Shown here in pieces: positions 1 through 64,000 of a stretch of DNA of 64,000 nt (position 1 is its first letter; the number at the start of each line of letters is the position of its first letter). Source of the DNA: Mesoplasma entomophilum (GTDB taxonomy: Bacteria; Bacillota_I; Bacilli_A; Mycoplasmatales; Mycoplasmataceae); NCBI RefSeq assembly GCF_002804125.1, contig NZ_CP024966.1, positions 1 to 64,000 of the forward strand. Direction: 5' to 3'. The notes under the pieces were generated by a model. It saw nothing but the letters and a program-made list of their open reading frames with translations. It made no database searches and was not told the origin of the DNA. The position numbers were made by a program, and so were the translations under genes.

Positions 1-1332
1 ATGGAAACAAAATTATTGTGAGAGCAAATAGTTAATAAACTAAGCAAAGAAAAATTGATAGATCAAGACATAGTTGAAGAATACATTGTAACTTCTGAAT
101 TATTAAAAATGTCTGATAAAGAATTTGTAATTCTTGTAAGATCAAATCTTGGTGTAACAATTTTAAATGAGTTTAAAGAAGTATTCATATATGAGTTTAA
201 AACACTATTAAATGATTATGTTTCTGTTGAGTTTTCAACAAAAGAAGTATTTGAGAAAATTAGTAAAAAAGAAGAAAAAAAGGAAAAATTAATTATTTCT
301 TTACCTGAGAATTCTTTAACATTTGATAATTTCATTGTTGGATCTAGCAATAAACAAGCAAATTTAGCTGCAAAAAGTGTTGCTGCAAATCCTGGTTCTT
401 CATTTAACCCATTATTCATTTATGGAGATTCTGGTTTAGGTAAAACTCACCTTTTACAGGCTATTAAAAATCAAGCACTTTTAAGTAATAAAAAAGTTTT
501 ATATTTAACTTCTGAAGAATTTACAAAAAAAGTTGTTAATGCTTTAAATAAAGGCGATTTAAACGAAATTGAGGAATTAAAAAATGAAATAAATTCTAAT
601 GATTTTTTTATTTTAGATGATGTTCAATTTCTTAGTAAAAAAGACAAAACAAATGAATTTTTCTTTAATATAATTAATAATTTTACTGAAAATGGGAAAC
701 AATTAGTTTTTTCAAGTGATAAAACACCAGAATTACTTAATGGTTTTGACAAAAGAATGATAACTAGATTTAACTCTGGTCTTTCAACACCAATTAATTC
801 ACTCGACATTCCTACAGCTAAATTAATAATTGAATGAGAAATAAAAAAACAAGGACTTAAGCAAAAAGTTAAAGAAGACGCAGTTGTTTATTTAGCTCAA
901 AATTTTAGCGATGATGTCAGAAAAATTAAAGGTTTAGTTAATAGATTATTATTTTTCGGTATACAAAATGATTTAGGACATATTATTGATTTAGAAGATG
1001 TTGTTGATTTATTCAAGGATACTCCTTCTGCTAATTTAGGTTTACTGAATGTTAAAAAAATAAAAGAAATTGTAGGGAAAAAATACGATGTTACATTAAA
1101 AGCTATTGATGGGAAAGCTAGAACAACAGCAATTAAAAATGCTAGACATCTTTCAATGTATTTTGCGAAAATAATTTTAAATCATACTTCTACTCAGATT
1201 GGCGCTGAATTCGGAGGAAGAGATCATAGTACTGTTTTAAGTGCTATTTCACGTATTGAAAAGTTGATTTATAAAGAAAAAGAATTTAAAAAAATAGTAG
1301 AGTCATTAAAAAATGAAATAATAGGGAAATAG
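1..1332 (+). CDS. dnaA: Chromosomal replication initiator DnaA
   Basis: DnaA binds DnaA boxes at oriC, opens the duplex and loads the helicase. The frame runs 443 codons from ATG at base 1 to TAG at 1330-1332 if TGA is Trp (for example codons 7 and 279). Visible motifs: Walker A GDSGLGKT at residues 142-149, Walker B ILDDV at 204-208, and the domain IV DNA-binding signature GGRDHSTVL near 405-413. Length is normal for the family. The poorly conserved N-terminus (about residues 1-100) fits domains I and II. The next gene is dnaN, the classic origin arrangement. Upstream sequence is outside the window. Confidence 0.97.
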
Positions 1333-1559
1333 GTTGTTTTTACGATCTATTTTTTTTTGTGTGGAAAAAGTTTTAAAGTTGTTGGTAATAATTATTTGGT
1401 AACCCCTATTATATAGGTTATTTTATGGTTTTCCACATATCAACTCTATTATTAATATTACCTATATAAACAATAATATAATATATAAAAAAGCACGTCT
1501 TTTATTTTGTTTTTAAAGTTAAAATATGAGATAATATATATTGAAATAAGAGGTGTTAT
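1333..1559. other. dnaA-dnaN spacer, candidate oriC
   Basis: This 227-base, very AT-rich spacer holds two 9-mers one base off the DnaA-box consensus TTATCCACA. TTTTCCACA lies on the minus strand at 1360-1368 and on the plus strand at 1429-1437, so the two face each other. Between them is a short hairpin (CCTAT, loop TAT, ATAGG; 1405-1417). From about 1460 to 1490 follows an almost pure A/T stretch that could be the unwinding element. Mollicute origins are usually next to dnaA. The boxes are seen; origin function is inferred, and boxes upstream of dnaA would lie outside the window. Confidence 0.6.
1507..1535 (+). promoter_or_regulatory. Probable dnaN promoter
   Basis: TTGTTT at 1507-1512 and GATAAT at 1530-1535 are separated by 17 bases, a good sigma-70-type arrangement. 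A ribosome site (AAGAGG, 1548-1553) and the dnaN ATG at 1560 follow. Confidence 0.55.
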
Positions 1560-2681
1560 ATGAGATTAAGTATAAATAAATCAGTTCTTTTAAATGAACT
1601 AACAAAGGCAAGTAAATTAATAGAAGTTAAAAATGTAAACCCTGCTTTACAAGGTGTTTACATGGAAGCTAGTTTTGATAAACTTGTAATTATTTCTTCA
1701 AATACATCAACTTCTTTTAAAGCAGAACTTAATAATGAAAATTCAGATTTGATAATTGAACAGCCTGGTCGTATATTAGTTAAACCAAAGTTTATATTAG
1801 AATTGTTAAGAAAATTAGATAGTGAATTTGTAACTCTTTCTACATTTGCAGAAAATGAGTTGGAAATCATTACAGACAAATCAAGTCTTAAAGTTTCAAT
1901 TTTAAATGTTGATGAATTTCCTTTAATTGGATTTGTTGAAAATGGATTAGAGTTAACTATTGATGCTCAAGAATTTAAAACTACATTAGCACAAACAATA
2001 AATTCTATAAACGAATGAAACCAAAAAGTTGTTTTAACAGGTATGAATTTAAAAATAAAAGATAATAAACTTTCATTTGTTACAACAGATTTATTTAGAG
2101 TTAGTTTAAAAGAAATTAGTCTACCTGAAAATACAACTGAAGAAGTTGATATTATTATTCCTTATAAAACACTGATTGAATTAAGAAATTTAATAGATAG
2201 TGTTAAGGTGTTTAAAATAATAATTCATGATTCTAATGCAACTTTTAAGTTAGACAATGATTTGTTACAGTCAACATTGATTGATGGAAGATATCCTAAT
2301 GTTCATTCTGCATTTCCAACAACACATGAAATTAGACTTGAATTAAAAGCTAAAACATTATTAAAAGTATTAAGTAGATTTGAACTGACAAATGATCAAA
2401 ATATAACATCTGTTGTAAATTTGGAAATTAACCAAAATGAAATTATATTAAAAACAACAATTGTTGAAACAGCAAAATATGAAGAAAAATTTACAGAATA
2501 TAAATATGAAGGAACAACTAATTTAAATATTAATTTCAACACAAAATATTTAATTGAAGCAATTAGAACATTTGATGATCAGTTAGTTCATTTAACATTT
2601 AATTCACAAAATAAACCTGTGTTGATAACTGGTGCCCAAAAACGTGATTTAAAGCAAGTTGTTTTACCAACTTATGCATAA
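1560..2681 (+). CDS. dnaN: DNA polymerase III beta subunit (sliding clamp)
   Basis: The clamp encircles DNA and tethers the replicative polymerase. The 373-codon frame runs from ATG 1560 to TAA 2679-2681 and contains a TGA Trp codon at 2016-2018 that would split it under the standard code. It starts MRLSINKSVLLNELTKASKL, typical of the N-terminal clamp domain, and ends in the conserved region PVLITGAQKRDLKQVVLPTYA, close to the usual PVMI...YLVLPVR end. AAGAGG lies 6-11 bases upstream of the start. Position after dnaA supports the call. Confidence 0.95.
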
Positions 2682-2682
2682 T

Positions 2683-2716
2683 AAAAAAAATCAGGAAATA
2701 TCCTGATTTTATTTTT
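2683..2716. terminator. Bidirectional terminator, dnaN / MreB-like gene
   Basis: The hairpin TCAGGA (2691-2696), loop AATA, TCCTGA (2701-2706) has an A-run before it and a T-run after it. It can therefore end transcription from both convergent genes. Confidence 0.85.
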
Positions 2717-3683
2717 TTAAATTTAATAGTTTCAATGTACCTTCAATATCTGAATAACCACGTTTTTTAGAAATAGTTACAGGGAAGTTAAAGAAATCTT
2801 CAAAGAAATCTTTAACCCCACTTATTCCAGCCAATTCACCAGTTACATATAAACCATTTTTAACAACACCACTTCTAATTATTGCTGAAGAATTTTCTAA
2901 AACTGAAGTTATTAATGATTTGTAGTTTGTAAATGATTTAATAAATATCTTTTTAAATTCTTCACTAACGCAAACTACACTTCTTCTTTCGTTAGTAATA
3001 ATATCTTTACCAACAATACTTAACTCTAACTCGTCTCTTAATTTTATAATTGTTCCTAATGATCATTTTATTTTTTCAATCATATCACTATCAACTGAAA
3101 TAGAATATTCTTCCTTTATGAATTGATTTAAAGACTCATCTAAAAACTTTTCAGCATAAATTGTTTCTTTCTCATTAATTATTTTTCCTTCAACAATTAA
3201 AGCAACTTTAGCATAAGCTTGATTAATGTCTAAAATCAATACTCCATACTCATCTTTAATATCAGCATTAGCTCCCAGAGCAGAAAGTATTATTCTTGGA
3301 GCAAAAGTTATTGAAGTGAAGTTTGTGTTTTCATTGAATAAATTCTTAAAGAATTCTTGAATGAAATCATTATCAGAATTTGGGCAAGAAATAACAATTT
3401 TGGCTCCATCAAATTCTTCTTTAAATCTTTCAACAAGGATGGTAGCGTAATGTTTAAAAATTTCTAAATTTTGAATTACATATTTATCAAGAATGTTAAC
3501 AACTTTTAAAGGATCGTCTAGTCTGCCTATAGTATTTTTAACATCACGACCATATAAAACAATTTCAGTTGTTAAAACATTTCAACAAACTAAACTAAAA
3601 TCATCATATATTTTACCTTTATCAGATGAAATTATTCTTGTAAATTCTTCACCAAAAACTATTCCTATTTTTTTATTACTCAT
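2709..3683 (-). CDS. Divergent MreB/actin-like protein with degenerate nucleotide site
   Basis: The minus-strand frame of 324 codons starts at ATG 3683 (GAGGAG just upstream) and stops at 2711-2709; TGA Trp codons are read through. The N-terminal third follows the MreB pattern: a segment reading YGRDVKNTIGR corresponds to the GEEAKNMLGR region, and the C-terminus GELAGISGVKDFFEDFFNFP matches the actin adenosine/C-terminal region. The nucleotide-binding loops are poor. The phosphate-1 position reads IGIVFGEEFT (about residues 6-15) instead of DLGTANT. The phosphate-2 position reads LDINQAYAKV (D152 onward) instead of DIGGGTTEV. It may be a non-hydrolysing cytoskeletal paralogue. Residue spacing was aligned by eye; function is inferred. 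Confidence 0.65.
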
Positions 3684-3717
3684 AAAACTCCTCACTTTTC
3701 TCACATTAATTATAGTA

Positions 3718-3747
3718 TATAATAAACTTAATGTTAGATATAGGTGA
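3718..3747 (+). promoter_or_regulatory. -10 box and ribosome site deciding the rnmV start
   Basis: TATAAT at 3718-3723 would place the RNA start near 3730. AGGTGA at 3742-3747 is four bases from the ATG at 3752. The in-frame ATG at 3731 has no ribosome site, so 3752 is preferred. Confidence 0.5.
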
Positions 3748-3751
3748 ATTA

Positions 3752-4279
3752 ATGGTAAATGAGATAATTATTGTTGAAGGTAAATCAGATTCACAAAAAT
3801 TAAAGAAAATATATGGTAAAAATTTAATAACAATTGAAACAAATGGCCTTGGACTTAATAGTAAAAAATTAAATTTAATTAAGGAATTAAGTAAAATTAA
3901 TAAGATCATTATATTTACAGACCCAGATGGACCAGGTAAAAAAATAAGAGAAACTTTAATTGAGTTTTTAGATACAGATGTTTTTAATGCATTTATTTTA
4001 AAACAAGATATAAATAAAAATTCTAAGAAAATTGGAATTGCTGAAGCCAATGATGAGGCTATAAAAAATGCATTGAATAATTTAATAACATATAATAAAA
4101 ATAATAATTCAATTTCTTGAGATGAATATGTTAATAATGATTTTTATTTAAAAGTTAATCGAGTAAAAATAACATCTCATTTTAATCTAAACGATGAAAT
4201 GAGTTCAAAAAGCTTATTTAAATGACTAAATTGAATGAATTTAAATGTAGAAAACATAGAAAAAATAATAGGAGAGTAG
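3752..4279 (+). CDS. rnmV: Ribonuclease M5 (5S rRNA maturation)
   Basis: RNase M5 trims 5S rRNA precursor with a TOPRIM nuclease domain. The protein is 175 residues, close to family length. TOPRIM motifs are clear: IIIVEGKSD with E9, and IFTDPDGPGKK with D57 and D59. The reading frame crosses TGA Trp codons at 4118-4120 and later. ATG 3752 is chosen over ATG 3731 because AGGTGA lies just upstream and the N-terminus then matches the family. TAG at 4277-4279 is one base from the rsmA start, the usual rnmV-ksgA pair. Confidence 0.92.
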
Positions 4280-4280
4280 A

Positions 4281-5084
4281 ATGAAAGTTGAAGCAAAGAA
4301 AAAGTTCGGTCAGAACTTTATAAGTGATCAAAACTTAATTAAAAAAATAGTTTCAATATTAGGTGATGATGAGGATCAATTAATTATTGAAATTGGGCCA
4401 GGAACAGGTGCATTAACTAAATTACTTGCACAAAAGTATAACAAAGTTGTGGCTATTGAAATTGATACGGATATGGAACCAATTTTAAAAAAAGAGGTTC
4501 AAAGTGATAATTTTGAATTATTTCTTTCTGATGTACTTCTAGTTGATTTCGAAAAATTAATAAGTGAAAAAAAACAACACGACAATCAAAAAGTTTCAGT
4601 AATTTCAAACATGCCTTATTATATAACAAGTGAAATTCTTTTTAGAACTTTGAATGTTAGTAATATGCTAACAAAAGCTGTATTCATGATGCAAAAAGAA
4701 GTTGCTATTAGAGTTTGTTCGTACAAAGGTGAAAATAACTATAATAATCTCTCAGTTGCTTGTGAATTTTTTGCTGATAAAAAATATGAATTTACTGTAC
4801 CAAAACACATGTTTTTCCCAGTGCCTAAAGTAGATTCTGCAATAATTTCTTTAACCTTCAATAATAAATACACTGATCAAATTGAAGATAAAGATAAATT
4901 TTTAACTTTTTTAAGAAAAATATTTAATAACAGAAGAAAAACAATTTTAAATAATTTATCAAATGTAACAAATGATAAAACAAAGGCAAATGAAATTCTT
5001 GATACTGTAAGAATTGATAAAAATTTAAGACCTGAAGTTATAGGATTAGAAGATTTCATTAAAATGTATATACAAATTAAATAA
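4281..5084 (+). CDS. rsmA: 16S rRNA dimethyladenosine transferase (RsmA/KsgA)
   Basis: This enzyme dimethylates two adjacent adenosines near the 3' end of 16S rRNA, using S-adenosylmethionine. The 267-residue protein starts with KKFGQNFISDQNLIKKIV, the family hallmark, then has the SAM motif IEIGPGTGALT and the catalytic NMPYYIT motif (usually NLPYYIT). The C-terminal helical domain includes RKIFNNRRKTILNNL. The ribosome site is the GGAGAG overlapping the end of rnmV, so the two are translationally coupled. A 202-base spacer to gyrB follows. Confidence 0.96.
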   Translation: MKVEAKKKFGQNFISDQNLIKKIVSILGDDEDQLIIEIGPGTGALTKLLAQKYNKVVAIEIDTDMEPILKKEVQSDNFELFLSDVLLVDFEKLISEKKQHDNQKVSVISNMPYYITSEILFRTLNVSNMLTKAVFMMQKEVAIRVCSYKGENNYNNLSVACEFFADKKYEFTVPKHMFFPVPKVDSAIISLTFNNKYTDQIEDKDKFLTFLRKIFNNRRKTILNNLSNVTNDKTKANEILDTVRIDKNLRPEVIGLEDFIKMYIQIK

Positions 5085-5238
5085 AAGCAGTTTTTAAATT
5101 ATTTTTAATTTCAAATATTCTATAAAACTCAAAATAAAGCAATTTAAAGGTATTTTTTAAGCATTTTGTTAAAAATCAGTACTTTTTATGGGTTTTAAGT
5201 TCACTGTCCATTTTGTAGTAAAATTGGCTAAATTAATA

Positions 5239-5244
5239 TATAAT
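5239..5244 (+). promoter_or_regulatory. -10 box of the gyrBA operon
   Basis: TATAAT at 5239-5244 is followed by an AT-rich stretch and the gyrB start at 5287. A candidate TTGTAG lies at 5213-5218, but the 20-base spacing is loose, so only the -10 is proposed. Confidence 0.4.
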
Positions 5245-5286
5245 ATATATTAAGTAAACTTAGAAAGAAGCGGGTGAACAAATTAT

Positions 5287-7194
<1,908 letters not shown>

Positions 7195-7220
7195 ACAAAG
7201 AATAGAAAAGGTGAATTTAA

Positions 7221-9698
7221 ATGAGTGAAAAAAACTTAGAGCATAACCACGGTATTATCAAGGGTATTGATATTGCTGCTGAGGTTAGAAAAGACTTTTT
7301 AGAATATTCAATGTCTGTTATTGTTAGTCGTGCGCTTCCAGACTTGAAGGATGGTTTAAAACCTGTTCACCGTCGTATTATTTATGCGATGAATGACTTA
7401 GGTATTACTGCAGATAAACCACACAAAAAATCAGCACGTATTGTTGGGGAAGTTATTGGTAAGTACCACCCCCATGGTGATACAGCTGTTTATGATTCAA
7501 TGGTAAGAATGGCTCAAGACTTTTCATACCGTTACCCATTAGTTGATGGACATGGTAACTTCGGCTCAATCGATGGTGATGGAGCTGCCGCTATGCGTTA
7601 TACTGAGGCTAGATTAGCTAAAGTATCAAACTTCATCATTAAAGATATTGATATGAACACCGTTCCTTTTGTTGATAACTATGATGCTAGTGAAAGAGAG
7701 CCTGCTTATTTAACAGGATACTTCCCTAACTTATTAGCCAATGGAGCTATGGGTATTGCTGTTGGGATGGCAACAAGTATTCCACCACATAACTTAAGAG
7801 AAGTAATTAGTGCAATTCACGCTTTCATTGATAATAAAGATATTACAATTGATGAAATTTTAGATAACCACATTATGGGACCAGATTTCCCTACAGGTGC
7901 GTTAATGACAAATGGAATCAGAATGCGTGAAGGTTATAAAACTGGTAGAGGTGCTGTAACTATTCGTGCTAAAGTAGCTCTTGAAGAAAATGATCGTCAT
8001 GCAAGATTTATAATTACTGAAATTCCATACCAAACTAATAAAGCTAAATTAATTGAAAGAATTGCTGAATTGGTTAAAACAAAACAATTAGAAGGTATTT
8101 CAGATATTCGTGATGAATCTAACTACGAAGGTATTAGAATTGTTATTGAATTAAGACGTGATTCAAATCCAGATGTTGTTTTATCTAAGTTATATAAATT
8201 TACTAACTTACAAACAACATACTCATTGAACTTATTATCATTACACAATAACATTCCTGTGTTATTAGATTTAAAATCAATCATTAAACATTATGTTGAT
8301 TTCCAAATAAATGTAATTATTAAACGTTCAATTTTTGAAAAAGATAAAATTGAAAAACGTTTCCACATCTTAGAAGCTTTAGATACTGCATTAGATAACA
8401 TTGATGCTATTGTTAATATTTTAAGAAACTCACCAGAGTCAAACGAAGCTAAAATGAAATTAACAGAATCGTTTGGATTTGATGAAGAACAAAACAAAGC
8501 TATCTTAGATATGAGATTACAACGTTTAGTTGGATTAGAACGTGGAAAAATTCAACAAGAAATGGCTCAAATCAAGGAAAGAATTGATTATTTAACATTA
8601 TTAATTTCAGATGAAACAGAACAAAACAATGTACTTAAAAATCAATTATCTGAAATCGCTGAAAAATTTGGTGATAACAGAAGAACTGAAACTATTGATG
8701 AAGGATTAATGGACATCGAAGATGAAGAATTAATTCCTGATGTTAAAACAATGATTCTTTTAAGCGAGGAAGGATACATTCGTCGTGTTGATCCAGAAGA
8801 ATTTAGAGTGCAAAAACGTGGAGGTAGAGGAGTTAGTGTTAACTCATCTAATGAGGATCCAATTGTAATTGCAACAATGGGTAAAATGCGTGACTGAGTA
8901 CTATTCTTTACTAATTCAGGTAAAGTATTTAGAACAAAAGCATACAACATTAGACAATACTCACGTACAGCACGTGGATTACCAATCGTTAACTTCTTAA
9001 ATGGGCTAACAGCAGATGATAAAATTACAGCTATTCTTCCATTAAGAAATGTAAAAGAAAAAATGAATTACTTAACTTTCATTACTGAAAAAGGAATGAT
9101 TAAAAAAACAGATATTTCATTATTCGATAACATCAATAAGAATGGTAAAATAGCTATTAACTTAAAAGAGGATGATCAATTAGTAACAGTATTTGCTACA
9201 ACTGGTGAAGATACAATTTTTGTTGCTAACAAATCAGGAAAAGTTATTAGAATTCAAGAAAATATTGTTAGACCACTTTCAAGAACAGCATCAGGAGTTA
9301 AAGCTATTAAACTTGATGATAAAGATGTTGTGGTTGGAGCAGTTACTTCATTTGGCATTGAAAATATTACTACTATTTCATCAAAAGGAAGTTTCAAAAA
9401 AACAAATATTGATGAATATAGAATTTCTGGTCGTAATGGAAAAGGAATTAAAGTAATGAACCTAAACGAAAAAACAGGTGACTTTAAATCAATTATTGCA
9501 GCTAGAGAAACTGACTTAGTATGTATTATTTCAACTGATGGAAACTTAATTAAAACAAAAGCATCAGATATTCCTGTTTTAGGAAGAGCTGCAGCTGGAG
9601 TTAGAGGTATTCGCTTAAGTGAAGGCAATAAAATACAAGCAGTAATGCTTGAGTATCGCAAACACGGAGAAGAAAACCAAGAATTCGAAGAAGATTAA
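7221..9698 (+). CDS. gyrA: DNA gyrase subunit A
   Basis: GyrA breaks and reseals DNA. The frame is 825 codons (ATG 7221, TAA 9696-9698). The catalytic tyrosine is Y127 in AAMRYTEAR. The C-terminal beta-pinwheel begins with the GyrA box variant QKRGGRG at about 531-537, which argues for GyrA rather than ParC. A GGTGA ribosome site lies 6-10 bases before the start. A single TGA Trp at about 8895 and others lie inside the frame. A strong terminator follows at 9734. Confidence 0.97.
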
Positions 9699-10104
9699 AA
9701 TTAAAGGAAATATATTTTCGAAATAAATTTTTGAACTGTAATTTTTATGAAAAACTCATAAGAATTATAGTTTTTTTAATGTACTGAAAACTAAAGTAGT
9801 TAACATTAATGTTTAAAAGTTTTAAAAAGAAATTTAAGAGTTAATAGATAAAAGAGTGTAGAGAGCGAATTTTATATCCAATTAAAATAATTTAATATGT
9901 TTTAAATGATACTAATATTTAGTTTAAACTGCTCCAAATTATTTTAATAACTTAAATTATGCTGGTAAATCTAAAAAATAGGAGCGCGTTGATGAATGTA
10001 CTATTATGAAATACTTTCTAAAAAATAAAATACTTCATAAGTTGTGTTCTATTTTTCTATGTAAAAACATTTATGGGAAAATAGTTATGAAAGGAAATAC
10101 AATA
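9699..10104 (+). other. 406-base gap: terminator plus structured PTS leader
   Basis: The first part holds the gyrA terminator. The rest carries no convincing gene but strong secondary-structure potential. A perfect 13-bp inverted repeat pairs 9881-9893 with 9936-9948 around a 42-base loop. GCTCC at 9931-9935 matches GGAGC about 50 bases later. An imperfect TTATGAARTA repeat flanks about 17 bases near 10003-10040. The last 25 bases before the PTS gene resemble the leaders of the other two PTS genes. A regulatory leader RNA is likely but no known family was recognised. Confidence 0.5.
9734..9778 (+). terminator. gyrBA terminator
   Basis: A long, nearly complementary hairpin (arms 9734-9750 and 9755-9772, two mismatches) is followed by seven T residues. 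Confidence 0.85.
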
Positions 10105-12618
10105 ATGGAAATAAAATTTTACGCTCCCGTTGACTGTGAGATACAAAGTGTAGATAAATGTTCAGACCCAACATTTTCACAAAAAATGCTTGGTGACGGT
10201 TTTTTAGTAAAACCACAAAAAGGTGATTTTTCTTTACCGTTTGATAGAGCACAAGTAGTTATGGTTTTTGACACAAAACATGCTTATGGTCTTGATATTA
10301 ATGGATTAGGAATACTAATTCATTGTGGCTTGGAAACTGTTTCGCTTAAAGGAAAACCATTTAAAACAACTTTGATAAGTAATCAAAAAATTTTATTAGG
10401 TGAAAAAATGTTTGATGTCGATTTAAAATATCTTACTGAAAAAAACATTTCTTCTGAAACACCAATTGTTTTTGATAAGCAAGTCAAGATTAAAGATTTT
10501 AAAGAAGGGAACTATAAAAAAGGTCAGTTTGTTTGTTCAATTGAACTTCTTGATAAGTTAGAAGAAATAAAAATTGAAACAATAGATGATTTCTTTAATG
10601 TTAAAAATAAATATGAAAAAGTAGCTTTTGAAATTAATAAACTAGTTGGTTCAAAAGTAAACTATAAAGAAGTGTATAATTGTATGACGAGATTGCGATT
10701 TACAATAATTGATAAATCATTAGTTAATGAAGAAGAGTTACTTGCGTTAGATATTGTAAAACAAATTGTTTGAAATGGTAATGAACTTCAAATAATAATA
10801 GGACAAGATGTTTTTAAAGTAAGAGAGGAAATATCTAGCCAAAATCAATTTATAAGCTCTGTTGTAAGTTCGAAAGAACGCAAATCAGTAGCTGAATCAT
10901 TTTTTCAGATGGTTGGTGCAACAATGGTTAGAACTATACCAATAATGACAGGAACTGGTATAGTGCAAGCTTTAATTGCAATTTTAGTTTTATGTAAAGT
11001 CATGCCAAATATTGTTACTTCGCAAACTGCAGGTTCTGGTTCAATTTCTCTTTTCGATCCGAATCTTAATGTTGGTTGAGTTGTCTTATTTGTAATTGGT
11101 AGAACAGCTGGCTTTTTTACAGGTATTGCTATCGCTTACACAGCGGCTGAATATTTTAAATTAAATCCTGTGCTTGGTATTGGTATTGGTATTATTATGT
11201 GTGCTCCAATAATTTTCTTGGATGGAGGTCAAAACGGAATTGGATATGAAAAAGTTTGATGAGATTTAGGAACTTTAAATACTCAAAATATACCATTCAA
11301 TGGTATTACAAAAATTTTTAGAATAGTTCCTTTAGGAACAAAATTTTTAGTTATCATTCCAATAATATATATAGGTCAAAAAGTAGATCAATGAGTTAGA
11401 AAATGAATGCCGGTAAGTTTAGATTTATTATTCAGACCATTTATAGTATTTTTGGTTCCATCAATAGTAGGTTTCTTTTTATTTACACCTATGTGAAATG
11501 TTATAGAAGCCTTATTGGGTTCATTATTTTTTTACTTAGCTAAAGCACCTTTTGGTATAGGTGTAGGTTTAGCAGTGGGTCTATGACAAGTTTGTGTTAT
11601 ATTTGGTGTTCATGGTCCGTTATCAATTTTGGGTCAAATAGAATATATTGCAAATCGTGGATGGGGTTACTTATTTATTGCTGCAAGTCTTTCAGTTTGA
11701 GCACAACTTGGTGCATTAATTGGGGTAGCAATAATCACAAAAAATAGTGTATTAAAAAAACAAGCTTGAGGAATGGTTCCTATGGGAGTTCTTGGGATAA
11801 CTGAACCAATTCTTTATGGAATTAATTTACCAAAGAAAAGACCTCTTTACGCAGGTATAATTGCAGCTTTCATTGCGGGTGCTTTATGTAATTGGTTAAA
11901 AGTTTCAGGTAGACTTACAACAGGTATGGGTATTTTTGCCATATTAGGTTATTTTTCTGAGCCACCTTTTGGAGGTGTTGCTCCTTTGGGAACATTATCA
12001 AATGGACTATTCTTTATTTTGGGTGCCTTGGTTGCTCTAGGTTTAGGAATAATTATAACATTGCTAATTTTTAAAGAACGTATTGATGAGTCAACACTTG
12101 TTAACAAAATAACTAAAAAATTAATAAACAAAATATTTAAAAATAAAGACCTAAATAAAGATGTTGCTAATGAAATATCAAATACTTTAAAACAATTAAA
12201 CAAAATATATTCTGCTGATGAAATGAAATATTTAAAAGAACAAGAAAAAGAAATTCAAAAATATTTAAAAATATCTACGAAAATTAATAATAAGATTGAA
12301 AGAAATGATGCTTTAATTGAAAAACTTTTTGCAAAAGGAAAAAAAGCTATTCAAAATCAAAAACAGGAAAAAGCATTAAAAATTAAATCAAAAATAGATG
12401 AGTTATCAAATATTGATTTGTCAACACAAGAGGTTGAAAAAGATCAGCAAAGAAATAAAATTGATTTTGAAGGAATTATTAAATTAAGAAATGAAAAAGA
12501 GAAGTTAATTAGAAAAACACTTGATTTAGTTCAAAAAACACAAAAAATTGATTTATCAACTTATATACAAGAATATAATTATAGTATAAATTCTTTATTG
12601 CAAAATTATGGATTATAA
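10105..12618 (+). CDS. PTS beta-glucoside-type EII, domain order A-B-C (no. 1)
   Basis: This membrane permease takes up and phosphorylates a sugar at the expense of PEP. The protein has 837 residues. Order: IIA (glucose type, about 1-150, phosphohistidine H73 in LIHCGLETVSLKG), IIB (about 175-255, phosphocysteine C193 in YNCMTRLRF), then membrane IIC (about 270-660) with the GITEP signature at 564-568. A charged coiled-coil tail of about 175 residues follows. Classical beta-glucoside EII proteins run B-C-A, so IIA is moved to the front. The upstream in-frame codon at 10006 would add 33 residues, but AAGGAAA before ATG 10105 and the homologous starts of the two paralogues support 10105. Substrate is inferred from the neighbouring GH1 genes. 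Confidence 0.9.
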
Positions 12619-12630
12619 ATAAAATATCTA

Positions 12631-12660
12631 AAGAGCATGAAAAGTTATGCTCTTTTTTTT
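12631..12660 (+). terminator. Terminator after PTS no. 1
   Basis: Stem AAGAGCAT (12631-12638), 8-base loop, ATGCTCTT (12647-12654), then a T-run. Confidence 0.88.
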
Positions 12661-12688
12661 ATAATTAAATAAGAATATGGAGGTTTTT

Positions 12689-13405
12689 ATGAAAATAACA
12701 TTTCAAAATTTAATAGAAATGTCTGAAGACTCAAATGATACAACTAACAAAATAATTTCCAAAACAATACTAGAAAATTTAATGAAGGGAAAATTTTTAA
12801 ATCAAAATGAAATTTCAAAAATTTGCTTTGTAAGTGCTTCAACCGTTACTAAATTTTCTCAGACTATTGGATTTTCCGGATATAGAGAAATGATGTTTCA
12901 TTTTAAAAATGAATTCTTAACATTTTCCCAAAATAAGCAAAGTTTTAGAGAAACAAATAATTTTAAAAATCTTGAAGAATGAATTTTTAGAAATCGATTA
13001 TTTATAAATACTTTTGTTGAAGAGGTTTCTAAAGCTGAAAAAATAAACATTTTTTATTCTTGGGAACTTGCAAATAGTGCGCAAGTTTTATATGAAATTT
13101 TGCTGGAAAAAAATAAAAAGGCTTTTATAATAAACCATAATCAAGTTAATGTTGGTTTTTTAGATAATTCAATAAATGTATTTTTAATATCAGGTAAAGA
13201 TAACAGAACACTTAAAAAAATTCACAGTGAAGCAAAAAAACAAGTAAATTCAAAGAGTTTTACTATGGCATCAAAATTAAGTGGATTAGTTGAAATAAGC
13301 GATTCTCATAACATAATGTATGATATGAAGGATGATTTTTCAAATGGTTTACACAGAAATGTGGCTTCTCAGCTTTTAATGTTAGAAATTTATAAAAAAT
13401 TGTAA
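12689..13405 (+). CDS. RpiR/MurR-family transcriptional regulator (no. 1)
   Basis: RpiR proteins bind operators through an N-terminal helix-turn-helix and sense phosphosugars through a SIS domain. This 238-residue protein has an HTH of this type at about residues 35-75, with STVTKFS and GFSGYREM. The C-terminal half is shorter and less conserved than a full SIS domain. ATG 12689 is chosen because GGAGG lies at 12679-12683, five bases away; the in-frame ATG at 12677 overlaps that site. It sits between a PTS gene and a GH1 gene and is probably their local regulator. It resembles the regulator at 42950. Confidence 0.85.
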
Positions 13406-13407
13406 AA

Positions 13408-13440
13408 AAATACTTTCAAATAAAGAAAGTATTTTTTTTA
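13408..13440 (+). terminator. Terminator after RpiR no. 1
   Basis: Stem AAATACTTTC (13408-13417), loop AAATAAA, GAAAGTATTT (13425-13434), then T-run. The arm resembles the RpiR operator half-site core, so a second role is possible. Confidence 0.85.
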
Positions 13441-13524
13441 ATTCAGTTGCCTCTTTCAGTAGTGCTCTTTAAATTAGATAATAATTATATCAAATAAGAA
13501 AATTTGATAGCAAAAGGAGTAAAT

Positions 13525-14925
13525 ATGAACAAATTTCCAAAAAATTTTTTATGGGGGGCGTCAACTAGTGCTTACCAAATTGAAGGATGTGTAGAAGAAG
13601 GCGGAAAAGTTACTTCAACAATGGATTTATATGGTGATAAACCAAGCTACCCAAAGGGAATAACTGGTTTTAAGGAAGCAAGTCAGCATTATAAATATTG
13701 AAAAACAGATGTTGAAATGATGGCAAAAATGGGTTTAAAATCTTACAGATTTTCTATTTCTTGACCAAGAATTATTAAAGACGAAAATGGTAGTGTTAAT
13801 CAAGAAGGAATAAAGTATTATAACGATTTAATTGATGAATTACTAAAATATAAGATCGAACCTATTGTTACAATGTTTCACTTTGATATTCCGTTGTTTG
13901 TGATGAAAGACGGTGGGGTTCATAGCAAAAATTTTGTGAAACATTTTGAATTATACTCTGAAGTTTTACTTAAAAATTTTGGGACAAAAATAAATTATTG
14001 ATTAACAATAAACGAATTAAATATTTTAGTAATGATGGCCGACGGCTTTGAAGTCTTAGAAAAACAAGATTTATCAAAACAACTGAAAGTTTTGCATAAT
14101 TTAAATTTAGCTCAAGCAAAGGCAATAATTAAGTGCAAAGAAATTTGTCCAAATGCTAAAATAGGACCTGCACCAAATATAGCAACAGTTTATTCAAATA
14201 CATGCAAGCCTGAAGATTATACAGCTAAATTAAATGTTGAAATGATTAGAAATTGAGTTTATCTTGATGCTGTTTGCAAAGGAAAATATAGTAATATATT
14301 CATTAAATTTGCTAAAAAAATGGGAATAGATTTTGAAGTTACTAAAGATGATTTGGATACTCTATCAAAAGGCAAACCTGATTTTATTGCTTTTAATTAC
14401 TATACAACGATGACAGCACAAATGCCAACGGAAGAATCTATTAAAGAAACCAAAGAAAAATTTGATCAACAAAAAGGTCTTGTTATACCTGGTTTTGGAA
14501 TGGCAGCGAAAAATCCAAACTTGCAAAAAACTGAATTTGGTTGAGAAATTGATCCAGTTGGATTCAAAAATACACTAAGAGAAGTTTATGATAGATATGG
14601 CTTACCTGTGATGATTACCGAAAATGGAATAGGTGCTAGAGATGAATTAACAAATGATGGGAAAATTCATGACGATTATAGAATTTATTACTACGAGCAA
14701 CATATAAGACAAATGGCTGAAGCTATTTCTGATGGAGTTGAAATTATTGGATATATGCCTTGAAGCGCGATTGACTTAGTATCAACTCATGAAGGAATAT
14801 CTAAAAGATACGGATTCATATATGTTAATAGAGATGAATTTGATTTAAAAGACATGAAGAGAATTGAAAAAGATAGCTATTATTGATATAAAAATTTAAT
14901 TGAAGTAAACGGTGAAAATATTTAA
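13525..14925 (+). CDS. 6-phospho-beta-glucosidase, GH1 family (no. 1)
   Basis: It should hydrolyse the phosphorylated beta-glucoside delivered by a PTS to glucose 6-phosphate and a sugar or aglycone. The 466-residue protein begins with FPKNFLWGASTSAYQIEG, a GH1 hallmark. The acid/base glutamate is E164 in TINEL (usually T-F/L-N-E-P or NEI) and the nucleophile E366 in ITENGIG. A TTG at 13504 is in frame, but AAAGGAG just before ATG 13525 fixes the start. The ROK kinase follows after 37 bases, so an operon is likely. Substrate not determined. Confidence 0.92.
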
Positions 14926-14962
14926 ACATAGTTAACTATTTTCAAAAGGAAGGTAAATAAAA

Positions 14963-15910
14963 ATGTTAAATTATACTTTTGATATAGGTGGAACAGGAAT
15001 TAAGTGTATTGTTTTTGAGGATAAAAATGAAATAAAAGAATATCACATAGATACTAAAAGTACCCCTAACGAACAAACAAAGACAAAACTGATAGATGTT
15101 TTAGAAAAAATATCTCAAATTTTAGAAAATGAAAATAATGAATTTAATCTGGCTATTGCTATTCCAGGACCGGTTGACCATTTTAAAAAGAAAGTTTTAG
15201 CTGATTCTTCAATAATTGATACAAATATAGATTTAGAAAAATATTTTTCTAAATTTAAAAATCTTAAAAAGTTTATTCTGTACAATGATGCTAAAGCTGC
15301 TGCATATGGTGAATTCATTAAAAGAACAAAAAAAAATAAAATTGAAAACATGGCTCATTTGACAATTGGTACAGCCATTGGGTGTGGTCTTATAATAAAT
15401 AAGAAAATTCTTCATGGGAAAAATTTTAGAGCTGGCGAAGTTGGGAAAATGAGATCAAATATTTATGGAAAAGATGGATTTACTGTAACTTTAGATACAG
15501 GGTTAGGAGCTTTATTGTTTAAACATCAGTACTTTACAAAATCTGAAAAGAAACTATCAGGTTTTGAATTATTTGAAAAATATAATAATAATGATCCTTT
15601 ATGTGTTAAATTAGTTGATGAATGAATTGATCAACTTTCTAAATTTATAATAAATTTAGATTTTTGTTTGGATCTTGACTTAATAACATTGGGTGGAGCA
15701 GTTAGTTCAAATAAACAATTTGTTTCAATGCTCAACGAGGCAATAACTAAGAATAAAACCTTTGAATGAGAAGGAAGAAAATTTGAAACAAATACAGAAA
15801 TTGAGGATAAGTTTAAAATTTCTGTACTTAGAAATAAGGCTGCTTGTTATGGAGGATTAGCCTTATTAGAAACTAAATTAGAAAGAGAAAAAATATGACA
15901 AAAAAATTAG
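14963..15910 (+). CDS. ROK-family sugar kinase
   Basis: ROK proteins phosphorylate hexoses such as glucose, N-acetylmannosamine or beta-glucosides. The 315-residue protein starts FDIGGTGIKCIVF (phosphate-binding loop) and has AIAIPGPVD, NDAKAAAYGE and LTIGTAIGCGLIIN in the expected order. After GEVGKM the Cys-rich zinc motif common in ROK enzymes is missing. The C-terminus reads through a TGA and ends at TAG 15908-15910, overlapping the next gene by 16 bases. The context suggests phosphorylation of the glucose freed by the GH1 enzymes, or BglK-like action; substrate unproven. Confidence 0.85.
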
Positions 15911-17346
15911 AATTTCCTCAAAATTTTCTTTGAGGGGGAGCAACAGCAGCAAATCAAATAGAAGGAGCATACAATGTAGATGGAAAAACTTTATCATTGA
16001 TGGAAATGATACCTTTCAGAGAAATTTCTGATAGAAAAAACCATTCTTCAGGTGCACATCTAACAAATAAACAAACTTTTGCTGATTCTATTGAAAATAA
16101 AGCAGGTTTACATTTTCCGAAAAGATTTGGTATCGATTTTTACCATAGATATAAAGAAGATATTGCTTTATTTAAAGAGGCAGGTATGAAAATTTTTAGA
16201 ATGTCAATTGCATGAACAAGGATTTTTCCTAATGGAAGTAATGAAGAACCAAATAAAGCAGGATTAGAATTTTATAGAAATGTTTTTAAAGAGTGCAAAA
16301 AGCAGGGATTAGAGGTTATGGTAACTATAAACCATTTTGACTTGCCTTACTGAATTATTGAAAAAAATCTAAATTGAAAAGATAATGAATTACAAAATAG
16401 TTATTTAAAATTTGCATTTTTGGTAATTGATGAATTTAATGAATATGTAAAATATTGGCTGCCTTTTAATGAAATAAATTTAGGTGCTGTTATAACTACA
16501 TCATTATTAAGCGAAAATAAAAATTCAATGCTACAAAACGTTTTAGCATCTTATAATGACTTACATGTTCAATTTGTTTTACAAGCTAAAGTAATTCAAT
16601 ATGCAAAAAAATATAAAGATATAAAGGTAGGATGTATGGTTGCTGATTCTACTTCTTACCCAATAGATTGTAATCCAGAAAATGTGATGGAAAACTTAAA
16701 AATGGAACAAATGAAAAAATTCTTTTACTATGATGTTATGGTAAATGGCGAATACCCAGGGTACGCTTTAAGGATGTTTAAAGAGTATGGCATAAAAATT
16801 AATAAAAATCCTGAGGATGATAAAATTTTAAAGGAAAACCCAATTCAGTTTATTACTTTTAGCTATTATATGTCTGGAACCACATCTAAATCAGGAGGAG
16901 AATTAACCGAAGCAAATGGTCTAAAAGCCGGTAAAAATCCTTTTTTAAAGGCAACTGAGTGAGGATGACAAATTGATCCAATAGGTCTTAGATATACACT
17001 AAATCAACTTTGAGATAGATATCATTTGCCGTTATTTATATCTGAAAATGGTATTGGTGTTTTAGAAAAATTAGATGCTAATAATACTGTTGAAGATAAT
17101 TATAGAATTGATTACTTAGGAAAACATTTTGAACAAATAAGCGAAGCAATAAAAGATGGAGTAGATGTATTTGGTTATACAATGTGAACACCAATTGATG
17201 TTGTTTCAGCATCTACAAATGAAATGTCAAAAAGATATGGATTAATTTTTGTTGATTATGACGATTATCATAATGGAACAGGAAATAGATTTAAAAAGAA
17301 ATCGTATAATTGATTTAAAAACTTTTTAAAAACAAAAGAAATTTAA
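15895..17346 (+). CDS. 6-phospho-beta-glucosidase, GH1 family (no. 2)
   Basis: This 483-residue GH1 enzyme starts inside the end of the ROK gene (ATG 15895). It opens with [20 protein letters not shown]. Acid/base E193 lies in PFNEIN, the BglA-like variant, and nucleophile E384 in ISENGIG. It is much closer to the GH1 gene at 46366 (same length, matching blocks such as FLKATEWGWQIDPIGLR) than to the one at 13525. Both of the closer pair carry an insert near residues 40-70. Translation is probably coupled to the ROK gene. Confidence 0.92.
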
Positions 17347-17599
17347 TATTCATAGATTAAAAAATTTTTCTTGTTTGTACAGAAGAAATAATAGGCCTAT
17401 ATAAAATAGCAATATTGTTTTATATTTTAAAATTTACAAAAAACTAAAATTTAGCTTAGCTAATAGCGATATTGATGATTAATTTCTAACTATTCAAATT
17501 TTATATAAAAATGTCAGAAATTATAATTTAATTAAAAGTCATGTGCGAAAAGCAAATATAAAATGTGCAATAATAAGCACAAAAAATAAATAATTAATG

Positions 17600-17628
17600 C
17601 TGCATCATAATTAGTTGATGCAGTTTTT
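17600..17628 (+). terminator. Terminator upstream of PTS no. 2
   Basis: Perfect stem CTGCATCA (17600-17607), 8-base loop, TGATGCAG (17616-17623), then TTTTT. It lies about 250 bases after the GH1 stop and 110 before the PTS start, so it may be an attenuator rather than a plain operon end. Confidence 0.85.
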
Positions 17629-17651
17629 ATTTTAAGGTAAAGTATTAAGAT

Positions 17652-17677
17652 ATTAGTAAAGTACTTTCATTAGTAAA
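17652..17677 (+). promoter_or_regulatory. Candidate RpiR operator, PTS no. 2
   Basis: ATTAGTAAA occurs twice, at 17652-17660 and 17669-17677, a 17-base period, with the palindrome AAAGTACTTT (17658-17667) between. TTAGTAAA is also the half-site of the perfect repeat before RpiR no. 2. Binding is inferred. Confidence 0.45.
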
Positions 17678-17738
17678 AAAAATTACCATTTTTAACACTA
17701 TAAATTGGAAAATATTATTGGAAAGAAAGAGAAACGAT

Positions 17739-20459
17739 ATGGAATTTAATTTATATGCTCCAGTTGATTGTATAGTTAAGCAAATAACAAAATGCAGTGA
17801 TCCAACATTTTCTGACAAAATGTTGGGAGATGGTGTTTTAATAATACCTAAGTCAAGTCAATTTTTTAGCCCTTTTGATAATGCTAAAGTAACGCTTATT
17901 TTTGATACAAAACACGCTTATGGATTTAATTTAGGAAAAATTGAAGCTTTATTGCATTGTGGCCTTGAAACTGTTCAGTTAGCGGGTGAGCCTTTTGAAG
18001 TTCAAACAAAAGTTGGAGATGAATTAAGTAAAGGGCAAAAACTTTTTAATGTTGATTTAAACAAACTAAATTCAAAAAAACTTTCTAATGAAACACCAAT
18101 AGTATTTACATGTCAAGATAGCAAAATTAAGGTGCATGATTTTATTGAAAAAGAATATAAAGCCGGAGAGTTTATATGCAAAATAACCACTGAAGAAATT
18201 CATAATAATGATCTTGATTTGGAAAAAATTTTTGGAGGGGAAGGAAAAAATCAAAAACTTGCATCAAATATAGTTCAAAATGTTGGAGGAATAAAAAACT
18301 TTGATGAACACTATAATTGTTTTTCAAGACTTAGACTAAAAATTTTGAAAAAAGATTTAGTAAATGAAGTAGCAATAAAAAAAATTGAAGGTGTAAAAGG
18401 TATTCATTGAAATGGTAATGAAATGCAAATCATTATTGGACAGGAAGTACCTAAAGTAAAAGACGAAATTACAAACATAATTTATAAAGAGAATGATGCT
18501 ACTGCTAAAAACTCACAAGATAAAGCTAATTTGGTTAACAGAATAATAAAAGTTTTCCCAGCAGTTGGTGTTCCTTTAATTCCTATATTATTGGGGGCCG
18601 GAGTTTTTTCTTTGGTTATGATGTTATTAATGATGTTTGGAGTAATGCCAAATATAACATTGGTTAAAGAAAATGAAGATTTGACGAAAAATATTTACTA
18701 TATATTTAATCCAAATTTAAATATTTTATTTGTGATAATATTTGTTATTTCGAAATCATCGACAATTTGGATGGGAATAGGAACTTGTGTTTCGGCAGCA
18801 ATCTATTTTAAATGAAACTTTGTTTTAGCATTTGCTATAGGTATGACAATTTGTTCACCAATTTTGTGAGGAAATGGTGGACCAGCAATGTTAGGGCAAC
18901 AATATGATCCAGAAACATACATTGAAGGATGAGTATTGTTTAGATTTGCAGAAGTTTCAAATCCAATGATTCAAAGAATACTACAAATCAATGTAACGCC
19001 TATGCAAGCAAAAATAGGTGTATTACTATTAACAATATATACAGCAAAAATTTTTGATGATTGAATCAAAAAATGAATGCCAACAAGTATTGATTTTATA
19101 TGCAGAAACTTAATGATATTAACTCTTATGCCATTTATAGCGTTTTTTATTTATGGACCTATTTGAAATATTTTTGAAGGTATATTTGGACTATTTGTAC
19201 TATTAGTAACTAAATTCCCTTTAGGAATTGGTATGGGTCTACTATCTGGAATTCATCAAGTTACTGTTGTTTTCGGATTACACCAAGTAATTGGAGTTGT
19301 ATTTAATGTTGATACAATGACTCATGGTGGCGTAGCTCGTTTGACAATATCAAGTGCCATTGGTATTTGAGCTCAACTTGCAGCTTTATTAGGTGTAATA
19401 ATAGTTACAGGCGATAAAAGATTAAAAAAAGAAGGAACTCAAATGTTTATGGTTGGAGCAATTGCAGGTATAACTGAACCAATGTTATACGGAGTAAATT
19501 TTCCTAAAAAACGACCATTATACGCAGGAATGATCGGGGCGTTTGCTGGTGGTTTAATAATTTCTTGAACGAATGTTACCTTAAGAGGCGTTAGTGCATG
19601 AGGAGGACTCTATTCATTTATAGCTTTCTTCTCTCCGCCAATAGGAATTCAACCAAGTATTTTAGAACAAGAAGGTTGTTTATCAAATGTCATGAATGGA
19701 TTAATGTTTATTTTAGCTTCAGCAGTTGCATTTGGAGTTGCTATTGTTGTTTCAATGCTTATTTATAAAGAAAGGGTTTCAGAAAAAACTTTAATTAATA
19801 AAATGTTCAATGAATCAATCAAGCTTTTAAAAATTGAACAAAAAATATTGTCATTAAAAAAACAAGAAAAAATTAAATTAATAAATAGTGCTGAAATTAA
19901 AGAACTAAAATCTAAATCAAAAAAAATAATTGAAAATGCTGAAAAAAAATCTATTAAAAGAGAAGAAAAAAGCATTTTAAAAAGTGATGGAGCAAAATTT
20001 GATATAGATCAATTTTTAAAAAAACAGGAGAAACAAACTTTAAAATTATCTAAAAAAGGTAAACATTTTATGAAAAAAGGGGAATATGATAAAGCTAAAG
20101 AAATAGCCTTAAAAATTTCATCTTTAAATGATTTCAATAAATTGCAATTTTTAGAATCAAAGGCGGCACTAGCCAAATCAAAAGTTAATATTAAAGAATT
20201 GGAAAAAAAATACGAAAATATTGAAAACAAAATTTCAATATTGGTAAAAGATTTTACTTTAAATTATAAAGAATTAAGTGAAATTGATTTTACTCCTATT
20301 TATAAAAATGCTGTTGAAAGTTTATTAATTGATTATAATTATAAAGAAGAATATTCATTTAAACCAATAGAAGCTTATATAAGTGAAAAAACTCAAGAAC
20401 TGGCAAAAATTAAACGCGATCTTAGAAATGAGCAACGCTTAAAAAAAATTAAAAATTAA
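17739..20459 (+). CDS. PTS beta-glucoside-type EII, domain order A-B-C (no. 2)
   Basis: The protein has 906 residues, the largest of the three paralogues. IIA: H73 in LLHCGLETVQLAG. IIB: C194 in YNCFSRLRL. IIC: about 270-680 with GITEP at 577-581. The tail of about 225 residues is very rich in Lys and Glu and predicted by eye to be coiled coil. The in-frame TTG at 17718 is rejected; the paralogues align from ATG 17739, preceded by the purine-rich GGAAAGAAAGAG. It stands alone after a terminator and ends before a convergent gene. A long inverted repeat follows. Substrate probably a beta-glucoside, by neighbours. Confidence 0.9.
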
Positions 20460-20539
20460 TAAAAGTGATTTATTAACAAAAAATGTTTTTTATCTTTAAA
20501 AACAATAAACTATATATGGAAGTCTAGCACTTCTAGCAT

Positions 20540-20590
20540 AATGTCTCGTAAATTTTTAGCTCACAAACAGCTTAAAATTTACGAGACATT
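20540..20590. repeat. 22-bp inverted repeat between convergent genes
   Basis: Arms 20540-20561 and 20569-20590 are complementary at 21 of 22 positions around the loop CACAAAC. Outer arm ends read AATGTCTCGT and ACGAGACATT. There is no T-run on either side, unlike every clear terminator in the window. It lies between PTS no. 2 and mnmE, which converge. It may be a factor-independent stop for both or a remnant of a small mobile repeat. Confidence 0.85.
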
Positions 20591-20716
20591 CTATATATTT
20601 GATTAAATATGTTAACTAAATTATTATAGTCAAAATTTGTAAAATTAGTTTTTAATGTTATTTTTTTCTGACTGATTTCTTTTTTATGGCAAGTTTATTT
20701 TTAATAAACCTCTTTT

Positions 20717-22075
20717 TTATTTACCTAAACAATATTTTTTAAAAATATTATCAATTATTTCTTCATCATATTGTTCACCAATTAATTGATTTAAATAATC
20801 TCATGCTTCATGAAGATCAACATTGACAATATCAATTGGCATTCCATCAGTGATTGCTCTTAGTGATCTATCTAGTCTGTCCTTAACTTGCTCAACAAGT
20901 GAAATTTGTTCAAGATTAATAAGTATTAAAGAATCATTTTTTATTAATTCTTCATTTATGTGCATTTCCTCAATTCTTTTAATTAAGTTATCAATGTCGT
21001 TATTGATTGCACTGGTGTAAACATAATTTGTTTGTTCTTTATTAATTTTATTTTTTTCTTCCTCGCTAATAAATTCACTTTTATTAAAAACCAAAATATG
21101 GTTTTTACCTTTCAACTTATCAAAAATCATTTTATTTTCTTTGTCATTAATTGCTTTATAATCGATTACAAATAAAATTAATTCTGCATCATCAATCATT
21201 TTTAATGACTTTTCAATTCCAAGACCCTCTACAATATCAGCTGTTTCTCTAATACCTGCAGTATCAATTAAATTTAAGCTAATATTTTCTAAATTAATGT
21301 CTCCAGTAACTATATCTCTAGTTGTTCCATGTATATCTGTAACTATTGCTTTATCTTCATTTAGTAATGCATTCAATAAAGAAGATTTACCAACGTTAGT
21401 TTTACCAACAATTGCTGTCTTAATACCATTGGTATTTTTTAAAGCCATTTTTGATCTTTTTAATAAGTTATTAACTTCTTCATTTATGTCTGATAAGGCT
21501 TTTGTTAATTCAGAAATACTGCTGCCCTCAACATCATCATAATCAGGATAGTCAATTGAAACTTGGATTCTAGAAATAATATCTAAAAGATTCCCTTTCA
21601 AGTTAATAATGCTTTGATTATGAGCACCACTCATATTGTTAACACCAATTTTTAAAGCTAATTCATTCTTAGCAAAGATTAAGTCATTAATTCCTTCTGC
21701 TTGAATTAAATCTATTTTATTATTTAAGAATGCTCTTTGGCTAAATTCACCTTTGTTAGCCATTCTTGCACCACTCTTGATAATTAAATTGATTATTCTC
21801 TGAGTGTTTAAAATACCCCCATGACAAGCGATTTCAACAACGTTTTCACCAGTAAAGCTTGCAGGAGAAACAAATGAAGTTAAAACAACTTCATCAACCA
21901 ACTCTTGACCATCAAACATTTTTCTAACTCAAACATTTTTTTCTTCTTTAATTTTTGTTTTTAATAATTTATTAATAATGTTAAAACTGTCATCACCACT
22001 AATTCTGATTAAAGAAATAGCTTGTGTTGATATATTAGTTGTTGGTGCTACTATAGTTTGATTTAAATTGTTCAT
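20717..22075 (-). CDS. mnmE: tRNA modification GTPase MnmE (TrmE)
   Basis: MnmE with MnmG modifies the wobble uridine of several tRNAs. The minus-strand frame of 452 codons starts at ATG 22075 and stops at 20719-20717. The N-terminal domain is followed by the helical region and an inserted G domain with [15 protein letters not shown] (about residue 225), the switch region GTTRDIV, and DTAGIRET. It ends in CLGK, with the catalytic Cys of the C-(I/L/V)-GK motif. TGA Trp codons near both ends would truncate it under the standard code. Confidence 0.96.
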
Positions 22076-22117
22076 GTAGATCTCCTGTCTTTATTACTTA
22101 TTATACTATTTTAACAA

Positions 22118-22140
22118 TAAAAAAAGATTCCGAAGAATCT
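22118..22140 (-). terminator. Terminator of the YfcC-like carrier gene
   Basis: On the minus strand AGATTC, loop TTCG, GAATCT is followed by seven T residues. The UUCG tetraloop makes this a very stable hairpin. Confidence 0.88.
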
Positions 22141-22147
22141 AATTGAA

Positions 22148-23764
22148 TTAAGCAATATTACCACCAATAGCTCCACCAATTGAAATCATAACTATTGATA
22201 AGATAAGTAATATTGTTAGTATAGGTCACATTAGTTTAATAAATTTAGGATAATCTATTTTTGCAATCCCCATAGCAGCCATTATAATACCTGAGGTAGG
22301 AGTAAATAAATTAATAAACCCATTAGCCATAACAAATGCAGTAACAGACCCACTAGCTAGCACCTCAGGATCTTTTGTAATGATACCACCAGTTGATGCA
22401 AGCAATGGAAAAATTGCTTTTGCGAATCCTGAAGTAGAAGGAATAAATAATGATAGTGGAATAAATAATATAAATAGTACTATCAGAATTCCAATAGAAG
22501 AATTAATCCCACCAATTGAACTAGCTAAGCCAGATACAACTAATTGTTGTATTAATGATTTTTCCAGTGATCATCCAATCCCACCAGCAACAGCGATAAC
22601 TAGACAAACACCAAATAAATCTTTGGCACCTATCATGAATTGATCTAAGAATCCATCTTCTCCAAGTCCGTTAACAAAACCAAGAACTATTGCAGAGACT
22701 AAAAACATTGCAGAAACAACAATAAATCCACCATTTCCAAATCCTTCTGCTTGACTTGATAAGTAAGGTAGGTTTTCTTTTATTCATAAATCAAATTTAT
22801 AAAAAGGTCCTCATGTACTTTCATCCAATTTATCATTTTTAAATCCTAAAATGCTATCTCAACCGATCATATAAAAAATCATTAATATAAAAGTTAAAGC
22901 AAAAATCGTTAATGTTAATTTTCTTTTTCAGTTCATTTCAATTTTATCTGCAGCTTCACTTAAAAAAAATTTTTTATCTTCTTCCAAAGTTTTAAAAACA
23001 ATTGATTTTTGTGGATTCAGTTTAACTTTTCAAGAATATCACATAACGAATGATATAGCAGTAAAAGTCATAATAAATCAAGAAATAAGCCTTCAAACTA
23101 AACCATCACCAACAGATGTTTCTATTCCTGAATTTTGCTGTTGAATTGTGTCTACTGCAATTCCAACAGCAAAAGGGTTAACTGTTGAGTTCATAACCCC
23201 AACTCCAGCTCCAAGTAAAACTATCATAAATCCAGTTAGTTTATCAAAACCAGCAGCCATCATAAGTGGAATACAAATCATATAAAACCCTAAAGACTCT
23301 TCTGCCATTCCTTCTGTACTACCGATAATCGAAAAGAAAATCATTAATGGAATAATTGCTCATATTTCTTTTCCTTTTAAAGCTGTTGTTATATTTTGTG
23401 AAAAACCTTCAAGAGCTTTAGAGCAAATAACTATATTTAAAAAACCACCAAGCGCAACTAAGAATACAATTATTTCAGCGCCATTAACAAATCCATTAAT
23501 AGGTGCTAAAAATAAATCAAATATACCAAGCGCAACAATTTTTTCGTCATGAGCTGGAATTTTATTTCCAAGCTCATCGTTTGCTTCACTAATATGTACT
23601 GTTGTACCACTTCACTTTAGAATTCAACTTATGAAAATGATGAATGCAATAATTAATAAAAGAATAGTAAAAGCCGAAAGCATTTTAAATTGTTTTTTTT
23701 CTTGCTCATTTGGAACACTTTTGTTTTTTCTAAAAAGATTTTTTATTTTAAAATCATTTTTCAT
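22148..23764 (-). CDS. YfcC/DcuC-family membrane carrier
   Basis: The 538-residue minus-strand protein (ATG 23764, TAA 22150-22148) has about 12 hydrophobic segments. It carries the family motif SIIGSTEGMAEESLGFY, close to the GTTFGMAEE motif of YfcC-like carriers (Pfam DcuC, C4-dicarboxylate/short-chain acid/peptide carriers). It also has GAGVGVMNSTVNPFAVGIA and, near the end, SGFAKAIFPLLA. A hydrophilic loop in the middle (about 270-300) is Lys/Glu rich. Substrate cannot be told; an amino acid or small peptide is possible. The upstream gene on this strand is an APC permease, but each has its own terminator. Confidence 0.75.
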
Positions 23765-23802
23765 TTTTTATCCTTTCTCGTTAATAAGTAAAAAGATTAT
23801 AT

Positions 23803-23825
23803 AAAAAAAGAGCATCAAAGTGCTC
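23803..23825 (-). terminator. Terminator of the APC permease gene
   Basis: On the minus strand GAGCA (23825-23821), 6-base loop, TGCTC (23814-23810) and a T-run (23809-23803). Confidence 0.82.
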
Positions 23826-23842
23826 ATTAATCATTCATTGTG

Positions 23843-25435
23843 TTACTTTTTGTTAAAAATTTTTTGTTTTAAAGCTTTAATATCAGCAACAATACTTAAA
23901 TTATCTTCAACTTTAACATCTGGGTTAATTTCACCATCTCAACCATCAACATAAGGATCTTTTTTAAATTTATATTCCTGAATTAAAAAGACTACTACAT
24001 TAATAGTAAGTGAAATAACTAAGATAATTAAGAATCACATTCCTGAACTAGTTATTTTTCAATTCCCTTCTGCAATATTTTTTGGCTCTCATATAAAAGC
24101 AAATATTCCAAAGAAAATAAAAATAGTCATAAAGAAAGATGAAATAATTCCACAAATCATAAATAGTTTTGTTTGTTCAACTTTAACTTTCTTTGTAAAT
24201 CTGTTTACAACACCAGCGATCATAACTGCCAATACCATTATAAAGACAAGCGCGCTTGTCCCTGAAGAAAATCAATTAATATAATCAGCTGGTTTATTTA
24301 ACAATGCTTCTATTGAAACTACTTTTCCAGAACCTGCAACTGAAGACAATCCATCTCAGCCTTCTCTTGTTGTGCAAATACCTATAGTTATTAAGAAAGT
24401 ATAAGCAACCATAAAAATAAACAATTGGATTATTCCAGCTTCTTTGTAAGACATACTTCTTTTTTTTGTATAAATAGTTTTGTTGTTAGCATCAGAAGCT
24501 AAATCAACAATAGCAATATCAACAAATATGCTTGAACCTAATAGACAAATAGTCATTAAAATTAAGTTTGAAATAATTCTAGCAGCATTACTATCTTTTC
24601 CACCTAACATTTTTTCAAATAGCTTAACAATTGAACCGTCTGGTGAACCCATAAATAATGAGAGTGCCATTAATACATAAAATATTGCAACAAATATCAT
24701 TCCAGCAAATAATGCTTTTGGAACAACATCTTTGTGTGTAGCTGTTTTCTGTGCATTAGCAATATAAACATATCCATCAAATGCAAATAATATACCACCA
24801 AATCCACCTAAGAAAAGTAAAGGAGATCAACCATATTTATTATGATCTGTAGGTCACATAGCGCTTGTCCCACCAGTTTTATCAATTAAAATAAAACCTG
24901 CAATAAATGCTATTAGTAGAGGTAAAAATTTTATTAAAATCCCAATTATTTGTATTCTTCTATTAATGAATCTTTTATAAATAGATAAAATCGTACAAGT
25001 TATAAATATACTAAATCCAACTAATAAATAAATAATTAATTGTTGATAAGGTGTAATTGGAGCACCAATAGCTAAAAGCAGATAGTTAACAGCACCAGCA
25101 ACAAATACGCTTTGTGTACTAGGAATATAAACTCATCCATACATAATTGAAAAAAATGATGCTGTTTTTCTATTGATAAATATTTTTGCTCAATTACCTA
25201 ATGTACCATTTCCAAAATGTTTTGTTGAAGAAGAAATCTCAATAAAAACAATCATTGACATAATACATACAACTCCAACAAATGATCAAAGAATTAAAGC
25301 AATAATTGGGTTGTTTGTTTGATCTAATAATTCACTGTTTTTCATATATATACCAGAACCAATTACAGTTCCAATAACCATTACAAAAAGAGTTAAAAAT
25401 TCAAACGTTTTAGTTTTAGTTTTTTTGATGTTCAT
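23843..25435 (-). CDS. APC-superfamily amino acid permease
   Basis: This 530-residue minus-strand membrane protein starts at ATG 25435. The first helix reads FLTLFVMVIGTVIGSGIYMK, with the GS-G-I-Y/F motif at the substrate site of APC transporters. About 12 to 13 hydrophobic segments follow. A second conserved region is GGFGGILFAFDGYVY, as in amino acid permeases. The C-terminus is hydrophilic. Many positions are TGA Trp. Substrate is not evident. It is divergent in function from, but adjacent to, the YfcC-type carrier. Confidence 0.82.
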
Positions 25436-25509
25436 TTTTTTAACCTTTCTACTTGATTATGTGTTTAAAAATAATTGTAAAGGAAAAAAACAAAAAGTGA
25501 AAAAACAAA

Positions 25510-25529
25510 ATAAAAAACGCAGTTAAGCG
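25510..25529 (-). terminator. Weak possible serS terminator
   Basis: On the minus strand a short CGC/GCG stem (25529-25518) is followed by a TTTTTT run. The stem is only three pairs, so this is tentative. Confidence 0.3.
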
Positions 25530-25533
25530 ATTT

Positions 25534-26802
<1,269 letters not shown>

Positions 26803-26815
26803 TTTTCCTCCAAGT

Positions 26816-26827
26816 TCACTTAAGTGA
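26816..26827. repeat. 12-bp palindrome in the serS leader
   Basis: TCACTTAAGTGA is a perfect palindrome lying between the serS ribosome site and its probable -10 region. It may be an operator; no similar copy was noticed. Confidence 0.5.
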
Positions 26828-26950
26828 TTACTATATAAAATTATAATACAAATTCATATATAAAAAATCTATTCTTGTCGTAGAGAAAACATAATTGTTT
26901 ATTTATTAAAGAAATAATGTAAAATTTAAAAATGTATAGGAGATAACAAA

Positions 26951-27814
26951 ATGGATTTACAAATAAGAGCAATAAGCCATAAACATAATGCAAAAATAGC
27001 AATAGTTGATATTAGTGAAAGTATGAGAGAAATTTGTAATTTGCAACAAACAAACCCCTTTATAAGTATTGCTTTATCAAAATTTACTGTTGGTAATACA
27101 TTGATTTCATTAGATAATAAAGAGCTTGCAAAAATTAATTCTAATTACATTTCAAATAATGGAGCAGTTAAAAAAATGATTGCAGAATTTCAAAACAATA
27201 AAGTTAGAGCATATGCTCAAGTTAAAGATTTTGAAATCAAAGAATATATACCACGATTAAGTAATAACCCTGTTTTTGCAACAGTAGGAACACAAGGACA
27301 GCTTTTAAATAGTAGAGACATGGGTTTAAAAGAACCTTATGTTTCAACAATAAACACAGATTCACCTAATATGGATCATATTTGAATGGATTTTTTAAGA
27401 GATAGTAATCAGGTTGGTTCACTTTTAACAAGTGATGTAAAATTAGATGACGATTTAAAAGTACAAAAAGTTGTTGGAATATTAATTCAATTACTACCAG
27501 AACACACACAAGAAGATATTGAATTATTGGAATCAAAATTGGGAAACACTAACTTTATATGTGAGATTTTAATGAAATCAACAAATTATTATGAAGTAAT
27601 TAAAGAAATTTTTGAAGATGCAACAATTTTAGAAAGTAAAGAAATTATTTTTGAATGTACATGCAACGACAAAAAGATATTAGATTCAGTTAAATTACTA
27701 GGTAAAGACGACATTGAAGAGTTAATAAAAAACAAGGAAGATGTTCAAGTTATTTGTGATTTTTGTAACAAAGAATATATTGTTAAAAATGAAGAACTTA
27801 AAGATTTAATTTAA
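26951..27814 (+). CDS. hslO: Redox-regulated chaperone Hsp33
   Basis: Hsp33 holds unfolded proteins under oxidative stress; zinc-bound cysteines are its switch. The 287-residue frame spans a TGA Trp at 27383-27385 that would split it in two under the standard code. The C-terminal redox module is intact: CxC at C236 and C238, CxxC at C269 and C272. The N-terminal part ends in the family segment VATVGTQGQLLNSRDMGLKEPYV-like blocks and LLPEHTQEDIE. AGGAG lies just before the start at 26951. Confidence 0.93.
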
Positions 27815-27938
27815 TAAAAGCAAAAGGTAAAGTTAATTTATTAGACCAAAATCTTTTTGTTTTTTTCTATTAATGATAAAATCATAAAGATATTGTTTTA
27901 ACATTTTAAAATTTTTAAGGAAAGAAAAGGAATAGATA

Positions 27939-29783
27939 ATGGCAAATAATAAAAAAAATGCTAGCTCTAATACTTGATCAAAAGCAGAAAATACAAAAAC
28001 TGTTAATACGCAAAAAGCAACTCAAGTTAAAGCTGAAGCTGCATACAACAAAGAAATAGTTGATAAATACAAACAAGCTATAAATTCAACAAATAATTCT
28101 TCAAATAAAAAAGTTGCTCCAAAAAAAGTTGCAGAGACTAAAGTTGAAGAAGTTAAAGTTGCTGAAGCAAATCCAGTAGATAAAAAAGAAGCAACTAAAA
28201 AACCTACTCCAAAAAAAGTTGCAGAACATAAAGTCGCTCCAAAAGCAGAAAAAACTTTAAGTAAAAAAGAAGAAAAATTAATTGAAAAGTTAAACAAAAA
28301 AGAAATAATTAAACAAAAATTAGCTGAAGATAAAAAGTCTAAAAAAGAAAATAAAAAACAAGCTAAATTAATTTATAAAGAACAAATACAATTGGAAAAA
28401 GAAAGAGTTCTTTTAGAAAAACAAGCAAATGAATTGAAAATTAAACAAGAAACTGAAGCTGAAGCAAAAAGATTAGCTTTAGAAAATGAAAAAGCAGAAA
28501 AATTAGCTAACGCTCAAAAAGAAGCTGAAGCAAAAAGAATAGCAGCTGAACAAGTTAAGGCTGAAAAAGCAGCTAAAAAAGCAGAACAAGCTGAAGCAAA
28601 AAGAATAGCTTTAGAAAATGAAAAAGCAGAAAAACTAGCCAAAGCAGAAAAATTAATTAATGACAAAAAAATTGCTGACGAAGCAAAAAGATTAGCTGCT
28701 GTAAAAGCTGAACAAGAAAAACAGGCTGAAGCTAAAAAAGTATCTTCAAAAAAAGAAAAAGTAGAAGCTGAAAAATCACCAGAACAAAAACCAGAAGTTG
28801 ACGAAACTAAAGTTTTATCAAAAAAAGATAAAAAATTTAAAGAAGCAAATACAGTTGAAGTTAAAGAGGCTGAAGTTTTTGAAGTAACAGCTGAATCAGA
28901 AGCTAAACGAGAATTTATTGAATTAGAACCTAAAATTAACTTTGATAAAGGTGTTAAAGGTTTAAAACAAAAAAATAAATACCAAAAACAATTAACAAAC
29001 AAATATTCTAAAGAAATTTTAAGTGAGGGAGCAATTGTAACAACAACAAATTGTCATCCTAACACATTAGAACACATCATAGAATTAAAAGATGTTAAAA
29101 AATCTTATATTACAGGAGATTTAGAAACACCTATTTTAAAAGGCATTGATGTTAAACTAGATAAAGGTGATTTCATTGTCATTTTAGGGCCATCTGGATC
29201 AGGAAAAACAACTTTTTTAAATGTTATTTCAGGTTTAGATAAAGCTACCGAAGGTGATGTATTTATTTTAGGTTCAAACTTATCACTATTAAAAGATTCA
29301 CACTTAACAAAATTCAGAAGAAGAAACGTTGGATTTATTTTTCAACAATACAACCTTTTAACAAACCTAACTTCTAAAGAAAATGCTGAAGTTGGTCAAA
29401 ACCTTGCAAACAAAAATAAGCAAGGTATGAGCATTGAAGAAATTTTTGAAACAATTGGAATGAAAGAACAAATGAATAAATATCCTCACCAAATGTCAGG
29501 GGGTCAACAACAAAGGGTTTCTATCGCAAGAGCATTAGCTAAAAACCCAGAAATTTTATTTGCTGATGAACCAACAGGTGCATTGGATGAAGAAATGGGA
29601 CGTAAAGTTTTAGAAATTTTAGTAAAAGTTAACCGCGAACAAAAAACAACAGTTGTTGTTGTTACTCATAACCCTAACATTGCGAAAATTGCTAATACAG
29701 TAATTCACATTAAAAATGGATTAATTGATAGTTTAGAGAAAAACTCAAAACCAGCAGATCCGAAAACTATTGAGTGATCATAG
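27939..29783 (+). CDS. ABC transporter ATPase with long charged N-terminal extension
   Basis: The 614-residue protein has two parts. Residues 1 to about 380 are Lys/Ala/Glu rich with repeated blocks such as EAKRIALENEKAEK, a predicted long coiled coil. Residues about 385-614 are a LolD/MacB-type ABC ATPase: Walker A GPSGSGKT at 417-424, Q-loop FIFQQYNLL, signature [15 protein letters not shown], Walker B ILFADEPTGALD and the H-loop VVTHNP. The start at ATG 27939 has AAGAAAAGGAA upstream. No permease gene is adjacent; the partner must lie elsewhere. Stop TAG 29781-29783. Confidence 0.85.
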
Positions 29784-29788
29784 AAAAT

Positions 29789-29812
29789 GAACCTATAGTG
29801 GTTCTTTTTTTT
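29789..29812 (+). terminator. Terminator after the ABC ATPase gene
   Basis: Stem GAACC (29789-29793), 6-base loop, GGTTC (29800-29804), then eight T. Confidence 0.82.
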
Positions 29813-29874
29813 GTATTTCTTTAGAAAAACATTTACAATTAAAATAATACAAAGTAAAAAGGGTTAAGAATAAA

Positions 29875-32085
29875 ATGAAAAAACTATTATTGATACTATC
29901 TTCTTTATTAATTATTGGAACAACAAGTATGAGTGTTGTTTCATGTGGAATAAAGCCAGAAAAAGATGTTGTTTTTGCTATCATTGGAGGTGCTACTCAA
30001 TCTTCTGGTGATTTAGAAAAAGTAAGTGCTTATCAAGAAATGGCTGATGATTATAATGAGATTCATAGAAATGAACAAGATTTTGTGCCAGTAAAAGTTC
30101 AATGAAAAAATTCTAATTATTTAAATAATTCAATTATGGTAGGTGATAACTTACCTGATTTATATATTTCATATGTTGATGCTGCATCAACATATTTAGG
30201 AACAAAAATTGGAAATCAAGTCAGAGATATGGAAGTATCCATGGGTGAAAAAGGTTTTCAAAAATTCACAGAAGATTTAATAACACCAGCATTTATTAAT
30301 GAAGGTAAATATCAAGATAAACAAATAGTTTTACCTTTTGGAAAATCATTTGATATATCAGTAATTAATGTCAATACTTGAATACAGTTTGTTTCACACG
30401 TTGAAGGTTATACAGAAGCTGCTAAAAATCTTCAAAAAAAATTTAATCAATTCAATAAATCAAAAAGAAATTTAGAATTAGGTGGAGATACAGAATCTTC
30501 TAACAATCAAATTTTTAGCAATAAATTAGTAATAAAAGATAGTTCATTTGCCAATTACGGAATTACATCAGCTGATTATAATAATTTGAAAATAATAATA
30601 GATACATGTCTCAAAACGGCCGGAGTTTCTGCTCAATCTGAATCTGATTTTAGTGAATCAAATGGAGATGTACAAAAGGCTATTAAGGATGTATTTGCAA
30701 CAACAAATAACGTGTTATTAATAACTAAATTTATGAATGCAATAGTGCAAGAAGGTTTAATTGAGGTAAAAATTCAAAATAGAGATTCAGTTACATTTGA
30801 AGGCAAGACGTTAAGCAAGGAAGAAATGGATGTATTAAATAATGAAAATGCAGATAACAGATTAGATTACACACAAAAAACAAACTTTGGCTTTGGAATT
30901 GATTCAGTTGATAACAAATTTTTTATGGATTATGCATCGTCGAATATAGATGGCAAAGAGTTAATAGATGTTGAAGATCCTAATAATGATTTTTGGTATA
31001 ATTCAACGTACAAATCAAATCAAACAAAAATACAATTTAATACTAAATCATCTAGCTTTTTGGAAACAGCAGAATATTTAGACGGAATGAAAGAAATAGC
31101 AAAATCAAATAATAACACAGATGCAGCAACTTTTTCAGAACAGTGAAATGGAGTTTTTTCAGTAGCCAGATATGATTCTCCTGTTATAAAATCATGAATA
31201 ACTAGTGACTTTATAAAAGGCACTATGTTTATGGGCTCAGCATCTTCTGCCAATGATCCATATTTTGCGCAACAACAAAAAAGAGTTGGTGATAAAGTTA
31301 AAATAAATGGAAAAGATGAAATAGTAACAACATATTTTTCTCCTAATAAAAAAGCAGATCTTTTAACAGCACCAAAAACTAATAAAAATAATACCAACAG
31401 ACATGTTTTCATGTCTCAGGGAAGAGGTATTGCTGGTTTTAAATCCAATGGGCCTAACGCAGCACAAAAAGAAAAGTCAGTAACAGGATTTTTAAATTAT
31501 ATTATGCAGCCTAAACCAACAGCAAGATTTGCTTTAAGAACTAGTTATGTTCCGGCTACTAAATCAGGAATGGAGATTTATAAAAATTATGTTAATGGAA
31601 GTTATAACAACTTAACAGGAATTGTGCCAGAAGGAAGAGAAAATTTAGTTGAAGCAGTAAAAATTATTGAAAAAAGACCAAATGATGTAATAACAGATGA
31701 TGATATTAATGAATATTTCTATCAAGTAAAAAATTCAAAAGGTAAGCCCGATCCTAAGGTTACTGTTAGTCCAGTTATGACAGGCTTCATAAAAGAATAT
31801 CTAGAACCAAAGATAGAATCTGAAATCAAACAACTTAATAGTAGCGATGATGTAACTTTACTTGTTTCATCAAAAGCTTTACCGTCAACAGATCTTATCA
31901 GAACAGCATTAAAAAATTCAATAGATCCAAATAATGGAGTTATGGATTTAAAAAATTGGAAGGATATTAAATTTTCTGAAATACTTGATAAGTTCACTAA
32001 CAGAAAACAATATTATTTGGTTGAAAAATGAATATTGACTAATGAATCTGAGTTTTTTAAAGACATAAAAGTAACCAGAAAATAA
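29875..32085 (+). CDS. Sugar-type solute-binding lipoprotein (no. 1)
   Basis: The 736-residue protein has a lipoprotein signal with lipobox SVVSC and lipid-anchored C24. It should sit on the outer face of the membrane and hand substrate to the ABC transporter encoded downstream. The first 170 residues have the outline of extracellular sugar-binding proteins (NLPDLYISYVDAASTYL, then LPFGKSFDISVINVN). The protein is much longer than ordinary binding proteins (about 400-450). TGA Trp codons occur at several points. It is a full paralogue of the next gene. Confidence 0.82.
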
Positions 32086-32261
32086 TTTAAATAATCATAA
32101 CATAATAAAAATTAATATATCATTTTTTTTGATATATATGTAAAAGATATTTATAATATAATATTTTTGCTAATAAGAGAGAGTTTTCTTTTGGACTATA
32201 GCAAACCTGTAGGAACTAAAGAAAATATAAAATTTTTAAAACGCTAAAGAAGGAAATTAAA
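32086..32261 (+). promoter_or_regulatory. Leader between the two lipoprotein genes
   Basis: A hairpin with a T8 loop (ATATATCA, 32115-32122; TGATATAT, 32130-32137) is followed by an AT-rich -10-like stretch near 32155-32163. After it comes a leader in which TTTTCTTT can pair with AAAGAAAA about 40 bases later. The second lipoprotein thus probably has its own promoter. Confidence 0.4.
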
Positions 32262-34468
32262 ATGAAAAAACTATTATTAACTTTGTCATCGACATTAATA
32301 TTGGCTACAACAGGTATGAGTGTTGTATCTTGTACAGTTAAGCCGGAAAAAGAAGTTATATTATTGCTACCTGGAGAATCAATTGGTAGTGGTTCTACAT
32401 ATATTCAAGATGCATATAGAGAAATAGCAAATCAATTTAATAAGGACCATGAAAATGATGAAAATTTTGTTCCTGTAAAAGTTGTTTGAAAACCTTCAGG
32501 TACAATTCAATCAGCAATTTTATCAGGTGACAATCTTCCTGATTTATATGTTTCATATCCTGACCAAGCAGCTTTATATAAAAGTACAAAGCTAGCAAAT
32601 AAAACAAGAGACATGAAAGTTTCTATGATTGGTAATGATCAAGATAAAAAAGGCATAGATGCATGAAATAACTTTAATGATGATTTAATTTCCCCGTCTT
32701 TCTTAAAAGAAGGGCAATATAACAATGAACAACTTGTTCTTCCTTTTGGAAAATCATTTGATGTTTCTGTAATTAACGTTAACTTGTTTATAGATTATCT
32801 AAGTATTTACGACGAAAACGCAGCAGAAACTATTAAAAGCAATTATGAAGATTATAATAAAAATAATAGAGCAGCCTTAACAAATTCAAAAGGTAAAGTT
32901 TCTGATATCAGTTTTTTTAATAAAAGTCTATCTAGAAAAATTTTAGAAATTACTCCTGAAACTACAAGAAATGAAGGGCCAGCAAAATGAGCGAAAGACT
33001 TAGCTGGTAAAACTGATGTAGATTTAATAAGTGGAATAAGAGAAATTTTTAAGGATATTGATAAAGTTTTAAAAATTACATCTGATTATAATAAATTGGA
33101 TCAATATGTTAAAACTCATCCAAATCAAAATGCAATAGATGTGAAAATTAAAGATGCGACATGAAAAGAAAAAACAACAGATAATCCTAAATCTGGAAGT
33201 GTTGTTGTCCAAGGTAATAAATCAATTAATAAAAATTATGCATTTGCTATTGATAGTTTAGCTAATAAATTTTTGATGGATTATTCTGCAAAAACAGGTA
33301 ATGAAATAATCAACACAACTGATAAAGATAATAATTTTTTCTATTCAGTTGAGTATGCTAAGCAATCAGCTCAACTTATTTTAAACAATGAATGAGAAGG
33401 ATCTGAGAATACACTTAAATATCTTGATGGTATGTGAGATATAGCTTATGCAAATAAAAATTGAAAAAACTCTTCTGTTTTTACTGAACAATGAGATGGG
33501 GTTTTTGCAACAAGTGTTTCAGAACCTAAAAAAATATATACAAGCACATATTTTGCAAATGGTACTACATTTATGGCAGCAGGATCTTCAGCAGGATCAT
33601 ATAACTTTACAAAAAATTCTTATATAAATGATCAAAAGCCTAATGAATGAGGAATAAATGCAGATAAAAATATTGATATAACATATAGTGGAGTTAAAAA
33701 TGCAGATATTATAACTGCGCCTTCAACTTCGGGAGTTGGAACAGGAAATGCATTTATGTCTCAAGGACCAGGAATTGCTGGTTCAAATCGAACGGGCCAA
33801 ATGCAGCAGAAAAAGAAAAAACAGTTACACAGTTTTTACAATATATGGTTCAACCACAAGTTTCAGCTAAATTTGGATTAAGAACAAACTATATGCCAAC
33901 TTCTAAAAAAGGGATGGCTGTATATCAAAATTATGTTAATGGAACATTTAATAACAGTACAGCTTTTAAGAATAAAGATCGATATTATGATGATAAATTG
34001 ATTAATAACGAATCAATTCAATTAGCGACTAAAGGCATTTTGCATATTAATCAAACTGCAACAAAAGAACAAGTTATGTCAGTATTTCAACCTTTAAGTG
34101 TTGGAACAGGAAAAGATGAAAAAGCTGATTCAAGAGCAAGTGTTAACTCGGTTAATGCAGGATTGATTGATGATTACTTAATGCCCAAGACATTAAAGCG
34201 TGATCTTGAAGATTTAAGTTCGAAAACTTTATTAGTTTCTTCAACTCCAAATCCGCTTGGCCAAGAAGTAAGATCAGCAATTGATAAGTCAACAGTTGGT
34301 AGAGGAACAGTTACTGACTTAAGTCAAAAGACAAATAGAAAATTTAAGGACCTTGTTTCTAATGAGGGAAGAAGAGGTCATTATTATAGCATTGGTTACT
34401 GAATAAACAAAAACTCAGGAACAGATATGTTTAAACAAATAGATATATCAATGAAAAAGAAAAAATAG
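32262..34468 (+). pseudogene. Sugar-type solute-binding lipoprotein (no. 2), frameshifted
   Basis: The gene starts like its paralogue (lipobox SVVSC, C24) and aligns along its whole length. Near 33782 the frame changes. The first frame runs to TAA 33879-33881 (539 codons); the natural continuation is in another frame to TAG 34466-34468. The paralogue encodes GIAGFKSNGPNAA here, while this copy has GGTTC where GGTTTC would restore it. One missing T explains everything: adding it gives 735 residues against 736 in the paralogue. Either a recent mutation, a phase-variable site or a sequencing error. The downstream ATPase and permease genes are intact. Confidence 0.85.
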
Positions 34469-34480
34469 GAAGTAAAGAAA

Positions 34481-36859
34481 ATGAGTATTAAATTAAAAAA
34501 TATAACAATAGATTATGGTAATTTCTTAGCAGTAGATGATTTAAATATAAGTATAAATTCAGGGGAACTTGTCTCACTATTGGGACCATCAGGTTGTGGT
34601 AAAACAACAGCATTAAATGCTATTGCTGGATTGATTAATACAACAAAAGGGCAAATTCTTTTTGACGGAGTTGATGTAACACATAAATCAAGTCAAAAAA
34701 GAAATATTGGACTAGTATTCCAAAGTTATGCTTTATACACACATATGAGCGTATTTAAAAACATTGCTTATCCTTTATATCACTCAAAAGATTTTAAATC
34801 AGAATTATCAATTGATAATGCCAAATACAAAAGTAGACTTAAATCTTTAAATGAATCAAAAGGATATGAATTAATAATTAAACAACAAAATGATTTCACT
34901 AAAAACTTAGCATCTTTCTTAAAACAAACTAATAATAAAATTTCTCAATTGGAAGATTTATTTTTAAGAGAACACAAAGATTCTATTGTTAACTATGTTG
35001 AAGATTTATTTGCAAATCAAGAAAATACAAAAATAATAAAAAATCATTTAGTTAGTTATTTATACGATAAATTAAAAATTAAGTTTAACGAAATTTCTTC
35101 AACTGTTGAACAAATGATCGCAGATAATTATAAAGCAGTTATGATGCATCATTTAGATATGAGATTTAAAAATACTATTAAGCATTATGCAATTACTAAT
35201 TCAAATAACTTATTAAAAAATAAGAAACATTTAAATGAATTAATTAAAACAAGTAAAACAACTAAGAAATCAATTATAAAAGAAGAGAAAACGTTAGGAT
35301 TAGAATTAAATATCTTTAGCAATAATTCAAATGATTTATATGAAAATTATTTAAACGAAAAAAATGCTATTACAGAAAATTTTATTGAAAAAAACATAAC
35401 TCTTATTGCAGATGAAATTAATGATTACTTTACAACTGTTATCGAAAAAATTAAAGAACCTATTATTGCTGGAAATAAAATTGAATTAACATTAAAAGAA
35501 ATTAGTAAAATTATTGAACGATTCAAAAAAGATTATATTTCGCAAAACACAAAGCTTATAAATGGATTCATTAAAGAACAAACAAAAATTTTGCCTAAAA
35601 ACATTTCAATAAAAGAACAAATTAAAATTGCTTTGGAAAGTGTTGTTATATCTGAATTCAATGCAATTGAACAATTAATGGTAAGTAATCTAGAAGCAAA
35701 ATATTTAGATTTACTTTCAAATTTAAAAGAAACTGATTTTAGTAACTTAACAAAATATTATGAAGTAGAAGTTGAGGAAATACTAAACTTTAAAAACAAC
35801 AACGACATAATTTTAAAACAAAAAGAAAAAGCTGAAAAAGAGATTAAAGAATTATTGAGTGGAGCAGAAATTGAAATTTTCTCAGAAGGAAATGATATTT
35901 ATGCTGATTACCTTGCTCAAAAAGAATACCTTGTAGATTCACTATTAGCAAACAATGTTTCAGGAATTGAAAATACAATAGAAAATAAATTCTTAACTTT
36001 ACCAAATATTATAGAAAAAGATTTAGAAATTAAATCAAAAACTATTGAAACAAAAGAACTTGAAGAAGAAATTAGAAAAAACATATATTCAAGAAAAAGA
36101 AAAATTAGAGAATTAGTTTTTGAAACAGCTAAACAAGTTGAAATTGAAACTCAATTAAATAAAAAACCAAGTGAATTATCTGGAGGACAACAACAACGTG
36201 TTGCGATCGCTAGAGCAATTGTTAAAAAACCAAGTATATTATTAATGGATGAACCTTTGTCAAACTTAGATGCTAAATTACGTTTAACAACTAGAGAATG
36301 AATTAAAAGATTTCAACAAAAAGTTGGTATTACAACAATCTTTGTTACTCATGACCAAGAAGAAGCTATGAGTATTTCTGATTCAATCTTTGTTATGAAT
36401 AAAGGGGTATTGCAACAATCAGGAACACCTCTAGAAATTTATAACAAACCAGTTAATAAATTTGTTGCAAAATTTATTGGTACTCCAAATGTTAACTTTA
36501 TAAATGTTAGGGTTAATAAATCAAAAATTACTTTGCCATCAAATGAGGTTTTAAAATTTAAGAAACTGGATATTGATAAAGCTGAATGAACTTTAGGTGT
36601 GAGACCTGAAAGATTGACTTTAGATAAAAAAAGCGGGAGAGTATACATCGGTTCTGGTGACGTAGTTGTTGTAGAACAATTAGGAAAACAAAACCATGTT
36701 AAAGTTCGCTTAAACACAAATGAAGAAGTTACTATTATTCTTGAACCACATGAATGAAACACTTTAAAAAATAACTCAAGACTTGATTTATATGCAAGAA
36801 AAGAAGACTTATATTTATTTAACGAAGAAACTAACCTGGTAGAGGTGTCATATGAATAA
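34481..36859 (+). CDS. UgpC/MsmK/MalK-like ABC ATPase with giant insertion
   Basis: This is the ATPase of a carbohydrate-type ABC importer. It has 792 residues against about 370 usually. Walker [10 protein letters not shown] starts at G35 and the Q-loop VFQSYALY is near 80-87. The signature [14 protein letters not shown] comes only at about 566, followed by Walker [16 protein letters not shown], the H-loop [14 protein letters not shown] and a TOBE-like end with LGVRPERL. The extra 430 or so residues are helical, Lys/Glu/Asn rich and lie in the helical subdomain. GGAAGTAAAG precedes the start; the end overlaps the first permease gene by 8 bases. Confidence 0.88.
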
Positions 36860-37967
36860 TAGAAACACTGAAAATAAATCTAAAACTCAAGAGTGATCAA
36901 AAAGTGTTAAAACTCAAGAGTGAAATAAAGAAAATAAATTCGGTGCTTCTAAAGCAACTCCAATAACTCCAGTAGTTATACAACAAGAAAAAGAAACAAC
37001 TAAAAAATCAAAAGGTTTCATTCTTAAATACGGAGCTGTGTTTAAAGGTAATAAATCAAAAAATATGGAAAAAGGTAAATTTGATTTTATCAACCAATTA
37101 ATTTGAGTTTTACCCGGTATTTTCTTTGTATGTATATTCTCATACTTTTCAATATTTATTATTTTCCAATATGGTTTAAGCGCTAATGGAGCAAATGGTG
37201 TGTTCTTATTAAGCATTAAAAATATTACTCACTTATTTACAGAACCATCAAAAGAATTTCCTATTGCGTTAAGAAATACCTTAATTTATGTTATGGTATC
37301 AGTGCCAATATCACTTATTATTGCACTTTGAACAGCAAAAGCATTAAGTAATGTTTTAAATAAAAAAGCATTTGCTTTTTTCCAATCAGCTTTTTTCTTA
37401 CCATATGTAACTTCAGCACTAGCCGTTGCTATGGCGTTTTCAATTCTTTTTGCAAGTAGTTCAGATTCACTTCTAAACCAATTATTATCGAAAATAGGAC
37501 TTAATTCTGTTGATTGAAAAGAGCCTAAGAATGCAATGATTATGTTAATTATTTATGGAGTATGAAGAATGCTACCATTTAAAATAATTATGTTTACTGC
37601 AGCTCTTTTAAGAGTTGATCAAAGATTGTATCAAGCAGCTTCAATTGATGGAGTTCCTAGATGAAAACAGTTCTGAAAAATATCAGTACCTCAAATAATG
37701 CCAGTTATTATTTACATGATTACAACAGGTATTATTGGTTCATTTAAATTTATGCCATTCGGGTTGTTCCCAACTTATGCTGATGCTGTTAAATCAGATG
37801 CTCAAACAGCAGTATACTTTATTTTCTCAAGAGTTAATGCAGCCGGAGGTGGAATTGCTTCATACGGAACTGGAGGAGCAGCCGCTATTGTATTAATGGC
37901 TATTATTCTTGTATTAACATTGGTTAATAGAAAATTAAGTAAATTCTTAAGTAAAAAATATAGATAG
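36852..37967 (+). CDS. Sugar ABC transporter permease, UgpA/MsmF-like
   Basis: This 371-residue membrane protein starts inside the ATPase gene (ATG 36852). A hydrophilic N-terminus of about 85 residues contains a repeated KTQEW block. Six hydrophobic segments follow. The EAA loop that docks on the ATPase is visible as AASIDGVPRWKQFWKISVPQI. The gene is nine bases upstream of the second permease, and together they form the channel. Confidence 0.87.
36881..36923 (+). repeat. 16-bp direct repeat in the permease N-terminus
   Basis: TAAAACTCAAGAGTGA occurs at 36881-36896 and 36908-36923, a period of 27 bases (nine codons). It encodes the repeated KTQEW, with TGA as Trp. Confidence 0.8.
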
Positions 37968-37976
37968 GAATCAGAT

Positions 37977-39203
37977 ATGAAAAATAAAAATAACTTAAAT
38001 GTAAATTCTGTTGAAGTAGTATCTATTGATTTCGACCCTAATATCATTGAAGTAGAAAATAAATCAAAAAGAACTATTCAAAAAGAAAAATATGAAAATG
38101 ACTTATTAAATATTGAAATAAAGCGAAATGAAAAAGAGCAAAAAATTATCATAACAAGATCTTGATTTAAAAGGCTTTGAATGAATTTAATGCTTTCTTG
38201 CTTTTTGAAAGTTTCAATTAAAAAAGTTAAAATAAATCACTTCTTTTATTTAAGACATGTAAAAAGAGTAAAAAATAAAACTTTAAAAATGTCTGGTGAT
38301 GTTTGGTATAAGAGAATTTGAACAAATGTTTCAGGGTATACATTCTTATTTATTATGTTAATAGTTATGCTATTCCCATTTTATTGAATGATAATCACAT
38401 CATTTAAAGATTATTCAGAAATAGATTCAGGAGTTAAAGAAACTCTATGACCAAAGCACTGAACACTTACAGCTTATAAAGATATGTTTACTTACTTGGA
38501 TTCAAACAATCAAACAAAGTCAATTCCTTTTTACAGATTCTTTACTAACTCATTGTTTATTGCATTAATGTCTACGGGTTTCTCATTAATAGTTTCTGTC
38601 ATTGCTGGATTTGCTATCTATAACTGAAGAACAAAATTTAATTATGTATTTATGATTATTATGTTTTCAATTATGATGGTTCCTGGAGAAGCTTTAATAT
38701 TGGGAAGATATTGAATTGCAGTTAAAATGCAATGGAAAAATAACTTGCTAGCTTTAGTTGTTCCGTTCATTGGGAATGTATTCACAATTTATTTAATGAG
38801 TAATGCTTTTTACGGGTTAAACAGAGATTTAAAAAGAGCAGCCAAAATTGATGGATTATCAAGTTTCCAATATTTCGTAAAAATTGCTTTACCAGCAGTT
38901 AGTGCAACAATTTTAACTTCATTCATTATTTCATTCATTGAATCATGAAACTCAGTTTTATGACCGATAACAATTATGGATCAAGACTCAAATTGAAGAA
39001 CTATTCCAATGATGTTGTATGCTTTAATGAACTTAACTGGTGATGTTAATCCAGAGATATTTAAAGCTCAAGATCCAATTAACGTTAAAATGGCAGCTTC
39101 AATCATGGCAATTTTACCAATGATTATTGTGTTTATTGTTTTCAATAAATGAATTATTAACGGACTTACAAAGCGTGATGTTGGTGGATCTTCAAAAGGA
39201 TAA
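37977..39203 (+). CDS. Sugar ABC transporter permease, UgpE/MsmG-like
   Basis: This 408-residue protein carries a hydrophilic, Lys-rich N-terminus of about 115 residues before the first membrane segment (YTFLFIMLIVMLFPFYWMII). The EAA loop reads AAKIDGLSSFQYFVKIALPAV. Ordinary members are about 280 residues, so the N-terminal extension is unusual, as in the partner permease. The frame crosses many TGA codons. A terminator follows. Confidence 0.87.
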
Positions 39204-39216
39204 TCAATTATTTGTT

Positions 39217-39241
39217 AAAGAACCTTTGTGGTTCTTTTTTT
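39217..39241 (+). terminator. Terminator of the sugar ABC operon
   Basis: Stem AAAGAACC (39217-39224), loop TTTGT, GGTTCTTT (39230-39237), then T-run. Confidence 0.86.
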
Positions 39242-39276
39242 ATTTTGTTAAAATAAAAAAAGAAAAGAGTGATTTT

Positions 39277-39594
39277 ATGCCAATCTTAAAATTTAATGGA
39301 ACAACTGAAGAGCAAATAAAAGAGTACTCAAAAAAAATAAATGAGCTTGTTGATTTGATTACTGCAAAACCAGAAACAATTCTAATGATGAACAACAATA
39401 GAAATATTTATGCTGCCGAAAATACAAATAAAAGAGTTTATGTAGAAGTTGATTGATTAGCAAGACCAGAAGAAGCTAGAATAGCATTAGTTAAGCACTT
39501 AACTGATTTTTTTGGTGGAGATGGAATAACAGTTTCTGTTAAGTTTGCAGAAATTAATAAAAATTTATATGTAAACAATAATAGAATGGGTTAA
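39277..39594 (+). CDS. DUF1904 family protein
   Basis: The 105-residue protein starts MPILKFNGTTEEQIKEYSKK. It resembles the small DUF1904 proteins of Firmicutes and Mollicutes, related in fold to tautomerases (N-terminal Met-Pro, so a Pro2 would be free after Met removal). No function is known. GAAAAGAG precedes ATG 39277; a longer in-frame extension to 39127 overlaps the terminator and is rejected. Stop TAA lies two bases before dus. Confidence 0.7.
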
Positions 39595-39596
39595 TA

Positions 39597-40574
39597 ATGA
39601 AAATAGGAAATGTTGAAATAAAAGGAAAATTAGTTCAGGGACCAATGGCAGGTGTTTCAAATCCGCCATTTCGACTAATATCAAAAGAAAAAGGCGCAAA
39701 TTTAGTATGTGCTGAAATGGTTTCTGTTGAAGGGATGACTCACAACAATAAAAAAACTTTTAGTATGTTAGCTGTTGAAAAGCAAGAACACCCAATGAGT
39801 ATGCAAATTTTTGGAAATGATGTTGAATCTTTTATTCTTGCAACTAAGTGAATTGATGAAAATGTTGATTGTGACATTATTGATTTAAATATTGGTTGTC
39901 CAGCACCAAAAGTGGCTGTTAGATCAGCTAGTGGTTCAAGTTTATTAAAAACTCCTGAATTAATTTATGATATTGTTAAAGCGGTTGTTGAAAATACATC
40001 AAAACCAGTTACAGCAAAAATTAGATTGGGTTGAGACAAAGAAAGTGTAAATGCTGTTGAAGTGTCAAAGTTAATTGAAAAAGCTGGTGCTAGTGCAATA
40101 ACAGTTCATGGAAGAACTAGAAGTGAGTTTTATTCAGGTCACGCAGATTGAGAAAAAATTAAAGAGGTTAAAGAAGCTGTTAATATCCCAGTTATTGGTA
40201 ATGGAGATGTTATTGATGGTCCGAGTGCAAAAGCAATGCTAGACTTAACTGGTTGTGATGCAGTTATGATTTCAAGAGGTTGTCAAGGTAATCCTTGAAT
40301 ATTCAGAGAAATAGCTCATTATTTAGAAACTGGTGAAGAATTAGCTAAGCCAAGTTTTGAAGAATGAAAAGAAACAGTATTGAAGCATGCTAAAATGTTA
40401 ATAGATTATAAGCAAGACGAAGGTAGTGCAATTAGAGAATTCAGAAAACATTTAACTTGATATTTTGCAGTATTGCCAAAAACAGAAATTTTAAATCAGT
40501 TAAAAGAAGAAGCAAATAAAATTAACACATTTAGTGATTTAGAAGATATCATAGAAAAGTATAAAGAGGTATAA
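39597..40574 (+). CDS. dus: tRNA-dihydrouridine synthase
   Basis: Dus is a flavoprotein that reduces uridines in tRNA D-loops. The 325-residue protein has the TIM-barrel start LVQGPMAGVSNPPFRL, then CAEMVSVEG, IDLNIGCPAPK with the catalytic cysteine, ITVHGRTR and VMISRGCQGNPW. TGA codes Trp several times. It starts immediately after the DUF1904 gene and lysS starts one base after its stop, so the three are one operon. Confidence 0.94.
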
Positions 40575-40575
40575 A

Positions 40576-42075
<1,500 letters not shown>

Positions 42076-42089
42076 TATTTTTGAAAAAT

Positions 42090-42117
42090 AAAACAAACCT
42101 TAATTGGTTTGTTTTCT
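42090..42117 (+). terminator. Terminator, lysS / nagB-like gene
   Basis: Stem AAAACAAACC (42090-42099), 6-base loop, GGTTTGTTTT (42106-42115). The A-run on one side and T-run on the other suggest it serves both convergent genes. Confidence 0.82.
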
Positions 42118-42837
42118 TTATGCATTTGCAATGCTGTTTGCTTCTTCGTCTAGAATAAGAGTAAAGAATGGATGCAGTGTTAAAATTGTTGAAGGAACTT
42201 TTTCAATAATTGGACCATTAATAATTTGATCAATAACCTCAGCTTTTCCTTTTCCGTTTGCAATCATAATTATATTTCTAGCAGCCATAATATCTCTAGG
42301 GCCCATTGTTACGAACTGATCATGAAATAATTTCATATCCAATTTTGGAACACTTATATTGCCTTCTAAATCAGAGTTATTTATAAGTCTTGTTTTGTCG
42401 CCAAATTTTGTAACACCAGACATGTTTCCACAAAAATGACCATCAATCCCAATTCCTAAAAGAACTAAGTCTAGACCACCATCTTTATATAATTTATCCA
42501 TATGTTCTTTATAATTTAGAACATTTAATCTATGAATATTTTCTTGCTTGATTTTTGCTTTACTGAAAAGCAGTTCTTCCAAATCTTTACTTGTAATACC
42601 TGTTGAAAGATCATTTCTGAAAGGTACTTCGTCAAAGTTATAGAAATGTATTTTGTCTAAATATGTAAGCTGATTTAAAATGCTTATTATTTTTGCATAG
42701 AACAGCTTTGGACTATTACCCCCAGTAACAGAAACATTTATTCGTTCTTTATGCTTATTTTTTTCAAGTACGTCTATAAAAACTTCAATTGTTTTATTGG
42801 TCATGCTTTCGTAATCTTTTTCTTTTAGTATTTTCAT
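42118..42837 (-). CDS. NagB-like glucosamine-6-phosphate deaminase/isomerase family
   Basis: The family converts glucosamine 6-phosphate to fructose 6-phosphate and ammonia; a close branch is 6-phosphogluconolactonase. The 239-residue minus-strand protein (ATG 42837) has VSVTGGNSPKLFYAKI (phosphate loop), YNFDEVPF in place of LDEY, and the catalytic GIGIDGHFCGN region. The spacing fits NagB length. It is divergent from RpiR no. 2, suggesting amino-sugar or related sugar metabolism and common control. The exact reaction is not proven. Confidence 0.75.
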   Translation of the reverse strand: MKILKEKDYESMTNKTIEVFIDVLEKNKHKERINVSVTGGNSPKLFYAKIISILNQLTYLDKIHFYNFDEVPFRNDLSTGITSKDLEELLFSKAKIKQENIHRLNVLNYKEHMDKLYKDGGLDLVLLGIGIDGHFCGNMSGVTKFGDKTRLINNSDLEGNISVPKLDMKLFHDQFVTMGPRDIMAARNIIMIANGKGKAEVIDQIINGPIIEKVPSTILTLHPFFTLILDEEANSIANA

Positions 42838-42903
42838 ATGTTAACCTCTTTGTATATAATTAAATATAAGTTTTAATTTAATGAAATGTGTAAAAAACAT
42901 TTT

Positions 42904-42923
42904 TTAGTAAACAACTTTACTAA
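42904..42923. promoter_or_regulatory. Candidate RpiR operator
   Basis: Perfect inverted repeat TTAGTAAA, spacer CAAC, TTTACTAA, lying 27 bases before RpiR no. 2 and 67 bases from the nagB-like start. It could control both divergent genes. The half-site recurs before PTS no. 2. Confidence 0.55.
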
Positions 42924-42949
42924 TCTAAAATTTATTTTTAAGGAGTATT

Positions 42950-43672
42950 ATGGAAAATTTTTACGAAAAATTAGAGTATTTATCAAAGGGTTATGTTGAT
43001 TCAGCTTATAAAAATATGTCAGTAAGCTTATTAGCATCAATTAGAAATGGAAATTTTAAAAAATCAAAGGAATTAGCTAAAGAATGTTTTGTGAGTGAAT
43101 CGACTGTCACAAAGTTTAGTAAATACTTGGGGTTTTCTGGATATAGAGAAATGATATTCATTTTAAAAGAAGATCATGATTCTTTTTTTGCAAAAAAGAT
43201 ATCTAAAAAAAATAAGAATTTTTCTAGCTTAATAGAATGGATATCATTGCAGGATAAATTTATTGATCAGTTATGCAAAGCAATTAAAGTAAAGAATGTA
43301 CAAGTTAATATTTTTTGCTCTTATCAGCTTGAAGAGTCTGTTAGCTTATTGAATAAATTACTACTGTCATTTGACATAGACTCTAAAATACTTTATCAAA
43401 ATGTTTTGTTTGCTAACACAAAAATTTCAAAGCCATCTGTTAACATTATTTTTTTCTCTGGAAGAGATAATGAAACTTTGGAAATATTTTTGAAAGAAAT
43501 AAATAAAAATAAAAAACAAATTAAAAACTTTTTAGTTATTAGTGAAAAACAAAAAAATAAAGTTAAATTTGAATGTGAACAAATACAATTTAGTCAGGAT
43601 CATTCTTTCATTAATAGAAATTTGTCTGTTATGATGATGTGCCATGAAATAGCAAATAAATTGGTATTATAA
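42950..43672 (+). CDS. RpiR/MurR-family transcriptional regulator (no. 2)
   Basis: The 240-residue protein has an HTH with SESTVTKFSKYLGFSGYREM at about residues 45-65, nearly matching the HTH of the regulator at 12689. The C-terminal half is a shortened SIS-like region with IFFSGRDNETLEIF. GGAG lies 5 bases before ATG 42950. It lies between the nagB-like gene and PTS no. 3. The likely targets are these genes and perhaps the first island, since the reading heads are so similar. Confidence 0.85.
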   Translation: MENFYEKLEYLSKGYVDSAYKNMSVSLLASIRNGNFKKSKELAKECFVSESTVTKFSKYLGFSGYREMIFILKEDHDSFFAKKISKKNKNFSSLIEWISLQDKFIDQLCKAIKVKNVQVNIFCSYQLEESVSLLNKLLLSFDIDSKILYQNVLFANTKISKPSVNIIFFSGRDNETLEIFLKEINKNKKQIKNFLVISEKQKNKVKFECEQIQFSQDHSFINRNLSVMMMCHEIANKLVL

Positions 43673-43687
43673 TAAATATTAATATAG

Positions 43688-43731
43688 GCAAGTACTTTAC
43701 AGAAAGTAAGACTTGTTTTTTTTTTTTTTTT
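43688..43731 (+). terminator. Terminator after RpiR no. 2, containing a GTAAAGTACTT site
   Basis: The hairpin CAAGTACTTTAC, loop AGAA, AGTAAGACTTG is imperfect, with two extra bases in the left arm. A run of 17 T follows. The left arm includes AAGTACTTTAC, the reverse complement of GTAAAGTACTT seen before PTS no. 2. Confidence 0.75.
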
Positions 43732-43787
43732 GCATTCTCTAAAATGGTCCAAGAAATTGGAAAATATTATTGAAAGGAAATAAAAAT

Positions 43788-46364
43788 ATGGAAATAAAAA
43801 TATATGCTCCCGTAAATTGTGAAGTTAAATCTATGCAAAAATGCAGTGATCCAACTTTTGCAGAAAAAATGTTAGGTGACGGAATCGTTATTGAACCCAA
43901 GAATAATGTTTTCGCATCTCCATTTGAAAATGCAATATGTACAATGATTTTCGAGACAAAACATGCATATGGTTTTGAAGTTCAAGGTTGTGAGTTTTTA
44001 ATTCACTGTGGAATAGACACTGTTAATTTAAATGGAAAACCGTTCAAAACTAATTTACAACAAAATATGCCTGTAAAGTTAGGTGATCAAATTTTTTCAG
44101 TTGATTTAAAATCAGTTAGAGAAAATAACCTTTCAACAGAGACACCTATAATTTTTACAAGTGCAGATAAAAAATTAAAAATTAAAAACTTTGAAGAGGG
44201 AACTTATAAAAAAGGCGAATTGATTTGTGTTTTTGAGGTAACATCTGACAAAAAGGAAAAAGCTAAAATCGATAATGAAAATGAAGACGTTATTAAGTTT
44301 GAAAGTAAATATACAAAAACAGCCAAAGAGTTCATTGAACTAGTTGGTGGTAGACAAAACTTCTCTGAAGTTTATAACTGCATGACAAGACTTAGATTCA
44401 AAATTAAAAATAAGGACCTTGTTGATTCAGCTCAAATAGAAAAAAATTCTATTGTAAAAGGAATCAACTGAAATGGCTCAGAATTACAAGTTATTATCGG
44501 TGGTGAATGTTACAAAGTTAAAGACGAAATTTTAAAACTTGATAATATTCAAGTTGAAACAGCATCAGAAGGTACTGAAGAAGTTGCATATTCAACTTTG
44601 TCACAAAAAATATTTGCCGCTATTGCGGGTATTATGGCACCCAATATTCCTATATTGATGAGTGCAGGTATAATAGCTGCAATTTATTCAATATTGAATA
44701 CTATTGGTGTAACAGTAGATCTGGGCAGTGGAGATAAAACAATTGAAGCAGATATGCTGTCATTAATATTATATGTATTATCTAAAACAGGTATTTTACT
44801 AATTGGTGTGTTCTTTTGTTATAACACAACAAAATACTTTGGTGGTGACCCATTATATGGTATGTTAATAGGTCTAATATTGGCATCTAGATTTTTTATG
44901 GGAACAGGTGCTGAATCAAATGCTATAACTAAACCATCAGAATATGAGTTTGGTAAATTTATAATGGATGCACAATTCGGTTCTAGAGGATGATACTTAT
45001 TCTCAATTTCAAATTATCCAATTGTCATTAAATCTTATGAAGGTAGTGTTCTACCTTATCTAGCAGCAGGTATAATGGCTGTTTATATTGACATTTGAGT
45101 AAAAAAATGAATGCCATCAGCAATTGATATTGTATTTAGAGCAGCAATAGTTGTTGTTCTAACAGTAGTTCCAGTTTTATTTGTAATTGGACCTGCCTTA
45201 TCATTAGTCGAATTTGGTATGACATATGTTGTTAAAGGGTTAGGATACATTCCACTTGGAATAGGTGTAGGCTTATTTGCGATGGTCTGACAACCACTTG
45301 TTTTAACAGGAGTGCACGTAGGAGTTTACATGACATTATTAATTCCGTTAATGACTCAACAAGAACCAAGCATATTTTTACCTGCTGCAACTATTGCCGT
45401 ATTTGGTCAAGTAGGAGCCTGTTTAGGAGTTGCAATGCTAACTAAAAATCCGATGGAAAGAAGAGTGGCATTAGGAGCTATACCAGGAGGGATATTTGGT
45501 ATTACAGAACCCATTATTTACTCAACTAATTTACCGAAGTTGAAACCCTTCTTAGTAGGTTGTATTGCTGCCTTTGTGGGTGGAACAATTTCAGGTATTA
45601 TTGGTATTGCTCAACTTAATCCAGGTGCAGCACAAGGTTTCTTATATATTCTTGGTGTTGATGGATTGACAAACCAATTATTGCTTGCACTAATCTTTGT
45701 TATAACAGCTGCAGTTGCTTTAGGACTTATGCTCTTGACATACTCACAAAAATTAAATGAATTAAAATACTCACAAAAATTAAATAAAAAAATTGATTCA
45801 ATTTTGAAAAATACAAAATTATCAGAAAAAAATAAAAAAGAAATAAATGAAAAACTTTTAGCAATTACAGAAATGTTTAAAGAAAACAAAGAAGCATATT
45901 CAAAATATGAAAAATACATTCAAAGTATTTCAAAATTTGAAGCTTCATTAATATCACTAGAAGAAAAAGAAGAAAAACATAAAACTAAATTATTTAATAA
46001 AGTCAATAAATTAAAAAAAGCTAAAAAACAAAATGCAGATCTAATTAAAAAAGCAGTTGCTGAATTTAATTCTTATAGTTTAGAACAAGAAAAACAAAAA
46101 ATAACTGACGAAAGAGAAAATTACGTTAAAGAAAATGCTGAATTAGTTTTAATTTATGAAAAAGCTAAAAAACAAAATGAATTAACTATTCAAAAATATA
46201 TTGATTATATTCAAAAACAAGAAACAGTTTCTGAATTGGCTAATTATTCAAAGCTTTATTCAAATGCCTTAAACAGTGTTGAAATTGGATATGGTTTACA
46301 AGATAAAGTTGTTTATAAAATGCCAAAAGAATTTAAAACAAAATTGAAAAATAAAGAGGTGTAA
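43788..46364 (+). CDS. PTS beta-glucoside-type EII, domain order A-B-C (no. 3)
   Basis: The 858-residue protein has IIA (H73 in LIHCGIDTVNLNG), IIB (C198 in YNCMTRLRF) and IIC with GITEP at 571-575, followed by a coiled-coil tail of about 200 residues. ATG 43788 is chosen because the three paralogues start with the same MEI/F-K/N-x-YAPV block and AAAGGAAA lies just upstream; the TTG at 43770 is rejected. GH1 no. 3 begins one base after its stop, so import and hydrolysis are coupled. IIA places phosphate onto IIB from HPr. Confidence 0.9.
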
Positions 46365-46365
46365 T

Positions 46366-47817
46366 ATGAAATTTGAAAAAAAAGATTTTTTATGAGGAGG
46401 TGCAACTTCAGCTTCTCAAGTTGAAGGAGCATTTGATGCGGAAGGTAAATCATTAACAATTGCAGAAATGAGACCGTTCAATCCAAACCTAGATAGAAAA
46501 AGCGTAGATGAATTAAATAAATATACAAGATCTGATTATGAAAAATCAATTGATAATAAAGATAACTTACATTACCCAAAAAGAATAGGTATTGACTTTT
46601 ATCACAGATATAAAGAAGATATAGCTTTATTCAAAGAAGCAGGAATGAACATTTATAGAATGTCAATTGCTTGATCAAGAATTTTCCCTAATGGTGATGA
46701 AGCAGAACCAAATGCTGCGGGTATTAAATTTTATAAAGATGTTTTTGAAGAATGCAAAAAAAATGGAATGGAAGTAATGTTAACTATTCAACATTACGAT
46801 GTTCCATACCCAATAACAAAAAAATATGGTGGTTGATCAAACAAAAAAGTTATTGATTTGTATATCAAATTTGCAACAGTTATTATGAAAGAATACAAAG
46901 ACTTAGTTAAATATTGATTACCATTTAATGAAATAAATGTAGCTACATTAGCTCCAACAACAGGTTTAGGTATTTTTAGAGAAGACTTTAATAGTGAAGA
47001 AGACTATGTAAATGCATCATGACAAGGATTACATAATCAATTTTACGCACAAGCAAAAGTTATTGAAATAGCTAAAACAATTTCAAGCAATATTAAAATG
47101 GGGTGTATGGTTGCTAACATGACAACATACTCATCAGACTGTAACCCTGTAAATATTTGAGAAAATTTAGCAACTCAACAAATGCAAAGATACTTCTACT
47201 ATGATGTAATGGTAAAAGGAGATTATCCATCATATTCAAAAAGATATTTCAAAGAAAATAATATTAAATTTGAAACAACCTCTGAAGAAATGGAAGTAAT
47301 TAAAAATAATAATATTCAATATATTACATTTAGTTACTACATGACATCAACAATTTCAAAAGAATTAAAAGATGCAGCAGGTGGTAATTTAATGTTGGGT
47401 GGAAAAAATCCATTCTTAAAAGCAACTGAATGAGGATGACAAATTGATCCTATTGGTTTAAGAATAACATTAAATGAATTATGAGATAGATACCAACTAC
47501 CTTTATTTATTTCAGAAAATGGAATAGGTGTAATTGAAAAATTAAATGAAAATAACACAGTTGAAGATGATTACAGAATTGAATACTTATCAAAACATTT
47601 TGAGCAAATGAATGAAGCTATTAAAGATGGAGTAGATGTATTTGGTTACACAATGTGAACTCCAATTGATGTTGTCAGTTTATCAACAAATGAGATGTCA
47701 AAAAGATATGGTCTAATATTTGTTGATTATGATGATTATCATAAAGGAACAGGAAATAGATTTAAAAAGAAATCATTTGATTGATTCAAAAATTTTATGA
47801 AAACTAAAGAATTATAA
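46366..47817 (+). CDS. 6-phospho-beta-glucosidase, GH1 family (no. 3)
   Basis: The 483-residue GH1 enzyme follows PTS no. 3 by one base; GAGGTG in the end of the PTS gene is its ribosome site. It starts EKKDFLWGGATSASQVEGAF. Acid/base E189 is in PFNEIN, nucleophile E384 in ISENGIG. Same length as GH1 no. 2, and most blocks coincide, including an insert in the first 70 residues. Together with PTS no. 3 it is a complete uptake and cleavage unit for one beta-glucoside. Confidence 0.93.
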
Positions 47818-47821
47818 AAAT

Positions 47822-47850
47822 AAAACTTTCGAAAGAAAGTTTTATTTTTT
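47822..47850 (+). terminator. Terminator after GH1 no. 3
   Basis: Stem AAAACTTTC (47822-47830), GAAA tetraloop, GAAAGTTTT (47835-47843), then a T-rich tail. Confidence 0.86.
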
Positions 47851-47860
47851 CTAAATCCTA

Positions 47861-47866
47861 TATAAT
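47861..47866 (+). promoter_or_regulatory. -10 box of the hpt transcript
   Basis: TATAAT at 47861-47866 predicts an RNA start near 47873, exactly at the left arm of the riboswitch's outer repeat. Confidence 0.55.
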
Positions 47867-47873
47867 TAATTCA

Positions 47874-47998
47874 TGTAATTAACAGTATTTGTATAAGCCA
47901 ATATAATGGATTGGTGTATCTACGGCTAAACCTATTTAGTCTCTATAAGTTACTGTTTAAACTTACTTGGATCTTTCATCCCAATTCTGTTAATTACA
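47874..47998 (+). promoter_or_regulatory. Purine (guanine-type) riboswitch before hpt
   Basis: The aptamer folds as a purine riboswitch: P1 47881-47893 with 47944-47957 (one bulged base), P2 47898-47902 with 47910-47914, P3 47924-47929 with 47936-47941. Loop L2 (ending GG, 47908-47909) and L3 (CC, 47931-47932) can form the kissing pairs. The core linker GTATCTAC (47916-47923) matches GUUUCUAC apart from one base, keeping the U at the ligand-contact position before the A-C. The key pyrimidine before the 3' P1 strand is C (47943), which specifies guanine or hypoxanthine rather than adenine. An outer perfect 12-bp repeat (47874-47885 with 47987-47998) competes with P1. Downstream are hpt and a purine permease. 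Confidence 0.88.
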
Positions 47999-48027
47999 CC
48001 TAGGTAAATTTATCGAAGGGGTTTATA

Positions 48028-48558
48028 ATGGAATTTAAACATAATTTGAAATTATTAATTTCTAAAGAGGAAATTGCAAATAAGATTGCAGAATACGGCG
48101 CTTTTTATAATGAAAAGTACAAAGGGAAAACACTTTCTTTAGTAACAATTATGAATGGCTCTGTATTCTTTTTTGCCGATTTTGCAAGAACGCTAAATAT
48201 GCCAATAAAAATGGATACCATAACAGTTTCTAGTTATTCAGGAACTAAATCAAATAAAGAATTGGTGTTTCATAAAAAAATAACAAAACCAATTATTGAA
48301 GATCAACATGTTTTAATTGTTGAGGATATTATTGATTCAGGATTAACTTTGGAAAAAGTATATGAGTATATATTTTCTTTGAAACCAAAATCTTTAGAAA
48401 TACTGACTTTAGCTTCAAAGAAAAGTAATCATAAGAACTTTAAATATGAATATAGAACTTTATTTGAAGTTCCAAACATATATGTTTTAGGTTATGGATT
48501 TGAAATTGATGATCTTTATAGACAACTTCCAGAAATTTATACTTTAGAGGAAGAATAG
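48028..48558 (+). CDS. hpt: Hypoxanthine-guanine phosphoribosyltransferase
   Basis: It salvages hypoxanthine and guanine with PRPP to give IMP and GMP. The 176-residue protein has VTIMNGSVFFFADFARTL near 40-60, the PRPP motif VLIVEDIIDSGLTL, and an ending typical of Hpt (VLGYGFEIDDLYRQLPEIY). Length is as expected. GAAGGGG lies 7 bases before ATG 48028. The purine riboswitch directly upstream and the permease 8 bases downstream form a coherent salvage operon. Confidence 0.95.
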   Translation: MEFKHNLKLLISKEEIANKIAEYGAFYNEKYKGKTLSLVTIMNGSVFFFADFARTLNMPIKMDTITVSSYSGTKSNKELVFHKKITKPIIEDQHVLIVEDIIDSGLTLEKVYEYIFSLKPKSLEILTLASKKSNHKNFKYEYRTLFEVPNIYVLGYGFEIDDLYRQLPEIYTLEEE

Positions 48559-48566
48559 GTTTTAAA

Positions 48567-50033
48567 ATGAAAAAATCAAAAATTGATAATTTTAAAGTTA
48601 AAGATAAAAAACTTAATTATTTAAAATCAACAAATTCAATTGCTAAATATTTTAACTTTAGTAATTTAAATACAACATTTAAAAAAGAGATTATTGGTGG
48701 AATAAGTACATTCCTTTCAATGATGTACATTTTATCAGTAGAGCCAGCAATATTAGGAAGTGCACCAAGTATTACTGGAAATGGGACAATGGATAGTAAC
48801 GGCGTTTTCTTGGCAACAGCTCTAGTTGCAGCTATTGCAACTATTGTTATGGGTATGAGTGCAAACGTTCCTATTGCATTAGCACCAAGCATGGGATTAA
48901 ATGCACTTTTTGCTTTTAACATAGCTAAAACAGGAAAAATAGGATATGAAGGTGCATTAATTGCCGCTATGATTTCATCAATTATTTTTTGTATTATATC
49001 TATAACAAAATTAAGAGCATTAATGATCAATGCTCTACCGCATTCACTTCATTTAATTATTGGTGTATCAATTGGTTTCTTTATAGCTTATGTTGGCATA
49101 TCAAACATAGGTTTTGTTTCAAAAACAGACTCAAATTTACCAATTGCAGATTTATCAAATTTTAAATTAAATTATCCTGGTATGATAATTGGTTCAATTG
49201 TTTTATTTGGTTCAATTATATTGTTTTATAAAAAATTCTTTGCGCCAGTTGCTGTAATGATGGTTGGTGGATTCATTGTTGCATTAATTTTAGCAAATAC
49301 AGTTGATAATGAAGCAATAAAACACTCACTAGGAAATGCTAAATGATCAGGAAGTGAATGAAACTTTGGGCACTTATTTAATGGATTTGCTTTAAACATT
49401 AAAAATTCATTAGCAGAAATAGGAAATTCTGAAATTTGAAATAAGCCAACCATGTATGTTTCAATTTTTGTTTTAGTTATTTTAAATTTCTTTGACGCAA
49501 CAGGTACTTTGACATCAATCAACATTGAATTAAATAAAGCACTTGGAGAAGAAAAACAAATACCTCAAAAAGCATTAATTATTGATGCAGGTGCAACAAT
49601 TATAGGATCAGCTTTAGGAGTTTCTCATATGGCTTGCTACAGTGAAAGTTGTGTTGGTATTTCACAAGGTGCAAGAACTGGATTTGCAAACATAATAACA
49701 GGTTTATTATTTTTACTAAGTATTCCGCTATTCCCACTTTTTAAAATGATGCCAAACTGTATTTCAGGAGCAGCGACAGCATTTATCGGAACAATAATGA
49801 TTTCATCAATTACTGAAATAGAATGAAAAAAACCAGAAATTGGAGTATCAGCGTTCTTTAGTATTTTGTTTATGGTTATAACTTACAATATAGCAAATGG
49901 TATTGCCGTTGGAATAATAGCATATACAGTCACATCTATTGGAGTTGGAAAAACAAAAGAAGTAAAACCTGTAATTTGAGCGCTAGATGTGTTATTTATA
50001 CTTTATTTTGTAGCAACAGCTTTTATACAATAA
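48567..50033 (+). CDS. NCS2-family purine (xanthine/guanine/hypoxanthine) permease
   Basis: The 488-residue membrane protein belongs to the AzgA-like branch of NCS2 transporters. It contains KEIIGGISTFLSMMYIL, FLATALVAAIATIVMG, NVPIALAPSMGLNALFAF and NFFDATGTLTSI, in the usual order, with about 12 hydrophobic stretches. The NALFAF and DATGT segments are hallmarks of guanine/hypoxanthine or adenine carriers. The frame crosses TGA codons (such as 49825). It shares the riboswitch transcript with hpt. Confidence 0.9.
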
Positions 50034-50038
50034 AAAAA

Positions 50039-50058
50039 ACAGCACAGCTGTTTTTTTA
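50039..50058 (+). terminator. Terminator of the hpt-permease operon
   Basis: Stem AACAGC (50039-50044), loop ACA, GCTGTT (50048-50053), then T-run. Confidence 0.85.
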
Positions 50059-50061
50059 TAT

Positions 50062-50730
50062 TTAGTAAATATTTTTAGCAACAGGATAAATAGTATAACA
50101 AACAACAGGTATTGTTGCTAAATAAATGGCCCAATCAAAAACTGAATTGACACTGTTTACACTCATTGAAAATATTCAAACATTTTGATTTTTTTCAACA
50201 GCACCAGCAGAGTAAAATAAAACACCTGCAAATGTTTTTGATCAAAACCCTAAGAAAGCATAAATTGAGATAACAATAATTCAAATACCCATTCATTTAA
50301 ATCAATCTTTTTTTTCTTCAAATCACAATTTATTTTTTTCTCTTTTAGACATTAATAGTTTTTTATTTTTAGAAACTTTCTCTTTTTTGTTTCTAAAATT
50401 TCTTGGTAAAAATATACTACAAATTGCTACCAAAAGTAATGGTATTCAATAATCAAATACATATGCTAAAGGTATACCTGCATCTGCATTTGTTGGAAGA
50501 AAGAAACCAATAATCCCTCCTAGTATTGCAACAATTAATGTTCTTAGTCAGTCAGTATATGTTGCTAAAACAAATATAGAAATTAATTTTATGTTTAACG
50601 ATAAATAAAACTGACTAAATGAATATGCTGTCATTAAATTCAAGATTAAGTATAAAGAAAGCATTAATCCCATTACAACAATGTCTTTAGTATTAATCTT
50701 TTTAACTTTCAAATAAAAATATCTTTTCAT
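50062..50730 (-). CDS. ThiT-like thiamine-specific ECF S component
   Basis: The 222-residue minus-strand membrane protein (ATG 50730, stop TAA 50064-50062) has about six hydrophobic segments. It starts KDIVVMGLMLSLYLILNLM, as S components often do, and includes AYVFDYWIPLLLVAI. A hydrophilic, Lys-rich loop sits in the middle. A TPP riboswitch directly upstream on the same strand identifies its substrate as thiamine or a precursor. The energising ECF module is not in the window. AGGAGG is about 8-13 bases before the start. Confidence 0.82.
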
Positions 50731-50769
50731 GTAAAAGAACCTCCTACATAAAAAGACAGAAAAAATATT

Positions 50770-50852
50770 TTAGGACTTCCTACGCTAGTATTAACTAGAT
50801 CAGGTTCTAAGAGTATTTCTCAAGCTTTCGCTACCTCTGCCTTCTTACAAGT
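50770..50852 (-). promoter_or_regulatory. TPP (thiamine pyrophosphate) riboswitch
   Basis: On the minus strand the 3' conserved block ACCTGATCTAGTTAATACTAG, immediately followed by CGTAGGAA, lies at about 50805-50777. The CUGAGA-type block appears as CTTGAGAAATA at 50824-50814. A GCGAAAGC hairpin precedes it. These are the conserved THI elements. It lies about 40 bases before the ThiT-like gene. High thiamine pyrophosphate is expected to reduce expression; the expression platform in 50731-50769 is not clear. Confidence 0.93.
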
Positions 50853-50933
50853 TAATAGTATCATTTAAATAAAATAAAAAGCAATTTTATTTAGCATTGT
50901 TTTTGGTAAAATTATAATTAATTGAGATTATAG

Positions 50934-52476
<1,543 letters not shown>

Positions 52477-52478
<2 letters not shown>

Positions 52479-52502
52479 TGGCTTTTTCAGCCATTTTTTT
52501 AA
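52477..52502 (+). terminator. Terminator of metS
   Basis: Stem AATGGC (52477-52482), 7-base loop, GCCATT (52490-52495), then T-run; it overlaps the stop codon. Confidence 0.84.
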
Positions 52503-52544
52503 TACTTAAATCCTTATAAGTCTTTTTTATTATGGCATTAAGAG

Positions 52545-52550
52545 TATAAT
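52545..52550 (+). promoter_or_regulatory. -10 box of the nox-pdh operon
   Basis: TATAAT at 52545-52550 gives a leader of about 120 bases. The leader contains a 7-bp hairpin TATTGGA (52625-52631) and TCCAATA (52639-52645), ending at AGAGGAG before nox. Confidence 0.5.
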
Positions 52551-52675
52551 AAACATAGGAATATTTTTTATTTTTTTATGTTATTTTTGAAAAATTTTCC
52601 AAATTTTTATAAATTTACATTAATTATTGGATATTTATTCCAATATTAATAAAACTATTAAGAGGAGTTATAAAT

Positions 52676-54034
52676 ATGAAAGTTATTGTTTTAGGTACTA
52701 ACCATGCAGGAACAACTGCAGTTAGAACATTAAAAAGACTTAACCCAGAAATTGAAGTAACAACATACGACAGAAACGATGTTATTTCATTTTTAGGATG
52801 CGGAATTGCATTATGGGTTAAAGGTGAAGTTAAAGATCCAAATGGATTATTTTACGCAACACCAGAAATTTTAGAATCAGAAGGAATCAATGTAAAAATG
52901 AAACACGAATGAGTTTCAATTGACGCTGATAAAAAAACTGTTTTAATTAAAAATTTAGAAACAGGTGAAACATTTGAAGATAGCTACGATAAAGTTATCG
53001 TAGCTACAGGTACATGACCTTTATTACCACCAATCCCGGGATTAGACTTAAAAGGTGTACAAATTTGTAAAAACTATGACCATGCTAAAAAAATACAACA
53101 AGCAAACTTAGATGATTCAATCAAAAAAGTTACAGTTGTAGGAGCTGGTTATATTGGAGTTGAATTAGTTGATGCTTTTGTTGCTCATGGTAAAGAAGTT
53201 ACATTAGTAGATTTTGCTGACAGAATTATGCCTGTTTACTATGATGCAGAATTTACTAAGCATGTTGAAGACAGAATGGAAAAAGCTGGAGTTAAATTGG
53301 CTTTAGGACAAGGTGTTAAAGAATTTAAAGGTGCTGATGGAAAAGTTACTCACGTTGTGACTGACAAAGAAGAAATCGCAACTGATTATGTAATATTCTC
53401 AGTTGGTGTAGTTGCTCAAACTAAACAATTGGAAGGTGTAGTTGAGTTAAATGACAGAAAAGCAATTTTAACAAATGAATACTGTCAATCATCAAACCCA
53501 GATATTTATGCAATTGGAGATTGTTCAACAGTTTTCAATAAAGCATTAAATATGGAAATGCCAATTCAATTAGCAACAACTGCAGTTAGAACAGGAATTC
53601 TTGCAGCAGCAAATATTGTTAATGGAAATAAACTTGCATCACCAGGCTTTACAGGAGCAAACGGTATTGAAGTATTTGGATTTAAAATGGCTTCAGCTGG
53701 TGTAAGCGAAACAAGTGCTAAAAAAATGGGATTAGATTATGAAGCAATTTTATTATCTGATTCAGATCGTCCTGAATTTATGTCAACTTACAAAGAAGCT
53801 TGAATTAAATTAGTATGAGACAAAAAAACAAGAAAAATTATTGGAGCTCAAATAGGTAGTGAAAATAACCATACAGAAATCATGTACATGCTTTCATTAG
53901 GAATTCAAAAAGAATTAACTATTGATGAATTACCATTAGTTGATATTTTCTTCTTACCTCACTTCAATAAGCCATATAATTTTGTTACATTGGCAGGTTT
54001 AGAAGTATTAGGGTTAAATTACTTTAAAAAATAA
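52676..54034 (+). CDS. nox: NADH oxidase (water-forming)
   Basis: Nox reduces oxygen to water with NADH, regenerating NAD for glycolysis and pyruvate dehydrogenase. The 452-residue flavoprotein begins KVIVLGTNHAGTTAVRTL (FAD site), has the redox-active cysteine C42 in FLGCGIALW, the NADH site VVGAGYIGVELVDAF, and the second FAD motif AIGDCSTVF. Length and C42 fit the family. It ends one base before lplA, so the pdh operon includes it. Confidence 0.95.
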
Positions 54035-54035
54035 A

Positions 54036-55040
54036 ATGATTAATCTATTTATTTCAAAGTCAAATGATCCAGCTTACAACTTAGCTGTTGAAGAGTATTT
54101 AACTTACCAATATGTAACTAATGATCCTATTTTGTACATATGACAAAATAGTAATACAATTGTTGTTGGTAGAAATCAAAATACTTATGCTGAAATTAAC
54201 ATTGCTGAAGCAATGAAAGACGAAGTAAAAATTATAAGAAGAAATACAGGTGGAGGAACAGTTTTTCATGACATGGGAAACGTATGTTATTCACTTATTG
54301 TTAATAATGATAAAAACTCTCAATCTAACTTTGAAATTGCACTACAACCAATCATTCAGTATTTAAGAAGTGAAGGGTTAAATGCTAATTTCTCAGGAAG
54401 AAATGATATTGAAATTGATGGATATAAAATTTCAGGAAATGCACAATTAAAAACTATAACAAAAATTCTTCAGCATGGAACATTATTATTTGATGTTGAA
54501 TTACCAAGAATTTTAAAATATTTAAATGTGGATCCAGAAAAAATTAAGCATCAAAAAGTTAAATCAAAACCAGCTAGAGTTGCTAACATAAAAGCAATTC
54601 TGACTGAAAATGAAAAAGAAATAGAATTAAATGATTTTATAGAAAATGTAATTAATAGCTATACCAAAAATGATGAGGTTAAATGAATTGAATTTAACGA
54701 TTCAGAAAAAGAAAGTATTAATGAATTATTCGAAGAAAAATATTGTTCAAGAGAATGAACATTTGCTAAAAATGAAGATTTTGAAATTTCAAATAAAAAG
54801 TATCTAGAAACAAAAGGATTAATTGAAATAAAAACAAATGTTGATAAAGGTAAAATTACTAACATTAAAATTTATGGTGATTTTCTTGGTTATACAGGTA
54901 CAGAAGCACTAGAATTTGCACTAATAAATACTGATTATGATTATCATGCAGTAAAAAATATTTTAGATAAGTTTTCGTTAAAAGAAATTTTTGGTGATAA
55001 CTTTGAAGCTGAAGATATTTTAAATTTATTATTCAATTAA
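54036..55040 (+). CDS. lplA: Lipoate-protein ligase A
   Basis: The ligase attaches lipoate to lysine of lipoyl domains; here the nearby E2 and E3 subunits are the obvious substrates. The 334-residue protein starts at ATG 54036, one base after nox. Motifs: VVGRNQNTYAEIN, RRNTGGGTVFHDMGN (GGGTVFHD), GRNDIEIDGYKISGNAQ, and a C-terminal accessory domain. TGA Trp codons such as 54682 lie inside. It precedes pdhA by 14 bases. Confidence 0.94.
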
Positions 55041-55054
55041 GAAAGGAAAAATAT

Positions 55055-56167
55055 ATGAAATATATCGGAAAATTTGATCCGCAAAAAGATGAAGTTGTTC
55101 GCGTAATGGATAAAGATGGTAAAATCATCAATCCTAAATTAGCACCATCTATTTCAGATGAAGAATTAATTAAAGCGTATTCAATCATGAATCTTTCAAG
55201 AAGACAAGATGACTACCAAAATAAAATGCAAAGACAAGGAAGATTATTATCTTTCTTAAGCTCAACAGGACAAGAAGCTTGTGAGGTTGCATACACAATG
55301 GTAATTGACCCAAAAAATGACTTTTTTGTTTCAGGATATAGAAACAATGCAGCATGATTAACAATGGGTCAAACTGTTAGAAACATAATGCTATACTGAG
55401 CAGGAAATGAAGCTGGAGCAAAAGCACCAGAAGGTGTTAATTCATTACCACCAAACATTATCATTGGTTCACAATACTCTCAAGCAACAGGTATTGCTTT
55501 TGCTGAAAAATACCAAGGTAAAAAAGGTGTTGCAGTTACTACAACTGGAGACGGTGGAATGAGTGAAGGAGAAACTTATGAAGCTATGAACTTTGCTAAG
55601 TTACATGAATTACCAGTTGTGTTCGTTTGTGAAAACAATAAGTGAGCTATTTCAACTCCAACTGTTCAACAAACAAAATCATTAAATATTGCAGTTAAAG
55701 CAATTGCAACAGGAATGCCATCAATTAAAGTTGATGGAAATGACTTTTTAGCAAGTTATGCAGTTGCAAAAGAAGCTGTTGAATTTGCAAGAAGCGGAAA
55801 TGGTCCAGTATTAATTGAATTTGATACATATAGACTTGGAGCCCACTCTTCATCAGATGCACCAGATGTATATCGTCCAAAAGGTGAATTTGAAGATAGA
55901 GTTCCTTATGAACCATTGATAAGATTAAAAGCTTATATGATAGAAAAAGGAATTTGAAGTGAAGAAAAGCAAACTGCTTTAAATGAGGAACAAGACAAAC
56001 ATATTGCAGCTGAATTTGCTTGAGTAGAACAAAATAAAAACTACCCAATCGAAGATATTTTCAACTACCAATATGCAGAATTAACAGAAGATTTAAAAAA
56101 TCAATTAACAGAAGCAAAAGAATTCTTTGCTAAATACCCAGAAACTAAAGACGGAGGACACCACTAA
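55055..56167 (+). CDS. pdhA: Pyruvate dehydrogenase E1 alpha
   Basis: E1 decarboxylates pyruvate with thiamine diphosphate. The 370-residue alpha subunit has the TPP motif GDGGMSEGE at 165-173 followed by ENNKWAIS (N194/N195), and RLGAHSSSDAPDVYR for the phosphorylation-loop region. AAAGGAAA precedes ATG 55055. Its stop TAA overlaps the pdhB ATG by one base (TAATG), so translation is coupled. Confidence 0.96.
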
Positions 56168-57156
56168 TGGCAGTTATTAATAATATTAAAGCAGTTACTG
56201 AAGCTCTTGATGTTGCAATGGACCGTGATAAAAACGTTATTGTTTTTGGTGAGGACGTTGGATTAGAGGGTGGAGTTTTCAGAGCTACTCAAGGATTACA
56301 ACAAAAATATGGAATTGAAAGAAGTTTTAATGCTCCTATTTCAGAAGCAATGTTTGCTGGTGTTGGACTAGGGATGGCAATGAATGGTATGAAGCCAGTT
56401 GTTGAATTACAATTTCAAGGATTAGGTTTACCAGCATTACAAAATGTTATTGCAAATATTTCACGTATGAGAAATAGAAGTCGTGGTAAATGAACAGCAC
56501 CTATGGTTATAAGAATGCCAATGGGTGGAGGTATTAGAGCCTTAGAACACCACTCAGAAGCTTTAGAAGCTATCTTTGCTCACATTCCTGGTATTAAAAC
56601 AGTTATGCCTTCAACTCCTTATGATACAAAAGGTTTATTATTAGCAGCAATTGAATCACCAGATCCAGTTATTGTTTTAGAACCAACTAAGTTATATCGT
56701 GCATTCAAACAAGAAGTACCAGATGGATACTATACAGTAGCTATTGGTGAAGGTTACAAAATCCAAGAAGGAAATGATTTAACAATTGTTACTTATGGAG
56801 CACAAACAGTAGATTGCATGAAAGCTGTTGAAATGATTAAATCTACACACCCAACTGCTTCAATCGAATTAATTGATTTACGTTCAATTCAACCATGAGA
56901 TAAAAAAATGGTTATTGAATCAGTTAAAAAAACAGGAAGATTATTAGTTGTTAGTGAAGCTGTTAGATCATTTGGTGTGCCAGCTGAAATTATTGCTACA
57001 GTTAATGAAAACTGTTTTGATTCATTAAAAGCACCTTTAGCAAGATGTACTGGATATGATGTTGTTATTCCTTATGACAGAGGAGAAGGATTCCACCAAG
57101 TGAACCCACAGAAAGTTGTAGAAGCAATTAAAAAAGTGCTTGACTACAAATTTTAG
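56167..57156 (+). CDS. pdhB: Pyruvate dehydrogenase E1 beta
   Basis: The 329-residue beta subunit completes the E1 heterotetramer. It reads KNVIVFGEDVGLEGGVFRAT, then FNAPISEAMFAGVGLGMAM, a potassium-binding region, RMPMGGGIRALEHHSEALEA and a transketolase C-terminal domain (IELIDLRSIQPWD, GYDVVIPYDRGE). The frame includes several TGA Trp codons. E2 follows after 20 bases. Confidence 0.96.
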
Positions 57157-57176
57157 TAGAGAGGAATTAGAATAAT

Positions 57177-57410
57177 ATGTTTAAAGTAAAATTTGCTGAT
57201 ATTGGAGAAGGGCTTACTGAAGGAAAAGTTGCAGAGGTTCTTGTAAAAATGGGGCAAGAAATAAAAGAAGGAGATGCTTTATTTTTTGTTGAAACAGATA
57301 AAGTTAATTCTGAAATTCCAGCACCTGTTGGTGGAAAGATTGCAAATATTTTAATTTCTGAAGGACAAGAAATTAAAGTTGGTGATGTAGTTATTGAAAT
57401 CGATGACGGA
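57177..57410 (+). repeat. Lipoyl-domain DNA duplicated at 58461-58694
   Basis: Bases 57177-57410 and 58461-58694 align without gaps. By hand only about ten bases differ, nearly all silent; one residue (Met/Leu near 25) changes in the first 80. The same block thus codes the lipoyl domains of E2 and E3. Confidence 0.85.
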
Positions 57411-58445
57411 TCTGGAGCAGCTGAAGCAACACCTGTTGCTGAAGTTAAAACAAAAAATGAACCAATTGAAGAAAATGCATCAGTAGTAGGTTCTACACCA
57501 GTTTCAAATGATGTTATTGCTTCAAGAACAACAACAAATAATATTGTAGAAGTTTCAAATAGTGGAGTTAAGGCAACACCATTAGCAAGAAAAATTGCAG
57601 CAGACAAAAAAATTGATTTATCAACAATCAAAGGAACAGGTCCACATGGAAGAATTTTAGTTTCAGACTTAGACTCAGCACCAGTTGCTGCTTCAAATAC
57701 AAGTGCTGCTCCTAAAAAAGCTATGAAATCTGTTGAAATTGATGCGCCTTTATCATGAGATTCAATTCCAATGAATGGAATTAGAAAAGCTACTGTTAAA
57801 GCAATGGTTAAATCTCATTCAGAAAATGCTGCATTTACTGGAATGAAAAATATTAACATTACTCCAACATACGATATGCGTGCAATGTTAAAAGATGGAT
57901 GTGAATCAAAAGGAATTAAATTGACTTATTTAGCATTCATTGTTAAAGCTGCTGCTAAAGTATTGGAAGAAATGCCAAATATTAATGTTCGTATAGATGC
58001 AGAAAACAATGCAATCTTACAAGTACACAATATCAATATAGGTATTGCAGTTGATACTGAAAAAGGATTAATGGTTCCTGTTATTAAAGGAGCTAACCAC
58101 TTATCAGTGTTTGAAATCGCTAACAAAATTGGTGAATTAGCTAAAAAAGCTAGAGATGGTAAATTAGCTATGACTGAAATGAAAGATGCAACTTTTACAG
58201 TTTCAAACTTTGGATCAGTTGGCTTAGATTACGCAACACCAATTATTAATTCACCTGAATCAGCTATTTTAGGAGTAGGTACAATGACAAAAACACCTAT
58301 ATTCGTGAAAGATGAAATTAAAGCAGGTTGAATCATGCCATTCTCAATGACATGTGATCATAGAATTATTGACGGTGGAGATGCCGGAAGATTCTTAATG
58401 AAAATAGAAAATTATTTAAGTAATCCAGCATTACTATTAATGTAA
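57177..58445 (+). CDS. pdhC: Pyruvate dehydrogenase E2, dihydrolipoamide acetyltransferase
   Basis: E2 transfers acetyl groups to CoA and forms the core of the complex. The 422-residue protein has one lipoyl domain (1-80, lipoyl lysine K42 in ETDKVNSE), a linker, the E1/E3-binding domain (ATPLARKIAADKKIDLSTIKGTGPHGRI, about 140-175 in two stretches) and the catalytic domain with HxxxDG at H395/D399. Its lipoyl domain nearly duplicates that of E3. Single lipoyl domain and size are usual in Gram-positive relatives. Confidence 0.95.
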
Positions 58446-60248
<1,803 letters not shown>

Positions 60249-60249
60249 T

Positions 60250-61218
60250 ATGTATTCAGTAGAACAAATTAAAAAAATTCTAGTAAATTCAGATCATAAA
60301 AAAACTATTGTATTACCTGAGGGTGAAGAGCCTAAAATTCAAGAAGTAGCTAATACACTTGTTAAAGAAAATATTTCAAAAGTTATTATGCTTTTCCAAA
60401 AAGCTGAATCAATTCCAACAACTTTAGATTCAAAAATTGAAGTTATTGCAATTGATGAATTGGATAAAGAACCTTTAATCCAAAAATTTATGGATTTAAG
60501 AAAAGACAAAACTAATTTGGAGCAAGCCACAAAATTAATGGGGCAGGCAAACTATATTGGTGCAATGTTAGTTAAGATGGAAAAAGCTGATTGTATGCTA
60601 TGTGGTATTACATATACAACAGCAGATACTATTAGACCGGCATTACAAATCATAAAAACATCACCAAATGTTGCTTTAGCAGCTAGCGTATTTATTATGA
60701 ATAAAGGTGATGAAAATTACTTCTTTACTGATTGTGCTTTAAATTTAAAACCAACAAGCCAACAATTAGCAGATATTGCTAAAATGACAGCTAAATTTGC
60801 ACAATCATTTGATGTTAAAAAACCTGAAGTTGCTCTATTAAGTTATTCAACAGCAGGTTCTGGAGCTGGTGAAGATGTAGTTCGTGTTAAAGAAGCAGTT
60901 GAACTATTAGATTCTCAAACTGTTGATTTCAATTATGCCGGAGAAATTCAATTTGATGCCGCATGAGATAAAGAAATCAGAGACAAAAAATTTAAAGGCT
61001 GCAAATTAACAAAACAAACACCTGATGTGTTTGTGTTCCCTGATATAAATGCGGGAAACATTGGTTATAAAATTGCACAAAGAATGGGTGGTTATGAAGC
61101 TATAGGTCCGTTCATTCTTGGATTTAATAAACCTGTTAATGATTTAAGTCGTGGAGCTACACTGACAGATATTATGAATACAGCTATTATTACAATTTAT
61201 CAAGCATTGGAGGCGTAA
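60250..61218 (+). CDS. pta: Phosphate acetyltransferase
   Basis: Pta converts acetyl-CoA and phosphate to acetyl phosphate. The 322-residue protein is of the short single-domain type: it starts SVEQIKKILVNSDHKKTIVLPEGEEPK and has ADCMLCGITYTTADTIRPAL, LLSYSTAGSGAGEDVVRVKEA and VFPDINAGNIGYKIAQR, then LSRGATLTDI. A TGA Trp at 60964 is within conserved sequence. It joins pdhD by one base and ackA by one base. Confidence 0.95.
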
Positions 61219-61219
61219 T

Positions 61220-62410
61220 ATGATTTTAGTAGTTAACGCAGGAAGTAGTTCAATTAAATTTAGATTATTTAATGACACTGATAAAAATAACCCAATTGAT
61301 ATTCTTGATGGTTTAGCAGAAAGAATTACTATCGATGGAGCAGTTTCATTTAAATATGAAGGTAATAAATATGAATATAAGGTTGATTTGCCTAATCATG
61401 AAATAGCTATTAAATTTATTTTGGATAAATTAATTGAATTAAATATTATTAGTAATGTTGAAGAAATCAATGCTGTAGGTTTTAGAGTTGTTCATGGTGG
61501 AACAATTAACGAATCATCAGTCATTAATGAAAAAGTCTTTAACACAATTAAAGATGCTATTAAATTAGCACCTTTACACAACCCAGGTGCCATAACAGCC
61601 ATTGAAGCAATTAAGAAAGTAATGCCTAAAGCTAAATTGGTTGCATGTTTTGATACTGCTTACCACCAAACTTTAGCAGAAGAACAATATCTATATGCTG
61701 TTCCATATTCTTGATATAAAGAACATGGTGTAAGAAAATATGGTTTTCATGGAATTAGTTATCAATACATTGCAGAAAAAATGTCAGAAGTTTTAAACAA
61801 ACCTAAAGATAAACTTAACCTTATCGTTTGCCATTTGGGAAACGGTGCAAGTATAACATGTATTAAAAATGGTAAATCATTTGATACAACAATGGGATTA
61901 ACTCCTCTCGCTGGTGTAATGATGGGTACAAGAAGTGGTGATATTGATCCATCAATTATTGAATACATGTGTAAAGAATTAAAAACAGACGTTTCAAAAA
62001 TAACAAATATATTAAATAAAGAATCAGGTCTATTAGGTTTAAGTGGTAAATCAAGCGATATGCGTGATGTAACTGGTGGATATTTTAAAGGTGATGAGGA
62101 TTACAAACGAGCACTTAATAAATACACTCAAGTTGCAGCTGATTACATTATCAGATTTGCTAACTTATTAGGACGCGACATTGATGGAATTGTGTTTACA
62201 GCTGGTGTTGGTGAAAATTCAATTCACACAAGACAATTTATCTTAGAAAAATTGCCTTTATTAGATATTAAAATTGATACTGCAAAAAATGATGAAAGCT
62301 ATGGAGATTATAAATATATTTCTTCAGCTGATTCTAAAATTAAAGTTTTAGCAGTTAGAACTAATGAAGAGTTAATGATTTGTAAAGATACAATTAGCTT
62401 AACTAAATAA
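61220..62410 (+). CDS. ackA: Acetate kinase
   Basis: AckA makes ATP and acetate from acetyl phosphate. The 396-residue enzyme begins ILVVNAGSSSIKFRLF and contains AVGFRVVHGG, FDTAYHQTLAEEQYLYAVP, YGFHGISYQYIAEK, HLGNGASITCI, TPLAGVMMGTRSGDIDP and FTAGVGENSIHTR. The GGAGG ribosome site overlaps the end of pta. With pdh and pta it completes the pathway from pyruvate to acetate. Confidence 0.97.
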
Positions 62411-62414
62411 GATT

Positions 62415-62442
62415 AAAAATAACCTTAGAGGTTATTTTTTTA
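62415..62442 (+). terminator. Terminator of the nox-ackA operon
   Basis: Stem AAAAATAACC (62415-62424), loop TTAGA, GGTTATTTTT (62430-62439). Confidence 0.85.
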
Positions 62443-62481
62443 ACTTTTAAATTATAATTACTAGTAATAAAGAGGTAAACA

Positions 62482-63282
62482 ATGAAAAAAGTATTATTTA
62501 TAGGTTTAGGGCATATGGGTACAGCACTTGTTAAAGGAATATTGAAAAACCCTAATAATGGAATAAAAGTTTTTGGCTACGATGTTATTAAAGAAGTTCA
62601 GGAAAAAGCGGTAAAAAATATTAAGGGTTTAAACTCTTTGAACGATATTAGTGATATTGAAACTAAAAACATTGATTTTATTGTAATTGGGACTAGACCA
62701 ATTGATGTAGAACCACTATGTAGCGAAATAGATCAATTAAATATTAATGGTAAAACAATAATTTGTATGGCAAATGCAGTAACAATTGATACAGTTCAAA
62801 ATTGTTTTAAACAAAATGAAAATGTAATGGTTATCAGAATGATGCCTAATATGAATGCATCTATTCAAAAATCAGTAACAGCTTTGGCTACAAAAAATGC
62901 GTCTAATGAAAAAATAAATTTTGTTACAAAAATGTTTGAACTTTGTGGAATAGTTGAAAATGTCAGTGAAGAAAATTTTGGAACTTTAACAGCTATCTCA
63001 GGTTGTTCACCATCTTATATAATTTCTTTTTATAAGGCAATGACTGACTATGCAATATCAAATGGTTTTGAAAAGGAACAAGCATTTAGAATAATAGAAG
63101 AAGCTATAATTGGAAGTGTAGTTAATGCATCAAAATCAGAAGTATCATTAAGAACAATTGTAGATCAGATCTGTGTACCAAATGGTTCAACAATTGAGGG
63201 GCAAAAAGTTCTAGATAATAAAGAATTTGAAAATATAATTAAAGAAGCTTTAAAAGCTGCAGAAAAAAAAGCGGTTTCCTAA
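62482..63282 (+). CDS. proC: Pyrroline-5-carboxylate reductase
   Basis: ProC makes proline from pyrroline-5-carboxylate with NAD(P)H. The 266-residue protein has the nucleotide site FIGLGHMGTALVKGIL, IRMMPNMNASIQKSVTAL, and the C-terminal ISGCSPSYIISFYKAMTDYA (usually SGSGPAY), followed by LRTIVDQICVPNGSTIEG. No glutamate-to-proline genes lie beside it, so the source of its substrate is unclear; the enzyme family also has other suggested reductase roles. AAAGAGG precedes the start. Confidence 0.88.
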   Translation: MKKVLFIGLGHMGTALVKGILKNPNNGIKVFGYDVIKEVQEKAVKNIKGLNSLNDISDIETKNIDFIVIGTRPIDVEPLCSEIDQLNINGKTIICMANAVTIDTVQNCFKQNENVMVIRMMPNMNASIQKSVTALATKNASNEKINFVTKMFELCGIVENVSEENFGTLTAISGCSPSYIISFYKAMTDYAISNGFEKEQAFRIIEEAIIGSVVNASKSEVSLRTIVDQICVPNGSTIEGQKVLDNKEFENIIKEALKAAEKKAVS

Positions 63283-63321
63283 AATATTTCAGTCTATTTT
63301 AAAATACTTTTTTTTTATTAC

Positions 63322-63888
63322 TTATAAATTTTTAATTTTTTTAGCAGGTACACCTGCATATATTGAATTTTCTTCTGCATTTTTTGTCAAAATTGCTCCA
63401 GCTGCAATAATAGTATTTTCACCAATTGTAACTCCTGGAAGAATTGTAACTCCGGAACCAATCCAAGCATTTTTTCCAATAACAACTCTTTGTGGATAAA
63501 TAATATGTCTTTCATTAGGCTTGATACCGTGGTTTAACGTTGCAATATTTACATTCATTCCGATTAAAGCTCCATCATGAATTTCAATGCCCCCTCGATC
63601 TTGAAAGTTGCAATTTTTATTAATAAAAACATTCTTCCCAATTTGAATATTTTTTCCATAATCTGTATAAAAGGGTAAAAAACATCTAAAGCTTTCATCA
63701 AGTTTTTGATCAGTTAAGATTTCAAATTGTTTTAAAATCTTTGTTTTATCAGAAAGTTGATTTAATTTAACTAACTGTGATTGTGATTCCATGGCCATTT
63801 CATCCATTCATCTCGCTATCTCTGGGTTTTTCATATTAATTGGCTCGTTATTGGCTCTTGTAAAATTTATATATTCTTTTCTATTCAT
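63322..63888 (-). CDS. Maltose/galactoside O-acetyltransferase-like (hexapeptide repeat)
   Basis: The 188-residue minus-strand protein uses acetyl-CoA on a sugar hydroxyl. It starts at ATG 63888 with NRKEYINFTRANNEPINMKN; the TGA at about 63810 is Trp. A left-handed beta-helix follows: FCCFLPFYTDYG-like region, FINKNCNFQDRGGIEIHDGALIG, HGIKP, GSGVTILPGVTIGENTIIAAGA and the end AGVPAKKI. The hexapeptide repeats and the terminal GVPAK are family marks. AAAGAGG is rather distant (about 13 bases), so a slightly later start cannot be excluded. Confidence 0.85.
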
Positions 63889-63943
63889 TATTTTTTTGTA
63901 CCTCTTTATATTAAAATTAAATCATAAAATATTCTAAATATAT

Positions 63944-63982
63944 AAAAATCTACTTTCTATTAAGAAAAGTAGATTTTTATCT
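63944..63982. terminator. Hairpin at the window end, probable bidirectional terminator
   Basis: Stem AAAAATCTACTTT (63944-63956), 9-base loop, AAAGTAGATTTTT (63966-63978), with A/T tracts on both sides. It probably ends a gene lying beyond the window on the minus strand, as the acetyltransferase starts upstream of it. Confidence 0.75.
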
Positions 63983-64000
63983 TTGACTCAGCAATTTGTT

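Follow-up and report, generated by a model that had tools for sequence, protein, structure and literature searches.

In guanine-I riboswitches of the Bacillus subtilis xpt type (RF00167), the 3' strand of P1 couples the aptamer to a terminator. The add switch of Vibrio vulnificus is an adenine ON switch in which the 3' strand of P1 hides the Shine-Dalgarno (SD) sequence and the AUG, without an outer helix. The 2'-deoxyguanosine switch of Mesoplasma florum (2'-dG-I, RF01510) is built from four strands, P, A, T, and H, and its P:T helix is an antiterminator (PMC5838219). The same outer helix, PT, is named P0 in a second study (PMC12268651). Guanine aptamers conserve U22, U51, and C74 (PMC9295807), whereas 2'-dG-I aptamers have C at positions 22 and 51, with C51 as the selectivity switch (PMC8872408).

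We analyzed a leader in the window, the whole stretch of 64,000 nucleotides from the single-contig genome G000 (847,966 bp). The sensor of this leader is of a known kind, and its wiring to the start codon through the 5' strand would be a variant. With the guanine-I type it has in common the junction architecture, the nucleotides U22, U47, U51, A52, and C74, and the association with purine salvage and transport genes; unlike the xpt type, it switches the 5' strand of P1 and has no terminator. The likeness to the M. florum 2'-dG-I switch (RF01510; PMC5838219, PMC12268651) lies in the three-way-junction purine aptamer, in a 5' strand P that chooses A (P1) or T (outer helix), and in similar kissing loops with an L3 shorter than the RF00167 consensus. 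However, the window pocket has U22, U51, and A52 in place of C, C, and G, the gene is hpt rather than ribonucleotide reductase, and the start codon is the predicted output in place of terminator strand H. In terms of the four-strand switch, P pairs with a downstream T and excludes the full P1, but there is no terminator into which T could be released with H. As in the add riboswitch, a purine aptamer would control translation by hiding the ribosome site. The preliminary description had pointed to M. florum; the organism is not M. florum L1, but the strand logic is that of the M. florum 2'-dG switch (PMC5838219). The features of the locus are as follows.

47821..47850, + strand: likely terminator of the upstream 6-phospho-beta-glucosidase gene, read directly as the hairpin AAAACTTT-CGAAAG-AAAGTTTT followed by ATTTTTT; the hairpin and U-run are absent from the consensus terminator scan output
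47861..47866, + strand: -10 box TATAAT, from the sequence
47873, + strand: predicted transcription start A, from the spacing rule of mapped M. florum starts
47874..47885, + strand: left arm of the outer helix, strand P, a perfect complement of 47987-47998 with covariation in 19 distinct leaders
47881..47957, + strand: guanine-class aptamer, from the RF00167 match and alignment
47881-47893/47944-47957, + strand: P1, from the RF00167 alignment
47897-47902/47910-47915, + strand: P2, from the same alignment
47924-47930/47935-47941, + strand: P3, from the same alignment
47894 (U22), 47917 (U47), 47921 (U51), 47922 (A52), and 47943 (C74), + strand: pocket, from the same alignment
47944..47966, + strand: strand A, 3' strand of P1, which takes up its own hairpin in folds once the outer helix forms
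47983..47998, + strand: strand T, of which 47987-47998 pairs with P and 47983-47992 with the start region
48015..48021, + strand: putative SD-like GAAGGGG
48026..48035, + strand: start region with the AUG, UAAUGGAAUU, putatively in the role of strand H through a 10-bp pairing with 47983-47992 in the P1 state
48028..48558, + strand: hpt, hypoxanthine-guanine phosphoribosyltransferase, 176 aa (TIGR01203, PF00156)
48567..50033, + strand: purine permease of the Xan_ur_permease family in the hpt operon (PF00860, 2e-28)

The purine model RF00167 matches 47869-47965 (+ strand) over its full length (1-102) with 42.9 bits at a gathering score of 37. The aligned core agrees with the guanine type proposed in the preliminary description: U22, U51, and C74 are at the ligand, and A52 is present as well. 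The 2'-dG-I model RF01510 scored 47.4 bits on the aptamer, under its gathering cut-off of 51, with an E-value better than that of RF00167; the better E-value is probably due to the short M. florum-type loops. We rejected the 2'-dG ligand class, as positions 22 and 51 are U and not C and the RF01510 score is under the cut-off. By its alignment, the window aptamer is a guanine pocket with 2'-dG-I-like loops. Grafting 2'-dG-I-type loops onto a guanine aptamer led to weaker guanine binding (PMC8872408). Going by the pocket nucleotides, the ligand of the hpt leader is most likely guanine or hypoxanthine. The hpt product itself matched TIGR01203 with 141.9 bits, just under the cut-off of 150, and PF00156 above its cut-off.

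Mapped M. florum starts lie 6-7 nt from the -10 box with A preferred (PMC7745072), and this rule together with the TATAAT at 47861-47866 places the predicted RNA start at A47873. The left arm of the outer helix therefore begins at +2, in line with its earlier placement at the predicted RNA start. The arrangement of TATAAT, exactly 7 nt, and TGTAATT is common to G000 and the related genomes G008, G012, and G011, and in G012 it is kept despite unrelated upstream DNA. A sigma70-like promoter match (TTAACA, 17 nt, TATAAT; 11/12) also occurs inside the aptamer at 47879-47907. It is likely incidental because M. florum -35 boxes are degenerate (PMC7745072) and its -10 overlaps the kissing-loop bases of L2, and an RNA start inside the aptamer is unlikely.

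The perfect 12-bp repeat reported to bracket the aptamer was confirmed, as 47874-47885 (TGTAATTAACAG) and 47987-47998 (CTGTTAATTACA) are exact reverse complements. The five bases said to be common to the left arm and the P1 5' strand (47881-47885) do lie within 47881-47893. In the AT-rich window, five perfect 12-bp inverted repeats with a loop of 80-130 nt were observed against about 3.3 expected, and a repeat of this kind is nothing unusual there on its own. A 12-mer in the leader tail complementary to the RNA 5' end appeared in only 6 of 200,000 shuffles (p ~3e-5), and the 127-nt leader folded 3.3 sd better than shuffled sequences. Across 19 distinct leaders of Mesoplasma and Spiroplasma, P:T was paired in 92% of cells; its covariation score was 0.405, compared with 0.160 for shuffled sets (0/500 reached 0.405) and at most 0.133 when the arms were slid. 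Cells with double changes numbered 35 against 14.8 in shuffles; pairs 1-5 are biased because the arms in this set were chosen by an end motif, TTACA or TTACG, and the double changes sit in pairs 6-12. In the Spiroplasma-type hpt leader of G030, the arms TGTAGTTAATAG and CTATTAGTTACA are paired at 12 of 12 positions through changed pairs. For 82 non-redundant purine and 2'-dG leaders, we also compared the P strand with the 50 nt preceding the SD without choosing arms. The mean z was -2.07, with 52% of leaders at p<=0.05, compared with +0.13 (7%) for the untranscribed upstream strand, -0.13 (5%) for coding sequence, and -0.28 (13%) when P was taken from other genomes. On this comparative evidence, the outer helix is a real, conserved RNA helix.

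We hypothesized, with moderate confidence, that the leader is a guanine/hypoxanthine-sensing OFF switch acting on translation of the hpt-permease operon. Strand P, the first nucleotides of the mRNA, would have two partners, either A (the P1 3' strand) or T, located about 30 nt upstream of the start codon. In the ligand-free RNA, P would pair with T, the aptamer would open, and the AUG would be accessible. With guanine bound, P would be held by A, and the freed T would zip onto the start codon, so that hpt and the purine permease would be expressed less. The sequence and its relatives show the aptamer, the P:T helix, and the strand that both use, and folding predicts the T:AUG helix. The ligand, the direction, and the translational output of the hpt leader are what we infer.

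The unconstrained fold of the leader contained P:T with A in its own hairpin and with P2 and P3 kept. In constrained folds, the P:T state had -48.6 kcal/mol and the P1 state -44.8 kcal/mol. Forcing the full P1 thus costs 3.8 kcal/mol at 30 C, and T (47983-47992) then shifts onto 48026-48035. The predicted unpaired probability of the AUG was 0.56 in the P:T state and 0.00 in the P1 state, and the G008 and G012 leaders showed the same folding behavior. The ligand-free advantage of P:T, 3.8 kcal/mol, has to be offset by ligand binding or by cotranscriptional trapping. In the growing transcript, the aptamer state was preferred up to about 120 nt, and P:T was ahead by 6.2 kcal/mol at 126-158 nt. 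Transcription of the start region shrinks this lead over the P1 state from 6.2 to 2.6 kcal/mol, indicating that the start region would play the role of H.

The preliminary description had P1 and the outer helix compete and regarded this competition as the expression platform. The competition holds through the P1 5' strand, but only the outer half of P1 conflicts with P:T. It is nevertheless effective in the folds, because P:T with a truncated P1, although possible, is about 7 kcal/mol less stable than P:T alone. As a platform, competition alone is insufficient and needs a third partner, for which the best candidate is the overlooked stretch 48026-48035. By shuffling, the T:AUG helix taken alone would arise by chance with a probability of about 0.03-0.1, and the predicted folds of G011, which has an hpt pseudogene, and of the Spiroplasma orthologue G030 lack it. 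As described earlier, a terminator is lacking; the scan found no terminator-like site between the aptamer and hpt. No rho gene was found in the window genome, where the weak matches were far under the cut-off and are probably ATP synthase subunits, and Rho-dependent control was set aside.

A second leader, about 3 kb from the hpt leader, bears on the predicted output.

50715-50852, - strand: TPP riboswitch leader of a ThiT-like gene, with the TPP riboswitch at 50760-50848

The P1 5' strand of this leader can pair with CUGUCUUUUUAU, located immediately upstream of the SD, and folding places the CUGUCUUUUUAU strand in an 18-bp hairpin with the start codon region. Among 30 non-redundant TPP leaders of the family, P:T had a mean z of -4.23, with 87% significant and a coding control of +0.20. 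When T was blocked, AUG access rose from 0.16 to 0.49, and blocking control stretches gave 0.15. From these folds, the genomes are predicted to use a translational switch between P:T and T:AUG as a type, and the same output at hpt thereby gains in prior probability. In both kinds of leader, the P1 5' strand lies close to the 5' end of the RNA, and its partner is a pre-SD strand that is otherwise the putative partner of the start codon; the TPP leaders differ in aptamer and ligand, and their start-codon hairpin is much stronger. In purine leaders generally, blocking T opened the start site no more than blocking another stretch, so start-site covering by freed T was unsupported as a rule for them. 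The absent effect fits terminator-type outputs in relatives such as G058.

Some 2'-dG and purine leaders carry the complementary arm past a complete terminator and near the SD. In L207 (G000:725726), the terminator is at +4..31 and the arm at +43..63; in L215 (G009:31005), they are at +2..31 and +41..62. In these two, in L212 (G009:668875), and in others, the 5' end of a 2'-dG-I-type leader forms about 18 bp with the post-terminator arm right before the SD. Since such an arm lies beyond a complete terminator, its helix comes too late to influence termination and would work on the completed mRNA. We lean, somewhat cautiously, towards a class-independent platform shared by the purine, 2'-dG, and TPP switches of Mesoplasma, Spiroplasma, and their kin, in which the 5' end of the transcript is the P1 5' strand and is complementary to a pre-SD strand, the post-terminator helix being a second layer on the finished mRNA. 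A literature search, which covered few subscription papers, found no description of a purine or TPP platform of this design in Spiroplasma or Mollicutes, nor of complementary arms placed after a terminator.

The arms beyond terminators would also suit a different, rather unlikely role at hpt, in which P:T seals the 5' end and locks the aptamer off, so that the ligand alters mRNA lifetime or commitment and not start access. In every Mesoplasma orthologue P sits at the very 5' end, which is consistent with this role, as is the general lack of T-dependent start-site access in purine leaders. However, the 5' end is largely paired in the P1 state too, so protection would differ little between the states, and the start-codon output is clear in the TPP leaders.

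It is less likely still that the leader is a transcriptional leftover which has lost an ancestral terminator strand H and now regulates little or nothing. In G058, the T arm makes up the upstream half of a terminator-like hairpin followed by a U-run, which would fit such an ancestor. By whole-genome search, this second hpt (in the cassette at 48028-50033 of the window) is a pseudogene in G011 (L071) and is absent from the Mesoplasma genomes G007, G009 (793,224 bp), and G010. Decay is difficult to reconcile with the comparison with G012, in which the leader is 96% identical whereas the 60 nt upstream of it are 52% and fourfold sites 74% (35/47) identical. The aptamer differences fall in pairs that are still paired or at the variable position 48. 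From 47978 to 48027 there are no base changes, and this stretch includes 47983-47986, which belong to the predicted T:AUG helix but lie outside P:T. The second hpt is about 66% identical to Spiroplasma copies, and the upstream flanks differ between G000 and G012. The riboswitch-hpt-permease cassette appears to have undergone loss or horizontal transfer.

The direction of the response could also be reversed. In such an ON switch, P:T upstream of the ribosome site would hinder initiation, and guanine would remove P:T and induce hpt. Induction by substrate is reasonable in a purine-salvage bacterium, and T ends 29 nt upstream of the AUG. We consider this improbable, as the predicted start-codon access runs the opposite way and repression of such genes is the known behavior of guanine switches (PMC9295807). 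That the repeat is a DNA operator or a chance repeat in AT-rich DNA with no RNA helix is very improbable and was ruled out, even though about three such 12-bp repeats are expected per 64 kb by chance, because the relatives' arms change compensatorily and through G-U pairs (as in G030), which preserve RNA but not DNA symmetry, and because the complementarity is specific to the transcribed 5' strand and missing from the untranscribed control.

If the proposed OFF switch holds, the link between a guanine-class aptamer and the start codon is made by capturing the aptamer's 5' strand, and one wiring serves two unrelated ligands 3 kb apart. Expression platforms would then be kept or re-evolved independently of the aptamer. 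The design would also offer a testable explanation of why leaders in genomes this small start exactly at P1. Judging from the post-terminator arms of relatives, a layer of control may be missing from published 2'-dG constructs, which stop close to the terminator or carry a substitute for the native 5' end. The published M. florum 2'-dG template begins at ATGAATATAAAAG, displacing the native 5' ...ACAACTGAATATAAAAG (PMC5838219 compared with L213), and in L213 the native 5' ACAACTGAATATAAAAG would pair with the post-terminator arm ATTTAGTTG. The window genome contains five further 2'-dG-I-type aptamers (725726, 683520, 413261, 832283, and 538139), four of them over the cut-off, and some precede guaA and lipoprotein genes.
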